A DNA stretch of 64,000 nt from Rhizobium sp. 32-5/1. Lineage in GTDB: Bacteria > Pseudomonadota > Alphaproteobacteria > Rhizobiales > Rhizobiaceae. Both the position numbers and the translations under genes were made by a program. The stretch lies in assembly GCF_029537235.1 (NCBI RefSeq), contig NZ_CP120638.1:62001-126000 (forward strand), in the 5' to 3' direction. Below are positions 1-64,000 of the stretch, one piece after another; positions within the stretch are counted from its first letter, which is position 1; every line of letters begins with the position of its first letter. The notes beneath the pieces were generated by a model, which searched no databases, was not told the origin of the DNA, and saw only the letters and a program-made list of their open reading frames with translations.

Positions 1-1235
<1,235 letters not shown>

Positions 1236-1239
<4 letters not shown>

Positions 1240-1631
1240 ATGACGAGGCGGTTGGAAGTGAAACTCCGTATCGCCTCGAAGAACGGCGCGGTTCCGCTCG
1301 CGACGGTTTGAGTGGATTGAATGGTGATCCCGCCAAAACGTATGTAGACGACAATCGTAATGAAGTGCGGAAGTTAAGTTTAGGACCCGTCAGTATTTTC
1401 GGTGTGTCGATTGGACTATGGGCGGCATTGCTTCCAGTTGGAATTCTTGCGGCAATTGTCGGTGGCGCCTCGGATATTCCGGTTTTGCTGCAATTTGGCA
1501 AGGTGATGATATTGCTCGTCATTACTCCTTTGGTCTTGTTCTTGTTCAGCGACTTCGGGCAAATTTTTGGCTTTTGGCCACACGGAAACAAAGCGTCAAA
1601 ACCCACATCGGAAAACGGCGTAGAGAATTGA
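1236..1631 (+). CDS. Small membrane protein inserted in the suf operon, unknown function
   Basis: 131 residues. The N-terminal 45 residues are polar and charged; two hydrophobic stretches follow (about residues 50-80 and 84-107), each long enough to cross the membrane, with a short polar C-terminus. The start overlaps the sufB stop by four bases (ATGA), implying translational coupling, and sufC follows after 46 bases. I do not recognise a family. The base composition is visibly less GC-rich than sufB or sufC, so it may be a later insertion. Its place suggests co-transcription with suf but gives no function. Confidence 0.7.
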
Positions 1632-1677
1632 ACGAAACCGCCTCGGCTTTCGAGGCCACGACATCGAGATATGAAAC

Positions 1678-2433
1678 ATGCTTGAAATCAGAAACCTCCA
1701 TGCCCGCATCGCCGAAGACGGCACCGAGATCATTCGTGGCTTGAACCTGACCGTGAAGGCCGGCGAAGTGGCTGCCATCATGGGTCCGAACGGGTCCGGC
1801 AAGTCGACGCTGTCCTATATCCTGTCGGGTCGCAGCGATTATGAAGTGACCGAGGGCGATATCCTCTATAACGGCGAGAGCATTCTCGAACTCGATCCGT
1901 CCGAGCGCGCCGCCAAGGGCATCTTCTTGGCGTTCCAGTATCCGGTCGAAATTCCGGGCGTCGCCACCATGCAGTTCCTCAAGGTGGCGCTGAACGAGCA
2001 GCGCAAGTTCCGCGGCGAGCCTGAGCTTTCGACGCCGGACTTCATACGTCGCGTCAAGGAAGCCGCCGCCAAGCTGCAGATCAATCCGGACATGCTGAAG
2101 CGTCCGCTGAACGTCGGTTTCTCCGGCGGCGAGAAGAAGCGCGCCGAAATCCTGCAGATGGCGCTTCTTGAGCCGAAGCTCTGCATCCTCGACGAAACTG
2201 ACTCGGGCCTCGACATCGATGCGCTCAAGATCGTCGCCGATGGCGTCAATGCGCTGCGTTCGCCGGATCGTGCCGTCATCGTCATCACCCACTACCAGCG
2301 CCTGCTCGAATATATCGTTCCGGATACCGTCCATGTTCTCTACAAGGGCCAGGTCATCAAGTCGGGCGACAAGTCGCTGGCGCTCGATCTCGAAGCCAAT
2401 GGCTATGCCGACATCATCGACGCGGCGGCCTGA
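1678..2433 (+). CDS. sufC: SufC, ABC-type ATPase of the SufBCD complex
   Basis: 251 residues, the usual length. Cytosolic ATPase that drives conformational change of the SufB-SufD scaffold; it is not a transporter. Walker A GPNGSGKST lies near residues 35-43, the signature is FSGGEKKRAEILQM, and Walker B is LCILDETDSGLDIDAL, the aspartate-rich SufC form. The start at 1678 is the ATG just upstream of the LEIRNLHA sequence typical of the family. It lies between the small membrane protein and sufD. Confidence 0.97.
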   Translation: MLEIRNLHARIAEDGTEIIRGLNLTVKAGEVAAIMGPNGSGKSTLSYILSGRSDYEVTEGDILYNGESILELDPSERAAKGIFLAFQYPVEIPGVATMQFLKVALNEQRKFRGEPELSTPDFIRRVKEAAAKLQINPDMLKRPLNVGFSGGEKKRAEILQMALLEPKLCILDETDSGLDIDALKIVADGVNALRSPDRAVIVITHYQRLLEYIVPDTVHVLYKGQVIKSGDKSLALDLEANGYADIIDAAA

Positions 2434-2444
2434 GGAGCAAATCC

Positions 2445-3719
2445 ATGAACATCCAGACAGCGATCAAGATGACCGCGGCGGAAACGGCGCTCGTCGATGC
2501 CTATACCGCGCAGATCGGTGATCTGATCGGCGACGGTGCCGTGCTTTCGGCCCGCGACACGCTGGTCAGCGACCTGAAGAGCCAGGGCCTGCCGACGCGG
2601 CGCGTCGAAGCCTGGCACTATACTGACCTGCGTGCGCTGCTTCGCACCGTCCCCGCCGCCGACCCGACAGCCTTTGCCGAACGCGTCGAGCCGCTGGTGG
2701 CCGGCTCCTCGGTGCTCACCGTTCTCAATGGCAAGGCGGATGAAAAGGGTGCGCCGGCGGGCATCAATGTCCGTCGTTATGCCGAGAGCCTTGCCGACGG
2801 CGTGGCCGCACCCGATCTGATCGAGCGCGGCCCCGATGACGCGATCGGCCGGATCAACGGCAGCTTCGTGCGCGACGGTTTCGAGATCGAACTGCCTGAG
2901 GGAACCGAACTTGAAGCGCCGCTCGAACTGCAGCTCGTCCAGAGTCTCGGCCAGAGCCATACCCGTTTCCCGGTCACCTTCGGTGCCGGTACCAAGGCAA
3001 CGATCATCGAGCGCCATTTGTCCGTGAGCGATGCGCCGAGCCTTGTTACCTCCGTCAGTGATCTCATTCTCGACGAAGGGGCGGAGATAACCTGGATCAT
3101 CCTGCAGCAGCAGGGTGCAGCCGACAGCCATCTGGCGCAGCTCAATTTCGATCTCGGCACGAACGCGCAGCTTAAGCTGTTCGTCATCAATGCCGGCGGC
3201 AAGCTTGTGCGCCAGGAAATCCACGGCGTGGTGACCGGTGAAGGTGCGGATTTCAAGCTGCGCGGCATTAATTTGCTCGGCGGCGAGACGCATACGGACG
3301 TGACCTTCACGCTCGGCCACGACGTGCCGAACACGACATCGACGGAAGTGATCCGCAACGTTCTGTTCGATCGGGCCAAGGGCGTGTTCCAGGGCCAGAT
3401 TCGGGTCGCCCCGGACGCTCAGAAGACCGACGCCAAGATGGCTTGCAACACGCTGCTGCTCTCCGACGACGCCGATTTCTCGGCAAAGCCGGAACTCGAA
3501 ATCTTCGCCGATGACGTCCAGTGCGGCCATGGTGCGACGGTGATCGATATCAACCCGACGCATCTCTATTACCTGCAGGCCCGCGGCATTCCGGAAAACA
3601 AGGCGCGTGCCATGCTGGTCAACGCTTTCGTCGACGAGATTGTCGAGGAACTGGAAAATGAGACCCTGATCGAGACTTTGGAGACGATCATCGCCGACTG
3701 GCTGGAAAAGCACGCCTGA
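2445..3719 (+). CDS. sufD: SufD, Fe-S cluster assembly scaffold subunit
   Basis: 424 residues, paralogue of SufB and its partner in the SufBC2D complex. The conserved C-terminal right-handed beta-helix is clear, with the DDVQCGHGATVIDINP region and the RGIPENKARAMLVNAFVDEI tail shared with SufB. An AGGAG ribosome site sits just before ATG 2445, 11 bases after the sufC stop. Belongs to the same operon. Confidence 0.96.
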   Translation: MNIQTAIKMTAAETALVDAYTAQIGDLIGDGAVLSARDTLVSDLKSQGLPTRRVEAWHYTDLRALLRTVPAADPTAFAERVEPLVAGSSVLTVLNGKADEKGAPAGINVRRYAESLADGVAAPDLIERGPDDAIGRINGSFVRDGFEIELPEGTELEAPLELQLVQSLGQSHTRFPVTFGAGTKATIIERHLSVSDAPSLVTSVSDLILDEGAEITWIILQQQGAADSHLAQLNFDLGTNAQLKLFVINAGGKLVRQEIHGVVTGEGADFKLRGINLLGGETHTDVTFTLGHDVPNTTSTEVIRNVLFDRAKGVFQGQIRVAPDAQKTDAKMACNTLLLSDDADFSAKPELEIFADDVQCGHGATVIDINPTHLYYLQARGIPENKARAMLVNAFVDEIVEELENETLIETLETIIADWLEKHA

Positions 3720-3782
3720 GAAAGCCGTGTGGGTCTTGTCCCGCACGGCCACACAATGCACGCTGATTGGATTGCCTGCCCC

Positions 3783-5024
3783 ATGGACCATACGCTACCG
3801 GTGCCCGCCTATGACGTCGAAGCAATCCGCCGGGATTTCCCGATCCTGTCGCGGACCGTCTACGGCAAGCCGCTCGTCTATCTCGACAATGGCGCTTCGG
3901 CCCAGAAGCCGCAGGTGGTCATCGATGCCGTATCGAATGCCTATTCCAACGAATATGCCAACGTCCATCGCGGCCTGCATTTCCTCTCGAATGCGGCGAC
4001 CGACGCCTATGAAGCCTCGCGTGAAAAAGTGCGTCGCTTTTTGAATGCGCCGTCGGTCGACAATATCATCTTCACCAAGTCGTCAACGGAAGCGATCAAC
4101 ACGGTCGCCTACGGGTACGGCATGCCCAAGATCGGCGATGGCGACGAGATCGTCATTTCGATCATGGAGCATCATTCCAACATCGTGCCCTGGCACTTCA
4201 TTCGCGAGCGGCAGGGTGCGAAGATCGTCTGGGCACCGGTCGATGACGAGGGTGCCTTCCATATAGACGATTTCGTCAAGTGCCTGACAGACAAGACCAA
4301 GCTTGTCGCCATCACGCATATGTCGAATGCGCTGGGAACTGTCGTCCCCGTCAAGGAAATTTGCCGCATCGCCCATGAACGCGGCATTCCGGTTCTCGTG
4401 GATGGCAGCCAGGGCGCGGTGCACATGCCTGTTGATGTACAGGATATCGATTGCGACTGGTACGTGATGACCGGCCACAAGCTTTATGGGCCATCGGGTA
4501 TCGGCGTGCTTTACGGCAAGCCCGACCGGTTGAAGGAAATGCGGCCTTTCATGGGCGGTGGCGAGATGATCGTCGATGTGTCCGAGGACAGTGTGACCTA
4601 TAACGAGCCGCCGCATCGCTTCGAGGCGGGTACGCCGCCCATCGTCCAGGCGATCGGGCTTGGTTATGCGCTTGACTATATGGAGATGATCGGACGCTCT
4701 GCCATCGCCGCCCACGAGGCCGATCTGGCAGCTTATGCCCATGAACGGCTGTCCGGAATCAATTCGCTGCGGATCATCGGGACGGCGCCGGGCAAAGGTG
4801 GTATCTTCTCCTTCGAACTTGAAGGCATCCATGCCCATGACGTGTCGATGGTGATCGACCGGGCAGGGGTGGCGGTTCGGGCCGGCACCCATTGCGCGCA
4901 GCCGCTCTTGAAACGCTTTGGCGTGACCTCCACATGCCGTGCATCCTTCGGCCTCTACAACACGCGCGCCGAAGTCGATGTGCTGGTGGATGCGCTGGAT
5001 CATGCCCGCACATTCTTTGCGTAA
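3783..5024 (+). CDS. sufS: SufS, group II cysteine desulfurase
   Basis: PLP-dependent enzyme that removes sulfur from cysteine as a persulfide and feeds the Suf scaffold. The frame opens at a GTG at 3729, but ATG 3783 gives 413 residues, the normal SufS length, and starts just before the conserved RRDFPILSRTVYGKPLVYLD. The PLP lysine is in TGHKLYGPSG, the histidine-rich PLP contact in SIMEHHSNIVPW, and the active cysteine in RAGTHCAQPLL. It follows sufD and precedes sufT in the same operon. Confidence 0.95.
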   Translation: MDHTLPVPAYDVEAIRRDFPILSRTVYGKPLVYLDNGASAQKPQVVIDAVSNAYSNEYANVHRGLHFLSNAATDAYEASREKVRRFLNAPSVDNIIFTKSSTEAINTVAYGYGMPKIGDGDEIVISIMEHHSNIVPWHFIRERQGAKIVWAPVDDEGAFHIDDFVKCLTDKTKLVAITHMSNALGTVVPVKEICRIAHERGIPVLVDGSQGAVHMPVDVQDIDCDWYVMTGHKLYGPSGIGVLYGKPDRLKEMRPFMGGGEMIVDVSEDSVTYNEPPHRFEAGTPPIVQAIGLGYALDYMEMIGRSAIAAHEADLAAYAHERLSGINSLRIIGTAPGKGGIFSFELEGIHAHDVSMVIDRAGVAVRAGTHCAQPLLKRFGVTSTCRASFGLYNTRAEVDVLVDALDHARTFFA

Positions 5025-5035
5025 GGAACAAACCG

Positions 5036-5416
5036 ATGAGCCTTGATACGACCGAAGAAAAGATCGACGTCCGCGAGGGCATCGTACACTCCTCCATTCC
5101 CGCCGACGAACTCGCGCGCTTGAGTGACGATGTGATCTCCGCGCTGAAGACGGTCTACGATCCGGAAATTCCGTCCGACATTTTTGAACTCGGGCTGATC
5201 TACAAGATCGACATCGAAGACGACCGGATGGTCAAGATCGCCATGACACTGACGGCCCCCGGCTGCCCGGTGGCCGGCGAAATGCCCGGCTGGGTCGAGA
5301 ATGCCGTCGGGGCTGTCGAAGGTGTGTCCGGCGTCGAGGTCTCGATGACCTTCGATCCGCCATGGACCCCAGACCGCATGTCGGAAGAGGCGCAGGTCGC
5401 GGTCGGTTGGTACTAA
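5036..5416 (+). CDS. sufT: SufT, MIP18/DUF59-type Fe-S assembly factor
   Basis: 126 residues from ATG 5036, preceded by an AAGGA site; a longer open frame begins at 4892 but only overlaps sufS. The MIP18 (DUF59) domain fills most of the protein, with the DPEIPSDIFELGLIYKI, LTAPGCPVAGEMP (conserved cysteine) and VSMTFDPPWTPDRMSEEA motifs. The family helps maturation or carriage of Fe-S clusters. The gene lies 11 bases after sufS. Confidence 0.93.
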   Translation: MSLDTTEEKIDVREGIVHSSIPADELARLSDDVISALKTVYDPEIPSDIFELGLIYKIDIEDDRMVKIAMTLTAPGCPVAGEMPGWVENAVGAVEGVSGVEVSMTFDPPWTPDRMSEEAQVAVGWY

Positions 5417-5526
5417 CTGCGGCACGATAATCAGGCTGGCGCCATATTGATCCGTTAAACGTCTGCCATTACATCTGAACGTGAAGCGTCAGGCCTTGAA
5501 CCTGATCGTGAATGGAGAACCGGCCG

Positions 5527-5919
5527 ATGGCCTTTGCTGTGATGACATTGACGGACGCGGCCGCAGGACGCGTCAAGGCGATTGTGGACAATGCCGGCGG
5601 AGACGCCAAGGGTATTCGCGTCGGGATCAAAAAGGGCGGTTGCGCCGGCATGGAATATGCCATCGATCTCGTCACCGAACCCAATCCCAAGGATGACAGG
5701 ATTGAGCATCTCGGCTCGACGGTCTGGGTTGCGCCCGAAGCTGTACTGTATCTTCTCGGCACGCAGATGGATTTCGAGGTGACGACGCTGCGTTCCGGTT
5801 TCACCTTCCACAATCCCAATCAGACATCTGCCTGCGGCTGCGGCGAATCGGTTGAATTGAAACCTGCCGATCTTGCGGCGTTGGCCGCACAGGGCGGAGC
5901 AGTGGTGCAGGCCGGCTGA
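5527..5919 (+). CDS. sufA: SufA/IscA-type Fe-S carrier
   Basis: 130 residues from ATG 5527, which has a GGAGA site eight bases upstream; an in-frame ATG at 5512 is possible but lacks one. HesB/IscA fold with the three expected cysteines: one in KKGGCAGMEY and two in the C-terminal SACGCGES. It receives clusters from SufBC2D and passes them to apoproteins. Last gene of the suf cluster, followed by a terminator at 5956. Confidence 0.94.
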   Translation: MAFAVMTLTDAAAGRVKAIVDNAGGDAKGIRVGIKKGGCAGMEYAIDLVTEPNPKDDRIEHLGSTVWVAPEAVLYLLGTQMDFEVTTLRSGFTFHNPNQTSACGCGESVELKPADLAALAAQGGAVVQAG

Positions 5920-5955
5920 CAGCCGACTGGATTTTCCCTGTTCAAAAATCGGCTG

Positions 5956-5984
5956 GGGACTGGTATGCGCCAGTCCCTTTTTCT
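5956..5984 (+). terminator. Rho-independent terminator after the suf operon
   Basis: A perfect 8-bp stem (GGGACTGG at 5956-5963 with CCAGTCCC at 5970-5977) and a six-base loop, followed by a T run from 5978. It lies 36 bases past the sufA stop. Confidence 0.85.
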
Positions 5985-6034
5985 GTTTTTATACCCCCAT
6001 CAACGAGGCTGAACGGGAAGGCTTGAGACCTCCA

Positions 6035-7906
6035 ATGCAGGACCATTTCGCCAGGGCGCTGTACGAAACTTTTCCCGAGCCCGTCGTCGTTGTCGATCAG
6101 GCGAAAACAATCCTTGCGGTCAACCAGGCTGCTACCCAGCAGTTTGGTCATGCCGAGGAGGAGTTGCTCGGCCAACATGTGCGTATGATCTACGCCACGG
6201 ATGAGGATTATACCGCCTGCTTGAGCAAGCGGAGCATTGAGGGCAATACCGGCGCGATTTCTGATTCCGTCTACCAGTTCAAGCGCAAGGATGGGACCGT
6301 CTTCTCGGCCGAACTGCGTTCGACGTTGGTGACCGGCCCCGATGGTGAGAGCTGCGGTTTCATTGGCGTGATTCAAGATATTTCCGACATGCTGAAACTT
6401 GATAAGGCGCGACGGGATGCACGCGAGATCCTCGATACGGCACTCGCGGCCATTCCCGAGGGGTTTGCGATATTTGATCGCAATGAACGGTTGCTCGTTT
6501 TTAACGAGGCCTATCGCAGAGTCTGCGGACCAGCTGGGCCCATCCTGCAGTTGGGGATGACGGCAGAGGACATCATCCGGATTGCCTACGAAGGCGGTCA
6601 TTATCCGGATGCGCCTGTCGGCTCGCCGGGCGCCTTGGAATGGATCGAAAGTCGGCTTTTCGATTTTCGCAATCCGACCGGGCTTGCAAAGGTTTTTCCC
6701 TACGGCAATGGCCGATGGTTGCGCGTAGAAAACTTCAAGGCGAAGGATGGCAACACCATCGCGCTTCGCGTTGATGTGACCGCGATGAAGCAGACAGAGA
6801 TCGCACTCGAGCGGCAAAGGCAGGAATATCTTTCCCTATTGCAGAACATCCCGGATCTTGTCGGCAGGTTCACGCCCGCGCGAGAAATTCTATTCGTCAA
6901 CAGTAACTATGCGGATTTCTTCGGAACGACACCCGAGGCCATGGTTGGGACGGACCTCTTGGCGCACGTGCCGGAGCATATGCAAGAGGCAACCCGACGC
7001 GCCTTTTCGGATGTTCAGCCTGAAGCCGGAATCAGCTCACAGGAGGTGCTTCATGTTCGCCCCGGGCAACCAGATACCTGGATTCTATGGTCTTTGCTCG
7101 CGGTCTTCGATGGTACACGCGTTTCGGAACTGATTTCTGTCGGACGGGACATAACGACCCAGATGCGCCAACAGGAGAGGATCGCGAGACAAAGCGCAGA
7201 GTTGCAGAGGAAAAACGATGCGCTGAATCAGTTTACCGGCACTGTCTCGCATGATCTCAAGGCACCATTGCGCCATATCGCGATGTTTTCGGATATGATC
7301 AACGACGATATTCGGTCAGGAAATATTGAAGAGCTTCCCGGTTATGCCGCACATCTGCGCCAAAGCGCGCGCCGCATGGACCGGCTGATCGAGAGCTTAC
7401 TGGACTACTCGCAGATTGCCTATCAGATCGGCACCTGGTCTCTTGTTCCCCTATCCGACGTCGTCGCGGATGCCATACTCAATCTCGGCAGCCAGATCCG
7501 CGGCGGAGGCGCAAAGCTGATAACCGGCGATCTGCCTATGGTTCACGGTGATGCGGAATTACTCAAACGGCTGGCCCAGAATCTGATCGGAAATGCCGTC
7601 AAATACAGGCGCCCGGACGTCGAACCCGTCATTCGTGTTTATGGAGAAAGCACCGACGATACGGATTTTTTATATGTCGAGGACAATGGCATAGGCATAG
7701 AGCCTCGCTTCGCGACCAAGATCTTTGACGTCTTTCAGAGGCTGCATCGCGACGAGAGCGTTTATTCGGGTACCGGAATCGGATTGGCGCTGGCCAAACG
7801 GATCGTCGAAAGCCACAATGGCAGAATCGCGCTTGACACAAGCTTCACCAAAGGCGCACGATTCATCGTTGCTTTTCCGAAAAACAAAAGTTCCGGGAAG
7901 GAATGA
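6035..7906 (+). CDS. Multi-PAS sensor histidine kinase
   Basis: 623 residues from ATG 6035; upstream in-frame codons overlap sufA and read as non-protein. At least three PAS-type sensor domains precede the kinase: residues about 1-125 (FPEPVVVVDQAK), about 130-255 (IPEGFAIFDRNERLLVFNEAY) and about 265-385 (IPDLVGRFTPAREILFVNSNY). The phospho-acceptor is His406 in GTVSHDLKAPLRHI, then N, G1 and G2 boxes (NLIGNAVKYRR, YVEDNGIGIEP, GTGIGLALAKRI). No membrane segment is seen, so it is probably a soluble sensor. It overlaps the response regulator gene by four bases. The dimerisation region resembles phytochrome-like or Rcp1-partner kinases; the signal is unknown. Confidence 0.92.
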   Translation: MQDHFARALYETFPEPVVVVDQAKTILAVNQAATQQFGHAEEELLGQHVRMIYATDEDYTACLSKRSIEGNTGAISDSVYQFKRKDGTVFSAELRSTLVTGPDGESCGFIGVIQDISDMLKLDKARRDAREILDTALAAIPEGFAIFDRNERLLVFNEAYRRVCGPAGPILQLGMTAEDIIRIAYEGGHYPDAPVGSPGALEWIESRLFDFRNPTGLAKVFPYGNGRWLRVENFKAKDGNTIALRVDVTAMKQTEIALERQRQEYLSLLQNIPDLVGRFTPAREILFVNSNYADFFGTTPEAMVGTDLLAHVPEHMQEATRRAFSDVQPEAGISSQEVLHVRPGQPDTWILWSLLAVFDGTRVSELISVGRDITTQMRQQERIARQSAELQRKNDALNQFTGTVSHDLKAPLRHIAMFSDMINDDIRSGNIEELPGYAAHLRQSARRMDRLIESLLDYSQIAYQIGTWSLVPLSDVVADAILNLGSQIRGGGAKLITGDLPMVHGDAELLKRLAQNLIGNAVKYRRPDVEPVIRVYGESTDDTDFLYVEDNGIGIEPRFATKIFDVFQRLHRDESVYSGTGIGLALAKRIVESHNGRIALDTSFTKGARFIVAFPKNKSSGKE

Positions 7907-8325
7907 TTTTGGACAGCAGATTGAAAAAGCTGCTCGTCGTGGATGATGACATCATAGATGCCAGATTTGTCGTGCGGGCCTTTTCCGAGGTCGGCGGCAG
8001 CCTTCAAATTGTCCATGTCGATGATGCCGATATCGCTACCCGGCGACTGACGGCCGAGCCGTTTGACTACGTCCTGCTCGACATCAACATGCCGGGCATG
8101 AGCGGCATGGAACTCCTCAAACGCATTCGCAACGACGAAAAGACCGCGATTCTTCCCGTCATCATGCTCACCTCCTCGCTCAATCCACGCGACATCGACA
8201 GTTCCTACGCATGCGGGGCAAACGCCTACGCCCTGAAACCTTCGTCTGTCAGTGGATACAGGACGTTTGCGGAGGGATTTACGCGCTTCTGGGTGGATGT
8301 CGCGATTACACCGCGCCCACACTGA
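7903..8325 (+). CDS. Single-domain response regulator (Rcp1-like)
   Basis: 140 residues forming only a receiver domain. Acidic pocket VVDDD near residues 12-16, phospho-acceptor Asp60 in YVLLDINMPG, conserved threonine/serine in IMLTSSLN and lysine in AYALKPSS. No output domain. The start overlaps the upstream kinase stop (ATGA), so the two should be a cognate pair. A strong terminator follows at 8342. Confidence 0.92.
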   Translation: MILDSRLKKLLVVDDDIIDARFVVRAFSEVGGSLQIVHVDDADIATRRLTAEPFDYVLLDINMPGMSGMELLKRIRNDEKTAILPVIMLTSSLNPRDIDSSYACGANAYALKPSSVSGYRTFAEGFTRFWVDVAITPRPH

Positions 8326-8341
8326 ACACCTCCATAGCGTG

Positions 8342-8367
8342 AAAAAGGGCGCCTGAGCGCCCTTTTT
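8342..8367. terminator. Bidirectional terminator between the response regulator and gcvP
   Basis: A perfect 11-bp inverted repeat (AAAAAGGGCGC at 8342-8352 and its complement at 8357-8367) with loop CTGA. It has an A run on one side and a T run on the other, so it can stop transcription from both convergent genes. Confidence 0.92.
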
Positions 8368-8377
8368 ACTGTTTCTT

Positions 8378-11240
8378 CTACTCTGCAGCTTCCGCATAAT
8401 CCTCAAGCGGCGGGCAGATACAGACAAGGTTTCTGTCGCCATAAACATTGTCGACCCGGTTGACGGGTGACCAGTATTTGTCGACGCGGAAAGCGCCCGG
8501 CGGGAAGCAGGCTTGCTCGCGCGAATAAGGACGATCCCATTCGCCGACGAGATCTTCCACCGTATGCGGAGCATTCTTGAGCGGATTGTTGGCCCTGTCC
8601 ATCCGGCCGTCCTCGATGGCACGCGCTTCCTCGCGAATGGCCAGCATGGCGTCGCAGAAACGGTCGATTTCGGCTTTCGTCTCGGATTCCGTGGGCTCGA
8701 TCATCAGCGTGCCGGCAACGGGCCAGCTCATCGTCGGCGCGTGAAAGCCGCAGTCGATCAGGCGCTTTGCCACGTCATCGACAGTGACGCCGGCGCTGTC
8801 GACCAGCGGACGTGTATCGATGATGCACTCATGGGCGACGCGACCGCGCGCTGACTTGTAGAGCACCTCATAAGCACCCTTGAGCCGTGCAGCGATGTAG
8901 TTGGCATTGAGGATTGCCACCTTTGTCGCCTGCGTCAGGCCTTCGCCGCCCATCATCAGGCAATAGCTCCAGGAGATCGGCAGGATCGATGCCGAACCGA
9001 AGGGGCCGCCGAGACGGCACCTTCACCGCCATCCGTTTCAGGATGACCGGGTAGATAGGGGCAAGATGCGCCTTGACGCCGATCGGGCCCATTCCCGGCC
9101 CGCCGCCGCCATGCGGGATACAGAAGGTCTTGTGCAGGTTGAGATGGCTGACGTCGGAACCGATATCGCCTGGGCGGGCAAGCCCGACCATGGCGTTCAT
9201 GTTGGCACCGTCCATGTAGACCTGACCGCCATGACGATGCACGATCTCGCAGACATCCCGAACATTCTCCTCGAACACGCCGTGCGTCGAGGGGTAGGTA
9301 ATCATGCAGCAGGAGAGGTTTGCCGCATATTGCTCGGCCTTCGCACGGAAGTCGTCCATGTCGATATCGCCATTGTCGCTGACCTTGATGACGACGACCT
9401 TCATGCCGGCCATCTGTGCCGAGGCGGGGTTGGTGCCATGCGCCGAAGTCGGGATCAGGCAGACGTCGCGATGGGCGTCGCCGTTGGCAATATGAAATGC
9501 GCGGATCGTCAGAAGGCCGGCATATTCGCCCTGGGCTCCGGAATTGGGCTGCATCGATATGGCGTCGTAGCCGGTGACCGAGCAAAGCTTTTCGCTGAGA
9601 TCGGTGATCATGTGGCGATAGCCCTCAGCCTGGTCGACGGGCACGAAGGGGTGGATCTCCGAAAACTCCGGCCAGGTGATCGGCAGCATTTCAGCCGTCG
9701 CGTTGAGCTTCATCGTGCAGGAGCCAAGCGGGATCATCGAGCGGTCGAGCGCTAGGTCCCGGTCTGACAGCCGGCGGATGTACCGCGTCATTTCGCTTTC
9801 CGCACGGTTCATGTGGAAGATCGGATGCGTCAGGTACTCGCTGGTGCGCAGAAGGCTCTTCGGAAGACGGTAACCGGGCTCGAAATCGGCGACGGTGAAA
9901 TCACCGCCGAACGCCCGCCAGACGGCCTCAAGCGTAACCGGACGCGAACGTTCGTCAAGGCTGATGCCGATCTTCGTCGTGCCGATCCGGCGCAGATTGA
10001 CCTCTTCGGCAACCGCCGTCTTCAGAATGACCCCCTGCAGCTTGCCGACATCGACGGTGATCGTGTCGAAGAAGACATCGGGCTCAACGGTGTAGCCCAG
10101 TTTTTCCAGGCCCATGGCGAGCCGCACCGTTTTCTGGTGCACGCTCTGGGCGATGGCCTTGATGCCCTGCGGGCCGTGGAAGACGGCATACATGGAGGCC
10201 ATGACGGCAAGTAGCACCTGCGCGGTGCAAATGTTCGATGTCGCTTTTTCGCGGCGGATATGCTGCTCGCGTGTCTGCAGCGACAGCCGGTAGGCGCGAT
10301 TGCCGCGGCTATCGACGGAGACGCCGACGAGGCGGCCGGGCATCGAGCGCTTGTAGACATCCTTGACGGCCATGTAGGCCGCATGCGGCCCGCCGTAACC
10401 GACCGGAACGCCGAAGCGCTGCGTGCAACCCACGGCAATGTCGGCGCCCATGTCGCCGGGGGATTTAAGCAGCGCCAGCGCCAGCGGATCAGCCGCCATG
10501 ACGGCAACGGCACCCTGCGCATGCAGGCTTGAAATCACGGCGGTGAAATCGCGGACATGTCCGTAGGTGCCGGGATACTGGAAGATCGCTCCGAAGACGG
10601 CGGTGGCGTCCAGATCGGCGAAGGGATCGCCGACGACGATCGTCCAGCCGAGCGGTTCCGCCCGTGTCCTTAGGAGCGCGATCGTCTGCGGATGGCAGTT
10701 TTCGTCGACGAAGAAGACCGTCGCCTTGGATTTGGCGACTCGTTCGGCCATCGCCATTGCTTCTGCCGCGGCCGTCGCCTCGTCGAGTAGCGAGGCATTG
10801 GCAACGTCGAGGCCGGTGAGGTCGCAGACCATGGTCTGGTAGTTCAGGAGCGCTTCGAGGCGTCCCTGGCTGATTTCCGGCTGATAGGGTGTGTAGGCCG
10901 TGTACCAGGCGGGGTTTTCGAGAATGTTGCGCTGGATGACCGGTGGCGTGATCGTGCCGTAATAGCCCTGGCCGATCAGCGAAACGAGCTTCTTGTTGCG
11001 GTTCGCCGTCTCCCGCATCTTGTCCAGTGCCTCGCGCTCGGTCATCGCCGGTCCCCAGGCCAGCGGCTCCGTCTGGCGGATCGACGGCGGGACAGTGTCG
11101 TCGATCAGCGCATCCAGGCTGTCATAGCCGATGACGGCGAGCATCGCTTCCATCTCGCTGGGCGAGGGGCCAATATGGCGGCGGTTGGCGAAGTCGTAGG
11201 GCTTGTAATCGGTGAAAGTAAAATCGGCCGCGGTCGTCAT
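8378..11240 (-). CDS. gcvP: Glycine dehydrogenase (decarboxylating), P-protein; two frameshifts in this sequence
   Basis: PLP-dependent P-protein of the glycine cleavage system: decarboxylates glycine and passes the aminomethyl group to lipoyl-GcvH. The intact part runs from ATG 11240 to about 9061 and includes the PLP lysine motif [14 protein letters not shown]. The frame is then lost at a G4 run at 9058-9061 (C4 in the gene) and again at G4 9002-9005. Adding one C at each restores a continuous protein ([13 protein letters not shown], then [18 protein letters not shown]) of 954 residues, a normal length. The C-terminal part starting at 8956 is otherwise intact. The start overlaps the gcvH stop by one base. 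Two equal homopolymer losses 56 bases apart point to sequencing error rather than decay. Confidence 0.93.
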
Positions 11241-11602
11241 CAGGCGATCAGCTCCTTGTAGGCAGCTTCGTCCAGAAGGGCGTTGGCCGCGGATGGGTCA
11301 GACAGCTTCAGCTTGAAGAACCAGCCAGCGCCCTGCGGGTCGCTGTTGACCAGCGAGGGATCATCGACGATGGCCGGGTTCATTTCGACGATTTCGCCGT
11401 CCAGCGGACAATAGACGTCGGACGCTGCCTTGACAGATTCGACGGTCGCCGCGCTTTCGCCCTTCGTAAACGTCGCTCCGGCTTCGGGAAGTTCGACGAA
11501 GACCAGATCACCCAACTGATCGGCTGCATGGCTGGTGATGCCGACGGTGGCAACGCCGTCTTCAATTTTCAGCCATTCATGTTCATCGGTAAATTTCAGC
11601 AT
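11240..11602 (-). CDS. gcvH: Glycine cleavage system H-protein
   Basis: 120 residues. Lipoyl carrier that shuttles the aminomethyl intermediate between P-, T- and L-proteins. Lipoylation lysine Lys58 sits in the canonical ESVKAASD motif; DEHEW near the N-terminus is also typical. Middle gene of gcvT-gcvH-gcvP, 17 bases after gcvT. Confidence 0.97.
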
Positions 11603-11619
11603 AGGATGGGTTCTCCTGA

Positions 11620-12759
11620 TCAGCGCTTATAGGTGGGGGTGATGAAGGGCAGGGCGGAGACCGCGACGGGAAGATATTTGCCGCGCACCTCCGCATAGAG
11701 TTTGGTGCCGACGGCGGTGTGCGCCTGATCGACATAGCCCATGGCAACGGGACCATCGACGCTCGGTCCGAAACCGCCTGATGTCACGGTTCCGACGGGG
11801 GTGTTTCCGTCCGGATCGGCAAAGAGCGAGACGCCGCCACGAACCGGCGCACGCCCCTCGGGTTTCAGCCCGACGCGGCGCCGCGCGGCGCCAGTGGCGA
11901 AATCAGCAAGGATACGATCCGAACCCGGAAAACCGCCGGCGCGCGCGCCGCCCGTCCGGCGGACCTTTTGCAACGCCCATTCCAGGGCCGCTTCGACAGG
12001 TGTTGTACCGGTGTCGATGTCGTTTCCATAAAGACAAAGGCCAGCTTCAAGCCGGAGCGAATCACGGGCGCCGAGGCCGATCGGCATGACATCCGGATGT
12101 TCCAGAATGCGCCGCGTCACATCGGCGGCATGACTGGCCGGAATGGAGATTTCGAAGCCATCCTCGCCGGTATAGCCCGAGCGGGAAATGATGCAGGGTA
12201 CATCATGCAAGGCAGCTTCGGCCACATCCATGAACCGCATGGTCGCCACATCGGCCCAGAGTTCAGCCAGTACGCATTCCGCATGCGGCCCCTGCAGCGC
12301 GATCAAAGCACGATCCTCCAGCATCTCCACATCGCAGCTTTCGCCGAGATGCGCTTTCAGATGGGCGAAATCCGCCTCCTTGCAGGAGGCATTGACGACG
12401 AGGAACAGGTGGTCGCCGCGGTTGGCGATCATCAGGTCGTCGAGGATACCGCCGGTCTGATTGGTGAAGAGCCCGTAGCGCTGGCGGCCCTCGGCCAAGC
12501 CGAGCACATCGACGGGAACGATACGCTCAAGCGCAAGTGCCGCATCTTCGATCGGTCCGGATTTCGGGCGGATGGTGATCTGCCCCATGTGCGAAACGTC
12601 GAACAGGCCGGCGCAAGCGCGGGTGAAAAGGTGCTCCTTCATCACGCCGGCAGGGTATTGAACCGGCATTTCGTAACCGGCAAACGGCACCATGCGAGCG
12701 CCGAGCGACAGATGCAGGTCATGCAGCGGCGTTTGTTTCAGGGGAGTGTGGTCGTCCAA
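11620..12759 (-). CDS. gcvT: Aminomethyltransferase (glycine cleavage T-protein)
   Basis: Transfers the methylene group from lipoyl-GcvH to tetrahydrofolate with ammonia release. The open frame extends to 12798, but a TTG at 12759 with a GGAGG site about 7 bases upstream gives 379 residues and begins at the conserved [25 protein letters not shown]. Folate-binding landmarks include [10 protein letters not shown] and [12 protein letters not shown]. First gene of the operon, downstream of the glycine riboswitch. Confidence 0.94.
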
Positions 12760-12832
12760 ATCCGGCCTCCAGGTCAGGTGCGAAACGCACCGGCTCACGT
12801 CTGCAATGCCTGCGCACCGCGTCTTCGAGCCC

Positions 12833-12985
12833 CCTCTGTCCGTTTGCCTGAGATTGTTATCCCTTCGGCGAGCACATGTTTCAGTGCTTCTCTCCAGAGT
12901 CCTACCGGCACCTTGCTGGTCCTTTGGCCTGAGAGTTTCCGGGGCGGTTGCTCCTTCGGCACCGGTGTGAACCGGATTCTCCCAA
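12833..12985 (-). promoter_or_regulatory. Tandem glycine riboswitch upstream of gcvT
   Basis: Read on the minus strand, two successive aptamers show the conserved blocks: GGGAGA..., GCCGAAGGAGCAA, CTCTCAGGC...AAAGGAC for the first (about 12985-12903), and GGAGAG..., CGCCGAAGGGATAA, ATCTCAGGCAAACGGACAGAG for the second (about 12898-12833). It lies 75-225 bases before the gcvT start, the classical place for glycine-activated control of gcvTHP. Confidence 0.93.
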
Positions 12986-13176
12986 CAAGATCGGCCTCAG
13001 ATAACGATCATCACCTGTTCTTGGCAAGCGCTAAATGTCGCGTCCGAACAGATTTTTGTCGTACTGGTAAAACTAGAAGACGACGACCGTCACCGCCTTG
13101 CATGGGCGCCAGTACTCATCCGGCTTACTCGGCGAGAGTCCGCGACATCAGGACAGCCGGCTTTCGTCCGTGTTGT

Positions 13177-13551
13177 TTAGAGCACTTCATCTTCTGAATG
13201 GGGCTGATGTTCCTCATCCGCAGATGGTTCTTCCTGCTCCGGTTCGTCCCATTCGTTTTCGCGGTAGCGACGCAAGGCTTCGGCACGGCTTTCCTGCGGC
13301 ATGCGTCCTTTGGAATTCATCAACATGAGGGAAAGTGCCGTTGGATTTTGCAGGGCGGCAACGGAGCGGTGAATGGTTGCAGCTTCCTGGGCCGGTCGCG
13401 TCGACAAAAGGGTGATCGCCTCGTCGGTCGGGCCATCGCCACGCATCCGCGCAGACGGCTTTATCACTTCCGCCGCATAAGCCGCGGTGTAAGCCGACAT
13501 TGTGACAATTTGGGTCATCGCCCCTAGAACTCCTGACGGCTTCTTCATCAC
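13177..13551 (-). CDS. Hypothetical protein with acidic C-terminus
   Basis: 124 residues, probably cytosolic. The first 90 residues have normal composition (TQIVTMSAYTAAYAAEVIKP; IHRSVAALQNPTALSLMLMN), and the last 30 are rich in Glu and Asp. A frame on the other strand over the same region reads as low-complexity nonsense, so the minus-strand reading is preferred. No family recognised; it stands alone between the riboswitch region and the divergent transpeptidase gene. Confidence 0.55.
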   Translation of the reverse strand: MMKKPSGVLGAMTQIVTMSAYTAAYAAEVIKPSARMRGDGPTDEAITLLSTRPAQEAATIHRSVAALQNPTALSLMLMNSKGRMPQESRAEALRRYRENEWDEPEQEEPSADEEHQPHSEDEVL

Positions 13552-13859
13552 TCCTTGAAAGTCAAGTTTACGACACAGATTTTGCTTGCGGGTGAAATTG
13601 GGCGCTGGCCTTTGAATCGAATTTTAGTGAACTCGGCTTTTCCAACTTTTCTCATTGCATAAATCATCGTTGATGATCACGATGCGGTGAACCTCGCAGA
13701 AAGACGGGCGTTGGTTGGTATCCCACGTTGGAAATTATAAATCTTCGCTGCATAAGAACGTGTCGGGACCGATTCAATCAGACCCGAAGCGCCTTGCCGC
13801 GGCTCTCCCAAGGCCGCCCAGGGTGGATCACGAGACTGGATGGCGGATTGAACAGGCCC

Positions 13860-14561
13860 ATGACAATTGACGAGACATTTTCCCGGCGCGGCTTTCTTGG
13901 CGTGCTGGCACTTTCCGCCGCCGGCCTTGCCGGCTGTACCTCCACGGTCACCCGTCGCCCACCGCCCACCCCGGGCGTGACGCGGCGCCCGATCGGGGCA
14001 CCGAGCGATGCCGAACTTGCGGTTATGTACGGCCCGGTTTCCGATGGCGGCTTTCTCATTCCGGCAGTGCCCTATCAGCAGATCGACCCGCGTTACTACC
14101 GTCAGCGTGTCGATGATCCAACCGGCGAGGCGCCGGGCACCGTCGTCGTTGATACGCCGTCACGGCTTCTCTACGTGGTCGAGCCGGGTGGCACGGCGAT
14201 GCGCTACGGCGTCGGCATCGGTCGCGACGGTTTTTCCTGGCAGGGCGACGGTGTGATCCATTGGCGCCAGACCTGGCCACGTTGGAAGCCGCCGAACGAG
14301 ATGGTGGCCCGCCAGCCGCAGCTTGCCAAATATTCGATCGAGAACGGCGGCATGGAGCCGGGGCTGAAGAACCCGCTCGGTGCTCGCGCGCTCTACATTT
14401 TCCAGGACGGTGAGGACACGCTGTACCGGCTGCACGGCAATCCGGACTGGACGTCGATCGGCAAGGCTGTGTCTTCCGGCTGCGTGCGCCTGCTCAACCA
14501 GGATGTCATCGATCTTTACAGCCGTGTGCCGAGCAAGGCCAAGATTGTCGTTCGTCAGTAA
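13860..14561 (+). CDS. L,D-transpeptidase (YkuD family) lipoprotein
   Basis: 233 residues from ATG 13860; an upstream in-frame extension lacks protein character. The N-terminus has a twin-arginine-like SRRGFLGVLALSAAGLAGC with a lipobox cysteine, so it is probably exported and lipidated. The YkuD catalytic motif is present: HGNPDW, then SSGCVRLLNQDVIDLY with the nucleophilic cysteine. It makes 3-3 crosslinks or attaches lipoproteins to peptidoglycan, which is common in Rhizobiales. A 14-bp hairpin follows. Confidence 0.9.
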   Translation: MTIDETFSRRGFLGVLALSAAGLAGCTSTVTRRPPPTPGVTRRPIGAPSDAELAVMYGPVSDGGFLIPAVPYQQIDPRYYRQRVDDPTGEAPGTVVVDTPSRLLYVVEPGGTAMRYGVGIGRDGFSWQGDGVIHWRQTWPRWKPPNEMVARQPQLAKYSIENGGMEPGLKNPLGARALYIFQDGEDTLYRLHGNPDWTSIGKAVSSGCVRLLNQDVIDLYSRVPSKAKIVVRQ

Positions 14562-14567
14562 GGTCAA

Positions 14568-14600
14568 GCAGGAAACGGGCGCCACACGCCCGTTTCCTGC
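14568..14600 (+). terminator. Strong hairpin after the L,D-transpeptidase gene
   Basis: A perfect 14-bp inverted repeat (14568-14581 with 14587-14600) and five-base loop, seven bases past the stop codon. There is no clear T run after it, so it may act as a weak terminator or an mRNA 3' stabiliser. Confidence 0.6.
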
Positions 14601-14794
14601 GTTGAACCCGGCATGTTTAACGAAGCGGTAACCGAAAATACGGAATCTGTGCCATAAGACGGGACACTGTCGGGCGACCGACAAAACTTCGTCGCGATTC
14701 CGGTCCATAGAGCTGTCATGCACATTGTTCCTGCCCTCCATCGCGCGGTAAACCGCATCCATACCGCCCGCCGGGGCTTGCCCGGATTGCGGCC

Positions 14795-15769
14795 GTGCTT
14801 GCCATGGGAGGCGCCCTTTCGGCCTGCATGTCGCTCGAGGATATCTCCGAGGCGCCGCCGCAACTGCCCGGCAAGGTGATTGCGGCAATGGCGAAGAAGG
14901 GCATGAAACCGGAAAGCCCGGTTCTGGTGCGCATCTTCAAGCAGGAGAGCGAGCTCGAAATCTGGAAGGTCGATCGCACCGGCGCCTACGCATTGTTCAA
15001 GACCTACCCGATCTGTCGATGGTCCGGCGATCTCGGTCCGAAGACCAAGACCGGCGACAGGCATGCGCCAGAGGGATTTTATCACGTCTCGAAGGGCATG
15101 CTGAACCCGAATTCGAAATTCTACGTTTCGTTCAATCTCGGTTATCCGAACAGGCTCGAATCGGCGCTCGGCTATACCGGGGAGGCGCTGATGGTGCATG
15201 GCGCCTGCTCGTCTTCCGGCTGCTATGCGATGACCGACCAGGGTGTCGGCGAAATCTACGCCATCGTGGAAAAGGCGCTATCGAAAGGCCAGGACCGGTT
15301 CCAGGTCCAGGCCTATCCGTTCCGGATGACCGCCGAAAACATGGCTGCGTATCGCGACGATCAGAACATGCCTTTCTGGCGCACGATGAAGGAAGGCTAC
15401 GACGCTTTCAACGTCACCCGCCGCCAACCGAAGGTTTCCGTCTGTGGCGGGCGTTATGTCTTCAATCGCGAATTCGAGGGCGGAGAGCCGACCGATGCGC
15501 TGGCCGCATGCCCGCCGGCCATCAACCAGCTTGAGCCCCAGGTTATGGCTAAGATCGACGCGGAAGCGCAAAAACTCGATGCGGCAATAACCGGCTCGGT
15601 GCCGGCCATGTCGTCGATGAACGCCTATTCCGACGGCGGCATGCATCCGAGTTTTCGTACCTTGCTGAAGACGAAGGGGCCGCAAAAGCTCGCCGCCAGC
15701 ATTTCGGCGACGAAATATCCGATCAGCCGTCCTGAAGCTGCATTGGCCGATCCCTTTTCGGGGAAATAA
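14795..15769 (+). CDS. YafK-like L,D-transpeptidase family lipoprotein
   Basis: 324 residues from GTG 14795. A YafK/ErfK-type domain spans about residues 35-190: FYHVSKGMLNPNSKFYVSFNLGYPN, then MVHGACSSSGCYAMTD, carrying the HG...SSGC catalytic pair. A lipobox (ALSAC) lies only 11 residues in, too close for a full signal peptide. An ATG at 14718 in another frame encodes a basic start (RRGL), and adding one G to the G4 run at 14773-14776 joins it to this frame (LARIAAVLAMGGALSAC), giving a proper lipoprotein signal and about 350 residues. I infer the true start is 14718 with a missing base. Confidence 0.85.
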   Translation: MLAMGGALSACMSLEDISEAPPQLPGKVIAAMAKKGMKPESPVLVRIFKQESELEIWKVDRTGAYALFKTYPICRWSGDLGPKTKTGDRHAPEGFYHVSKGMLNPNSKFYVSFNLGYPNRLESALGYTGEALMVHGACSSSGCYAMTDQGVGEIYAIVEKALSKGQDRFQVQAYPFRMTAENMAAYRDDQNMPFWRTMKEGYDAFNVTRRQPKVSVCGGRYVFNREFEGGEPTDALAACPPAINQLEPQVMAKIDAEAQKLDAAITGSVPAMSSMNAYSDGGMHPSFRTLLKTKGPQKLAASISATKYPISRPEAALADPFSGK

Positions 15770-15812
15770 GCGGTGGACGACGTCAAGCGGAATTGCTGAC
15801 GGGGAGGGCGTG

Positions 15813-16217
15813 ATGACTGGTCGTTACAAATTCGGTCTCGATCATGTTGCGCTTCTTGTCAAAGACCTCCAGACGAGCTTTGCATTTTACCGGGACGTCA
15901 TGGGTTTTGCGCCGATCGAACGGACCGGCAGCCCCAATGTGCGCTGGCTTGATATGGGCCACGGTGACGCGATCCATCTTATAGAGAAGGATTTTGGTGC
16001 GACGCATGTGACAAAGGACACGCATGTCGCGGTGTCGACTGCGGATTTCGATCGCTTTGTTGCCGATATCACCGGGCGTGGTGTCGCGTTCGAAGACTGG
16101 CCCGGTACGCCTGGACGCATCGGCATCCATCGCAACGGCTTCCGGCAGATCTATGTACAGGATCCGGATGGCTACTGGATCGAGATCAACGATCATCGCC
16201 CGCCCGAAAGCGCATGA
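15813..16217 (+). CDS. VOC (glyoxalase/bleomycin-resistance fold) family protein
   Basis: 134 residues from ATG 15813 with a GGGAGGG site upstream (a GTG at 15810 is also possible). A single VOC domain: LDHVALLVKDLQTSFAFYRDVMGF at the start and IYVQDPDGYWIEINDH at the end, with metal-ligand-like His and Glu residues. Substrate unknown; family members include glyoxalases, dioxygenases and drug-binding proteins. Confidence 0.85.
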   Translation: MTGRYKFGLDHVALLVKDLQTSFAFYRDVMGFAPIERTGSPNVRWLDMGHGDAIHLIEKDFGATHVTKDTHVAVSTADFDRFVADITGRGVAFEDWPGTPGRIGIHRNGFRQIYVQDPDGYWIEINDHRPPESA

Positions 16218-16280
16218 ACAGCACACCGTACGTGGCGGGAGTGTTCCGGTTCCGCGCGCTGTCGTCTCTGTGAAACAATT

Positions 16281-16298
16281 CTGTCACAAAACTGTTAC
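16281..16298 (+). promoter_or_regulatory. PHO box upstream of pstS
   Basis: Two 7-base half sites, CTGTCAC at 16281 and CTGTTAC at 16292, repeat with an 11-base period. This is the arrangement bound by phosphorylated PhoB. The site is about 60 bases before the pstS start; a weaker half site (CTGTGAA) lies at 16268. Confidence 0.85.
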
Positions 16299-16357
16299 GC
16301 ATGCCCTCTAAACGGATCACGACGCCGAAGCGTCATTCCGAATTTGGGAGATAATCC

Positions 16358-17392
16358 ATGAAGAAATACCTAGGAAGCTGCGCACTCGTCGCAATCATGA
16401 TCGCAAGTGCTGGCACTGCTGCTGCCCGCGACCAGGTCCAGATCGCCGGCTCCTCGACGGTTCTGCCCTATGCCAAGATCGTTGCCGAAACCTTTGGCGA
16501 AACCTTCCCCGACTTCAAGACACCGGTTGTTGAATCGGGTGGCTCGTCGGGCGGTTTGAAAGAATTCTGCAAGGGCGTTGGCCCTGATACCATCGACATC
16601 GCCAACTCCTCCCGCAAGATCAAGGATAGCGAAGTCGAAGCTTGCAAGGCTGCTGGCGTCACAGAAATCCAGGAAATCAAGATCGGTTACGACGGCATCG
16701 TCTTCGCAACCGACGCCGGCAATGCCGACCTGAAGCTCGAGCCGAAGGATCTCTACCTTGCTCTGGCTGCTGAAATCGTCGTCGACGGCAAGCTCGTTGC
16801 CAACCCCAACAAGAAGTGGTCGGAAGTCAACGCCGCTCTGCCGGACGTTGAGATTGCTGCCTACATCCCGGGCGAAAAGCACGGCACGCGCGAAGTCTTC
16901 GAAGAGAAGATCCTCGCTCATGGCTGCAAGGATACCGGCGCTGCCGACGCGATCAAGGCTCTGATCGCCGATGAAAAGGAAGCTGCTGCCAAGTGCATCG
17001 CCGTCCGCAAGGATGGCATGGCTGTTGATATCGACGGTGACTACACCGAAACGCTGGCTCGTATCGACAGCAACAAGAACGGCATCGGCGTCTTTGGCCT
17101 GTCCTTCTACGAAAACAACGCCGACAAGCTCAAGGTTGCAACCGTAAATGGTATCGTACCGTCGACCGAAACGATTGCTTCCGGCGAATATCCGGTTTCC
17201 CGCCCGCTGTTCTTCTACGTCAAGAAGGCACATCTCGGCGTTATCCCGGGTCTGAAGGAATATGTTGAATTCTTCACCGACGACCAGATGATCGGTCCGG
17301 ACAGCCCGCTCGCAGCCTACGGCCTCGTTGCCGCTCCGGATGCCGAGCGCGAAGAAATCCGTAAGGCTTTCGAAGCCGGCAACGTCATGTAA
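16358..17392 (+). CDS. pstS: Phosphate-binding periplasmic protein PstS
   Basis: 344 residues. N-terminal signal peptide (KK then a hydrophobic core, likely cut after TAAA near residue 23). Phosphate-binding landmarks: AGSSTVLPY near the mature start and ESGGSSGGLKEFCKG. Periplasmic capture subunit of the high-affinity PstSCAB transporter. Preceded by a PHO box and a GGGAG site, followed by a hairpin separating it from pstC. Confidence 0.95.
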   Translation: MKKYLGSCALVAIMIASAGTAAARDQVQIAGSSTVLPYAKIVAETFGETFPDFKTPVVESGGSSGGLKEFCKGVGPDTIDIANSSRKIKDSEVEACKAAGVTEIQEIKIGYDGIVFATDAGNADLKLEPKDLYLALAAEIVVDGKLVANPNKKWSEVNAALPDVEIAAYIPGEKHGTREVFEEKILAHGCKDTGAADAIKALIADEKEAAAKCIAVRKDGMAVDIDGDYTETLARIDSNKNGIGVFGLSFYENNADKLKVATVNGIVPSTETIASGEYPVSRPLFFYVKKAHLGVIPGLKEYVEFFTDDQMIGPDSPLAAYGLVAAPDAEREEIRKAFEAGNVM

Positions 17393-17404
17393 TTGATGTG
17401 AACT

Positions 17405-17442
17405 CGATGTCCGGCACGCTGATTGCGACGTGCCGGACATCG
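17405..17442 (+). promoter_or_regulatory. Intercistronic hairpin between pstS and pstC
   Basis: A perfect 14-bp inverted repeat (17405-17418 with 17429-17442) and 10-base loop, without a T run. In binding-protein transporters such hairpins commonly stabilise the upstream message or attenuate, so that more binding protein than permease is made. That role is inferred here. Confidence 0.6.
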
Positions 17443-17489
17443 TTGTGCGTACTGCTGTCAATGACTGATCGCGCCGGGGAGAATGGCTC

Positions 17490-18972
17490 GTGAATACCTC
17501 GCTGATTTTGTTGATCATTTTAGTTTTGGGCCTCATCGGCTATGTAGCCGGACGAATGCGATCCCTGTCGCTCGCAGGCGGTAAGCTGTCGGCCCTGCAT
17601 TCCCGTCCCGTCTATTACGGATCCTATGTTGCGATCTGGGCTGTCGTTCCCGCCTTTATCATTCTTTGCGTCTGGCTGATCGCCGCCCCTATGTTCATTG
17701 ATAGTCTGGTACGCGCATCGTTTCCCGAGAACATTCTCTCGCAGGGCAGCGCGACAACCGAGCTTACTCTCGGCACCACGCAGTCCATGGCCGGTGGTAT
17801 AAAGCTGCTGACCGCAGAGGAACTGACCGCCGTCAAGTCGGGCACATCGAATCTTCGCGAAGTGCTTGCCACAAAAGGCATTCCGCTTGCCAGCGAAGCT
17901 GAGCCATTCATGATCGATGCCGCTGAAAAGCTGAACGGCCTTTCTGCGACCAGCCGCATCTTGATGACCGTCACGGTTCTTGCCGTCGCCATCCTTGGCG
18001 CGCTGTATGCGATGCGCAATGTTGGTCTTCGCTTCCGCGCCAGAAACCAGGTCGAACGCGTCATTCTTGCAGGCCTGGTGATTTCCTCATCGATCGCCAT
18101 TTTGACCACGGTCGGCATTGTCGGCTCCATGCTCTCGGAAGCCACGCGCTTCTTCAATATGGTGCCCGCACACATTCTTCTTCGGGACGGTCTGGGATCC
18201 ACGCTTCGCCGCCGCCGGTGATGCCGCTGCGGCGGGCCAGTTCGGCCTGATCCCGCTTCTCGCCGGTACACTCTACATCGCCTTTGTCGCCATGCTGTTT
18301 GCGGTTCCGGTCGGTCTCTTCTCGGCGATCTACATGGCCGAATATGCAAGACCGAGTGTCCGCGCAACGGCAAAACCGCTTCTCGAAATTCTGGCCGGCA
18401 TCCCGACCATCGTCTACGGCTTCTTCGCTCTGGTGACCGTCGGGCCGTTCCTTCGGGATATCTCCGCCGAGCTGAACGGTCTGGTGACCGGCGATTATAC
18501 GAGCTTCATTCAGGCGCAGAGCGTTCTAACGGCTGGTCTCGTCATGGGCATCATGCTGATCCCGTTCGTATCGTCGCTTTCCGATGACATCATCACCCAG
18601 GTGCCCCGTGCGATGCGCGACGGTTCCCTTGGTCTGGGTGCCACACGCTCGGAAACGATCAAGCGAGTCATTCTGCCGGCAGCGCTTCCCGGCATCGTCG
18701 GTGCCTTGCTGCTGACAGCCTCGCGTGCGGTCGGCGAAACCATGATCGTGGTGCTTGCCGCCGGTGTTGCCGCTCGCCTGCAGCTCAATCCTTTCGAGCC
18801 GATGACCACGGTCACGGTCAAGATCGTCAACCAGTTGACGGGCGACCTTGAATTTACGTCGCCGCAGACACTTGTCGCCTTTGCGCTGGGCATCACGCTC
18901 TTTGTGATCACGCTCTGCCTCAACATCTATGCGCTCTACATCGTGCGCAAATATCGGGAACAGTACGAATGA
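17490..18972 (+). CDS. pstC: Phosphate ABC transporter permease PstC; one frameshift in this sequence
   Basis: Inner-membrane permease subunit. The first part (17490 to about 18170) carries the N-terminal transmembrane segments and periplasmic insert. The frame is then lost at about 18165-18176 and continues one frame over with FFFGTVWDPRFAAAG and the permease core (IPTIVYGFFALVTVGPFLRD; ATRSETIKRVILPAALPGIVG). Unlike most shifts in this window it needs one base fewer or two more (near a CACACA-like stretch), giving about 493 residues. The stop overlaps pstA as ATGA at 18969. Confidence 0.9.
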
Positions 18973-20294
18973 CCGACATTGTCTCGCCCGTCCCATCGTC
19001 TTTCACCAAGACAGTATCTCCGGCCCGTCGCGACATTGGCATCAAGCGTCGCTACGCTGCGGAACGCCGCTTTCGGATGTACGGCATTGCCGCGATCCTG
19101 ACCGGCCTGTTCTTTCTCTTTCTGCTTCTGTGGACGGTTATCTCGAACGGCTACACGGCCTTTCAGCAGACGACCATTACGCTGCCGATCGAATTTTCAG
19201 AAAAGATTATCGATCCGAAAAACGAGCGTGCGGAAAATCCCGGCAAGCTGATGGCAGCAAATTACCCGCTGCTCGTCCGCGACGCCTTGATCAAGGTCCT
19301 GAACATCGATCCGTCCAATCGTGCGCTGGTCAAGCGCGCCACGGACATGGTTTCGGCCAGCGCTCGGACGCAATTGCGTGATGTCGTCGTCGCCAATCCG
19401 GCTGTGATCGGTACGACGGTCAACGTGTCGCTTTTGGCAGAAGGCAATGTCGACTCGGCAAACAAGGGCCAGATCGACCTTGACGTCGACGAGGCACGCC
19501 GCAAGGTCAACAATCAGCAACTCGCCTGGATGAAGCAGTTGAACGACGCGGGTGTGATGACCAAGGAGTTCAATACCGGTCTCTTCACCTATGGCGCTTC
19601 GAGCCGGCCAGAGGCTGCCGGTGTCGGCGTCGCGGCGCTCGGCTCGCTCTACATGATGCTGATCGTTCTGGTTCTTTCGCTGCCGATCGGTGTGGCCGCC
19701 TCGATCTATCTCGAGGAGTTTGCTCCGAAGAACCGGTTTACCGATCTGATCGAGGTCAACATCAACAATCTCGCGGCGGTGCCCTCTATCGTTTACGGTC
19801 TGCTGGGTCTTTCGATCTTCATCAATTTCGCCGGCATGCCGCGCTCGGCAGCCGTCGTCGGCGGCCTAGTCCTGACACTGATGACGCTTCCAACGATCAT
19901 CATCGCCACCCGGGCGGCCCTGAAGGCCGTTCCGCCATCGATCCGTGCTGCGGCCCTGGGGCTCGGCGCATCCAAGATGCAGACCATCTTCCACCATGTG
20001 CTGCCCCTCGCAGCGCCTGGAATTCTGACTGGCACGATCATCGGTCTTGCCCATGCCCTTGGAGAAACCGCGCCGCTGCTGCTCATCGGCATGGTAGCCT
20101 TCGTGGTCGACTTTCCAGGTTCGCCGATGCAGCCCTCCACGGCCCTGCCGGTGCAAATCTACATGTGGGCAAACGAAGCTGAACGTGCATTCGTGGAACG
20201 GACGTCCGGAGCCATCATCATTCTGCTGGCCTTCCTGATCGTCATGAACTTTGGCGCAATTCTCTTGCGGCGGCGCTTCGAGCGTCGCTGGTAG
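18969..20294 (+). CDS. pstA: Phosphate ABC transporter permease PstA
   Basis: 441 residues, long for PstA because a periplasmic insert of about 150 residues follows the first transmembrane segment, as in other alphaproteobacteria. The permease core is C-terminal: VAASIYLEEFAPKNR, AVPSIVYGLLGLSIFINF and the EAA-like loop RAAALGLGASKMQTIFHHVLP. Pairs with PstC in the inner membrane; the start overlaps the pstC stop. Confidence 0.95.
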   Translation: MTDIVSPVPSSFTKTVSPARRDIGIKRRYAAERRFRMYGIAAILTGLFFLFLLLWTVISNGYTAFQQTTITLPIEFSEKIIDPKNERAENPGKLMAANYPLLVRDALIKVLNIDPSNRALVKRATDMVSASARTQLRDVVVANPAVIGTTVNVSLLAEGNVDSANKGQIDLDVDEARRKVNNQQLAWMKQLNDAGVMTKEFNTGLFTYGASSRPEAAGVGVAALGSLYMMLIVLVLSLPIGVAASIYLEEFAPKNRFTDLIEVNINNLAAVPSIVYGLLGLSIFINFAGMPRSAAVVGGLVLTLMTLPTIIIATRAALKAVPPSIRAAALGLGASKMQTIFHHVLPLAAPGILTGTIIGLAHALGETAPLLLIGMVAFVVDFPGSPMQPSTALPVQIYMWANEAERAFVERTSGAIIILLAFLIVMNFGAILLRRRFERRW

Positions 20295-20307
20295 TGGGGT
20301 ATAGAAC

Positions 20308-21123
20308 ATGAACATGATGTCAGAAGCAGCAGTTGAAAAGGCGCTGGACAAGAAGATGAATGACGTTTCCTTCAAGATGATCGGCAAGGACGTTTCGGTG
20401 TACTACGGCGAGAAGCGGGCGCTTTTCGATGTGAACCTGAACGTGCGACAGAACACGGTCACCGCGCTGATCGGCCCGTCCGGTTGCGGCAAATCGACCT
20501 TCCTGCGCTGCCTCAACCGCATGAACGATACGATCGACAGCTGCCGCGTCACCGGCAAGATCACCCTCGACGAAGGCGATATCTATGATCCGTCGATCGA
20601 CGTGGTCGAACTGCGCGCCCGCGTCGGCATGGTTTTCCAAAAGCCGAACCCGTTCCCGAAGTCGATCTACGAGAACGTCTCCTACGGGCCGCGCATTCAC
20701 GGTCTCGCCCGCACCAAGGCGGAAATGGATCAGATCGTCGAAACCAGCCTGCAGAAGGCCGGTCTCTGGAACGAGGTCAAGGACCGTCTACTGGAGCCGG
20801 GCACCGGTCTGTCCGGCGGTCAGCAGCAGCGTCTGTGCATTGCCCGCGCCGTTGCAGTCAGCCCGGAAGTCATCTTGATGGACGAGCCGTGCTCGGCGCT
20901 TGATCCGATCGCCACCGCCAAGGTCGAGGAACTGATCCACGAACTGCGCGCCAATTTCACGATCGTCATCGTGACGCACTCGATGCAGCAGGCGGCGCGT
21001 GTATCTCAGCGGACCGCCATGTTCCATCTGGGCAATCTCGTCGAGGAAAACGACACCGACAAGATGTTCACCAATCCAGATGATCAGCGCACGCAGGACT
21101 ACATCATGGGGCGCTTCGGTTGA
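20308..21123 (+). CDS. pstB: Phosphate ABC transporter ATPase PstB
   Basis: 271 residues. Walker [10 protein letters not shown], signature [14 protein letters not shown] and Walker [14 protein letters not shown]. Cytoplasmic ATPase driving phosphate uptake. It starts 13 bases after pstA, with phoU next. An extra N-terminal stretch of about 25 residues precedes the ABC domain. Confidence 0.96.
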
Positions 21124-21180
21124 TCTGGTCGATATCCACTCTCGCCAGTTTTAATCCGATTGCGGACTAAGGAAACAGAC

Positions 21181-21894
21181 ATGTCCTCCACACACATTAT
21201 TTCCGTCTATGACGAAGAACTGAAATATTTGACGCGCCGTATTTCCGAAATGGGCGGCATTGCCGAGCAGATGGTTGCCGATTCTGTCCGGGCGCTCGTG
21301 AACACCGATCTCGCGCTCGCACAGAAGGTCATCTCCGAGGATATCATTCTTGATGAGGCTGAGAAGCAGATTAATGAAAAGGCGATCATCACCATCGCCA
21401 AACGCCAGCCAATGGCCTCCGATCTGCGCGAAATCATGGGCTCTATACGCATTGCGGCCGATCTCGAGCGTGTCGGTGACCTTGGCAAGAACAATGCCAA
21501 GCGCGTGATTGCGATCTCCGGTTCGGGCATGCCGCGCCAGCTGGCGCGGGGGCTGGAGCATCTCGCCGAACTGGCGCTGATGCAGTTGAAAGACGTGCTG
21601 GACGTTTATGCGTCGCGGTCTGCGGAAAAAGCCAACGTCATCCGCGAACGCGACAACGAGATCGACGCGATCTACACCTCGCTGTTCCGCGAACTCCTGA
21701 CCTACATGATGGAAGATCCGCGCAACATCACGCCCTGTACGCACCTTCTTTTCTGCGCCAAGAACATCGAACGCATCGGCGACCACGCCACCAATATCGC
21801 CGAGACGATCTATTACATGGCAACAGGCGCACAGCCTGTCGGCGAGCGTCCGAAGGATGACAGTGCCAACACCGTCGGCGCGCCGGCCAACTGA
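21181..21894 (+). CDS. phoU: Phosphate signalling protein PhoU
   Basis: 237 residues from ATG 21181 with an AAGGA site. Two PhoU helical repeats, each with the E/D-rich metal motif (ISEDIILDEAEKQINEKAI; RERDNEIDAIYTSLFREL). A negative regulator linking Pst activity to the PhoR-PhoB two-component system. It lies between pstB and phoB as usual. Confidence 0.95.
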   Translation: MSSTHIISVYDEELKYLTRRISEMGGIAEQMVADSVRALVNTDLALAQKVISEDIILDEAEKQINEKAIITIAKRQPMASDLREIMGSIRIAADLERVGDLGKNNAKRVIAISGSGMPRQLARGLEHLAELALMQLKDVLDVYASRSAEKANVIRERDNEIDAIYTSLFRELLTYMMEDPRNITPCTHLLFCAKNIERIGDHATNIAETIYYMATGAQPVGERPKDDSANTVGAPAN

Positions 21895-21989
21895 GCGTCG
21901 CACCTTCGGTCAGAAGGGACAATCGTACTGCCAGAAAATGACCGGGCGAGGGCAGGGTCCTCGCTCCGGCGTCCAGGAGTTGATACCGC

Positions 21990-22676
21990 ATGCTGCCAAG
22001 AATAGCAGTCGTCGAGGACGAGGAGGCGCTCAGCGTTCTCCTGCGTTACAATCTCGAGGCCGAAGGCTTTGAAGTCGATACGATCAATCGTGGGGACGAG
22101 GCGGAAATTCGTCTTCAGGAACGGTTGCCCGACCTGCTCATCCTCGACTGGATGCTGCCGGGGGTTTCCGGCATCGAACTCTGCCGCCGGCTGCGCCAGC
22201 GGCCCGAGACCGAGCGTCTGCCGATCATCATGCTGACGGCGCGCGGCGAAGAGAGCGAGCGGGTGCGCGGTCTGGCCACCGGTGCTGACGATTATGTCGT
22301 CAAGCCATTCTCAACGCCGGAACTGATGGCCCGCGTCAAGGCCATGCTCCGCCGGGCAAAACCCGAGGTTCTGTCTTCGGTCCTGCGGTGCGGCGATATC
22401 GAACTTGATCGCGAAACCCATCGCGTCCACCGCAAGAGCCGAGAAGTCCGGCTTGGGCCGACCGAATTCCGTCTTCTCGAGTTCCTCATGTCATCGCCCG
22501 GTCGCGTCTATTCCCGTTCCCAGTTGCTCGACGGCGTATGGGGGCATGACATCTATGTCGACGAGCGGACTGTCGATGTGCATGTCGGTCGCCTGAGAAA
22601 AGCGCTGAACTTTTCCAATATGCAGGACGTTATTCGCACCGTGCGCGGCGCGGGTTACTCGATGGAAGGCCAGTAA
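21990..22676 (+). CDS. phoB: Phosphate regulon response regulator PhoB
   Basis: 228 residues: receiver domain (1-120) with phospho-acceptor Asp53 in LLILDWMLPG and conserved Thr and Lys (IMLTARG, VVKPFS), then an OmpR/PhoB winged helix (PTEFRLLEFL; VDVHVGRLRKAL; IRTVRGAGYS). It binds PHO boxes such as the one at 16281. The partner kinase PhoR is not in this window. Confidence 0.95.
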   Translation: MLPRIAVVEDEEALSVLLRYNLEAEGFEVDTINRGDEAEIRLQERLPDLLILDWMLPGVSGIELCRRLRQRPETERLPIIMLTARGEESERVRGLATGADDYVVKPFSTPELMARVKAMLRRAKPEVLSSVLRCGDIELDRETHRVHRKSREVRLGPTEFRLLEFLMSSPGRVYSRSQLLDGVWGHDIYVDERTVDVHVGRLRKALNFSNMQDVIRTVRGAGYSMEGQ

Positions 22677-22691
22677 GGGAAATTTGGCGCG

Positions 22692-23387
22692 ATGGGAGCA
22701 AGGGTGGTCGTCGTAGATGACGATGAGACATTGCGTGCCCTGTTGCAGCGGGCGCTGGAGAACCAAGGCTTCTCTGTGACGCTGCTTTCAAGTGCTGCTG
22801 ATCTCGAGCGTCGTCTACGGCTTGCCGTTCCAGATGTACTGGTTGTGAACACGGTGCTACCCGGCATGTCCGGCATCGAGGTCTGCCGCCGGGTGCGGAC
22901 AACGCCATCGACCTATCGCCTTCCCATCATATTGCTTGTTGCCGGGGATGATCGGGATGAAGCCCTTGCAGGGCTTGCCGCCGGTGCGGATGATTGCGTC
23001 ACCAAGCCGTTTAGTGCTGGTGAACTCGTTATCCGGATAAAAAGCCTTCTGAGGCGGATAAACCCATCCCTGCTGGAACACATGATCAAGGTCGGTGACA
23101 TCGTACTCGACCGCGACTCACACCGGGTCCACCGACAGCAAAAAGAAGTCCGGCTGGGGCCGACCGAATTCAAGCTGCTCGAACTCTTGATGCGGTCGCC
23201 CGGACGCGTCCATTCGCGCTCCGAGATCCGCCTGTCCCTGTGGGGCGATGACGCAAAGGTCAACGAGCGCGCCGTTGACGTGCATATCAACCGCTTGCGC
23301 AAAGGCATCGGGCTCGAAAAGGCCGGCACCGTCATCCGTACCGTTCGCGGCGCCGGATATTCCGTTGGAGATCTGTCTTCCAAGTGA
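22692..23387 (+). CDS. PhoB paralogue with a degenerate receiver (Asp53 replaced by Asn)
   Basis: 231 residues, colinear with PhoB, which ends 15 bases upstream. The winged helix is intact (LGPTEFKLLELLMRSPGRVHSR; VDVHINRLRKGI). In the receiver the acidic pair (DD at 9-10) and lysine (CVTKPFS) remain, but the phospho-acceptor is Asn53 (VLVVNTVLPG, codon AAC) and the switch threonine is valine (ILLVAGD). It probably cannot be phosphorylated in the normal way, so it may be a constitutive or dimer-partner regulator. A tandem duplicate of phoB by position and similarity. Confidence 0.9.
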   Translation: MGARVVVVDDDETLRALLQRALENQGFSVTLLSSAADLERRLRLAVPDVLVVNTVLPGMSGIEVCRRVRTTPSTYRLPIILLVAGDDRDEALAGLAAGADDCVTKPFSAGELVIRIKSLLRRINPSLLEHMIKVGDIVLDRDSHRVHRQQKEVRLGPTEFKLLELLMRSPGRVHSRSEIRLSLWGDDAKVNERAVDVHINRLRKGIGLEKAGTVIRTVRGAGYSVGDLSSK

Positions 23388-23406
23388 AATTGGCAGTTTC
23401 AGGAAG

Positions 23407-24641
23407 CTACGCTCCGGCAGTGCTGCGGAGCGATGTCTTTTTATAGAGCCAGCCGATCATCGCAATTGCGGTAAAAGCTGCGACCGCAAGGACGCCCGCC
23501 AGCGTGCCTGCTATGATTGCTTGTTCGACCCCCAGGACCGCATCATCATCGCAAAGGCAAAGGGTGCGATCGCCGCGGAAAACTGCCGCGCTGCGGTCAC
23601 CCAGCCAAGGCGCGATCCATAGCCCGCACGACCGAACAGCGCGAGTGGCAGCGTTCCGCCGACAATGCTTGCAAGACCGGACCCCAGGCCGAAGAGAATG
23701 GCAAAGGCAACGACGCCTGGAACCCACGGACTGGTCGTTCGCAGCACCACGAGTGCCAAAACCAGCAAACCGGCGGCGATGATTGCAAGCGTCGTCTGCG
23801 ACAGGCGTTCGCCAAAGATCATGTTGAGCAATCGGCTGGCAACCTGCGACGGACCAAACAGGGTGGATACGAGCAGTCCCGCTGTTCCAAGGCCAAGCGC
23901 GGCGACCATCGGCACCATGTGAACGAGGATCGAGGCGAGCACGAAGCCCTCGATGCAAAAGGCGAGAAGCATGATCAGGAAAATCGTCTGTCCAGCGCCG
24001 CTTGGCGGAACCTGTGAAACGGAAAGCGCTTCCGCCAGTGCGGATTTCGGGAGTGGTTCGGCGGCATGGGCGCGTGACAATTTTCCTACCCAGACATGGA
24101 TCGGCAGGCAGACGAGGATATTGAGCAGCGCGAAGATCAGGTAAATGGCGCGCCACGAGAGGTGTGCGTGAAGCGATGCGGTCAGCGGCCAGAACAGAGT
24201 GGAAGCAAAACCTGCGATCAACGTCAGATGCGTTATGCTTTTCTGCGCCTTGGCTCCACCGACTTGGACAATAGCCGCAAACGCGGTGCCGTAGAGGACG
24301 AAGATCGATGCGACCTCCATGGCAACTAGCGAAATGCCGAGTGTCAGCACATTTGGTGAGATCGCAGCGGCGACAAGCGACAGGGCTGCTGCGAGCGAGC
24401 CGGTCACCATGAGCCGTCCGGCGCCGTAGCGATCAGCCCAGATGCCAGCCTTGGGAGCCAGAAATGCCCCGAGAAGTAGCGCGAAGGACAAGAGGCCGAA
24501 GAGGTGTTCGACGGAAACAGACAACTCTTGCGCCATGTCCGGTGCGAGAATGCTGAACGCGTAATACAGTGTGCCGTAACCGATGATCTGCGTGGCACCG
24601 AGCGCCCAGATCAGGCGCGCGGGGGCTGATCGTTCCATCAT
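23407..24641 (-). CDS. MFS transporter of the arsenic cluster; one frameshift in this sequence
   Basis: About 411 residues and 12 hydrophobic segments once one base is restored. The start at 24641 overlaps the upstream flavoprotein stop (ATGA); upstream in-frame codons overlap that gene. The frame breaks near the C-terminus at a C5 run (23529-23533): adding one base gives AMMMRSWGVEQAIIAGTLAG and a last membrane helix ending in YKKTSLRSTAGA. MFS proteins beside this flavoprotein are plausible exporters of an arsenical (ArsK or related), but the substrate is inferred only from context. Confidence 0.82.
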
Positions 24642-26056
24642 TCCGCCGGCTCCATCCGGCGGGTTTCTGCAGGCGTAGCACAGCCGCATCCGGATTTTCC
24701 GTCCACTTTTGCTTGCTGATCGGCAAGGCAGCAGGCGTCAGTGTCGGCCGGCGCCGGGCCTCCACAGCAACCGCCGGCCGAGACACCACTGATGGAGGCG
24801 ACAGAAGTGCTGCAGACTCCCGTTTCCGGCAAGACAAGCCGAACGTCACGCGCGGCCTGGTGATCGCCCGCGAGTTCCGCCACCACGGACCGCACCTGCT
24901 CGTACCCCGTCAGCATCAGAAAGGTCGGTGCGCGACCGTATGATTTCGAACCAACAATGTAGAATCCGGGTTCGGGCTGGGTGAGTTCTGCGATGCCGTG
25001 CGGCGGTACGGTTCCGCAGGAATGAAGATTGGGGTCGATCATCTGCGCCAGAAGGCGGGGGCATTCGACGGCGCTGTCCATATCCAGCCGAAGCTCGTTC
25101 AGCATCTCGAGATCAGGGCGGAAGCCAGTTGCGACGATGACCCTGTCGACAAGGAGGGAATGCTGTTTGTTATCGATCATCGCTTCAATCTCGACACCTT
25201 CGGGAGCGATCCGGATCGACCGGGCGGCAAACGGCGCGAGCAATCGCACATGTTCGCTTTCCAGTGCGTCCTTGGCCGCAAGCCCCAGATCGCCGCGCGA
25301 GGGAAGCTGGTCGTTCAACCCGCCGCCGAGCAGGCGGTCGATCCTATTCCTGCGCAACGCCCAGGTGATAAGGGTCGCCGGCGCCTTTTTCTTGAGCGCC
25401 ATCAGCGCCAGAACGGCATTGATCGCAGAATGGCCGCCGCCGACCACCAGCACCGAGCGTCCGGCATAATCAGCAGCGTCCCGTCCGTCAATATCGGGAA
25501 TGCCATAGGCGATCCTGTCGGACGCAGCCCTTTCGCCGATCACGGGCAGACCATCGATGCCCATCGGGGCAGGGCGGCCCCATGTACCGGACGCATCGAG
25601 AACAGCGCGTGCAGTCACGCCCATTTCGGCTCCGGTGGGATCAGTATATCGGATCTCGAACGCAGCATCGTCCCGGCCCCGGCTCGTGACCTTATCGAGC
25701 CCGTGCCGGCTGATGGAGGTGACCGTTGCGCCATAGACAAGGTTGGAGGCGATTGCCGGAAGCCGTGCGAGCGGCTCGAGGTAGTCCTCGACAATCTCAC
25801 GGCCAGTCGGGATCGCATCGTCTGCCGGTTTCGCCCAATCGGTCAGGGATAACAGATCGACGGCGGCTTCATCGGTGACATAGCGCCAGGGTGTGAAAAC
25901 CCGCACATGACCCCAGGACAGCAGTGAGGCGCCGGCCGATCGGCCACGCTCAAGGATAAGAGGTCGGATTCCGCGACCGACAAGGTGAGCCGCCGCGGCC
26001 AAACCGACTGGTCCTGCACCGATCACGGCGACGGGGAGTTCCGGATGCGTCTTCAT
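24638..26056 (-). CDS. FAD/NAD(P)-binding flavoprotein monooxygenase-like protein with Cys-rich tail (ArsO-like)
   Basis: 472 residues. A dinucleotide fold starts at residue 9 (VIGAGPVGLAAAAHL) and a second GxGxxS-type motif is VLVVGGGHSAINAV, typical of flavin-containing monooxygenases. The last 60 residues are cysteine-rich (GGCCGGP, DACC, GCGC), a tail that could bind trivalent arsenic. It lies between an arsR and an MFS transporter and is coupled to the latter. Similar genes in ars operons have been called arsO; the reaction is not known to me. Confidence 0.8.
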   Translation of the reverse strand: MKTHPELPVAVIGAGPVGLAAAAHLVGRGIRPLILERGRSAGASLLSWGHVRVFTPWRYVTDEAAVDLLSLTDWAKPADDAIPTGREIVEDYLEPLARLPAIASNLVYGATVTSISRHGLDKVTSRGRDDAAFEIRYTDPTGAEMGVTARAVLDASGTWGRPAPMGIDGLPVIGERAASDRIAYGIPDIDGRDAADYAGRSVLVVGGGHSAINAVLALMALKKKAPATLITWALRRNRIDRLLGGGLNDQLPSRGDLGLAAKDALESEHVRLLAPFAARSIRIAPEGVEIEAMIDNKQHSLLVDRVIVATGFRPDLEMLNELRLDMDSAVECPRLLAQMIDPNLHSCGTVPPHGIAELTQPEPGFYIVGSKSYGRAPTFLMLTGYEQVRSVVAELAGDHQAARDVRLVLPETGVCSTSVASISGVSAGGCCGGPAPADTDACCLADQQAKVDGKSGCGCATPAETRRMEPAE

Positions 26057-26108
26057 CTTTATTCCTTCCGTATTTCTAGATTATTCGAAGTATATAGTCA
26101 AAAAAAGC

Positions 26109-26447
26109 TCAGTCTTGTGCGGTCAACCGTACGTCGTCGCAGCGTCCATCAGCACAGCACTCATCGACGAGATAGCCGATCAGCGCGTTCATCGCCTTGT
26201 AGTTTGCCCGGCAGATCAGCGTCGTGCCGTTGCGTTCCTGGGTTACGAGATCCGCGTCAATCAGCTTCTTGCAGTGGTGCGACAAGGTCGAGCCGGGGAT
26301 ATCCAGCTTCTGCTGCAATCCGCCGACGGCAAGCCCGTCCATGCCGGCGCGCACCAGCATGCGGTAGATCCGCAACCGCGTCGGATTGCCGAGTGATTCC
26401 ATTTGCGAGGCGGCTATTTCGATATTCATGGAAATATACATATCCAT
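26109..26447 (-). CDS. arsR: ArsR-family repressor (first copy)
   Basis: 112 residues from ATG 26447; the frame is open to 26543 but upstream codons overlap the divergent operator. Winged-helix ArsR fold: LGNPTRLRIYRMLV, then LDIPGSTLSHHCKKLIDADLV recognition helix. C-terminal cysteines (ECCADGRC) could sense arsenite or antimonite. It heads the minus-strand operon with the flavoprotein and MFS genes. Start choice is uncertain (ATG 26429 also possible). Confidence 0.85.
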   Translation of the reverse strand: MDMYISMNIEIAASQMESLGNPTRLRIYRMLVRAGMDGLAVGGLQQKLDIPGSTLSHHCKKLIDADLVTQERNGTTLICRANYKAMNALIGYLVDECCADGRCDDVRLTAQD

Positions 26448-26500
26448 CAGCAGCGCCACCGTCAACGCCAATATTTGCGGCACAAGCCTGTTGACTATAT

Positions 26501-26528
26501 CCATATGTCCAGTATTCTCGACATATGG
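26501..26528. promoter_or_regulatory. Inverted repeat at the ars divergent region, probable ArsR operator
   Basis: CCATATGTC (26501-26509) and GACATATGG (26520-26528) form a perfect 9-bp inverted repeat with a 10-base spacer. The right arm covers the ATG of the plus-strand arsR. Position and symmetry fit an autoregulatory ArsR site; binding is inferred. Confidence 0.55.
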
Positions 26529-26857
26529 AACAGGAAACTGCAATTCTCGCTCTGGCGGCGCTCGCCCAGTCGACCCGGCTCGAAACCTTTCGGCTGCTGG
26601 TGCGCCATTCGCCCGATGGCCTGCCTGCGGGCGAGATCGCGCGGGCGCTATCCATCCCGCATAATACGATGTCCACCCATCTCAACATCCTGTCGCGCGC
26701 CGGGCTCGTGGCGTCCCAACGCCATAGCCGGGTGATCGTCTACCGCGCCGACGTTCCGCGCCTGCGGGAGCTGATGCTGTTCCTGATCAAGGATTGCTGC
26801 GGCGGCAATGCGGACCTCTGCGCGCCGCTTATTGCCGAACTCGAACCCTGCTGCTGA
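26525..26857 (+). CDS. arsR: ArsR-family repressor (second copy)
   Basis: 110 residues. Winged-helix: LAQSTRLETFRLLVRHSPDG, then IPHNTMSTHLNILSRAGLV recognition helix. The C-terminal metalloid site is likely DCCGG...LC and the terminal CC. It heads the plus-strand arsenic operon and probably represses it until arsenite binds. Distinct in sequence from the minus-strand copy. Confidence 0.9.
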   Translation: MEQETAILALAALAQSTRLETFRLLVRHSPDGLPAGEIARALSIPHNTMSTHLNILSRAGLVASQRHSRVIVYRADVPRLRELMLFLIKDCCGGNADLCAPLIAELEPCC

Positions 26858-26875
26858 AAACCGAAAGGTGTGCCC

Positions 26876-27403
26876 ATGACCAAGACGACCTTCAACGTGA
26901 TGTTTCTGTGCACCGGAAACTCCGCCCGCTCGATCATCGCCGAAAGCGTGCTGCGCAAAGATGGCGGCGGCAAGTTCAACGCATTCTCTGCCGGCAGCTA
27001 TCCCAAGGGCGAGGTCAATCCTTTCGCCCTCGAAACGCTTTCCGGCCATAATTATCCCGTCGATGGGCTGCGCTCGAAAAGCTGGGACGAATTCGCCGCT
27101 ACAGGTGCACCGGAACTCGATTTCGTCTTCACGGTCTGCGACAATGCCGCTGGCGAAGCCTGCCCGGTCTGGCCGGGACAGCCTATGACGGCGCATTGGG
27201 GCGTCGAGGATCCGGCCGCTGTCGAGGGAACGGATGCGGAAAAGCGCGTCGCCTTTGCCACGACGCTTCGCTACATGAAGCTGCGCATCACCGCGTTTGC
27301 AGCATTGCCCGTCGAAAGCCTGGAGCGCCTCAGCCTGACGGCGAAGCTGCGCGACATCGGGCAGATGGAAGGCTCGACAGCCAAGAGGGCTGACGTCGCA
27401 TGA
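26876..27403 (+). CDS. arsC: Arsenate reductase / low-molecular-weight phosphatase family
   Basis: 175 residues from ATG 26876. P-loop CTGNSARS (CX5R) near residue 12 is the active site of the LMW phosphotyrosine-phosphatase fold used by thioredoxin-type arsenate reductases; further on come FTVCDNAAGEACPVWPG and HWGVEDPA, typical of ArsC/ArsI-type proteins. It reduces arsenate to arsenite for export by Acr3. Overlaps the next arsC as ATGA. Confidence 0.88.
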   Translation: MTKTTFNVMFLCTGNSARSIIAESVLRKDGGGKFNAFSAGSYPKGEVNPFALETLSGHNYPVDGLRSKSWDEFAATGAPELDFVFTVCDNAAGEACPVWPGQPMTAHWGVEDPAAVEGTDAEKRVAFATTLRYMKLRITAFAALPVESLERLSLTAKLRDIGQMEGSTAKRADVA

Positions 27404-27834
27404 GCAGCCCCGTTGATATCATCATCTATCACAACCCCGATTGCGGCACCTCGCGCAATACGCTGGCGATGATCCGCAATGCCGGCATCGAGCCGCATGT
27501 CGTGGAATATCTGAAGACCCCGCCGAGCCGGGCAATGCTTGAGCAACTGGTCACCCGTATGGGCATCGGTGCACGCGACCTCCTGCGCGAAAAGGGCACG
27601 CCCTATGCCGAACTGGGTCTCGATAACAAGGATCTCGCCGATGAAGCGCTTTTCGATGCGATGATGGAACACCCGATCCTGATCAACAGGCCGATTGTCG
27701 TCTCGCCGCTTGGCGTCAAGCTCTGCCGCCCGTCGGAGGCCGTGCTCGATCTACTTTCCACCGCCCAACAAGGCGCGTTCTCGAAAGAGGACGGGGAGGC
27801 TGTTGTCGATGCCCGGGGCCAGCGGGTCGGATAA
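27400..27834 (+). CDS. arsC: Arsenate reductase, glutaredoxin-dependent type
   Basis: 144 residues of ArsC/Spx thioredoxin-like fold. Catalytic cysteine in [10 protein letters not shown] near residue 15; the conserved arginine follows in [14 protein letters not shown] and another in [21 protein letters not shown] second arsenate reductase of unrelated fold directly after the first, using glutathione/glutaredoxin as reductant. Confidence 0.93.
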
Positions 27835-27908
27835 CGCCAGCTTTTAATGATCCCTCACTCTCCGCCTCGATCAGGCGGAGAGCCGTATTTTCATGCAAGG
27901 AACCCGCC

Positions 27909-28997
27909 ATGCACGCCGCTCACGCGCAGCCCGCCGTCCCAACTGTCCGCCTGTCTTTCCTCGATCGCTATCTGACGGTCTGGATTTTTGCCGCCATGGC
28001 GCTCGGTGTTCTTTTGGGAACCGTCTTCGAGGGGCTTCCCGCGGCGCTCGACAGCCTGTCCGTCGGCAGCACGAACATTCCGATCGCCATCGGGCTGATC
28101 CTGATGATGTATCCGCCGCTGGCAAAGGTCCGCTATGAGGAGCTGCATCTGGTCTTCGCGGATAAACGGATATTGGCGATTTCGCTTCTGCAGAACTGGA
28201 TCATCGGCCCAACGCTGATGTTCGTGCTGGCCATCATCTTCCTGCGCGATTACCCCGAATACATGACCGGCCTGATCCTCATCGGCCTTGCCCGCTGCAT
28301 CGCCATGGTGCTGGTCTGGAACCAGCTGGCGCGCGGCGACAACCAGTATGTCGCCGGCCTCGTCGCCTTCAATTCGATCTTCCAGATCCTGTTTTTCAGC
28401 GTCTATGCCTGGTTTTTCCTGACGGTCCTGCCGCCGGTCTTCGGCCTGGAGGGCAGCGTCATCGACGTCTCCTTCTGGACGATTGCCGAGGCCGTGCTGA
28501 TCTATCTCGGCATCCCGTTCCTCGCCGGTTACCTCTCGCGCCGCATCCTGACGGCGACCAAGGGGAAAGACTGGTATGAAAACGTCTTCCTGCCGAAGAT
28601 CGGGCCGATCACGCTGGCAGCGTTGCTGTTCACCATCGTCGCCATGTTCAGCCTGAAGGGCGGCGATGTCGTGCGCCTGCCGTTCGATGTGGTGATGATC
28701 GCGATACCACTGACGATCTACTTCCTCATCATGTTCTTCGTCAGCTTCCTCATGGCGAAATCGGTCGGGACGGATTATCCGCGCTCGACGGCCGTGGCCT
28801 TTACCGCAGCAGGAAACAATTTCGAGCTGGCCATCGCCGTTGCCATTGCCGCCTTCGGTCTGGCATCGCCGGTCGCCTTCGCCGCCGTCATCGGGCCTTT
28901 GGTCGAAGTGCCGGTGCTGATCATCCTTGTGCAGTTTGCGCTGTGGATGGGACGCCGTTATTTCCCGGCTAACAATCGGCGCGTCCCGGCAGAGTGA
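27909..28997 (+). CDS. acr3: Acr3 arsenite efflux permease
   Basis: 362 residues with about ten transmembrane segments. Acr3 landmarks: [20 protein letters not shown], the cysteine-containing [18 protein letters not shown] (the essential thiolate cysteine) and [19 protein letters not shown]. Exports arsenite at the inner membrane. Strong GGAG-type spacing after arsC and followed by arsH. Confidence 0.95.
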
Positions 28998-29093
28998 ACC
29001 GGCGGGAGGCGGGCAGGGACCTCGTTGCACCCGGCCGGAACAGCCCCGAGCCACGCGCCGCCGAACTGATTTGATCAAGCATTGGAGTCCCTT

Positions 29094-29801
29094 TTGACTG
29101 AACTGCCCGCCGCCCGTATCGATCTTCTCCATCAGCCTGACATGGAGACACTGCGACCGCCGTTTTCGACGCACAAGCCGCGCATTCTGATCCTCTACGG
29201 TTCGCTGCGGGAGGTTTCCTACAGCCGTCTGCTGGCGCAGGAATCCGGTCGCCTGCTCGAGCATTTCGGCTGCGAGGTGCGCATCTTCAATCCCGAAGGG
29301 TTGCCGCTGCCGGACGGTGCGCCGATCTCCCATCCGAAGGTGCAGGAGCTGCGCTCTTTGTCCGAATGGTCCGAAGGCCAGGTCTGGGTCAGCCCCGAAC
29401 GGCACGGCGCGATGACCGGCATCATGAAGGCGCAGATCGACTGGATCCCGCTGACCGTCGGCTCCGTGCGGCCGACGCAGGGCAAGACGCTGGCTGTCAT
29501 GGAGGTCTCCGGCGGATCGCAATCCTTCAACGCCGTCAACCAGCTGCGCATTCTCGGCCGCTGGATGCGGATGATCACCATTCCGAACCAGTCCTCCGTC
29601 GCCAAGGCCTTCCAGGAGTTTGACAAGGACGGCCGGATGAAACCATCCGCCTATTACGACCGCGTGGTGGATGTCTGCGAGGAACTGGTCAAGTTCACAC
29701 TTCTGACCCGCGATGCCTCGGCCTATCTCACCGACCGCTATAGCGAGCGCAAGGAAGATGCGGACAAGCTGGAACAGCGGGTCGGGTTGAAATCGATCTA
29801 G
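29094..29801 (+). CDS. arsH: ArsH, NADPH-dependent FMN reductase / organoarsenical oxidase
   Basis: About 235 residues from TTG 29094, which has a TGGAG site 6 bases upstream (TTG 29082 is an alternative). Flavodoxin-like fold with the phosphate loop [14 protein letters not shown] and the ArsH-specific [20 protein letters not shown] and [16 protein letters not shown]. Members oxidise trivalent methylated arsenicals. Last gene of the plus-strand arsenic operon. Confidence 0.93.
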
Positions 29802-29897
29802 CCGGGGCGGCGGTTAGACCGGCGAGTTTCTGCTACAGTTCACAAACACCGGAACCGCTCTGGGTGAACTCAGGAAGACCGGCGAGTGAGGAGCCTT

Positions 29898-29962
29898 ACC
29901 TCTCCCCTTGCGGGAGAGGTTACAAAATCAACATCTTAGCGTCAGCTAAGTGTTAGATTTTG
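29898..29962. repeat. Palindromic intergenic repeat, copy 1
   Basis: Two adjacent hairpins: a perfect 9-bp stem (29898-29906 with 29912-29920), then an imperfect palindrome containing CTTAGC...GCTAAG and TGTTAGATTTT. The second matches, in opposite orientation, motifs at 30016 and 30394. The two-palindrome structure recalls RIME-like elements of rhizobia. Confidence 0.6.
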
Positions 29963-30015
29963 TTGGTGAGGGATTTTTTCGGATTTGGCCGTGCGCCCAT
30001 GCCTGCCCTCTCTGG

Positions 30016-30080
30016 CAATTTCTAACACTTAGCTGAAGCTAAGATGCTGAAATTGCTTTCTCCCCACCGAGGGCGAGATA
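30016..30080. repeat. Palindromic intergenic repeat, copy 2
   Basis: TTTCTAACACTTAGCTGAAG, then CTAAGATGCTGAAATTGC and CTCCCCACCGAGGGCGAGA. Near identical to the copy at 30394 and inverted relative to the core of the copy at 29898. Confidence 0.6.
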
Positions 30081-30116
30081 GAACTCACCGTAGCTAACAC
30101 ATTCCGAAAGCCAGCT

Positions 30117-30371
30117 ATGTTGATCACCATTGCCTTTCTCGCCTTCACGCTCTCGGCCGACGACATGGAGGGCGTCAGGACGAGTACGGCGGAGCTGAAA
30201 GTGATGGCGCAGGACGCGGAGGCGGATTGCCGAGGATATCCGTCACAGGCCCTGACGCTCGCCAGCTGCGCGGCGCGGGATGTCTACCAGTCCATTCTGG
30301 AATACCGGCATATCTGCAATGAGGGGCCGTTCATCAATGAAGAGAACTGGGTTGCGTGTGTGAAGCCGTGA
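30117..30371 (+). CDS. Small hypothetical, possibly exported protein
   Basis: 84 residues. A short hydrophobic start (MLITIAFLAFTLSA) could be a signal peptide; the mature part has four cysteines (DCRGY, ASCAAR, HICNE, VACVKP), which may form disulfides in the periplasm. It sits between two palindromic repeats. No family recognised. Confidence 0.5.
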   Translation: MLITIAFLAFTLSADDMEGVRTSTAELKVMAQDAEADCRGYPSQALTLASCAARDVYQSILEYRHICNEGPFINEENWVACVKP

Positions 30372-30393
30372 GCGCCGGGCCTACCCCTCTCTT

Positions 30394-30475
30394 GCATTTT
30401 CTACCACTTAGCGAAAGCTGAGGTGCTGAAACTGCTTTCTCCCCCACCCGAGGGGGAGATAGTGCGAGCCTGCTC
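30394..30475. repeat. Palindromic intergenic repeat, copy 3
   Basis: TTTTCTACCACTTAGCGAAA, then GCTGAGGTGCTGAAACTGC and a CTCCCCCACCCGAGGGGGAG hairpin. Same order and orientation as the copy at 30016. Confidence 0.6.
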
Positions 30476-30506
30476 GCGACCTTAAGTATCTATTGCTTGT
30501 ATACGT

Positions 30507-30537
30507 AAAAAAGCCGCGAGCGATGCCCGCGGCTTTC
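30507..30537 (-). terminator. Terminator of the 44-residue gene
   Basis: Stem AAAGCCGCG / CGCGGCTTT around an eight-base loop. On the minus strand it is followed by a T run, 21 bases after the stop of the small gene at 30559. Confidence 0.75.
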
Positions 30538-30558
30538 AGCGTTGAATCTATGCAATGA

Positions 30559-30693
30559 TTACTTTTTCTTGTTAGGCGCTTGAGTCAGGGCAGATGCCGC
30601 GACTTTTTTAACTGCAGCCGGTGTCTTCGGATTGCTCAGAAGTTTTCCCGCAGTTGATGCTACCGATTTTGAAGTACGTTCATTTGAGGCCAT
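30559..30693 (-). CDS. 44-residue basic Ala/Lys-rich small protein
   Basis: A short gene with a good AAAGGA site 7 bases before its ATG (30693). The product is Ala/Ser/Lys-rich and basic (begins MASNERTSKSVASTAGKLLS, ends NKKK), with a repeated pattern of short helices. A terminator follows. The start-site and terminator context make it likely real. Function unknown. Confidence 0.65.
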   Translation of the reverse strand: MASNERTSKSVASTAGKLLSNPKTPAAVKKVAASALTQAPNKKK

Positions 30694-31061
30694 TTAAATT
30701 CCTTTGGATGGCCGCCAAGCTACCTCGACTCCGATACTCGATTTCCCTTATCGTATCCACGCAACTGGCTAAGGGATTTGAGTCTCTTTGCCCCGCGTCG
30801 GCCTCGGCTGTTTCGCGGTAGTCAAAGCCGGAACCGAAAGGTTTCGGCTTTGTCATTTCAGTTTTTCCAAAACAGTTATTGAGTCTCGTTTTGTTCTTCT
30901 TTGTAGTCCAGCCCGAAGTTTCCTCCGGGCTGATAAGTTGAGAAAACCACCTAGGTCCTGGCCAACTCTCATGCAAGTCGTTGATTTCCAGCGATCGAAT
31001 TCTGTTTCTGGACTCATGCCTAGCCATTTTGGAAGCTGAAACTGGCCAAATAACCCGGCCA
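30694..31061. other. Gene-free junction between the core region and the first Tn7-like unit
   Basis: No convincing gene. It holds a hairpin at 30826-30855 (AAAGCCG-AACC / GGTT-CGGCTTT), a second stem-loop at about 30910-30931 (AGCCCG/CGGGCT), two copies of TTGAGTCTC (about 30777 and 30883), two copies of CTGGCCAA (about 30956 and 31037), and the 13-mer CACCTAGGTCCTG at 30947, which recurs at 41690. The short repeats could be transposase-binding sites of an element end; this is not proven. Confidence 0.4.
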
Positions 31062-31092
31062 AAAAGAAAGCCGAGGAATCCCCGGCTTCGGC
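31062..31092 (-). terminator. Probable terminator after tniQ of unit 1
   Basis: On the minus strand, AAGCCG-GGGATTCC-CGGCTT folds into a stem-loop and is followed by a TTTCTTTTT stretch, about 20 bases past the tniQ stop at 31109. Confidence 0.7.
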
Positions 31093-31108
31093 AGTCCAAA
31101 TATCGGCT

Positions 31109-32967
31109 TCAGAACGAGAATGCAGCTATGTCCAGGACTCGATAAAACTTCTTTCCTGAAGCGATGAACGCCGGAAGAATTTCAACTTTCCTCAACCGCC
31201 TTTCGATGCCTGCTGTTGTCCTCCGATGGCGGTGCGCCAGCGTGCCCAAGGACACAAACGTAGAGATGAAGCGCGCAAGCTCATCTGGTTCGACAACCAT
31301 CTGCATCTGACGCTTCCATGGGTTGCGTCGTCTGACCGACTTGAGGTGGTCTGCCTCGATCAGGGCATGAACCACGGCGTTCGATGCCGGGATAGCCAGT
31401 TCCACTTCGCGAAGAGAATGGCATCTGTGATCCGGTCCCCGTGTCCACTCCCTGAGCTCGTAGGGGTCGATCCTGAGAGCCGCCAGCCCTTCGCCGTTAT
31501 CGATCCTCGCTACGTTTTTGAGCTTGCCGTCGAGGATTAGTCGAACGACTTCACCATGTTTGCAGTTGGCCATTTTAACTGCGGATCGCAGGCGCACGAA
31601 ATGGTCGGATGGCGCGACCGTCGAAAGACATTTGACCCGACGTCGGATCTCCGCCACATCAGATGCGCGGAAGGACATTGTCGTCGTAAGTCCTCCACCG
31701 GACTCCGGAGCCGCGCCGCCACTGATGGAATTCTCGAAGCTGCGGAGGATCCCGCAGTCGACAATGCTTGCCAACTGCGACCGCTCCGCACCGAGGTTTG
31801 CCACCGTTTCCTTGGAGCTGAGGGCATCCTTGGCCTCTTTTGCGAACGCCTCCATCTCCGTCGCGTCGAGGACGATCCGATGATATGACCTCCCGGCTGC
31901 ATCTGCTTCCACCTTCCCGGACCTCACCAGCAGATTGCGGAGACGCTTCGGCTGCAAACCGAATTCCTTGGAAGCCGAATAGACCGAATGTATCCGGCGC
32001 TCGGTGATCGGTCCGAAGCAATCGGCTCCTAGTGCTAACGGAACCGAGTTCGTTGTCACTTCTCGCATGATCTTGCGAAATGGCTCGTAGGCCGCCTCCG
32101 GGGATGCTGTGGCCAGGACCGTGTGCAGATGCCCGTAGAGGCCTCTCCCTTTCATGTCGCTACCGGTTTTGAAAAATCGGCCGATCAGCCTCTCGAGAAA
32201 CTCCGTGAAATCGACTTCCCCACCCTGGATTATGTCATAACCGCGTCCAGCGGATCTCGACAGGTCACCGGGTCTGAGCGTTTTCGGCCCGGCTGTGACG
32301 CCGTATTGTTCAACGATCCCAACGGCCTCACAAACGCGCCCGACGACATTAAACGGAAATGCATCGAGCCAACGGTTGCCCTTCGGACCCGAGCGTAGCC
32401 TCCCTTCGACGTAACCCTGATAAGCATCCGGAACCTGGCGAGCCGTGACGCGTGCGATCATAGGGATTTCTTTACGATGGAATTCAAGCTTCGCCGCGAA
32501 ATCGTGCTCGAGACCGTAGAGAAGATTCTCCGGTCTCAGCGTGAAGATCAGGCACTCGTGCTCCCGGCAGACCTGCACGGGCACTACGAGCCATTCGATT
32601 CTTCCGTAAGGCCTGAATCCACGTCGACCTCCAGCCGTGATCTCATCATCCAGGACACAATGTGGGCAGATCCTGAGATGCGCTCTCTGCGTCATCGGTC
32701 GCGAAAAAGCTCACCCGAGATAATTGTGGTGAAGCGCCCGCCATTGTTGACGACCCCGCTTTCGAGGGAGGCCTCGGAAGTGCCGAGCGCCGATGCAAAC
32801 CGCTGAATATCCACTCTGCGCCCGAGCGCCAGTCCTTTGAAACTGAAGCCAAGCCTGCTGGCGAGAGCCTGGGCTTTCGGGTAGCCACAGGCCGCCGCCA
32901 GGCGGGAGCATAAACTGGCAACGGATTCTCCGCTGTTGAATGGGACGATTTCAGCGAGTCGTGTCAT
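31109..32967 (-). CDS. tniQ: TniQ/TnsD-family target-selection protein, unit 1; frameshifted in this sequence
   Basis: About 619 residues when one base is restored. The first 91 residues (from ATG 32967) carry the TniQ N-terminal motif IVPFNSGESVASLCSRLA. The frame then ends in TGA at 32692 while an overlapping ATG (32695) continues with TQRAHLRICPHCVLDD, the zinc-binding CPHC motif of the same domain. One G after GACCG would fuse them, so a missing base is likelier than a genuine split. The family directs Tn7-like insertion to a chosen site. Its start overlaps the tnsC stop by four bases. Confidence 0.85.
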
Positions 32968-34060
32968 TGTGGGCGTACTCCGTATTTCGTGGCATTCTTG
33001 CCCTTCGATTTGAGGCGTGCCTCCTCCCATGCGCGATCGTCGTCCCTCAGAAGCGCGGTAGCAGGCTCCAGTTCGTCCCAGTTGGCTGCCGTGAAGACGT
33101 TCCGGGTCGGCTTGCACCCCGAGAAGGAGGCGTAGACATCGACGAAGTCCTGCAGTTCAAGGAAGTCACGACCGCCCAGAATGGCAAGTTCGACTGCGGC
33201 ACGGATCAACTGGATGATCGAGCCGAATTCGCCCTCGCAGGCATGCGACAGCCGTTCGCGGAACTGCTTTTCCTTGTCGTCGAGGTCGATGCGGACCTCC
33301 AGCTTCGCGTGCTTTTTCGCGACAATTGCGAGGACGGTACCGATCAGGTCGTCGTCGCCTGAGGCGCTGACCGGTTCGAACGGCACAACAGTGCGCCGAG
33401 TATAGAGCTGCTTTCGGGCAAGAAAGCTCGCCAGCGGGGAACGCCAGCCAGGATCAGGCGTACGGGCCAATCCGTCATCTGTGTAAGGCCCTTCAACGAG
33501 TTTCCGATAACCGTGGCTTCGCGAACGGTGGCCGTCTCGATGGCATGCTGGGCCTCGTCGATGAAGACCCACATGACCTTGTGAACCTTCAGCAGCCGCC
33601 GGAACTCAGCCCAGGCCTCATGCTCATGTAAACCGAGGCCGGGATTGATGCCCATGGCCTGCAATCCTGCGATGGCGAGAAGCTTTGGCGTGCATGGCGA
33701 TGGTGCCTCGATGAAAATCAACGGGTGGATCCGAACTTTGTCTTCATCGATGTAGGATGCCGTCGCCTTCATGTTCTGGAGATGCTTCATGACGGCGGTG
33801 GTCTTTCCAGCCCCGCTGTTGCCGCAGACGGCAACGATCCTGCGTTTGTCCGGCTTCCCCGTGATCCGTGTCGAAACGCTCACCACCATAGCCTTGAGCG
33901 CTTTGTTCAGCAGCTCGTCGCGGGTGAGCGGGATGTACTCGGCGTAGATCTGCGAGATACGGTCAGCGACCTCCAAGCGCTGCTCGTTCATGAGGCCGCG
34001 AATGCGGTCGATCGCGGCCTGGCTCCGCTTGTCTTCGTGTTCCTTGTCATACTTGGTCAT
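32964..34060 (-). CDS. tnsC: TnsC/TniB-type transposition AAA+ ATPase, unit 1; frameshifted in this sequence
   Basis: About 365 residues from ATG 34060 (AGGAGG 6 bases upstream). Walker A GNSGAGKT at residues 80-87, Walker B MWVFIDEAQHA, sensor-like LILAGVP. The frame is lost at a G4 run (33436-33439); adding one base gives GVPPLASFLARKQLYTRRTV and the natural C-terminus (GEFGSIIQLIRAAVELAI). It forms the regulator ring that links target proteins to TnsAB. Ten bases after tnsB. Confidence 0.88.
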
Positions 34061-34070
34061 GTTGGTCCTC

Positions 34071-36391
34071 CTATTCGTCATCGAAGACGTTGTTGCTGAT
34101 GATGCGGGACGGGCTGTTCTGCTCGTCGTCCGTCGTGGTGGGGTCGCTGACTTGGTCGTTCGGCACCGCAATGCCGAGAGCAGGGCGGCCGCCCATCTCC
34201 GCCTCCTGCCGCAATTCCTTTGCGGTCCGGGTCTTGGCGTAGACGATCGGCTCGATCCGGAGTGCCGCGAAGAGTTCGTTGGACGGATGCCATTCGCCCT
34301 CGGGGCGGGGTTCGCCTTTGACCGGGCTGTCGACGATGTCGAAGACGTGGTCCATTTTTTCTCGAACCGGAGATAGTCCTCGTCGGTCAGAACCGGATTG
34401 ACGAGACCGGCCTCGAGCCGGGCCATGTCCGCCTGCTGCTTGAGCCACGCAAAGGTGTCGAGCATAATTTGCCGGGAGGCTTTCCCATTCTCGGCGTTGA
34501 AAAGCCTGAGGCGTTCTGAAGCCGCCAGCCACTGCCAGATGCTGATCCCTTCCATTTCCCGATGAACGCACGGAACTTCGATCCAGCCGTCCGGCGTGAG
34601 AACCGAAATGGAACCAAGGTTGTGGTTGTTCACGCGGGCCAGAACCGGAGCCTTGTTATCCTTCCGTCGGAGCTGCTGAAGCTGCTTGCTCTGGAAGTAG
34701 AGGCCTGCCGTCCGGTACCCTTTCTTCGAAACCTTCCGCGTCACGCAGGTGCCGAAGAGATGCGTTCTGAGCGTCCCGACGGGACCCGGCATCACACCGT
34801 GATCCCGTGCGAGTTCCAACCACGTATTCAGTGGCGTCGCCCCGTTGAGACCTTTGTGCGGTGCGTTGTGATAGCCGTCGACGCACCAACGGATCATGCA
34901 TTCCGCCACCTGGTCAGCGACCATGTTCGCATGCGCCTCAGCGTCGTATTCGCCTTTCTCGGCAAGCGATCCCCACGTTCTGGCATCGAAGTAATTGAAC
35001 ATCTGATGGCTGAAGGTCAGGAACCAGCGTTCAACGAAACCACGCCAGGAGGCATCACCTGCTCGAGGCAGGAAGATCTCGATTCCGGCATCATTGAGCG
35101 CTACACGATATGGTCGGTGCGCGAAATACATCGCACTATCGACTGCTACATATTCATGCGTGCCGCCCTGCGGCCACGGCGACTGACAGCCAAGGCGGTG
35201 GGCGATTTCGGTCTTGTCGCGGGTCGACATCTCCAGGGCAGTCATCGCGGACTTGAGAGACGGCGGTTCCCCACTGACATGCAGGGCAACGATGCAGCGG
35301 GTCGCCACGCAGATCATCGCCGTGATCGTGAGACGGGTCCGCTTGATTTTCTTGCGTTCGGCCTTCGACAGCTTCGCCCAGATGCCGATCTTGACGAGAA
35401 GCGTCTGGAGGTCGGTCTCATGATCGTCGCACTCGATCCGTTCCAGCGGGCGGATCACATCGATGCCGCCGGATTCCGGTTGCCACTCGCGGCGGGCGGA
35501 ATCCTTCCCGTCGCGACCGAGGTCGCGCCACATCTCCGGCTGTGCGTTGAAGCGGTTGCGAAGCGTCTCAGGGCATGGGATCCGGAGCTGGTCGTTTGGC
35601 CCCCGGTGTCTGTTTTCAGCCTCCATCTTCCGCTCCATCTCACGATGGATTGCGGCGAGATCTGGTTTTGTGGTGGAGCAGGCCTCGTGGATTGCTGCGC
35701 TAAGATGCACGAACTCGTCAGCAGTGAAATACTCCGGGCGATCGTGCCTGTACTCATTCCTGAGGCAGATGGGATCGAAGTCGTTCGTCTCCATTTCAAG
35801 GATCCAAGCCTTTAAGGTGGAAGGCTTGGGTTCGAACAGAGCGATGTTGGCTTTGGTGCGATAGGTCAGGGACTTAGCCCCTGTCACACGGGCCTGCATT
35901 TCCCGCCACTCGAGGCCGATCATAGGGATAACCCGCAGAAGCGGTTCGCGCGACTTGCTGACGACCGGGGGCATGGGCAGGCCGTCGATGCGGGCGAGCC
36001 GCCGCTGCTCACGGTGGTCAGCCTGCATCTCGAGGAATCTGCGGACGAAGAATTCCTTGCGAAGGACGTCTTCTTGGTCGGAGGGCGAGAGTGTCGACAG
36101 GCTGCTGGAGCCGGAAAGGCGCGCCTTGGCCTTGACCTTTCCGTAGTATCTAAACTCGACCGTCATCGGGTTGCCTGGGCGGTTCAGTCGTTCGTCGAGC
36201 TCCGGCTGTGTGAAGCTGACTGTGGCATTGGTCTCGTCCATGCGTCGCAGAACGGCTCCGTTCCGGTCGCAGTAGAGGACGCAGTATTCGACGCCGAGAT
36301 CCGTCACCCGGGCATTTTCGGGGAGCCGGATGTAGGGTAGCGATACGGGATTGTGCTGGAGAGCGAGAATCTGTCGGAGGTCGGGCTGCAT
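34071..36391 (-). CDS. tnsB: TnsB/TniA-type DDE transposase, unit 1; frameshifted in this sequence
   Basis: About 773 residues from ATG 36391 (GAGAGGA site). Integrase core (rve) with the acidic triad visible as IECDDHETDL, YVAVDSAMYF and GFVERWFLTF. After LRFEKK the frame shifts at a T6 run (34355-34360); one more base gives MDHVFDIVDSPVKGEPRPEG and an acidic end FDDE. Uncorrected, this frame runs into tnsC and produces a false 1030-residue fusion. It cuts and joins 3' ends of the element. 10 bases after tnsA. Confidence 0.9.
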
Positions 36392-36401
36392 GTCGTTCCT
36401 C

Positions 36402-37247
36402 TCAGTTGACGTGGTTGAATCTGACGTAGGGAGCATCGACCAGCTTGAGATCCGGACGGACTGGGATCAGGATCTCGTCATGGATCAGGCACCACACCGC
36501 GTTGCGGCCGTAGGCGGGAATCTCCCATCCGGCGAGGAGGTCGCGGATGTGGACCGTGCCGTGGAAGCGCGATGCGTATTCGCGAAGGCGGTCGTTGTCG
36601 GCCGCAACGGAAAGCTTGAGTGCACGCAGGATGCTCCTCGCGTTCCAGCAACGTGCGTCCGTTGCCTCCCGATCTGTGATGATTGTGGCCCCGTCGGCGA
36701 AGCCGTGGGGCAGATTCCGATCCAGGGTGCCGATCGTGTATTCAAGGCCGTCCTTCTCCAGAAGACTGCGTGGGCGGACGCCAACGACGATCACGGTTCC
36801 TGTTGCCATCGTGGTTCGGTAGTCGATCGTGTGCTGGGAGGTGCCGTCTTCCTGCTGGACCGAAACTGCGGACGGCTGGTCTTCCACGAGCACGACGTGC
36901 TTCGAAGCGCACATCATGTAGGCGAGGTTCCGCTCGTAGGTGCTCGAGTACGTGATCGCCTTGCGCGTCTTGCAGTTGACCATAGTCCCGCGGCTATGTC
37001 CCTTGGTTCGGGCCGGATACCAGCGCGACGGTGTCGGCTCCTCGGTCGGCTTCCAGACCTTGGGACGGCTGACGAGGCCGTCGAGACCCTCGTCATCGAT
37101 ATCCGGCATGCTAAACGGCAGGTACCGGCCGGAAAGCGGCCCGGATGGCTGGAGAAACAGGGTGTCGGTGGGGATCGGCTCAAGGGTTCGGTCGTAACCG
37201 GCTTCCAGCTCGTGCATGAACCGGATGATCTGTCTGACGCGTGTCAT
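36402..37247 (-). CDS. tnsA: TnsA-type endonuclease, unit 1
   Basis: 281 residues from ATG 37247 with an AGGAG site. The TnsA nuclease core is about residues 95-165: TYERNLAYMM (Glu105), VEDQP, HTIDYRT (Asp142) and VVGVRP, where the usual catalytic lysine position is Arg158. TnsA makes the 5' cuts that allow cut-and-paste with TnsB. The C-terminal half, which contacts TnsC in Tn7, is present. First of the four transposition genes. Confidence 0.87.
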   Translation of the reverse strand: MTRVRQIIRFMHELEAGYDRTLEPIPTDTLFLQPSGPLSGRYLPFSMPDIDDEGLDGLVSRPKVWKPTEEPTPSRWYPARTKGHSRGTMVNCKTRKAITYSSTYERNLAYMMCASKHVVLVEDQPSAVSVQQEDGTSQHTIDYRTTMATGTVIVVGVRPRSLLEKDGLEYTIGTLDRNLPHGFADGATIITDREATDARCWNARSILRALKLSVAADNDRLREYASRFHGTVHIRDLLAGWEIPAYGRNAVWCLIHDEILIPVRPDLKLVDAPYVRFNHVN

Positions 37248-37368
37248 GGTCGCTCCTAAGGGCACGGATGTCCGATGCCGATCGCTGGTCGGCTCAATGG
37301 TTTCAAATGGTGAGAGGAAGCGTGCCGCCGTCTCGGTCAGGCAGGCGGCACGCACGCAAGGGTCGTTC

Positions 37369-37704
37369 TCAGCGCTTGGGCTGGCGGCCGCTTCCTATGT
37401 CGACAGGTGTAACCGTCGTCACATGGAGTGGCGGCATCCGCTTGATCCGGGACCTCTGGGCGCGCGACAGACTGCTCCAGATCCCGGCGAGGCGGAGTAC
37501 GAAGGCAACGTCGACCGAGGTCTCGTCGAGTTCAGAGGGGACTTCGCGATGGACGCCGCGGTCAACGAAGCGGCGGCGGCTGCATCCAAGCGACGCGGCG
37601 AGGGCGGGGCGGATGGGCTTCAGCGGAGGCTTGCCGCCCGACTGAGACGAATGGTGTCCGTTGTCGAAGGCAGAAGGCTGTTCAATGGCGCGGGTCAATG
37701 CCAT
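37369..37704 (-). CDS. Small hypothetical protein, unit 1 accessory cluster
   Basis: 111 residues, basic, Pro/Ser/Arg-rich. An AAAAGGAG site abuts ATG 37704, so the real start may be the TTG at 37698. No family recognised. It lies 121 bases before tnsA on the same strand, as the tiny genes of unit 2 do. Confidence 0.45.
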   Translation of the reverse strand: MALTRAIEQPSAFDNGHHSSQSGGKPPLKPIRPALAASLGCSRRRFVDRGVHREVPSELDETSVDVAFVLRLAGIWSSLSRAQRSRIKRMPPLHVTTVTPVDIGSGRQPKR

Positions 37705-37817
37705 CTCCTTTTGGGATCACGATGATGATGAGGGCAGCGAGGCAGATGCCGGATCAGTCCCCGTGCGGCAGTTGCAGATCGTGGCGGGCGAATATTTCCA
37801 CCAGGTCGAGTTCGTAT

Positions 37818-38012
37818 TCATCGATCTCGATCGAGCAGCACGATCTGTTGGGCCGACCGCTGCGAGCCGGATGATGCGGGCGTCTCTGATGCTGCAGATG
37901 GCGGCGAGATCTGGCCGAGTTCGACTGCATTCGGTTCGAGTGTTCCGAGGTCTGTTTTCACGTCGGTATCCTGTGATCGGGGCATGGCTTCGCCGTTCCC
38001 GTGGAGGGCCAC
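37818..38012 (-). CDS. Possible small gene, perhaps broken
   Basis: 64 codons from GTG 38012 (ATG 37985 also possible). Just past its stop another frame reads DEYELDLVEIFARHDLQLPH to 37786 or beyond, which looks protein-like, so the gene may be longer with the frame disturbed. No recognisable domain. Weak evidence. Confidence 0.25.
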   Translation of the reverse strand: MALHGNGEAMPRSQDTDVKTDLGTLEPNAVELGQISPPSAASETPASSGSQRSAQQIVLLDRDR

Positions 38013-38066
38013 TAGGCGAAAGCTCAGCGATTTCCGGATGTTTCTGCTAGTCGGTGGCGGGCACGG

Positions 38067-38354
38067 TCACCGTATCGAGGTCAAAGCCTCGGGCGCGGTC
38101 TCCGGCGCAGCGTGTCTTGCCGCCCCAAACCCTGCCAGCACTGGCATTGCGGCGTATCCATCATGGAGCGGCAATCCCGCGGCGTAGCGCGCATTGGGAT
38201 CATGGAGCGCAGCGTAAGGCTGCGTCAGGTGCAGGCCAGCGATCGCGATCGCAGTGACGAGCAGCGGAACGAGGACAGGGTTCACGAGCAACCGGTCCGT
38301 GAGGGACGAAGATACATCCGTCGCGGCCGGGGATGCCTTTGGGCGATGTGGCAT
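38067..38354 (-). CDS. Small single-pass membrane protein, unit 1 accessory cluster
   Basis: 95 residues with a strong AAAAGGAG site 5 bases before ATG 38354. A hydrophobic segment (about residues 25-42, VNPVLVPLLVTAIAIAGL) may span the membrane; the rest is Ala/Pro-rich. Unknown function. Confidence 0.5.
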   Translation of the reverse strand: MPHRPKASPAATDVSSSLTDRLLVNPVLVPLLVTAIAIAGLHLTQPYAALHDPNARYAAGLPLHDGYAAMPVLAGFGAARHAAPETAPEALTSIR

Positions 38355-38743
38355 AAGGGCTCCTTTTCGTTACCGGCACCTCCAAAACGCACGTATCCTG
38401 CCGCCGCTGACGCGTCGTTTGAACTTGCGGTCTGGGGAATGCCTTGGACTTCATCGTGCGGGGGGTCGGCGACCCATGATTTCGTCATCGGCCGCGTGCC
38501 GTTCCGCACTGAAACTGCATTTAATCGCCGATTGCGTTCTAATCTCAGCGGAGAAAGGTCTTTTGCATTTTCCATGAAATCTTGGGGTGGATCCGGCTAC
38601 ACGAGCCGCAATAGATCCATGGCCGACGGCGGGCGTCGGGACCGGTGCCCGGTCATATCTCGGCTGAGTTGGCTATCTTTCGATATGCAGTCATCTCACG
38701 GTCCCCAGCAGTAATGCGGTATCTGGATCATGCATCATTTTAT

Positions 38744-38774
38744 GAAGACGTCCAGCCCCAAAATATACGTCTTC
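38744..38774. promoter_or_regulatory. Inverted repeat upstream of the unknown methyltransferase partner
   Basis: GAAGACGT (38744-38751) and ACGTCTTC (38767-38774) form a perfect 8-bp inverted repeat with a 15-base spacer in an AT-rich stretch 145 bases before the gene at 38918. It could be a regulator or transposase site. The 38355-38917 region otherwise shows only weak reading frames, including one of 78 codons at 38645-38881 with a hydrophobic end. Confidence 0.35.
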
Positions 38775-38917
38775 GAAAATCTGTTGAAACAGCACTGGAC
38801 GCTAGTATAGATCTTAGAGAAAGCGCCAGATTGTCAACAATTATACTTTTGGTGACTGCCGCGTGGTTGTCGCTTGCGTAGCCCTGGTCGAATCCTGTCA
38901 AAACAGGAGTGGCCGGG

Positions 38918-39619
38918 ATGTACACCAAGTACAGGACGATCGAGATCCGCAAGCGCTGCGACGCGTTCCTGAAAGAACATGGGCTCAGGATGGAGCTGCA
39001 TCGCATATGGGGCCGATACCATGTGTCCTTCGAGGGCGACGACTACCGCTCTCCGGTCACCATCGTTTTCGACGGCCCCAGCAAGGAATTGACGGAGGCG
39101 CGATGGGACCACAGCAGGATCGAGATCCAGTCCTTTCACGTCGAGGCACTCGGCGACACAGACTGGAAGGTCTATCACTCCGTTCACGTCGGTATCGAGA
39201 CTTACAAGGATCTCGAGGATCTCGATGAGCCATTCATTGGAGGGATGCTTGAGCGAGCCTCCCACTGGATCGAGAGGACACCGCTCGTACCGAACAGGAA
39301 AGGCCTGCCCGGTGTTATAGATTCCAAGGCCCTTGAAGAAATCTACCACGACGTGATGACCAGACTGCCAGAGGCCCGTGATCTGGCGGTGGCCAAGGAT
39401 GCCGACGGCGAAGCGATCGATTTCGACATGAATGGCTGGCAATGCAAGGTGACTTTCATTCCAGCGGATCCGGAGAAGGAAACTCCGGAGCGCGCCCTCG
39501 TGCAGGTCGACGGAGCGGCGGGCTGCGAGATCGATGCCGAAACATCTAAGATCTTCACGACGCTCGCCCACCAGTGCCCTCGCCTAAGGTCTAGCAAGCA
39601 CGCCGGACCCGTCCGCTAG
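38918..39619 (+). CDS. Unknown protein paired with the unit 1 DNA methyltransferase
   Basis: 233 residues from ATG 38918 (AGGAG 8 bases upstream; GTG 38909 also possible). Soluble, mixed alpha/beta and acidic. I recognise no domain. Its N-terminal half shares a pattern with the gene at 50352: LKExGL, VSFE, then ITxxFDG with K, followed by a tryptophan. Its C-terminal half has a similar GxxxxxxF segment. It is convergent with the methyltransferase, and the palindrome CTAG supplies both stop codons. Probably a functional partner (inhibitor, nuclease or modifier), but this is inference. Confidence 0.7.
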   Translation: MYTKYRTIEIRKRCDAFLKEHGLRMELHRIWGRYHVSFEGDDYRSPVTIVFDGPSKELTEARWDHSRIEIQSFHVEALGDTDWKVYHSVHVGIETYKDLEDLDEPFIGGMLERASHWIERTPLVPNRKGLPGVIDSKALEEIYHDVMTRLPEARDLAVAKDADGEAIDFDMNGWQCKVTFIPADPEKETPERALVQVDGAAGCEIDAETSKIFTTLAHQCPRLRSSKHAGPVR

Positions 39620-41658
39620 CCGTTAAAGTCCTCCGGTTCCGGGCCTTCGACGCCATTGAACCTTGTCAGCCTTGGACCTGATCCTGTAACGGGTTTTGCG
39701 CCCAGCCGCCGGACGTCGAGAGGCTCGCCTGTCAGTGCCATTCTGAGCGAGAGGCCGATCGCCCGCGCGACCTGCGGCGGGAAGGCGTTGGCAAGCTGCT
39801 GAAGCGTCGCGTGTGTCGAGGAGCCGAGCATCCATTGGTCAGGGAGGCCCTGGATGCGCTTCAACATCGCGATCGTGGGTTTCGGCAGAAATCCGACTTT
39901 GACCTCATCGAGTTTCGGCGGTCGGTCAGCCACGGCCGAGCCGTCGAAACCGCTTTTCGTCCAGCTTGATGTGTAGTCCGCGCTTTGTCCGAACCTGGTC
40001 ACGGTGGGAGCGAAGCCGCCGCCGAATTTCTCCATCCACCAGTTGAACCACTCGTCGTATCTCGCCTGCTCCGGCGATCGCGGGAGACCTTCCCGGTCGC
40101 TTCTTGATCGATGAGGGAACAGCAGTTCCTTTAGCGCCTCACCGAGCGGGACGGCAGCGTGGTCGTCAGGGGACGGTAATCTGAACCGATGTGCGATATC
40201 CGGACGCAGGCCGATGACCAGCACACGCTTGCGATCCTGCGGAACTCCGAAATGCTTGGAGTTCAGCGTCGGCATCCAGACCTTGTATCCTTCCTTCTTG
40301 AAGTCCGAAGTGATCTTCGCCCTGTGCGATCCGTGGCGGAAGAACGTGAATCCTTCCACGTTTTCGAAGAAGAACGCCCTGGGTTGCACCGTCCTCACAA
40401 TTCTGACGGCAGTTGGAAAGAGGTCCCGCTTGTCGAACTGGCCCTCGCCGTCGCCCCGCCCTGAGTACGGCTGGCATGGCAGACCTCCGGCGACGATGTC
40501 GACCCTTCCGGCGAACGGTGCGAAAAGACGCTCTGGATCCTTGGCGATGTCCGCCGTGACGACATGCATCGTCGGACGGTTCGCCCGAAGCGCCTGGGCT
40601 GCTGGCTTCCAGTTCTCGAATGCGGCGGCGATTTTTAGCCCCGCCGCCTGCAACCCCAAGGCCTGCCCACCGACGCCTGCGCAGAGTTCGAGAAACCTGG
40701 CCTCGGAGGAACTGAAGCTGACTGGCAGTATCCCGAAAGGCAGGGGCAGCTTGGTCGCGGACAGGTACTGCAGGGCGTGCAGCATGTCGTTTCGTCCAAG
40801 GCTCCGGTCGTTGTCATCGAACGTGAAGCCGCCGTCATGGCCGAAGCGGCCGGAGGCGAGACGTGCGAGCGCCTTATGCGCCATCGCTAGCCTTACAGCC
40901 TGGGGTCTGCGAGCTGCTAGCTGGCTCCACTCCTCCTGACCGACATGGCTGACACCATATATGCGCTCGAATTCACGCAGCACCGGTTCCGCCCGGGCGC
41001 AGATGGTCTCGTGTCCTTCGCGATATGCCGGCGCCGACCTTTCGATCCTGTGATATCCGCGGAAGGCGGCACGCTTTATCTGTGGGTTCTCGGAGCGGAA
41101 CTTCTCCAGCTCTTCTGCAAGTCCGCATACCGACTCTTCGAAGGATTCGATGGCTGGCCGCACGGTCCTTTTCGAAGCGATGGCCGAGAGATAGCGACGG
41201 CGTGCGCGCGCCTGCAATATTTCCTGCGGAACCGCGGCCTTCCTTGCCTCCCGCTCCGTTGCTGCGGCTTCGCCGGAGACGACCAGGGAACCCGTTGCCA
41301 GTCTGCGCAATGTAGCGGAGCGTGCTGCCTCGTTGACGGCGACCAGATCCTTCATCACGGAAATCGAAGCACAGTTTTCCTCGAGGACCGCCCTGTGATC
41401 CTGAAGATGCTCGCTCATACCGATGTAGGTTCCGACTAGATCCGGCGGCATGCGGCACTCCGCGACGAGGGCCCCCGGCAGCTTTTCAGCTCCGACTGCA
41501 GCCATTAGTTCGGCGACCTGCGATGCGATCTCGAAGTGAAGTGCGGTGACCTTCTTCTGCAGCGCGATCAACTCCTTGCGATGGCATCGAAGGGCTTGAT
41601 TTTCCGATGTCGGAAAATCGTTCCCTGTCTTCGACTTCTCTATCGCGCTCTGGCCCAT
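39616..41658 (-). CDS. DNA cytosine-5 methyltransferase with long N-terminal extension, unit 1
   Basis: 680 residues. The C-terminal catalytic domain (from about residue 321) has motif I FLELCAGVGG, motif IV GGLPCQPYSGRGD with the catalytic cysteine, motif VI FFFENVEGF, motif VIII QDRKR and a late ANAFPP. The first 320 residues are helical and charged, with no catalytic motif, and resemble the extension of the methyltransferase at 51072. Recognition sequence unknown. Its promoter region (41659-41790) contains CACCTAGGTCCTG. No classical restriction gene is adjacent; the convergent gene at 38918 is the only candidate partner. Confidence 0.9.
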   Translation of the reverse strand: MGQSAIEKSKTGNDFPTSENQALRCHRKELIALQKKVTALHFEIASQVAELMAAVGAEKLPGALVAECRMPPDLVGTYIGMSEHLQDHRAVLEENCASISVMKDLVAVNEAARSATLRRLATGSLVVSGEAAATEREARKAAVPQEILQARARRRYLSAIASKRTVRPAIESFEESVCGLAEELEKFRSENPQIKRAAFRGYHRIERSAPAYREGHETICARAEPVLREFERIYGVSHVGQEEWSQLAARRPQAVRLAMAHKALARLASGRFGHDGGFTFDDNDRSLGRNDMLHALQYLSATKLPLPFGILPVSFSSSEARFLELCAGVGGQALGLQAAGLKIAAAFENWKPAAQALRANRPTMHVVTADIAKDPERLFAPFAGRVDIVAGGLPCQPYSGRGDGEGQFDKRDLFPTAVRIVRTVQPRAFFFENVEGFTFFRHGSHRAKITSDFKKEGYKVWMPTLNSKHFGVPQDRKRVLVIGLRPDIAHRFRLPSPDDHAAVPLGEALKELLFPHRSRSDREGLPRSPEQARYDEWFNWWMEKFGGGFAPTVTRFGQSADYTSSWTKSGFDGSAVADRPPKLDEVKVGFLPKPTIAMLKRIQGLPDQWMLGSSTHATLQQLANAFPPQVARAIGLSLRMALTGEPLDVRRLGAKPVTGSGPRLTRFNGVEGPEPEDFNG

Positions 41659-41790
41659 GAATTCCCCGCTGCGTCATTCACCGAGATAGCACCTAGGTCC
41701 TGATGTCCCGGAAAGGGAATTGCTAAACTTCTAATGATCAGGTCGATGGAATGTTCGAGGGATGGATGTGCAAACGCACGCTTGTCGCCG

Positions 41791-42925
41791 TCACAGCGTC
41801 GGCAGGGCTATCTCATCCGGTTCTTCCTCCGCCGCCTCGAACGGCGGCAGAAGCACCTCGGACACCGGCCGCACATGCCAGCGTGCCTGCATCGGCTGGA
41901 ACACGCCGGGGAGGGGAAGTGGTAGTCGTATTGCTTGCTGGCCGATTTAATCGTGTGGAAACGTCGATCCGTGACGGGTGTGAAAATAACTGTACCAGGA
42001 TCGAAGGGAATGTGAGAGAGCGCGACCTCTCTAACTATATGACGTAACTCGTCGGAGCCGTGGTCGTAGCGCTCTTGCATAAGCCAGTCGTAAACCCTGC
42101 CGTAGAGAACGCGGCCACCAGCGGCGGAACGTCCGTCCCAGAAGTCATCATGCAGATCGATCAACAACTGCTTGAATGACATTTCACCGCCGAAAGAGAA
42201 GTTGAAGCCCTCTTCTGCGCACGCCAGCGCCTGTTCAGCGATGCTGTCACGCTTATACATCTTGCCATGTTGAATGGTTGCGCCGACGAAAAAGCAGTAG
42301 GAGGCCGCCACGTTGAGGGAAAGCGATCAAGCCAGATTGGGCTACGCTGTTGACGGCTCACTCGGTCGCGGATGTACCTCTCGAAACCAGTGAACGTCGC
42401 CGGTGTGGCGTAGGGAAAGAACGGCTCTTTCGTTGCCGCTTCAATCATCTGAACAATTTCATACGTCCCATCCAAAACCGATGAAGGTGCGTCCACGAGT
42501 GCAACGTCGTGATCGGGGCAGTTTTTGATATAGAGGAGCTGCCAAATACTCCTTCCGAAAGCGCGGGCAGCTAACGGTCCCGGATTGTTACGACGGTCGT
42601 CAGCAACGCAATGAGGGCAGTAGCGGAAGCGGTAGCGATGGAAGTTATATTTCGGAACGGTTTCTCCGTTGAAGTACCTGAACTGGTCATCCCGGGTAAC
42701 CCGTACGTGCCCCTCTGGTAGCTGAGACAATCCCGCCAGGGCGAGAAGTTTTGCGACCTCCTCTTCGTCATCCTGGATCAATTTGGCCCGACAAATGCCC
42801 ATGTGGACACAAAACTGCTGCGCGCTCGGTGCAAAGTTTGCCGTCGCCAAACGGGAAAGGAAACTCAGAACCGTTTCACCTGAATGAAACGGAACAGTTA
42901 TCGACAGCCTCCGTCCGAAGATCAT
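41791..42925 (-). CDS. tniQ: TniQ/TnsD-family protein, unit 2; two frameshifts in this sequence
   Basis: About 378 residues after correction. N-terminus ITVPFHSGETVLSFLSRLA and zinc motif YCPHCVADD are clear. The frame breaks at G3 42317-42319 (one more base gives DRFPLNVAASYCFFVGATIQ) and again at GG 41921-41922 (one more gives YDYPLPLPGVFQPMQARWHV), ending at 41791 with an acidic tail. Shorter than the unit 1 copy. The start lies 50 bases inside the tnsC end. Confidence 0.82.
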
Positions 42926-44054
42926 GACTGGTGTTCTCGCGGTCGGCTCCCGCTTGGGAGTGGCTTTGGAACCTTACGACTTTTTCGGTTGGCTTTTTCT
43001 GGGGAAGGGCGGCGTCTGGGTCATCGGGATCGGTGTCGTTCTCGTCTTCCTCCTTCTTTTTCCGTTTCGCCCATCCTGACGGAAGGTGATCCCAGCCCTC
43101 GACCTCGAAGATATTCTCCTCAGGCAGGCACTTCGTGAGGTCGCTGTAAGCTTGTGCAAAGTCTGACTGTGTTACGGACTTCCCGTCGCCCAGGGAAAGC
43201 GCGGATTCAATAGCGTCGCGAATTAGTTCGATGATGGAGCCTGCATTTCCGATTGTTGCGTACAGCAGGCGTCGAGCGATGTCTGCGACGGCCAGAGTCG
43301 ACCAGTCGAGTAGAGCATGATCTCCGATCACCTCCTTAATCCATCTTTCGATCCGCTTCAGCTCAGCCTCGGTAAGCGGTTTAATCTCAAGCAGTTCAGA
43401 ACGGTTTTCGATCTGCTGGTCATGGTGATGGAGGTTGCCGAGCGGATCGACGCCAAGCAGGATCACACGCATTGGCCAGCTCGTTGAATCCACCAGAGAT
43501 ATGAGAGAATCCGAGAGTTTTTGCAGCTCGTCTTGTTGCTTAATTTTCAGAGCGCGTTGAGCTTCATCGAGGACGAGGAACAATACCTGTCGGCTCGGAA
43601 GCTGGTTGTGAAGTTCTTCCCAAGCTAGGTTCTCCGGAATGTCTGCCCGAACTGCGTACCCCGCGTTTCTCAAGATTCTGACGGCCAGGTTCCGGTGGGT
43701 GCACGGTGAGGGCACGGTCACCCAGATCGCAGGATGAACCGTAACGTTGTTCGCGTTGACGTAGCTCTCGAACCCCGGGTCGCTAGCAATCGCGTGTCGG
43801 ACCGCGCGGGTTTTACCCGAATTGCTTTCACCCGTTACGAAGTACATACGCTTCTTTTTGTTGCCTTCACCTGGCGCAAGGATGCTGGCCTTCATCAAGG
43901 CGATGTCGCTTGAGATCGTTTCGTCGCGCCCCATTTTTACATGTTGCGAACGGACAACAGACATCTTGTCGGCCACAGCTAGGGCCTCTGCGCTCATGGA
44001 CGAACGCATTCTGTTCACGGCTTCGGCTCTCAGTGCTTCAGTATTAACTGACAA
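42876..44054 (-). CDS. tnsC: TnsC/TniB-type transposition ATPase, unit 2
   Basis: 392 residues, intact. Walker A GESNSGKT near residue 75, Walker B LFLVLDEAQRA, sensor MRVILLGVDP; C-terminal region NAGSIIELIRDAIESAL matches the unit 1 homologue. A lysine/acid-rich linker and a tail of about 50 residues overlap tniQ. It bridges TniQ-marked target and TnsAB. Confidence 0.9.
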   Translation of the reverse strand: MSVNTEALRAEAVNRMRSSMSAEALAVADKMSVVRSQHVKMGRDETISSDIALMKASILAPGEGNKKKRMYFVTGESNSGKTRAVRHAIASDPGFESYVNANNVTVHPAIWVTVPSPCTHRNLAVRILRNAGYAVRADIPENLAWEELHNQLPSRQVLFLVLDEAQRALKIKQQDELQKLSDSLISLVDSTSWPMRVILLGVDPLGNLHHHDQQIENRSELLEIKPLTEAELKRIERWIKEVIGDHALLDWSTLAVADIARRLLYATIGNAGSIIELIRDAIESALSLGDGKSVTQSDFAQAYSDLTKCLPEENIFEVEGWDHLPSGWAKRKKKEEDENDTDPDDPDAALPQKKPTEKVVRFQSHSQAGADRENTSHDLRTEAVDNCSVSFR

Positions 44055-44072
44055 AAATTGCTCCTTGTGGTA

Positions 44073-46361
44073 TCAAAATTGGTCGCGGCGACGGATCGTG
44101 CGCGGCCGGTCGCTGGCAGGAGGGGCTTCCGCTTTGGGCTTCTTGAGCTGTGCCTTAGACACGGGGGCCTCTTGCTTCTTTTTAGGCTTCTTCGGCACGG
44201 GCTTAGGCGCGTCGCTCGCGTATTTTTCCGCGATCTTTTCAGGTGTTTCGCTCGCCGCTACGCCCAGATCATCGTCCTCGAACACGTCATTCTGGCCCCA
44301 GCATGCACGCATGAAGGGGACTTTGCTAAAGTCTTGCTCTTTAACCTTGCGGGTGTATTCCGACTCAGGAGTGATGCGGAGAGGACGCATGATGCGACGT
44401 TCGAGCGCGTCCAGATGCTCTTGCGTGATGATCGGCGAGGAGACGCCATATGCCATTCGCAAAATCTCCGGTTGCTGATCGATAAACAGTAGCGCTTCGT
44501 CGATAACATCCTGAGAACGTTCGACTTCCTGAGTGTCAATCAAATCGAGGTCATGGAGCAAAGCCGTGATTTGCCAGTAGTTTTTACCGCGCAAAAAGTC
44601 GGAGCGAGCGGGTACGCTGTAAGTGTATTCGCCGTCAAACATTGTGATTTCTCCTAAATCCATGAGGTCGACCCGGATGTGAATATCTTCCCCGGTTTTG
44701 TCTCGAAACGCCTTGCTGACCTGCTCGCTGTAATAATAGCTGCCGAATAGGAGGATGCCCTGACGGCTGGCGATGCGGGTCAAGTTGATGCCGTAGATAT
44801 GCCGCTTAAGAGCCCCTGCCGGTGGCATGGGCGGCTTCCTCATAGCGCAACCTTCAAACCATGCTTGCCTCGGGGACATGCCAGCCAATTTCCCGTTACT
44901 TCGAACGTTGTGGTACACATCCACGATAGCTCGCAGAAATACCTGTTCGAGCCGATACGGGTCGACGTGAGCCCGCTTTCGCGGATCGATGTCGCCTCGG
45001 ACAACGACGTTGCTGAAGGTTTTTCCAGAAAAGCTTTCCAAGGTAAGTGCGCCGAGGATGCCGATGATGCGTTCCACCGTGCCGCGAAGGGGCGACGCGC
45101 CGGAGGGCGGGTGGATTTTCGTCCCGCCTGCGTCGGTCAGGGTGCCCGTGAGGCGTGCACTCTGATACCAGATCGCTTGGTCAAGACGAACCTGTCGAAA
45201 TCCTGCGTACATGTCCCATGGGGAACGGCATCCAGCTAACTGAGCTGACCGCGTTTTGTCACGGGTCGTCATTTCAAAAGCGGCCAGCGCCGTATCCGTT
45301 GATGGAGCGCGTGCGTGAACTCTGAAGGCCATTACACAGTTGGTCGCCCGGTCGACGATGATCGAGAACCATAAGCGTCGTGACGCCTTACGATAGGCCT
45401 CCTGCACCTGAGGAGTGAGCTGGTCCCAAACGTCCATGCCGACCAGCATGGCGACGAGATCAACACGACCTTCATCACCCTCAAAAATGTCGCCTGGATA
45501 ACCGCGTTCCGCCCCAAGCACAGGAGTGTATTTGTTCCGAGTCTTGGCTTCACCGCTATTGACATAGTGCATGACCCAGGATGGAAGAAGCTTGAACCGG
45601 TTGAAGAAGTGAGATCGCGAGCCGAGGTCGAGCGGCGTTTTTCCTTCCTTGATACGGACGACATTCATCTTCCGCTCGGCGACCTTCATCACTCGATAAA
45701 GGAATGCGCGACGTGTACGGTCTAATGTGATTACACGGCGGACGAAATGACCCTGGTAGTGTAACTCTTCTTCGGTAAATTTCGAGTTGCGCAAGCCTTT
45801 GCCACGACCATCGATAAGTGCGCGAGGGTCGCCCCCAGACTGGACAAGCTTCCTTACCCACGCATTCAACGTTGATTTCGGGACAAGCGTGAGGGCTGCG
45901 GGTTTCTTGTTGAAGTGGATTTTCTGAGGCAAGTAGTCACTACTGCGCATACCTGCTTCAACATCTTTCGCGTACTCGCGTGAGATTGCAGAAACCGTGG
46001 CGTCCCAGTTTTCCGATGGAATTCGAGGCGTCCTTTTACGCGCGTCTTTCAAGCGCTGCGCCCATTCCAACTTGAATGCGACGTCCTTCATTTGCTTGTC
46101 CGAGATTCCATTAAGCAACCGTGGGGCGTCAGGGTTCGCGACGCGGAAGGAGGCGTAAAAATTTTGCTCCACCTGTAGTGCGCCGCTACCAAGAAAGGTC
46201 GCGATTTCCGCGTTCGAGTGATAGGTTGGCCTGCCGGACTCGTCCATGGGCTGAAATACTTTGCCCTCATTACCGTCTTGCACCAAACGCTGCTCGACGT
46301 CGTGGAGCACGATTTTGTCAATCGGTTTAATGTCAAAAGCGATGGTTGCTGCCTTACCCAT
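44073..46361 (-). CDS. tnsB: TnsB/TniA-type DDE transposase, unit 2
   Basis: 762 residues from ATG 46361 (GGAGGG site). The rve integrase core has the triad around FEGDEGRVDLVAML, VRLDQAIWYQSA and GTVERIIGILGA. A C-terminal Lys/Pro-rich tail (VPKKPKKKQEAP) may contact TnsC. Intact, unlike the unit 1 copy, and only moderately similar to it, so the two units are not a recent duplication. Confidence 0.9.
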   Translation of the reverse strand: MGKAATIAFDIKPIDKIVLHDVEQRLVQDGNEGKVFQPMDESGRPTYHSNAEIATFLGSGALQVEQNFYASFRVANPDAPRLLNGISDKQMKDVAFKLEWAQRLKDARKRTPRIPSENWDATVSAISREYAKDVEAGMRSSDYLPQKIHFNKKPAALTLVPKSTLNAWVRKLVQSGGDPRALIDGRGKGLRNSKFTEEELHYQGHFVRRVITLDRTRRAFLYRVMKVAERKMNVVRIKEGKTPLDLGSRSHFFNRFKLLPSWVMHYVNSGEAKTRNKYTPVLGAERGYPGDIFEGDEGRVDLVAMLVGMDVWDQLTPQVQEAYRKASRRLWFSIIVDRATNCVMAFRVHARAPSTDTALAAFEMTTRDKTRSAQLAGCRSPWDMYAGFRQVRLDQAIWYQSARLTGTLTDAGGTKIHPPSGASPLRGTVERIIGILGALTLESFSGKTFSNVVVRGDIDPRKRAHVDPYRLEQVFLRAIVDVYHNVRSNGKLAGMSPRQAWFEGCAMRKPPMPPAGALKRHIYGINLTRIASRQGILLFGSYYYSEQVSKAFRDKTGEDIHIRVDLMDLGEITMFDGEYTYSVPARSDFLRGKNYWQITALLHDLDLIDTQEVERSQDVIDEALLFIDQQPEILRMAYGVSSPIITQEHLDALERRIMRPLRITPESEYTRKVKEQDFSKVPFMRACWGQNDVFEDDDLGVAASETPEKIAEKYASDAPKPVPKKPKKKQEAPVSKAQLKKPKAEAPPASDRPRTIRRRDQF

Positions 46362-46584
46362 GGTTGCCCTCCAGCAGCTCGTTGGAGCGTTCAATGGTCA
46401 GCGTTCCGCTTGCCAGGCGCTGGGCAAGGTCGCGAGCCGAAAAGTAGATTGGTGCGGTTGACTTATCGGAGCGAGCGACAATCATACCATCCGGGTGGCA
46501 GATGATGGATCGATACCTGGTCCCGGACATGACCAAGACATCTGAGGCACCAATGTAAGCAATACGTTGTCGAATGGATTTCAT
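46354..46584 (-). CDS. Small protein between tnsA and tnsB of unit 2
   Basis: 76 residues from ATG 46584 with a GAAGGA site. Contains IYFSARDLAQRLASGTLTIE, a helix pair. It overlaps the tnsB start by 8 bases and follows tnsA by 15, so it is within the transposition operon. Unit 1 has no counterpart there. Unknown function; a regulator or small co-factor is possible. Confidence 0.6.
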   Translation of the reverse strand: MKSIRQRIAYIGASDVLVMSGTRYRSIICHPDGMIVARSDKSTAPIYFSARDLAQRLASGTLTIERSNELLEGNHG

Positions 46585-46599
46585 GATCTTGTCCTTCAT

Positions 46600-47430
46600 C
46601 TATGCAGCTACGATTAAGCGCTCATCGCTAAAGCGCATACCGGGGCTCTGAATTCGGATTTTCCGGTCAAACAGAAGGCACAGAAGAGCATTCCAGACCA
46701 TCGACAGATCGCCGATCATGTCTTGAAGCTGCCAAATTTGGATCGGCTGGCCCAATTTCAGAAGACGCTCATGGACTTGATCGCAATCAGCTTGGTTGCG
46801 TTCTTTGCGGGCGTCATTGATGTCGACCGCGTTCATACCTTTTTCGCGGGTTATCTCGTTCTCGGTAACGATCAGAGCCTGGTCGGCAAAACGGGGGATA
46901 TTGGCGGCGGCTATAGCATCGATCTTTTGAAGTGTTCGGTCACGCTCCAGAAACTCCGCTGGTTTCACGTTGTAGGCAATGCGGAAGAACGAAGTGGATG
47001 TAGAGCGGAAATCGAAATAGTGCTCCATCGGCTTGCCAAGGAAATACTTCACGGCGGGAGGCTGGTCTTCAACGCGCCTGCAGTTGGGATCGGCCATCAA
47101 CATATTGGCCAGGTAATATTCGAGCATGCTTTCAAAGGTGAGCACGATCCACCGTGCGTAGTCCACAAGGCTTCCTCGGACAGAGCCACGCCCTTTCTGC
47201 GAGATGCGGCGGCTCGCAGTCGACTGTCTTGCCGGGACCCACGCAACGTCGTAGCGACCTTTCGCTTCTTCAAAGGTCAGCCCAGCATCGTCATCCGGTG
47301 TAACACCGGGAATAATGAAGCGGCCTGAGGATGGCCGGTCGGGGTTCGTGTGCGCATAGGTATCGTGGCGGCGTCGCACCGTCCCTCGTTCGAGGTGTTG
47401 CGAGTACAAGCGGAGGCGTTCTTCAATCAT
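46600..47430 (-). CDS. tnsA: TnsA-type endonuclease, unit 2
   Basis: 276 residues. TnsA core at about residues 98-158: FESMLEYYLANMLM (Glu104), VEDQPPAVKYF, MEHYFDFRS (Asp140) and RIAYNVKP with Lys156, so the catalytic set is complete. A winged-helix-like C-terminal half follows. First of the unit 2 transposition genes. Confidence 0.88.
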   Translation of the reverse strand: MIEERLRLYSQHLERGTVRRRHDTYAHTNPDRPSSGRFIIPGVTPDDDAGLTFEEAKGRYDVAWVPARQSTASRRISQKGRGSVRGSLVDYARWIVLTFESMLEYYLANMLMADPNCRRVEDQPPAVKYFLGKPMEHYFDFRSTSTSFFRIAYNVKPAEFLERDRTLQKIDAIAAANIPRFADQALIVTENEITREKGMNAVDINDARKERNQADCDQVHERLLKLGQPIQIWQLQDMIGDLSMVWNALLCLLFDRKIRIQSPGMRFSDERLIVAA

Positions 47431-47562
47431 GCTCAGCCTTTGCGGAGGGCGCAGTTTTCCATCTCGGCGTGTGGGCCAAGCTTTTCTGCGCAGGAGCTTT
47501 GAGGAGGTTGTTGTCGGAGCGAGCGACGTACTAGGGTATGCTCAGATTTCAGCTTTGTACGG

Positions 47563-47883
47563 TCAATCGGGGGAGATCGGGAGGCCGACGGTACGATCCA
47601 GCTTATAGAAGTATTGACGGGACGGGATGCGAAGGCGGCGCTTTTTCAACCCCTTGACCTTGTGGTACGCGTTGACGTGCCAGCAGAGTCGGTCGTATTT
47701 CTCGAAGATGTCTCCGTCGCCATCGGACGCGAACATGAGGAGCAACTGGAGTTCCTTGTTGGTGTAAGGGCCATGGACGTCCAAGTTACTCATAACTGCA
47801 CGACGGCGCTTACGAGATTGAGTGCTGAGGATGTTTTTGAGTTCAAGCGGCTGTTGCTCGCTTTCCATTACGGTCTTGTTCAT
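47563..47883 (-). CDS. Small hypothetical protein, unit 2 accessory cluster
   Basis: 106 residues, start ATG 47883 behind an AAAGGA site. Basic, with a YTNKELQLLLMFASDGDGDIFEK-like core interrupted by lysine/arginine stretches (KGLKKRRLRIP), suggestive of nucleic-acid contact. No family recognised. 130 bases before tnsA. Confidence 0.55.
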   Translation of the reverse strand: MNKTVMESEQQPLELKNILSTQSRKRRRAVMSNLDVHGPYTNKELQLLLMFASDGDGDIFEKYDRLCWHVNAYHKVKGLKKRRLRIPSRQYFYKLDRTVGLPISPD

Positions 47884-47980
47884 TTTTACTTTCCTTTAAG
47901 CATAGCTCCGCCGTCGACCGGGTGACTGCCCGACGCGTTCAGTGCGGAATGGGTTGATCAGGCGGGAGAAGCGGCCGGGG

Positions 47981-48211
47981 CTACGACGGGGTCAGAAGAC
48001 GCCGAAAATGCTCGCTGATATACGCGGAGCCGTTGTCGACGCCGATCACTTCGGGCAGAAGATGGGCATCGCACCACAGCGCATTCGGCCCATACTCTAC
48101 GATTTGTGTTCTCGGCTCTGTCGTGGAGATCGATTGCATGATGTCGGTCACTAAGTCTCCCAGCGGCTTTCGCGGGGCCTCAAGCGGGTTGCTGGGTTCT
48201 TCGTCGGTCAT
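47981..48211 (-). CDS. Small hypothetical protein, unit 2 accessory cluster
   Basis: 76 residues from ATG 48211, with an AAAAAGGAG site 7 bases upstream; the longer open frame lacks a ribosome site. Acidic. A hairpin (GGGC/GCCC) precedes the ribosome site, as in the other tiny genes here. Unknown function. Confidence 0.5.
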   Translation of the reverse strand: MTDEEPSNPLEAPRKPLGDLVTDIMQSISTTEPRTQIVEYGPNALWCDAHLLPEVIGVDNGSAYISEHFRRLLTPS

Positions 48212-48306
48212 AATTTGCTCCTTTTTCTGGGCGCAGATGCCCGTTTCCTCTGGCGGAAATCGCGAGAGGCTCGTTATTGTGGTGGGATTGGGGTTGGGGC
48301 TGTGTC

Positions 48307-48543
48307 CTAGAGTTTTATTGGAAACGCCTCGGTCGACTTCAGCGGGCTGATGCGGAGCGGCTCTCTTGCGCCATACCCGGCATTCCAGGCCTTGACGAAG
48401 TTTTGGAGTTCCGCCGGTTGGATAGGACGGATCGATGCGTCCAAGTTCTGCAGAGCGAGTATTGCTCTCGCAAGTATCGCGGGAGTGCACGGCGGTGGTA
48501 CTGTGAAGTACGAAAGTGGTTGATGGTCATAGTTGTCTTTCAT
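48307..48543 (-). CDS. Small hypothetical protein, unit 2 accessory cluster
   Basis: 78 residues from ATG 48543 (GGAGA upstream; ATG 48555 is an alternative). The core reads PAILARAILALQNLDASI and ELQNFVKAWNAGYG, two amphipathic helices. A perfect hairpin lies just upstream (48578-48600). Unknown. Confidence 0.5.
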   Translation of the reverse strand: MKDNYDHQPLSYFTVPPPCTPAILARAILALQNLDASIRPIQPAELQNFVKAWNAGYGAREPLRISPLKSTEAFPIKL

Positions 48544-48577
48544 CGCTTTCTCCATTCATAACTTGCAGGTCTCCGTT

Positions 48578-48600
48578 TTCCGACAGCGCCGCTGTCGGAA
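48578..48600. promoter_or_regulatory. Perfect 10-bp hairpin
   Basis: TTCCGACAGC (48578-48587), loop GCC, GCTGTCGGAA (48591-48600). It sits in the 5' leader of the small gene at 48307-48543 and could terminate the previous gene or control translation. No T run. Confidence 0.5.
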
Positions 48601-48688
48601 GCTATGTTTGCTCTATTGCGTGTCATGCGGTGCAGGCGAGACCTCGGATCGAAGCCGCATATAGCGGGAAGCTCGCCCGGTTCATACA

Positions 48689-48715
48689 CCGAGGTAGCTA
48701 GATGAGCTACCTCGG
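48689..48715. terminator. Perfect 11-bp hairpin overlapping the end of a small gene
   Basis: CCGAGGTAGCT (48689-48699), loop AGATG, AGCTACCTCGG (48705-48715); a further A-T pair extends it. It covers the stop codon of the small gene at 48707-48919. Terminator-like stem without an obvious T run. Confidence 0.5.
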
Positions 48716-48919
48716 TATCGAGCGTCTCCGCGCAGTCGTGACCCATTTAGGAACGCGGACCGGGTCATTTTCGACATCTTCCCACATTTCACTTGCCCCC
48801 TCTCGGGTCCGAGAAACACGCGTACTTTCCAACGCCAGGTGAGTACAAATTTTAGCGATAAGCGTTGCCAATTCATCGGCCGGGGAGGTTACCCCGTTCA
48901 GAGCGTCATTTTTCATCAT
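48707..48919 (-). CDS. Small hypothetical protein, unit 2 accessory cluster
   Basis: 70 residues from ATG 48919 (second ATG adjacent at 48916), with GAAAGGA upstream at the end of a conserved leader repeat. The core is ADELATLIAKICTHLALEST, an amphipathic helix. Unknown function. Confidence 0.5.
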   Translation of the reverse strand: MMKNDALNGVTSPADELATLIAKICTHLALESTRVSRTREGASEMWEDVENDPVRVPKWVTTARRRSIPR

Positions 48920-48922
48920 TCC

Positions 48923-48978
48923 ATCCTTTCGCGAGGCACACCTCGTCGTTTCCCGAGGCCGAGCCACGGGATTGCTGG
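48923..48978 (-). repeat. Leader repeat, copy 1 (hairpin plus ribosome site)
   Basis: On the minus strand: GGCTCGGCCTCGGGAAACGA, then CGAGG-TGTG-CCTCG, then GAAAGGA, directly before the start at 48919. About 50 of 56 bases match copy 2 at 49267-49326, and differences in the short stem are compensatory. A structured 5' leader used by two different small genes. Confidence 0.6.
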
Positions 48979-49054
48979 TAGTTTTCTTTTCGGGCCTCAG
49001 GTCAGCCTTTAGAGTGGCTGCAGCACTGTCCGGGCCAAATTGCAGGAGGACAGG

Positions 49055-49261
49055 TTAGCGGGCCAAGCGCATCCCTGCCTTCCCAATCCGTCCCGGAACC
49101 GCACCTCGCTTCTGGCTTCCGGCCACCCACGCCTGACGCGGGGTCTGGTCGAAAAGAGCGATGAACGTTTGGTCCCTATACGGTTTGTGATAGGTTTCGA
49201 CCACCATCGCGATCATTTCCTGGAGCGTCGGGACCCGCACGCTATAATCCGGTTTCGTCAC
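49055..49261 (-). CDS. Small hypothetical protein, unit 2 accessory cluster
   Basis: 68 residues from GTG 49261 with AAAGGA upstream. Begins TKPDYSVRVPTLQEMIAMVV; the C-terminus is basic. Furthest upstream of the minus-strand tiny genes. Unknown function. Confidence 0.5.
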   Translation of the reverse strand: MTKPDYSVRVPTLQEMIAMVVETYHKPYRDQTFIALFDQTPRQAWVAGSQKRGAVPGRIGKAGMRLAR

Positions 49262-49266
49262 TGTTA

Positions 49267-49326
49267 ATTCCTTTCACGAGACACAGCTCGTCGTTTCCCG
49301 AAGCCGAGCCACCGGGATTGTTGCTT
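49267..49326 (-). repeat. Leader repeat, copy 2 (hairpin plus ribosome site)
   Basis: On the minus strand: GGCTCGGCTTCGGGAAACGA, then CGAG-CTGTGT-CTCG, then GAAAGGA, before GTG 49261. The second copy of the element at 48923-48978. Confidence 0.6.
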
Positions 49327-50351
49327 GTTCTTTGGTAAGGGATCAGGGCAACTGATTAGGGTGCCCCGGGTCGTTATCGAGCGTCAGCCAGGCCGCGCTG
49401 GAACCCCGTAGGGAAGCGGCTGGCGCTGATGCAGTGCGGCACCAACAAGGCGCGCGAAAGGGTTCTGCAACATGGCAGCGAACTCCGTTTGATTGTGAGG
49501 GATCAGTTAGCGACGCGGCGCGTCAGGATATTCGGCTATTGAAGGCAGCACCGCTCGGGGGCTTTCCCAGGTCGCTCGAACGGTGCACGACAAGACGTGC
49601 GGGCGATGGGGTTGCCGCTTTGTGGCAGTTATCAATCCTTTCAGTCATCTGTTCGTCCAGTTGTGTTGCGTTGAAATGAACATAGCGGGTCTTCGAGATC
49701 AAAGCAGGGGCGAAACGGGAATTCCGGTTTTCATCGCTAACGAAGTTGTTAACCCATCCCGGTTCGCTGCTCGCCTATCCAAATTCGTCTTGATCTGCTC
49801 TGCCATCGCTCTCGCTTCATCTCGGTGTGTTGAAAGCATGAAAGCATACTTAGAAGAAGAGCGCAGGTCCCGACACGGAAAAAACTGGCCTGAGACTGGT
49901 CCTAAACTGCCGAATATTGGACCTGATCGCTGGAATTGATGATTATGTCTAATGAATTCGCTAACGCGCAAAGCCGTCAGTGACGGCAGGTCTTCGCGCG
50001 CTTTTCGCTTATGAGAAGCTGTCGGGAGATAACGCAATACAGACTCCACCATGGTCGAGAAAGGAACTTTCGACGCGGGAGTGTCCAAATGATCGGCATG
50101 CCAACTCACGGGCAAAACCGCTTCCAAATGATCCCGCCTTTAGCGAGATATGCTTTCTTTCAGCATCATTTGCGCCTCCGTAGGCATGTGGACGTTACGA
50201 GCGTGCCACTAAACGGATTAAAAGTCTATCGTATTTTTATGTTGAGCTTGCTGGTAGCCAGCAACGCTTTTCGGCCGACAAGATTGCCAGCATTGTTGAT
50301 TGCAGAAATGAACGAAAAGCTCTTCTGACACTAATGTCGGAGAGCTTGAAC
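49327..50351. other. About 1 kb without a convincing gene
   Basis: Several open frames exist on both strands (for example 49699-50127 minus and 49583-49939 plus), but none has a good ribosome site or recognisable protein pattern, and they overlap each other. By position it is a candidate promoter region for the small-gene cluster (leftward) and the gene at 50352 (rightward). It corresponds to the 38355-38917 gap of unit 1. Confidence 0.4.
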
Positions 50352-51092
50352 ATGGCCCAATTTCCTACTGATCTTAACGCTCGTATCAACATAAAACGTG
50401 AGGCAAACCTTCAGGCCTACATAGCGCCCAGGCTTGAGGAGCTGAGGGCACTTGATCCGGTCCTAAAAGAGTTGGGACTGGAGCCGGTGGTCAGAGAGGT
50501 CGACAAAAGGGTCGTCGTGTCGTTTGAGAACCCGTCTCGCGACCGCGCTAGCGTTATCACGTTGCACTTCGATGGAAAGGCCAAGACGAGGTCGGCGACA
50601 GCCTCGTGGGCAAAGTGCATAATGGACGTTGATTGGGCCGAAATTCTCACGGTGAGTGACAATGGATGGACATCCAATGCGTTCAACTATCCCGAGGTTC
50701 ACGAACTGCGCGAATGGCCGCCGGAGTCAGTCATTCCGAGCCTCATCCAGTTCCTGCCCGAGAATCCTGTCGTGCAGAAGGGCGACGGACCCACACATAC
50801 GCAGAACTTCGCGCTCGCGGTCCTTTACGAAGACTTGAAGGAGGTACTGAACAAAATTGGTGGTGGTCCGGTCCTCGCCGAACGCAGACAAGACGACGTC
50901 CATGGTACCGTCGAGATGCTCGTGTTCACGGACGCCGAAGGTCGTAAGTACCACCTTGAGTTTTTCAATGACGAGGAAGCGGTCTTGCGCGAGAACGGCG
51001 CGGTCCACTATGGAGGTTCTAGGGAAGATCGCGCGGAGTTAAAAGCCAGCATCCGCGCGATACAAGCAGGATCAGTCCCCGTACTCAAATAA
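50352..51092 (+). CDS. Unknown protein paired with the unit 2 DNA methyltransferase
   Basis: 246 residues from ATG 50352, which has GGAG 9 bases upstream (ATG 50334 also possible). Soluble, acidic. No known domain. It shares order and motifs with the gene at 38918: LKELGLEP, VVSFENP, ITLHFDGKAKT, then later VLYEDLKEVLNKIGG and a GRKYHLEFFND segment. Identity is low, so the two look like old homologues. Convergent with the methyltransferase and overlapping it by 21 bases at the 3' ends. The function is probably tied to the methyltransferase (inference). Confidence 0.7.
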   Translation: MAQFPTDLNARINIKREANLQAYIAPRLEELRALDPVLKELGLEPVVREVDKRVVVSFENPSRDRASVITLHFDGKAKTRSATASWAKCIMDVDWAEILTVSDNGWTSNAFNYPEVHELREWPPESVIPSLIQFLPENPVVQKGDGPTHTQNFALAVLYEDLKEVLNKIGGGPVLAERRQDDVHGTVEMLVFTDAEGRKYHLEFFNDEEAVLRENGAVHYGGSREDRAELKASIRAIQAGSVPVLK

Positions 51093-53255
51093 GTAATCCG
51101 GCACGATCTCGGCTTCCAGTTTATACCGAGTTTGGGATGCTGCCTCGCGCCGTGGGTCGTCTGGATAGCGGGTACGGTTCAAACCTTTCCTCACGGCAGG
51201 CTTCAAGGCTTCGAGGTTGATCGGGGCTGACGCAGCAGCCGTAAGATCGACATGTTCACCAGAAATTACGCCGTGCAGCTGCTGACCAACGACGCGTGCT
51301 AAGACCGGAGGGAACGCGTTTGCCACGAGTGTTCTTTTAACAAGCAAAGATGCATTCGGTGAAAGTTGCCAGCCGGTTGGAAAGCCTTGCAAGCGCATCA
51401 GCAGCGAAATCGTTACCGGAGCGAGCCCATTGGGCGGTAACTCTCCTGGTCTGACGGGTTCGGGCAGCAAGCGTGAGTAATCAATGCCCACGCTTTCCCA
51501 TCTTCCGGTGACTGCCTTGTTAGGGTTCACGCCGGTAACGGTCGGAGCAACTTTATCTCCATGCACGCCAAGCCACGCTTCTACCCATTCGTCATATTCG
51601 CGCTGGTCAGCGATAGGGAAACTGGCGTCTTGATGAGCGCGGCTCGCAGACCAGTAGGGGAATAAGATGTCTGTCACACTATTACGGAAGTTCGTGCGCA
51701 GGTCGCGAGAGGGCATCGGAACCGTCAGCTCCTTGACGCCCAGGTCGCTCGACAACCCGTAAATGATCATCCGCCGCCGCCGCTGGGCGACACCCCAGTC
51801 CGCCGCGTCAAGGACGTAGGTTCCGACGTTGTAGCCGTGCTCTTGAAGGCGCGAGATAATGTCCAGGAGATGCGGCGTGTGTTTGCTATCGAGCAAGCCC
51901 TCGACGTTCTCGAAGTAGAACGCTTTCGGCCGGACAGCTTTGACGATCTCAATGGCCTGCGGAAACTGGTTTCGCTTATCTGCGACACCTTCGCTGTTGC
52001 CTCCGGTCGAAAAGGGCTGGCATGGAACTCCGCCTGCAACCAGATCGATCTGATCCCGAAGCTTTGAAAGCTCACCTGTTACGATAGGATGATCGAGACG
52101 CTTCCTTCTTACCGTCCAATCGGGGCGGTTCGCCATCAGTGTGAGCGTCGCGTGCATGTCATTATCAACGAGGATCGATGGTCGGAACCCGGCGGCACTC
52201 AGGCCAATCGCTTCGCCGCCGATACCTGCGCAAAGTTCAACAGACTTCAACGTTTTCACTGGACGCATGCGTAAGCGGCCCGGGAGATCAAGCCCTACGG
52301 CAGCCGCTTCAAATTCAGATTGCGACGCGGATTTGATACTCGGCTCGGGCGCGGGTTTCAAACCGGCCAACTGCCTCAACAATTCCTCTCCATCGGTTCT
52401 GCAGGGGCGGCAATCGGACATGAGATCGTACAGGCCGTGATAGGTATTAGCGATCCAGGCGGCGTAGGGATCATCAACTCCGAGTGTGAGCGCTTCGGCT
52501 CCGGTCGGGTGCGGCCCGGGGAACAATATTTCGAATTTCTCGCGTAGCGCACGTGACAGATCAACCAGAGTCTCGACGTCGCGTGCCCATTCCGGCGTCT
52601 CAACGTAGAAGTAGTCAAACTCTACTTGATCCATGTCCGCAATGGCCGCGTGACGAACGGCTGCTGCTCTCCGCTCGTCTAACAGTGCCCGCGCCGCATT
52701 TCGGATGTCGTACAGAAGGTGAGCACTTTGTTGACTCGCTCTCTTCCTCAAGTACAGCTGACCCTCATTGTACCAGTCGTGGCTGTCTGGCGTCGTTAAG
52801 GCGAGCTGGGCTCGACGGATAGCCTGAACCTTGTACGGGCTCATGACCTCGCCGCTGGAAATGCGAGTTACCGCTTCGGCCCGAACCTCGTCAGTGGTCG
52901 CGACCAATGCTCTAATCGCTTCCGGTGCTACCCGCCCGAGCCTGATTACTTGTTCATCTTTGCGCAGGCGGTCGGGATAGAAGCGAACTGTGCGTGCGTC
53001 CGCTTTTGATAGACCACAGTCTTCCATCAGCCAGATATGCGTACGCTTGGCATCGATACCAGTGTTCTCTCGAAGGTCCTCGGTCGCGCTAACGATTGCG
53101 AGCATGGCATCTGTAATACGTTTGCGTGCTCTGAGTATGGATGCTCTAGCGACCTTGAAATGGTCGATCTGATTTTCGGAGACGCAATTTTCATCCTCCG
53201 CACGCACTTCGACCACATCTGCAGATTCCTGAAGCATATGCCAAACCCCAACCAT
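51072..53255 (-). CDS. DNA cytosine-5 methyltransferase with long N-terminal extension, unit 2
   Basis: 727 residues. The catalytic part starts near residue 337: motif I SVELCAGIGGEAIG, motif IV GGVPCQPFSTGGN, motif VI FYFENVEGLL, motif VIII QRRRR, late ANAFPP. N-terminal 335 residues: helical, with a possible HTH-like stretch (SSGEVMSPYKVQAIRRA) and a later AWIANTYHGLYDLMSD region. Same overall plan as the enzyme at 39616, but diverged. The start is weakly defined. Target sequence unknown. Confidence 0.9.
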   Translation of the reverse strand: MVGVWHMLQESADVVEVRAEDENCVSENQIDHFKVARASILRARKRITDAMLAIVSATEDLRENTGIDAKRTHIWLMEDCGLSKADARTVRFYPDRLRKDEQVIRLGRVAPEAIRALVATTDEVRAEAVTRISSGEVMSPYKVQAIRRAQLALTTPDSHDWYNEGQLYLRKRASQQSAHLLYDIRNAARALLDERRAAAVRHAAIADMDQVEFDYFYVETPEWARDVETLVDLSRALREKFEILFPGPHPTGAEALTLGVDDPYAAWIANTYHGLYDLMSDCRPCRTDGEELLRQLAGLKPAPEPSIKSASQSEFEAAAVGLDLPGRLRMRPVKTLKSVELCAGIGGEAIGLSAAGFRPSILVDNDMHATLTLMANRPDWTVRRKRLDHPIVTGELSKLRDQIDLVAGGVPCQPFSTGGNSEGVADKRNQFPQAIEIVKAVRPKAFYFENVEGLLDSKHTPHLLDIISRLQEHGYNVGTYVLDAADWGVAQRRRRMIIYGLSSDLGVKELTVPMPSRDLRTNFRNSVTDILFPYWSASRAHQDASFPIADQREYDEWVEAWLGVHGDKVAPTVTGVNPNKAVTGRWESVGIDYSRLLPEPVRPGELPPNGLAPVTISLLMRLQGFPTGWQLSPNASLLVKRTLVANAFPPVLARVVGQQLHGVISGEHVDLTAAASAPINLEALKPAVRKGLNRTRYPDDPRREAASQTRYKLEAEIVPDYLFEYGD

Positions 53256-53358
53256 CCCGATCTGGCAAACTCCTTAGCGCACCAAGGATTTTTCAGCTGA
53301 TAAACGAACTGATAAATTTTTATCGAATTGAAAGAATTCCTTGCTGGAGGAATCTGAA

Positions 53359-53925
53359 TTACCCGCCATTGGGCGGAGGCGACAGGAAATTAGGTCCGTC
53401 TTGCTCGTCTGCCAAGCTTGGCTCGATCCCGAAATCGATAGGCTCCATCTGTGCGTGCCATATCCCGCTTTTCGGGTCGTAGATGCCAGGAAGAGGGTGG
53501 ATTGCATTGATAAGAAGAAAGTCTCGGACATTGAAGGTGGCTATCGCCGCTCGGTATACCAAGGCAGTTGCCGCAATATAGAGGTCTTGTCCGAAACTCG
53601 GGTCTTTAGCGTCGGCGCGAGGTACGTGAAGGTTTTTCAGAGACGGTTCGGCAGAGAGCGTTCCGCACACTTCGATGATTTCCAAGGACGGCAAGATGAT
53701 CGGTATTTCACCGTTCGTCAGCTCCTTGTACCAGGCGCTCAATCGGACCGCCTTGATCGGATTGCGAGCGCAAAGCTCCGTAATCCCTTTTTGTATTTCC
53801 AGAAGGGCAGCGCCTGGTAAAAATATGTTTGGCGCGGTCCGTATAAATTCGACGACGACCGGATGGGGGCTTGTCTTGCTCGTTTCGCTTATAACATCAG
53901 TGTCTAATATAAAAGCCAATTTCAT
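53359..53925 (-). CDS. PIN-domain protein (VapC-like)
   Basis: 188 residues from ATG 53925 (GAGG 7 bases upstream). PIN fold with acidic residues in FILDTDVISE (near residue 9), LLEIQKGITEL and DLYIAATALVYRAAIATFNVRDF. VapC-type toxins cleave RNA. A C-terminal extension of about 40 residues is unusual. No antitoxin gene is seen directly upstream on this strand, so it may be an orphan or have a different partner. Confidence 0.8.
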   Translation of the reverse strand: MKLAFILDTDVISETSKTSPHPVVVEFIRTAPNIFLPGAALLEIQKGITELCARNPIKAVRLSAWYKELTNGEIPIILPSLEIIEVCGTLSAEPSLKNLHVPRADAKDPSFGQDLYIAATALVYRAAIATFNVRDFLLINAIHPLPGIYDPKSGIWHAQMEPIDFGIEPSLADEQDGPNFLSPPPNGG

Positions 53926-54119
53926 CTTCAACCTCTATCCATGCGAGGTCTGATTTTTGTCCCTGTCGAGGGATACTGTCTGAAAGATTAATTAACATAC
54001 GATGAATGTAAACGGGTGGTTTCATCGTCGTGTGTGGTGTTGCGCATACACCAACCCTTCGCCCCTCCTTTGCGTCGTCAAACTCGTTGCAAGAAGTTCT
54101 GGGGCGGTGATAGGTTCTG

Positions 54120-54311
54120 ATGATGGGTGCCAAGGACTCAATTACGATCCAGCCTGGCGACAAGGAACTCTTACAGTTCCTTGAACGCGTCCGTGCGCTC
54201 GGATCGGCCGTCATCGAGACAGGAAATATTCGCTATTTCGTCACGGTCCGGACCGACGTGGTCAGCGACAAGGGGCGAGAGTTCCTGGCACGTGGTGGAC
54301 CCGCTGATTAA
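54120..54311 (+). CDS. Small hypothetical protein
   Basis: 63 residues from ATG 54120 or 54123. Reads DSITIQPGDKELLQFLERVR, then SAVIETGNIRYFVTVRTD, a compact alpha/beta pattern. Divergent from the PIN gene; size would suit an antitoxin but orientation does not. No family recognised. Confidence 0.5.
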   Translation: MMGAKDSITIQPGDKELLQFLERVRALGSAVIETGNIRYFVTVRTDVVSDKGREFLARGGPAD

Positions 54312-54465
54312 GTCAAGAAACCCGTTCCAAATCGCTGCATAATGCTTTCGGTAGCGCCGTCCGCACGCGCGCAAGTGGAAAACCTCAGCCTTCGTTGTCA
54401 CTAATCTTGAGTTCGCTGGCCAATAACACCAGTCTCTGCCGCGACGAAACACTCGGTATATAAAA

Positions 54466-55800
54466 ATGCGACTCCATCCGCTGCAAAACGACGTTGCTCT
54501 CTACGAGGAGGGCTTCGGTGAATCTGATCTCCTGGAAAGGAGGGCTGCCGGGCAGAGAATGTCAGAACTACTGGAGAGGGTTGAAGACCCTATCGTCCTG
54601 GCAGTTGATGGGCCTTGGGGAAGTGGAAAGTCGTATTTTCTGAAGCGTTGGGTTGGGGCGCACACGGTCGAAAACGGTGGCACCGCCACTACCGTTTACT
54701 TTGACGCGTTTGCTAATGACTATCTGGATGATCCATTGATCGGCCTGACCGGTGCGATAGGTGATCGGCTTCCAGCAGGACAACCGCGAAGAAGCTGGAA
54801 GAAAGCGAAAAAGGTCGTCGCAACGGTGGCTCGTCCGGCTTTGAGAATTGCCGCTGCTTTTGCCACAGCAGGCGTGACTGAAGTAGCGGGTCCCGTGATT
54901 GATGCGGCTGTAGAGGCCGCCGGGAAGGAGGCTCAGGACGCAGCTGAAGCGTTCTGGAAGCGCGAAGACGGCCGTCGTGCTGCGATGCTGCAGTTTCGTG
55001 CTGCTCTCAGCGAGATAAACAAGGACGGGAAACCTCTAATCATCGTTGTCGATGAGTTAGACCGTTGCCGACCAGATTACGCGCTCTCGGTTCTTGAAGT
55101 GATCAAGCATTTCTTCGCCGTTGATCGGGTTCATTTCGTTCTGGGCGTAAATCTTGAGGCGCTGGAGCAGATTGTCCGTGTTCGATATGGAACGGGTATC
55201 AACGCCGGTGATTACCTTAAGCGCTTCGTATCGCTGTCGCTGTCTCTCCCCCAACATGTCGGTGACGATCTTTCGGCCCACGCTTCAATCCGCTACTTCA
55301 GAGCCACGGCGAAAGAAATGGGCATCGAGCCCAAGATGTTAGAGGTTGCTGGTGATCTGCTCAGTATGACCCTCAAGGGTACGCAAATCTCGCTCCGAGA
55401 CATCGAAAAGGTTCTGACGCGCCTGGTACTATTGCCGCAACGGAAGGAATTCCATCGAATCTATTCCGGATATCAAACCCTCATCATCTCACTCGTCTTA
55501 TGGCAGGTGCTAAAGCCTGACCTTTTTCGCCGCGCAATGAAGCGCGCCTTGACGGTTGCCGAGATTGAAGAGTTTTTCGGCATGACCGAGGATATGCTGA
55601 AACGGGAATCAGAAACGTACAATCATGACGCATACTTCTTACGCGGCGTTTGGCAATTGGTGCTGACCGGTGCCGTCGACGTTGAAGAAGACAAAGCCCA
55701 CTTTGCGAAAACTTTGGATAACTTCGGTCGAATTGGGCGGGTAATGGAAACGCTAGAGCGTAACTATTTCGGCCTGTTTGAAATTTCAGAGCCCGATTAA
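54466..55800 (+). CDS. KAP-family P-loop NTPase
   Basis: 444 residues. KAP domain: Walker A VDGPWGSGKSYFLKRW near residue 45, Walker B IIVVDELDRCRPDYAL, then EVIKHFFAVDRVHFVLGVN, all family-typical. A helical, Ala-rich insert (about residues 115-165) may touch membranes, as in other KAP proteins. Such NTPases are known in phage-exclusion contexts (for example PifA), so a defence role is possible here but unproven. Confidence 0.88.
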   Translation: MRLHPLQNDVALYEEGFGESDLLERRAAGQRMSELLERVEDPIVLAVDGPWGSGKSYFLKRWVGAHTVENGGTATTVYFDAFANDYLDDPLIGLTGAIGDRLPAGQPRRSWKKAKKVVATVARPALRIAAAFATAGVTEVAGPVIDAAVEAAGKEAQDAAEAFWKREDGRRAAMLQFRAALSEINKDGKPLIIVVDELDRCRPDYALSVLEVIKHFFAVDRVHFVLGVNLEALEQIVRVRYGTGINAGDYLKRFVSLSLSLPQHVGDDLSAHASIRYFRATAKEMGIEPKMLEVAGDLLSMTLKGTQISLRDIEKVLTRLVLLPQRKEFHRIYSGYQTLIISLVLWQVLKPDLFRRAMKRALTVAEIEEFFGMTEDMLKRESETYNHDAYFLRGVWQLVLTGAVDVEEDKAHFAKTLDNFGRIGRVMETLERNYFGLFEISEPD

Positions 55801-55955
55801 TGGAAAAGGGGTTCACCGCAGCCCGGGAGCTTTTCTCAGCGCCAAGGCGCGTCCCGAATATCATCGGTCGGCGGCAACTCACATAATCGTCGTGTTTTAG
55901 ATACGAGATTGCACGACCTAGATACGGCCATATGATGAAGAGGCAATAGGTGTAA

Positions 55956-56510
55956 ATGGCAAGACCACGCGTGATTGATCGTGACCGTCTTCTAGATGTG
56001 GCTGAGAAGTGCGTTGGCGAAAACGGTGCGATTTCCTTGACATTCGGCTCGCTTGCAGCCGCTGCCGGTCTATCGAAAGGTACCGTTCAGACGATCTTTG
56101 TGACACGCGACAATCTTCTTGAGGCGTTGCTCACACGTTGGATGGATCGAGAGAAAGTCAGGTTCGAGGATGAGAAGGCCGGTGTCGATACGGCCGAGGC
56201 TCACGTTCTGGCACACCTTAAAACGACCGAACAAGAAGACGTTGAAATTGGGCGAACGGTTCTGACCATGCTCGCAGCAATCGCAGAGAATGGTCGGACT
56301 AGCCATGTTATGAAAGATTGGTATCAGGATCGCCTACGTGACCTTGAAGCCGATACGCCCGATGCCCGGCGTCAGCGCATCGCGTATCTCGCTGCCGAGG
56401 GCGCGTTCCTAGTACGCAATGTGATTGGCTTGAAAATTGAGAAAGACCGCTGGGAGGAAATATTCCGAGACCTGCGGGACTTGGCAAGGAGTTGGCCTGT
56501 GATCGACTGA
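55956..56510 (+). CDS. TetR-family transcriptional regulator
   Basis: 184 residues. N-terminal HTH: RDRLLDVAEKCVGENGAISL, LTFGSLAAAAGLSKGTVQTIF. The C-terminal ligand domain is variable. The usual neighbour, an exporter or enzyme gene, is absent; a decayed frame follows instead. Likely target unknown. Confidence 0.85.
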   Translation: MARPRVIDRDRLLDVAEKCVGENGAISLTFGSLAAAAGLSKGTVQTIFVTRDNLLEALLTRWMDREKVRFEDEKAGVDTAEAHVLAHLKTTEQEDVEIGRTVLTMLAAIAENGRTSHVMKDWYQDRLRDLEADTPDARRQRIAYLAAEGAFLVRNVIGLKIEKDRWEEIFRDLRDLARSWPVID

Positions 56511-56553
56511 TCCTGGCACCTTCAGCCTTCAGAAGCTTTTTCAGGAGAACGCT

Positions 56554-56760
56554 TATGTTCGCCCAAAAGCAGCCTTCATCCGACGTTTTCGATCCCGTCG
56601 AAGCATCCCTAGCTTATCATGATGGTAATGTCTGAGCGACGATTGCGACCGTCTTGGCCCACTGCGGGCATCTGAGGCAGTAGTTGGTGATCGCTACAGG
56701 CTGCATCAGCAAAGAAACCGATGTCCAGCTCCCACGCTCAAGTTCGCGTTGACTGCAAGC
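56554..56760 (+). pseudogene. Degenerate remnant of a small conserved gene
   Basis: From ATG 56554 the frame reads MFAQKQPSSDVFDPVEASLA, YHDGNV, stop, then continues in the same frame as ATIATVLAHCGHLRQ, stop, L. The pattern of a short protein with an AYHGGN...IATLLADCRHLR core is one I associate with rhizobial hypothetical proteins. The two in-frame stops suggest decay. Confidence 0.45.
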
Positions 56761-56872
56761 CCGAGACGGAGTGGAGTCGGATTTTTCGCAATTCGGTTGC
56801 CCTGCCGCAACCTTGACGACATTCGATGAGCAGGTTTACGCATTTCGAGAAATTCTTCGAGGAGAAGCAATC

Positions 56873-57283
56873 ATGATCATCGCCTTGATAAACTGGCGCG
56901 TACAACCTGCTCAGGTAGGTGCATTCCTGGATAAGTGGAAGACCGGATTGAAACTGGAGGGCGCTCGCGGCCTCGTGGCTGAATTCCTAAGTCGAGTGGA
57001 AGATGACAGCTTCCACGAAGGGGTGACTTGGACCATCGAGCCGGACGATCAAGATGATCGGACAACCTGGGTTTCCCAGAGTTATGTTTCGTATGTAAAT
57101 GTGGGAATCTGGGAAACCGTCGACGACTTCATGAACGCCGTGGGCAAATATATGACAAAAGGGCGCGTCATAAAGGAGGTCTTCGAGGCTGCCCCAAGAA
57201 GGCGAGCCATCCTCACACCAGAGCACTGGCGAATTGGAGTGTCTAGACTACCGTCAGCAACAAGCCCGGGTGTGTTGGAATAG
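56873..57283 (+). CDS. Hypothetical protein, possible dimeric alpha/beta-barrel fold
   Basis: 136 residues from ATG 56873, with GAGGAG 9 bases upstream; the frame is open further but reads as the remnant region. IIALINWRVQPAQVGAFLDKW is like the first strand and helix of antibiotic-monooxygenase/Dabb folds; SYVNVGIWETVDDFMNAVGKY would be the next strand and helix. Family assignment is tentative. Confidence 0.55.
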   Translation: MIIALINWRVQPAQVGAFLDKWKTGLKLEGARGLVAEFLSRVEDDSFHEGVTWTIEPDDQDDRTTWVSQSYVSYVNVGIWETVDDFMNAVGKYMTKGRVIKEVFEAAPRRRAILTPEHWRIGVSRLPSATSPGVLE

Positions 57284-57649
57284 CGGGTGACCCCTGGATG
57301 TTCGCCGGGTTCTCCGCCAGAGTCCAATTGGTTTTTGGCTCGGGGCGAATGGTCATTTAGTAGTTCGGAGATCGTTGCTGCCAACTGATGGCCGTCATCC
57401 ACCACCGTCGGCGGTCCAATCGAATGTGCCTCCAATCTTTCCACTCCTGTCCCTCAAGCCATGGGTGTGAAACTATCCTGATTCGCGCACGGGTGTTAGA
57501 TGGAGCTTGTTTCAGTCTCAAATGCTAGATGACATGACCGCAGGAAACCCTCCCGTTAAGATTGCTTCCCGCAGCGGCATTCTTGACAAAGATCTGCTCC
57601 GAAGCGGCATACTGTTGGATGCTGTTTAAACATGACCAGGAGGGGCATC
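57284..57649. other. Intergenic region, no gene seen
   Basis: 366 bases between two plus-strand genes. A minus-strand frame over 57082-57444 overlaps the preceding gene and looks like a shadow. Nothing recognisable. Confidence 0.5.
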
Positions 57650-58644
57650 TTGAACGATGTAAAACGGCAGCACTACGTACCTCGATTTTTGCTTAGACGC
57701 TTTTCAGGCACCGACGAAATGCTAAGCGTTTTCGCCCGAAGACAGGGACATGTTTTTCGCTCCGCGCCCGAAGGGGTTGCGGTTCAGCGATACTACAACG
57801 CGGCAAAGTTGGTATCCGGCGAAATCGACACTCAGACTATCGAAAAGAAGCTCGGCACTATTGAAGCGGCTGGCTCCGTCGTGGTGGAACTGATGGTATC
57901 TGGTAAAGCTCCAACGCCTCAGCAGCGTGCGGATTTTTCACTTTACTTGACGACCCAGGATTTCAGGTCTCTCCGCAAGCGGCAGGAATTCGCAGATATG
58001 CTCCTCGGCATCGAGCAACACGATTTTCCTTCAGACATGATTGCGTCCGTCGAAAATTACACTCGGGAAATAAACAAGGCCTCGGGAGCGGCAAAAACGG
58101 TCGATGCGAGGAAGTTCTCCGAGAATGGGGGCTGAAACTTGGGGAAGATGGCAGCGTCTACGTGGGCTTCGAAGAGACCGTTCGAGCGTTGAACGCCGCC
58201 GAGCACTTCGCCCCATTGGTCGCCCAGATGGATTGGTCCATCATCCGTGCGCCTCAGGGTGAGGAGTTTATCATCTCCGATAGCCCGGTCCAGCTGTATG
58301 AAGATACTCGCAATCTGCCCAAACACACAGGCCCCGGATATTGGCGACAAGACACACGTATTGCGTTGCCGCTGGCTCGTGGAGCCTGCTTTGTAGCCAC
58401 GCGTCCGTCCGCAGACCGTGCAATAAACTGGCGTCCACGTTTCACTGTAATCGAAGGGAAGGGGATTGATGTTCGGTTCTACAATAACCTCCAGGTGAAC
58501 GGGTGCTTTAAGCAGGTTTATGCATCGGCAAACCTCGCATGGTTGGCAGCGAAGACCGCTGCTTTGCCTGAGGCCAAAAGCCGACTGAGCTTCATGCCAG
58601 TAGACGCAACCGGTAAGCCAGTCTCGGTCGGAATGAAGAGGTAA
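57650..58644 (+). CDS. DUF4238 family protein; frameshifted in this sequence
   Basis: About 331 residues from TTG 57650, which sits 7 bases after a strong AGGAGGGG site (ATG 57632 is upstream of that site). DUF4238 signature VKRQHYVPRFLLRRF at the start and IISDSPVQLYEDTRN near the middle. The frame is lost near 58106 (KTVDARKFSENGG, stop); one extra G in GATGCGAGG gives VDAEEVLREWGLKLGEDG and joins the second half, read from 58162. The family is of unknown function and is often found in mobile or defence islands. Confidence 0.85.
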
Positions 58645-58942
58645 GGTTGGGCCTGTCTTGCCGCTACCCCATGAGACCGCCTTCGTCCTACCACTCCGGC
58701 AGCGGAGTGCTGTCGCAACGCCCGCTGTCTGAGCCAGCCCATCAAGGGCAAAACCACTTTCTTCGGGCCAGCGCCTGTGCGCAGCGGAGCTTCATATTGC
58801 TCTGCCAGCCATGGTCGAAGACATGCTCGACGGCTTGGCCGGTTTATTAGATCGTCGCCTCGCGACCTGATACCGGACCGATAAGCCCAAGACGCCCGGT
58901 CCGATCTTGATCAGCAGAACACGACTCTTCTCCAGTTCCGAA
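58645..58942. other. Intergenic region between convergent genes, no gene seen
   Basis: About 300 bases. Short frames on both strands (58647-58850 plus; 58518-58757 minus) read as non-protein. Nothing recognisable. Confidence 0.5.
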
Positions 58943-59865
58943 TTATGGGCGGAGGGTTCGAACCACTTCGCTCAGTAGAACATCTAGGCTTTGTCGAAAA
59001 TCGACCTGTGTGACGGTCGGAAGTGCTTCTCGTCGACGGATGTGTGTGTGGAGCACACCGTCGGCAATGTGACGAAGCCCAGTCTGAATATGTTCGAATG
59101 AGCCCTTAATTGATCGTGACGAAGCTTGACTGGCAACCTGCAAAAAATTGGCGTGGCCGAATATTGGCGGAACGTGATCCACGATAGCCCTCGAAAGCAT
59201 CGCAACCGATATCAGGTTACCGGCTCCCCAGGCACTGTTGATCTCTTCGCACATTCTAACGAGACGTGTAAGGTCGAACTGACTGCCCGAAACTGCGCGT
59301 AATTCAGCCATCCGGGCGCTGTCGACGAACTCGCCATTTTGCTGCCGGGATATTTGGGGCGGCTCGGACTCGGGCACCCGATCCCAGGCTGCTTTGGTCA
59401 GTCGATAGCAATCATCAGAAACCAATTGGATCAGCCCGGAATTTGCTGCCTCATCTATGAGATCGCCAGCACTATCTTCTGAGGCGGCTCCCATTATAGC
59501 GCAAACGTCCATCGGCGAGAATTCCAAGGCGGCAAGATGGTCTTCACCCACCTGTTCTGCCATCCAGCGCAGAAGGTTTTCAATCTGCTGATTTGGCGAG
59601 GGAGCTTCTGTGCCACCATTTTTTCAACTAGAGCTGTATCGATCTCCAGCCAAGCTCCCTCGGCCGTATGCGTGCGAATAAAGTGACTGACTTTAGCCAC
59701 GATGAGGTCGATGACGGTCCCGCTTGGTTGAGTGCGGCCCTTCAAGACGGCGACTGCGCTGCCTGTTATATGGAATGGTCCGCAGCGGTCGCAGAGATAT
59801 TGGCGGACATCCCCATTACTGCCGATCTCGGCTGCACTTCCGCATACAACGCAAGGTTCCATCAT
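58943..59865 (-). CDS. Zinc-ribbon hypothetical protein; frameshifted in this sequence
   Basis: About 307 residues after one base is restored near 59602-59607. N-terminal half (from 59865): a treble-clef/zinc-ribbon pair CVVCGS and LCDRCG at residues 5-30. The frame then ends in shadow sequence, while the other frame continues as APSPNQQIENLLRWMAEQV and a long helical domain ending SRAIVDHVPPIFGHANFLQV and REALPTVTQVDFRQSLDVLL. It follows the DUF4393 gene by 36 bases on the same strand, so they probably form an operon. Confidence 0.7.
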
Positions 59866-59901
59866 TTTCTCTCACCCGTTGGCACGATATCCTGTCTGAA
59901 A

Positions 59902-60699
59902 TCATCGAGATGATAGGTCAGACGTCGAATGGGCACTCGAAACGTCCTTCGCGCAGGCCTTAAGGAAAAGGCGGCCGAAATTGGTGACCTTCATTGAAAA
60001 GACCGTCAGGTCACTGTCATCGCGAACCTTCAGCTCCAGCTCGCGGTAGTGCCTTGCCAGTTCATTGTGATATTCAATCAGTCCGAGGTGTTGAAGATGC
60101 TCCTGGTAAACCGGGAAGAGTTCCGGCTGGCTTAAAGCCTCGTATCGGAAGGTTTCATCCTCGATTTCTTGCCTCAACTCGGCCGACAGCTCGCATTTAT
60201 CGAGCCGAGATTTTCTCCATTCCGGATTTGGATAAACCTTCTTCCCAACGGGGGACATGATCACAGTCTCATCTCGGCTTGCAAAATCGTGGAGGAAAAT
60301 CAACTCGTCAGGAGCCATCTGAGTGATGACACTGAAGAACGCGGGGTGTGCCTCTCCAACACGCTCACGATCCATGGCCCTTGAGAGCAGCTGGATGTAC
60401 AGCTCCGTAATCGGATCATGTTCTGATTGGAAACGCAGCTTTTCAACGATTGGATAAGCCAAAGACTCGACGGGTTCGATCCGGCGTACTTCCGGCACCT
60501 GCCGAATGGAGCGGTCGATGTATCGTTCGAGGCGGTCCTGCAAAGCACTCGTCAGCTGAAAGGGGAAAAGCAGCAATCGGATAGTCTTGGCAACATCTGT
60601 GCCGAATTTATCGATTTGCTCGACGGTCCTGGGCGTCACTGCTGCTGCAGCTTGCGCCGCAGCTACAGTCGAAGCAACAACTACATGCGGGTCTGTCAT
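59902..60699 (-). CDS. DUF4393 (Abi-alpha-like) family protein
   Basis: 265 residues from ATG 60699 (GAGGATCAGG upstream). N-terminal Ala-rich helix; central SLAYPIVEKLRFQSEHDPI, ITELYIQLLSRAMD and AHPAFFSVITQMAPDELIFL match the DUF4393 pattern; a C-terminal winged-helix-like end (LTVFSMKVTNFGRLFLKACA). The family includes a lactococcal abortive-infection protein, hence its name, but its mechanism is not known. Head gene of a two-gene unit. Confidence 0.75.
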   Translation of the reverse strand: MTDPHVVVASTVAAAQAAAAVTPRTVEQIDKFGTDVAKTIRLLLFPFQLTSALQDRLERYIDRSIRQVPEVRRIEPVESLAYPIVEKLRFQSEHDPITELYIQLLSRAMDRERVGEAHPAFFSVITQMAPDELIFLHDFASRDETVIMSPVGKKVYPNPEWRKSRLDKCELSAELRQEIEDETFRYEALSQPELFPVYQEHLQHLGLIEYHNELARHYRELELKVRDDSDLTVFSMKVTNFGRLFLKACAKDVSSAHSTSDLSSR

Positions 60700-60995
60700 C
60701 CTGATCCTCGGAAATTCGCTAGTTGCATATTGCAGTGGCGACCAACCTTTTCAATGTCGATCTGCAAATTCTCTTAGTCATCGAAATTGATCACTCGACG
60801 AGGACCGCGCTGGCGCTCAGCCATCCAAGGCCCTACAGTTCTGGCATTTTTTGATGGCCAGTGGACAAACAGTCTCAGGAAAACGGCAGGAAAACCTCAC
60901 ACTGGACCGCTTGGCCGCGTCCCCCACATATAGCTTGCGCTATCCCCATCTTCCATTATTTTCCTCACAGTTCCCCTATTTGGATTCGGGCTGCG

Positions 60996-61172
60996 ATGTC
61001 GGACGATGAGATTCTTACGATCAAAGAGTTGGCCAGCTATTTAAAAATTGCTGAGAAGACAGCTTATCGCTTTGTGTCGGAGGGCCGTATTCCAGGGTTC
61101 AAGGTTGGCGGGTCTTGGCGTTTTCGCAGATCAGAAATTAAACGTTGGATCGCTGAGCAAGAGCAGAAATAA
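60996..61172 (+). CDS. Excisionase-family helix-turn-helix protein
   Basis: 58 residues from ATG 60996. A MerR-like/excisionase [23 protein letters not shown], then [20 protein letters not shown]. It is 14 bases upstream of hsdM; such small DNA-binding genes often open type I R-M operons and may regulate them. Confidence 0.85.
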
Positions 61173-61186
61173 AAGGAAAAGAAAGC

Positions 61187-62749
61187 ATGACGAGCGCCGA
61201 ACAACGTGCCGAGCTACAACGCCGAATTTGGCAGATCGCTAACGAGGTGCGCGGCGCGGTCGATGGCTGGGACTTTAAGCAATATGTGCTTGGCACCCTT
61301 TTCTATCGTTTCATCAGTGAGAATTTCGCCAGCTATATCGAGGCCGACGATGAAAGCATCAATTATGCGGAGCTGCCAGACAGCGTGATCACGCCTGAAA
61401 TCAAGGACGATGCGGTCAAGACAAAGGGGTATTTCATCTACCCCAGCCAACTGTTTTCCAATGTTGCGAAAAACGTCAAAGACAATGAGAACCTGAATAC
61501 AGACCTGAAAAAGATTTTTGACGGAATTGAGGGGTCCGCAAGCGGCTACCCTTCAGAGGCTGACATCAAGGGCTTGTTTGCCGATTTTGACACGACCAGC
61601 AACCGCCTCGGCAACACAGTGAAAGACAAAAATTCTCGATTGGCAGCTGTTATCAAGGGCGTTGCGGAGCTGAAATTCGGCGAATTTCATGGCGACCAAA
61701 TCGACCTGTTTGGTGATGCCTACGAATTCCTAATTTCGAACTACGCAGCCACTGCTGGAAAGTCTGGTGGAGAGTTTTTCACTCCGCAGCATGTTTCAAA
61801 GCTGATTGCACGGCTTGCGATGCACAAGCAAACGAGCGTGAACAAGATTTACGACCCGGCATGTGGTTCAGGCTCCCTGCTACTGCAAGCAAAGAAGCAC
61901 TTTGACGCGCACATTGTTGAGGAAGGTTTCTTCGGCCAGGAAATCAACCACACGACCTATAACCTGGCCCGAATGAACATGTTCCTTCACAATATCAACT
62001 ACGACAAGTTTGATATTCAGCTAGGCAACACTCTGATCGAGCCGCATTTCGGCGACGAAAAACCATTCGATGCTATCGTTTCCAACCCTCCTTATTCGGT
62101 CAAATGGATAGGCTCTGACGACCCGACGCTGATCAACGATGATCGCTTTGCTCCGGCAGGTGTACTTGCCCCAAAATCTAAGGCAGATTTTGCCTTCGTG
62201 CTGCATGCGCTTAATTATCTATCTGCCAAGGGTCGTGCGGCGATTGTGTGCTTTCCTGGTATTTTTTACAGAGGCGGAGCTGAACAGAAAATCCGGCAAT
62301 ATCTTATCGACAATAACTTTGTTGAGAGCGTGATTTCACTGGCTCCAAACTTGTTTTACGGCACTACCATTGCCGTCAATATTCTGGTTCTCTCCAAGCA
62401 CAAGACTGACACCAAAACCCAATTTATTGATGCGAGTGGCCTGTTCAAGAAAGGAACGAACAACAACTCGCTGACCGACGATGAGAATGCCGCCAATCCC
62501 GGTCACATTCAACAGATCATGCGGGCCTTCGATAGCAAGGGCGATATTGCACATTTCGCGCAGTCGGTTGCCTATGACGACATCGTCGCCAAAGACTACA
62601 ATCTCGCTGTCAGCGCCTATGTGGACACCAAAGACAATCGTGAGATTGTAAACATAGAAGAATTAAATGCAGAGTTAGAAAATACGATAGAAAAAATCGC
62701 CAAATTGCGTGCGGAGATTGACGCCATCGTTGCGGAGCTTGAGGCATGA
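61187..62749 (+). CDS. hsdM: Type I restriction-modification methyltransferase subunit HsdM
   Basis: 520 residues. N-terminal helical domain ([20 protein letters not shown]), then the N6-adenine methyltransferase fold: SAM motif [18 protein letters not shown] and catalytic NPPY in [12 protein letters not shown]. Modifies adenine in the type I target with HsdS. Overlaps hsdS by four bases (ATGA). Confidence 0.97.
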
Positions 62750-63954
62750 GCGGCCTGGATTACTTAATTAAGCTACTAGATGGTGCTGAAGTTGAATGGA
62801 AACCGTTGGCTGATGTGACCATGTCAACGAGCAACATTAGATGGCGGGATACAGAACGCACATACCGCTACATCGACCTGACATCTGTCAGCATTGAAAC
62901 AAAGTGCATCACACAGACAACAGAAATAGATGCCAAGAATGCACCTAGTCGAGCGCAAAAGCTTGTGGAACAGGATGACGTGATCTTTGCTACCACACGC
63001 CCATCACAACAAAGATATTGTCTTATCGACGAGGAGTATGCAGGCGAGGTTGCAAGCACAGGTTATTGTGTTCTTAGGGCGAAGAAGGGAGAGGTCTTAC
63101 CAAAATGGATTTTGCATTGCATTTCCTCTAGCGAGTTCAAGAGCTACGTTGAAGAAAGGCAAAGTGGCGCTGCTTATCCGGCGATCTCTGATGCCATTGT
63201 GAAGGCCTTCTCAATCCCCATTCCATGCCCCGAAAGTCCGGAGAAATCGCTGGCGATTCAGGCAGACATCGTGCAGATCTTGGACACGTTCACAGCAATT
63301 ACCGCAGAACTTACCGCAGCACTTACCGCAGAACTTTCGGCTCGGAAGAAGCAATACAACTACTATCGCGACCATCTTTTGAATTTTGATGAAGTTGACG
63401 TGGAGTGGAAGAGTTTGGGTAGTATCTGCAATTTCGTTTCGTCTGGAACGAATAAGAAGAGGTCTGCTGAAGGCAATTACCCGGTTTTCGGATCAACAGG
63501 CGTGATCGCCCAAACAGACTCCTATGCCCACGAGGGAAAACAAATACTCGTTGCCAGAGTTGGAGCAAATGCTGGATATGTCCACATTGCGGATGGAAAA
63601 TATGATGTTTCGGACAACACAATCATCGTCAACGTGAAAGAAGATTACAGTTTAAAGTTCCTCTTCTATATCCTCACGGAAATGAACCTAAGGCAATACG
63701 CAAAGGGCGGAGGGCAACCGCTCATTACTTCAGGAGAGCTGAAGAAACTTAGAATCCCAATTCCTCATGCTGCGAGTCTCAAGAGATCGATTGCCGAACA
63801 AACCCGCATCGCCGACATCCTCGAAAAATTCGACACCCTGACTACGTCGATCAGCGAAGGCCTACCACGCGAAATTGAGCTGCGGCAGAAGCAGTATGTA
63901 TATTATCGCGATTTGATGTTGAGGTTCCCGAAGCCAGAGGGGATGGCCGCATAG
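62746..63954 (+). CDS. hsdS: Type I restriction-modification specificity subunit HsdS
   Basis: 402 residues with two target-recognition domains (about residues 14-150 and 215-350). Each is followed by a conserved helix with an [21 protein letters not shown] or similar [14 protein letters not shown] sequence that sets the spacing. It determines the bipartite DNA target. An ACCGCA repeat near 63305-63325 encodes [10 protein letters not shown] and could vary in number, changing spacer length. Confidence 0.95.
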
Positions 63955-63956
63955 CG

Positions 63957-64000
63957 ATGGGAAAAAACTCGACGAAATCGCGGAGGAATTGAGAAACGCC
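63957..64000 (+). CDS. Start of the next gene of the type I locus, cut by the window edge
   Basis: ATG 63957 begins three bases after hsdS. Read directly it stops after 11 codons. If the A6 run at 63962-63967 is one base short, it reads MGKKLDEIAEELRNA to the edge. This resembles the N-terminus of ATP-binding proteins found inside type I R-M loci; it could also be hsdR. Inference. Confidence 0.4.

Follow-up and report, generated by a model that had tools for sequence, protein, structure and literature searches.

The window, a 64,000-nucleotide stretch of Rhizobium sp. 32-5/1 DNA, contains a phosphate operon in which phoB is followed directly by a tandem paralogue with a pseudo-receiver. With moderate confidence, the paralogue is interpreted as a phosphorylation-uncoupled form of PhoB that acts together with PhoB at PHO boxes and sets the level of the Pst operon by its dose. 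Its conserved features are Cys102 and the operon itself, not Asn53, the substitution picked out by an earlier sequence-only reading. That reading mentioned neither the invariant Cys102 nor the absence of phoR, the promoter type of pstS or the linkage to arsenic genes.

The tandem paralogue and its receiver

The canonical phoB, which encodes Asp53, is located at 21990..22676 on the plus strand. The paralogue, a 231-residue open reading frame at 22692..23387 (+), starts 15 bp past the phoB stop codon. The two proteins share 53% amino acid sequence identity in an alignment that is ungapped until the last few residues. PhoB is the sole other close match in the window genome (5.62 Mb, three contigs); the next regulator is 36% identical. 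Asp53, Thr83 and Tyr102 are presumably the phosphorylation site, the switch threonine and the switch tyrosine, as in E. coli PhoB. In the paralogue, codon 53 (22848..22850, +) is AAC and encodes Asn, codon 83 (22938..22940, +) encodes Val, and codon 102 (22995..22997, +) is TGC and encodes Cys. The first two replacements are exactly those that the sequence-only reading had described. The acidic pair Asp9 and Asp10, Lys105 and the GADD motif are retained, and Arg91, which we take to be a dimer salt-bridge residue of PhoB, is replaced by Ala. The loss of phosphotransfer residues (D53N and T83V), with the acidic pair and the lysine kept, places the domain among the pseudo-receivers.

Both the receiver and the Trans_reg_C domains are found by Pfam, and the receiver is recognised as such by the Response_reg profile (85.5 bits, cut-off 30.2). 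The TIGR02154 model of PhoB equivalogs scores the paralogue at 249.1 bits, under its cut-off of 296.2, and the true PhoB at 345. The winged-helix DNA-binding domain spans 23064..23369 (+) and keeps most PhoB contact residues. In the predicted structural model the receiver superposes on the activated PhoB receiver (1zes) with a TM score of 0.94 normalised by the target, and the DNA-binding domain superposes on the PhoB–DNA structure (1gxp) with a TM score of 0.86. The pTM of 0.63 makes the arrangement of the domains unreliable; the model fits the activated PhoB receiver and the PhoB effector structure domain by domain, which says little about the state of the protein. Cys102 is placed in receiver strand 5 (residues 101–104 of the predicted model), not in the interdomain linker. 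This is the position of the aromatic residue three before the lysine, which couples to the threonine in the general receiver scheme outlined in PMC12632262.

Occurrence, descent and selection

The comparison set comprises 18 tandem paralogues from 14 genomes and four Rhizobiaceae plasmids. The paralogue is present in 4 of the 26 genomes of the window's genus, always behind phoB and with both Asn53 and Cys102. It occurs in 8 of 57 genomes of the genus g48, in 1 of 7 genomes of g103 and in the one genome of g149. The g48 count includes the divergent copy of Pseudorhizobium banfieldiae NT-26, carried on plasmid NZ_FO082821.1, which scores 321 bits against a PhoB maximum of 311 and was recognised by its place. 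The further plasmid carriers are Ensifer adhaerens E-60 and M8 and two Sinorhizobium americanum. The gap between phoB and the paralogue is 8–16 bp in 17 of the 18 loci and 103 bp in the remaining one (G442). The distribution is patchy: an even draw of 394 family genomes yielded the paralogue in five, spread over 4 of 109 genera, and an order-level draw of 397 genomes gave six with a match, the paralogue being carried by the window genome and G127. A scan of the genome collection with the window protein returned at least 80 loci at 45% identity or less, with no tandem orthologue among the matches listed, and none of 25 pattern matches in viral contigs was a relative. No paper on this family was found in a literature search of titles and abstract openings, a search that most subscription journals lay outside. 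Two sets of candidates were rejected. The single-protein search of family genomes recovered those five carriers and also G230, above the threshold, which has a plain PhoB at L134 and was dropped, and the matches in four g30 genomes score like PhoB (~305 bits; locus inspected in G054 only).

In a tree built from all 18 paralogues together with 14 of their 18 partner PhoBs, the paralogues lie on one side of a branch with support of 100/100; the tandem paralogues thus form one group of common origin. The distinction between Asp53 and any other residue requires at least three changes on this tree. The NT-26 and G442 paralogues sit on long branches and their placement is unsure. The G004 paralogue clusters with those of S. 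americanum (91/80) rather than with copies from its own genus, suggesting transfer.

Residue 53 of the paralogues is Asn in four, Ser in five, Gly in two, Ala in one, Glu in two and Asp in four. The expectation that Asn53 would be conserved in orthologues therefore holds for all four carriers of the window's genus and fails for the set as a whole, where Asn is found in only 4 of 18. The loss of the aspartate is nevertheless no private mutation, since Asp53 is absent from 14 of the 18 and retained in only four. Asn53 is thus one among several outcomes of lost constraint. Residue 102 is Cys in every paralogue and Tyr in all 18 partner PhoBs. Residue 83 is Thr in 4 of 18 paralogues and residue 105 is Lys in 16. 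Across the 18 sequences 14 of 120 receiver positions are invariant, and the only derived residues among them are Ala97 and Cys102. The dimer-face residues Leu95, Glu111 and Arg115 are found in 18/18, and Asp100 in 8/8.

In the DNA-binding part (positions 130–225) 42 of 96 positions are invariant. We take Arg176, Trp184, Arg193, Thr194, His198, Arg201, Arg203, Thr217 and Arg219 to be contacts to PHO-box DNA or sigma-70. The sequence-only reading had called this domain well kept. Eight of these residues are present in 18/18, and the ninth, Thr194, is lost in 17 of 18. Residue 200 also varies, being different in three of the window genus's four carriers. Together, these two changes suggest that DNA specificity may have shifted.

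All 18 reading frames are open. For ten chosen pairs, several with dS above 1, dN/dS was 0.03–0.16 in 18 of 20 domain values. The exceptions were the receiver of the S. americanum pair (0.60, with a dS of only 0.04) and one receiver value left undefined by saturation. These low ratios indicate that the paralogue is functional and under purifying selection. The mean identity of the DNA-binding domain is 0.80 among paralogues and 0.94 among PhoBs; the receiver drifts faster than the DNA-binding domain, and both drift faster than in PhoB.

A phoR-less operon with its own promoter type and arsenic neighbors

Upstream of phoB, on the same strand, lie pstS (16358..17392), pstC (17490..18972), pstA (18969..20294), pstB (20308..21123) and phoU (21160..21894, true start probably 21181). 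Shinella and Sinorhizobium meliloti records with coverage of most of the query match the window's pst DNA at 79.7–82.2% identity. As a separate observation, pstC is split across two reading frames, possibly by assembly error, and in the related loci of G023 and G010 both halves share a frame; the split reflects an indel from the assembly (completeness 87%) or else a transporter subunit that is broken.

The operon was compared across 17 paralogue loci (13 genomes and four plasmids, excluding G796, whose contig stops at this point) and 42 control phoB loci without the paralogue, comprising all 22 such loci in the window's genus and 20 g48 loci. A phoR gene is located upstream of pst in 39/42 controls and 0/17 paralogue loci, at least 1.5 kb before pstS being visible in the 16 paralogue loci with a recognised pstS. 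In the 35 controls with phoR and a recognised pstS, phoR ends 195–213 bp upstream of pstS. The control order is ppk2-phoR-pst-phoB-gcrA, that of S. meliloti is phoR-pst-phoB-gcrA, and gcrA (39/42) and ppk2 (37/42) of the control loci are each found in 0/17 paralogue loci. In the window genome ppk2, phoR and gcrA lie together at 1.68 Mb of contig C1, with the ends of phoR and gcrA 73 bp apart. The pst-phoB operon is absent from this place and is found near 0.08 Mb instead, with the paralogue. At that phoR locus (L122, ~1.679 Mb), between ppk2 and gcrA and without a pst operon, phoR shifts frame mid-gene. Elsewhere, the G442 locus (L183) and four controls (L209, L213, L221 and L227) have pstC and pstA only ~27–33% identical to those of the window and no recognised pstS; part of the transporter is swapped in these loci, whether or not the paralogue is present.

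No second PhoB was detected in any of the window genus's four carriers, in 6 of the 8 g48 carriers or in G127, so the paralogue there would work on the main phosphate system. Additional PhoBs are present in G810 and NT-26.

A PHO-box-like site, CTGTCACAAAACTGTTAC, is located at 16281..16298 (+), 59 bp upstream of pstS. A box of the type CTGTCACAAAACTGTTAT, with 2–3 mismatches to the consensus, stands ~80 bp before pstS in 16/16 paralogue loci with a recognised pstS. Among the controls, 3 of 38 carry such a box before pstS. Another 30 have one of their two best matches at about –120 to –150 (2–5 mismatches), and in the remaining five neither kind of box is among the two best matches. The PHO-box count for the entire window (5, with 3.8 expected) does not rise above the chance level, and matches before phoB and in the 4 kb behind the paralogue are only weak. 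The site before pstS is the only credible one because it recurs across loci. The three controls with the –80 box (L217–L219) are the three that lack phoR, ppk2 and gcrA. They seem to belong to the same class of operon without having the paralogue, and no significant remnant of it was found behind their phoB. In one of them (L218, in G329) the phoR-less pst operon with the –80 box, and without the paralogue, is followed directly behind phoB by a broken arsK. The shared promoter may reflect co-inheritance of one cassette rather than the action of the protein.

Behind the paralogue, on the minus strand, the window encodes the arsenite efflux MFS transporter ArsK (23511..24689; NF033733, 487 bits, cut-off 400), an FAD-type oxidoreductase (24638..26056; Pyr_redox_3) resembling a gene beside arsK on the Ensifer plasmids, and an ArsR-type regulator (26109..26543, start probably 26432; HTH_5 and HTH_20). 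These are followed on the plus strand by an HTH_20 regulator read as ArsR-like (26525..26857), a low-molecular-weight phosphatase family protein read as an arsenate reductase (26870..27403; LMWPc), the glutaredoxin-dependent arsenate reductase gene arsC (27400..27834; TIGR00014), the arsenite efflux transporter gene acr3 (27909..28997; TIGR00832) and arsH (29082..29801; TIGR02690). With the window ars genes as probes, ars genes were found within ~9 kb of 5 of 13 paralogue genome loci (G000, which is the window genome, G023, G173, G804 and G810) and of 0/42 controls (Fisher p = 0.0004, relatedness being ignored and the L218 arsK fragment uncounted). The same probes found no ars gene near the other 8 of 13. 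On each of the four plasmids the paralogue is followed by arsK, the oxidoreductase gene and the ArsR gene. The presence of arsK anywhere in the genome was rejected as a marker since it occurs in 67 of 80 and does not discriminate, whereas adjacency does.

Genes of the aio type are also found near some copies. Both Ensifer plasmids carry aioBA and aioR within 12 kb, and the aioXSRBA genes of NT-26 start ~8 kb from the paralogue. Of 14 genomes with the paralogue, 3 encode AioA: NT-26, G810, where it shares the contig, and G173, where it lies on a different one. None of 66 other genomes encodes it, and the window genome gave no AioA match. Phosphate transporters can also let arsenate into the cell. 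Because its operon sometimes lies beside arsenic genes, the paralogue may connect arsenic with phosphate uptake; the joint travel of arsenic and pst-pho genes is described in PMC3834237.

Mode of action and known systems

The gene order and spacing suggest that the paralogue would be made together with PhoB from a PHO-box-controlled pstSCAB-phoU-phoB transcript. A dimer of the paralogue, with itself or with PhoB, could then bind PHO boxes without PhoR, as the kept contact and dimer-face residues suggest. Its dose, and not Pi-dependent phosphorylation, would set the level of the arsenic-type Pst operon, adding feedback, positive or negative, to the control by PhoB. We infer the DNA target, the dimerisation and the action on pst. 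The spacing, the conserved contact and dimer residues, the selection and the promoter type support such an uncoupled PHO-box regulator. The sequence-only reading had placed a pseudo-receiver PhoB paralogue directly behind phoB, which is supported, the gene being kept by selection, and had proposed competition for PHO boxes or heterodimerisation, which would be plausible since most PHO-box-contact residues are kept.

Alternatively, Cys102 may act as a thiol switch. Arsenite or an oxidant, reacting with Cys102 alone, with Cys102 and Cys65, or across the dimer, would alter dimerisation and DNA binding and make the protein an arsenic or redox sensor. The fixation of this cysteine in 18/18 paralogues and 0/18 PhoBs while the phosphorylation site varies, and the arsenic genes adjoining a share of the loci, are consistent with such a switch. 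Cysteine-gated pseudo-receiver regulators also exist, namely RitR, HP1021 and relatives, as described in the accessible text of PMC5965902 and PMC12632262. However, a small residue at position 102 may merely abolish the Tyr–Thr coupling, Cys65 is present in PhoB too, and 8 of 13 genome loci showed no nearby ars gene with the probes used; a thiol switch is possible but unlikely. Its bolder form, which we hold still more tentatively, is that arsenic-type, phoR-less operons traded the phosphorylation switch for a thiol (Tyr102 to Cys), so that arsenite or an oxidant, not phosphate, would decide the occupancy of PHO boxes by PhoB-type dimers. If true, this would be a chemical sensor retuning phosphate, and arsenate, uptake under arsenic.

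It is improbable that the paralogue is a decoy receiver, which would bind PhoR or PhoB and lower PhoB phosphorylation with no need for DNA binding of its own. The receiver fold is kept in the predicted model, and PMC12632262 lists this role among the possible ones for pseudo-receivers that share an operon with a normal partner. However, the DNA-binding domain, unneeded by a decoy, is the better conserved part of the protein. An ordinary response regulator, still phosphorylated by PhoR or by another kinase such as AioS, is very unlikely, as Asp53 is missing in 14 of 18 paralogues, including that of the window, and Tyr102 is lost in all 18. Asp53 does persist in four copies, and the two Ensifer copies keep every phosphorylation residue, including Asp53, Thr83 and Lys105, except Tyr102; uncoupling is thus incomplete in the family. 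A decaying duplicate en route to a pseudogene, which the three or more changes at residue 53 and the patchy distribution (5/394) could suggest, is largely contradicted by the dN/dS values far under 1 in 18 of 20 cases, and by 18 open frames and DNA-binding domains ~80% identical between members, and is extremely improbable.

The paralogue bears on how phosphate control changes in arsenic-linked pst operons. It is also a traceable case in which a phosphorylation site was lost after duplication, with varied replacements, an intact parent adjacent and Cys102 fixed. The Ensifer copies, with Tyr lost and Asp kept, and the window copy, with both lost, provide a natural series on the origin and control of pseudo-receivers.

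Degenerate PhoB-like proteins occur in other settings as well. The arsenic islands of Agrobacterium 5A and pSinA, with PhoB1 and pst1, likewise couple pst-pho genes to ars and aio genes, according to the accessible parts of PMC3834237, PMC7533571 and PMC7965956. The window locus shares the ars linkage of these pst1/pho1 systems but not the nearby aioA. The pSinA island resembles the paralogue loci in having a second PhoB-like gene, after phoU. However, its PhoB1 is canonical (Asp53 and Tyr102), and the post-phoU gene (L248:6432-7094) encodes a different, more distant degenerate PhoB-like protein, 34% identical to the window protein. It has lost Thr83 and Lys105, and its receiver scores 30.0 bits, just under the Pfam cut-off of 30.2. 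A PhoB-like protein beside phnC on the NT-26 plasmid (L231:10331-10975) has a damaged active site and no receiver found by Pfam; it is 42% identical to the pSinA protein. Agrobacterium 5A gene AT5A_25615, listed after phoU1 in PMC7965956, is reported there to be up 5.7–7.9-fold with arsenite. It is presumably the counterpart of the pSinA post-phoU gene because 5A and M14 are reported as syntenic in the accessible text of PMC3834237. A damaged PhoB copy thus appears to have been present in arsenic-type pst operons on more than one occasion. Separately, an orphan PhoB-like gene adjoining phnCDE on the Rhizobium rhizogenes plasmid pC5.7d (L232:8001-8681) encodes Asn53 and Tyr102, another lone pseudo-receiver, linked to phosphonate uptake.

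The paralogue resembles PhoB (TIGR02154) in its domain layout, sequence identity, most DNA-contact residues and operon, but it lacks Asp53, Thr83 and Tyr102, falls under the equivalog cut-off and is made alongside a normal PhoB. RitR of Streptococcus pneumoniae, with an aspartate-less receiver, is likewise an OmpR/PhoB-type regulator with Asn53 and a canonical ancestor, as far as described in the accessible text of PMC4395418 and PMC5965902. RitR has one functional cysteine, and the paralogue shares the feature of a conserved cysteine absent from its parent. However, Cys128 of RitR is a linker residue and RitR has lost the GADDY motif, whereas the paralogue keeps GADD, has Cys in place of the switch Tyr and is encoded behind its parent. 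CmrT of Clostridioides difficile is also a pseudo-receiver regulator in one operon with a normal response regulator, but the CmrRST operon includes a sensor kinase, and the accessible text of PMC12632262 describes no link to phosphate or arsenic. The same text presents the Streptomyces pair BldM/WhiI, which is not a tandem phosphate pair, as an atypical regulator acting as a heterodimer with its partner; by analogy, this may also be possible for the paralogue. The paralogue belongs with the pseudo-receiver response regulators of the OmpR/PhoB type, a kind already known.
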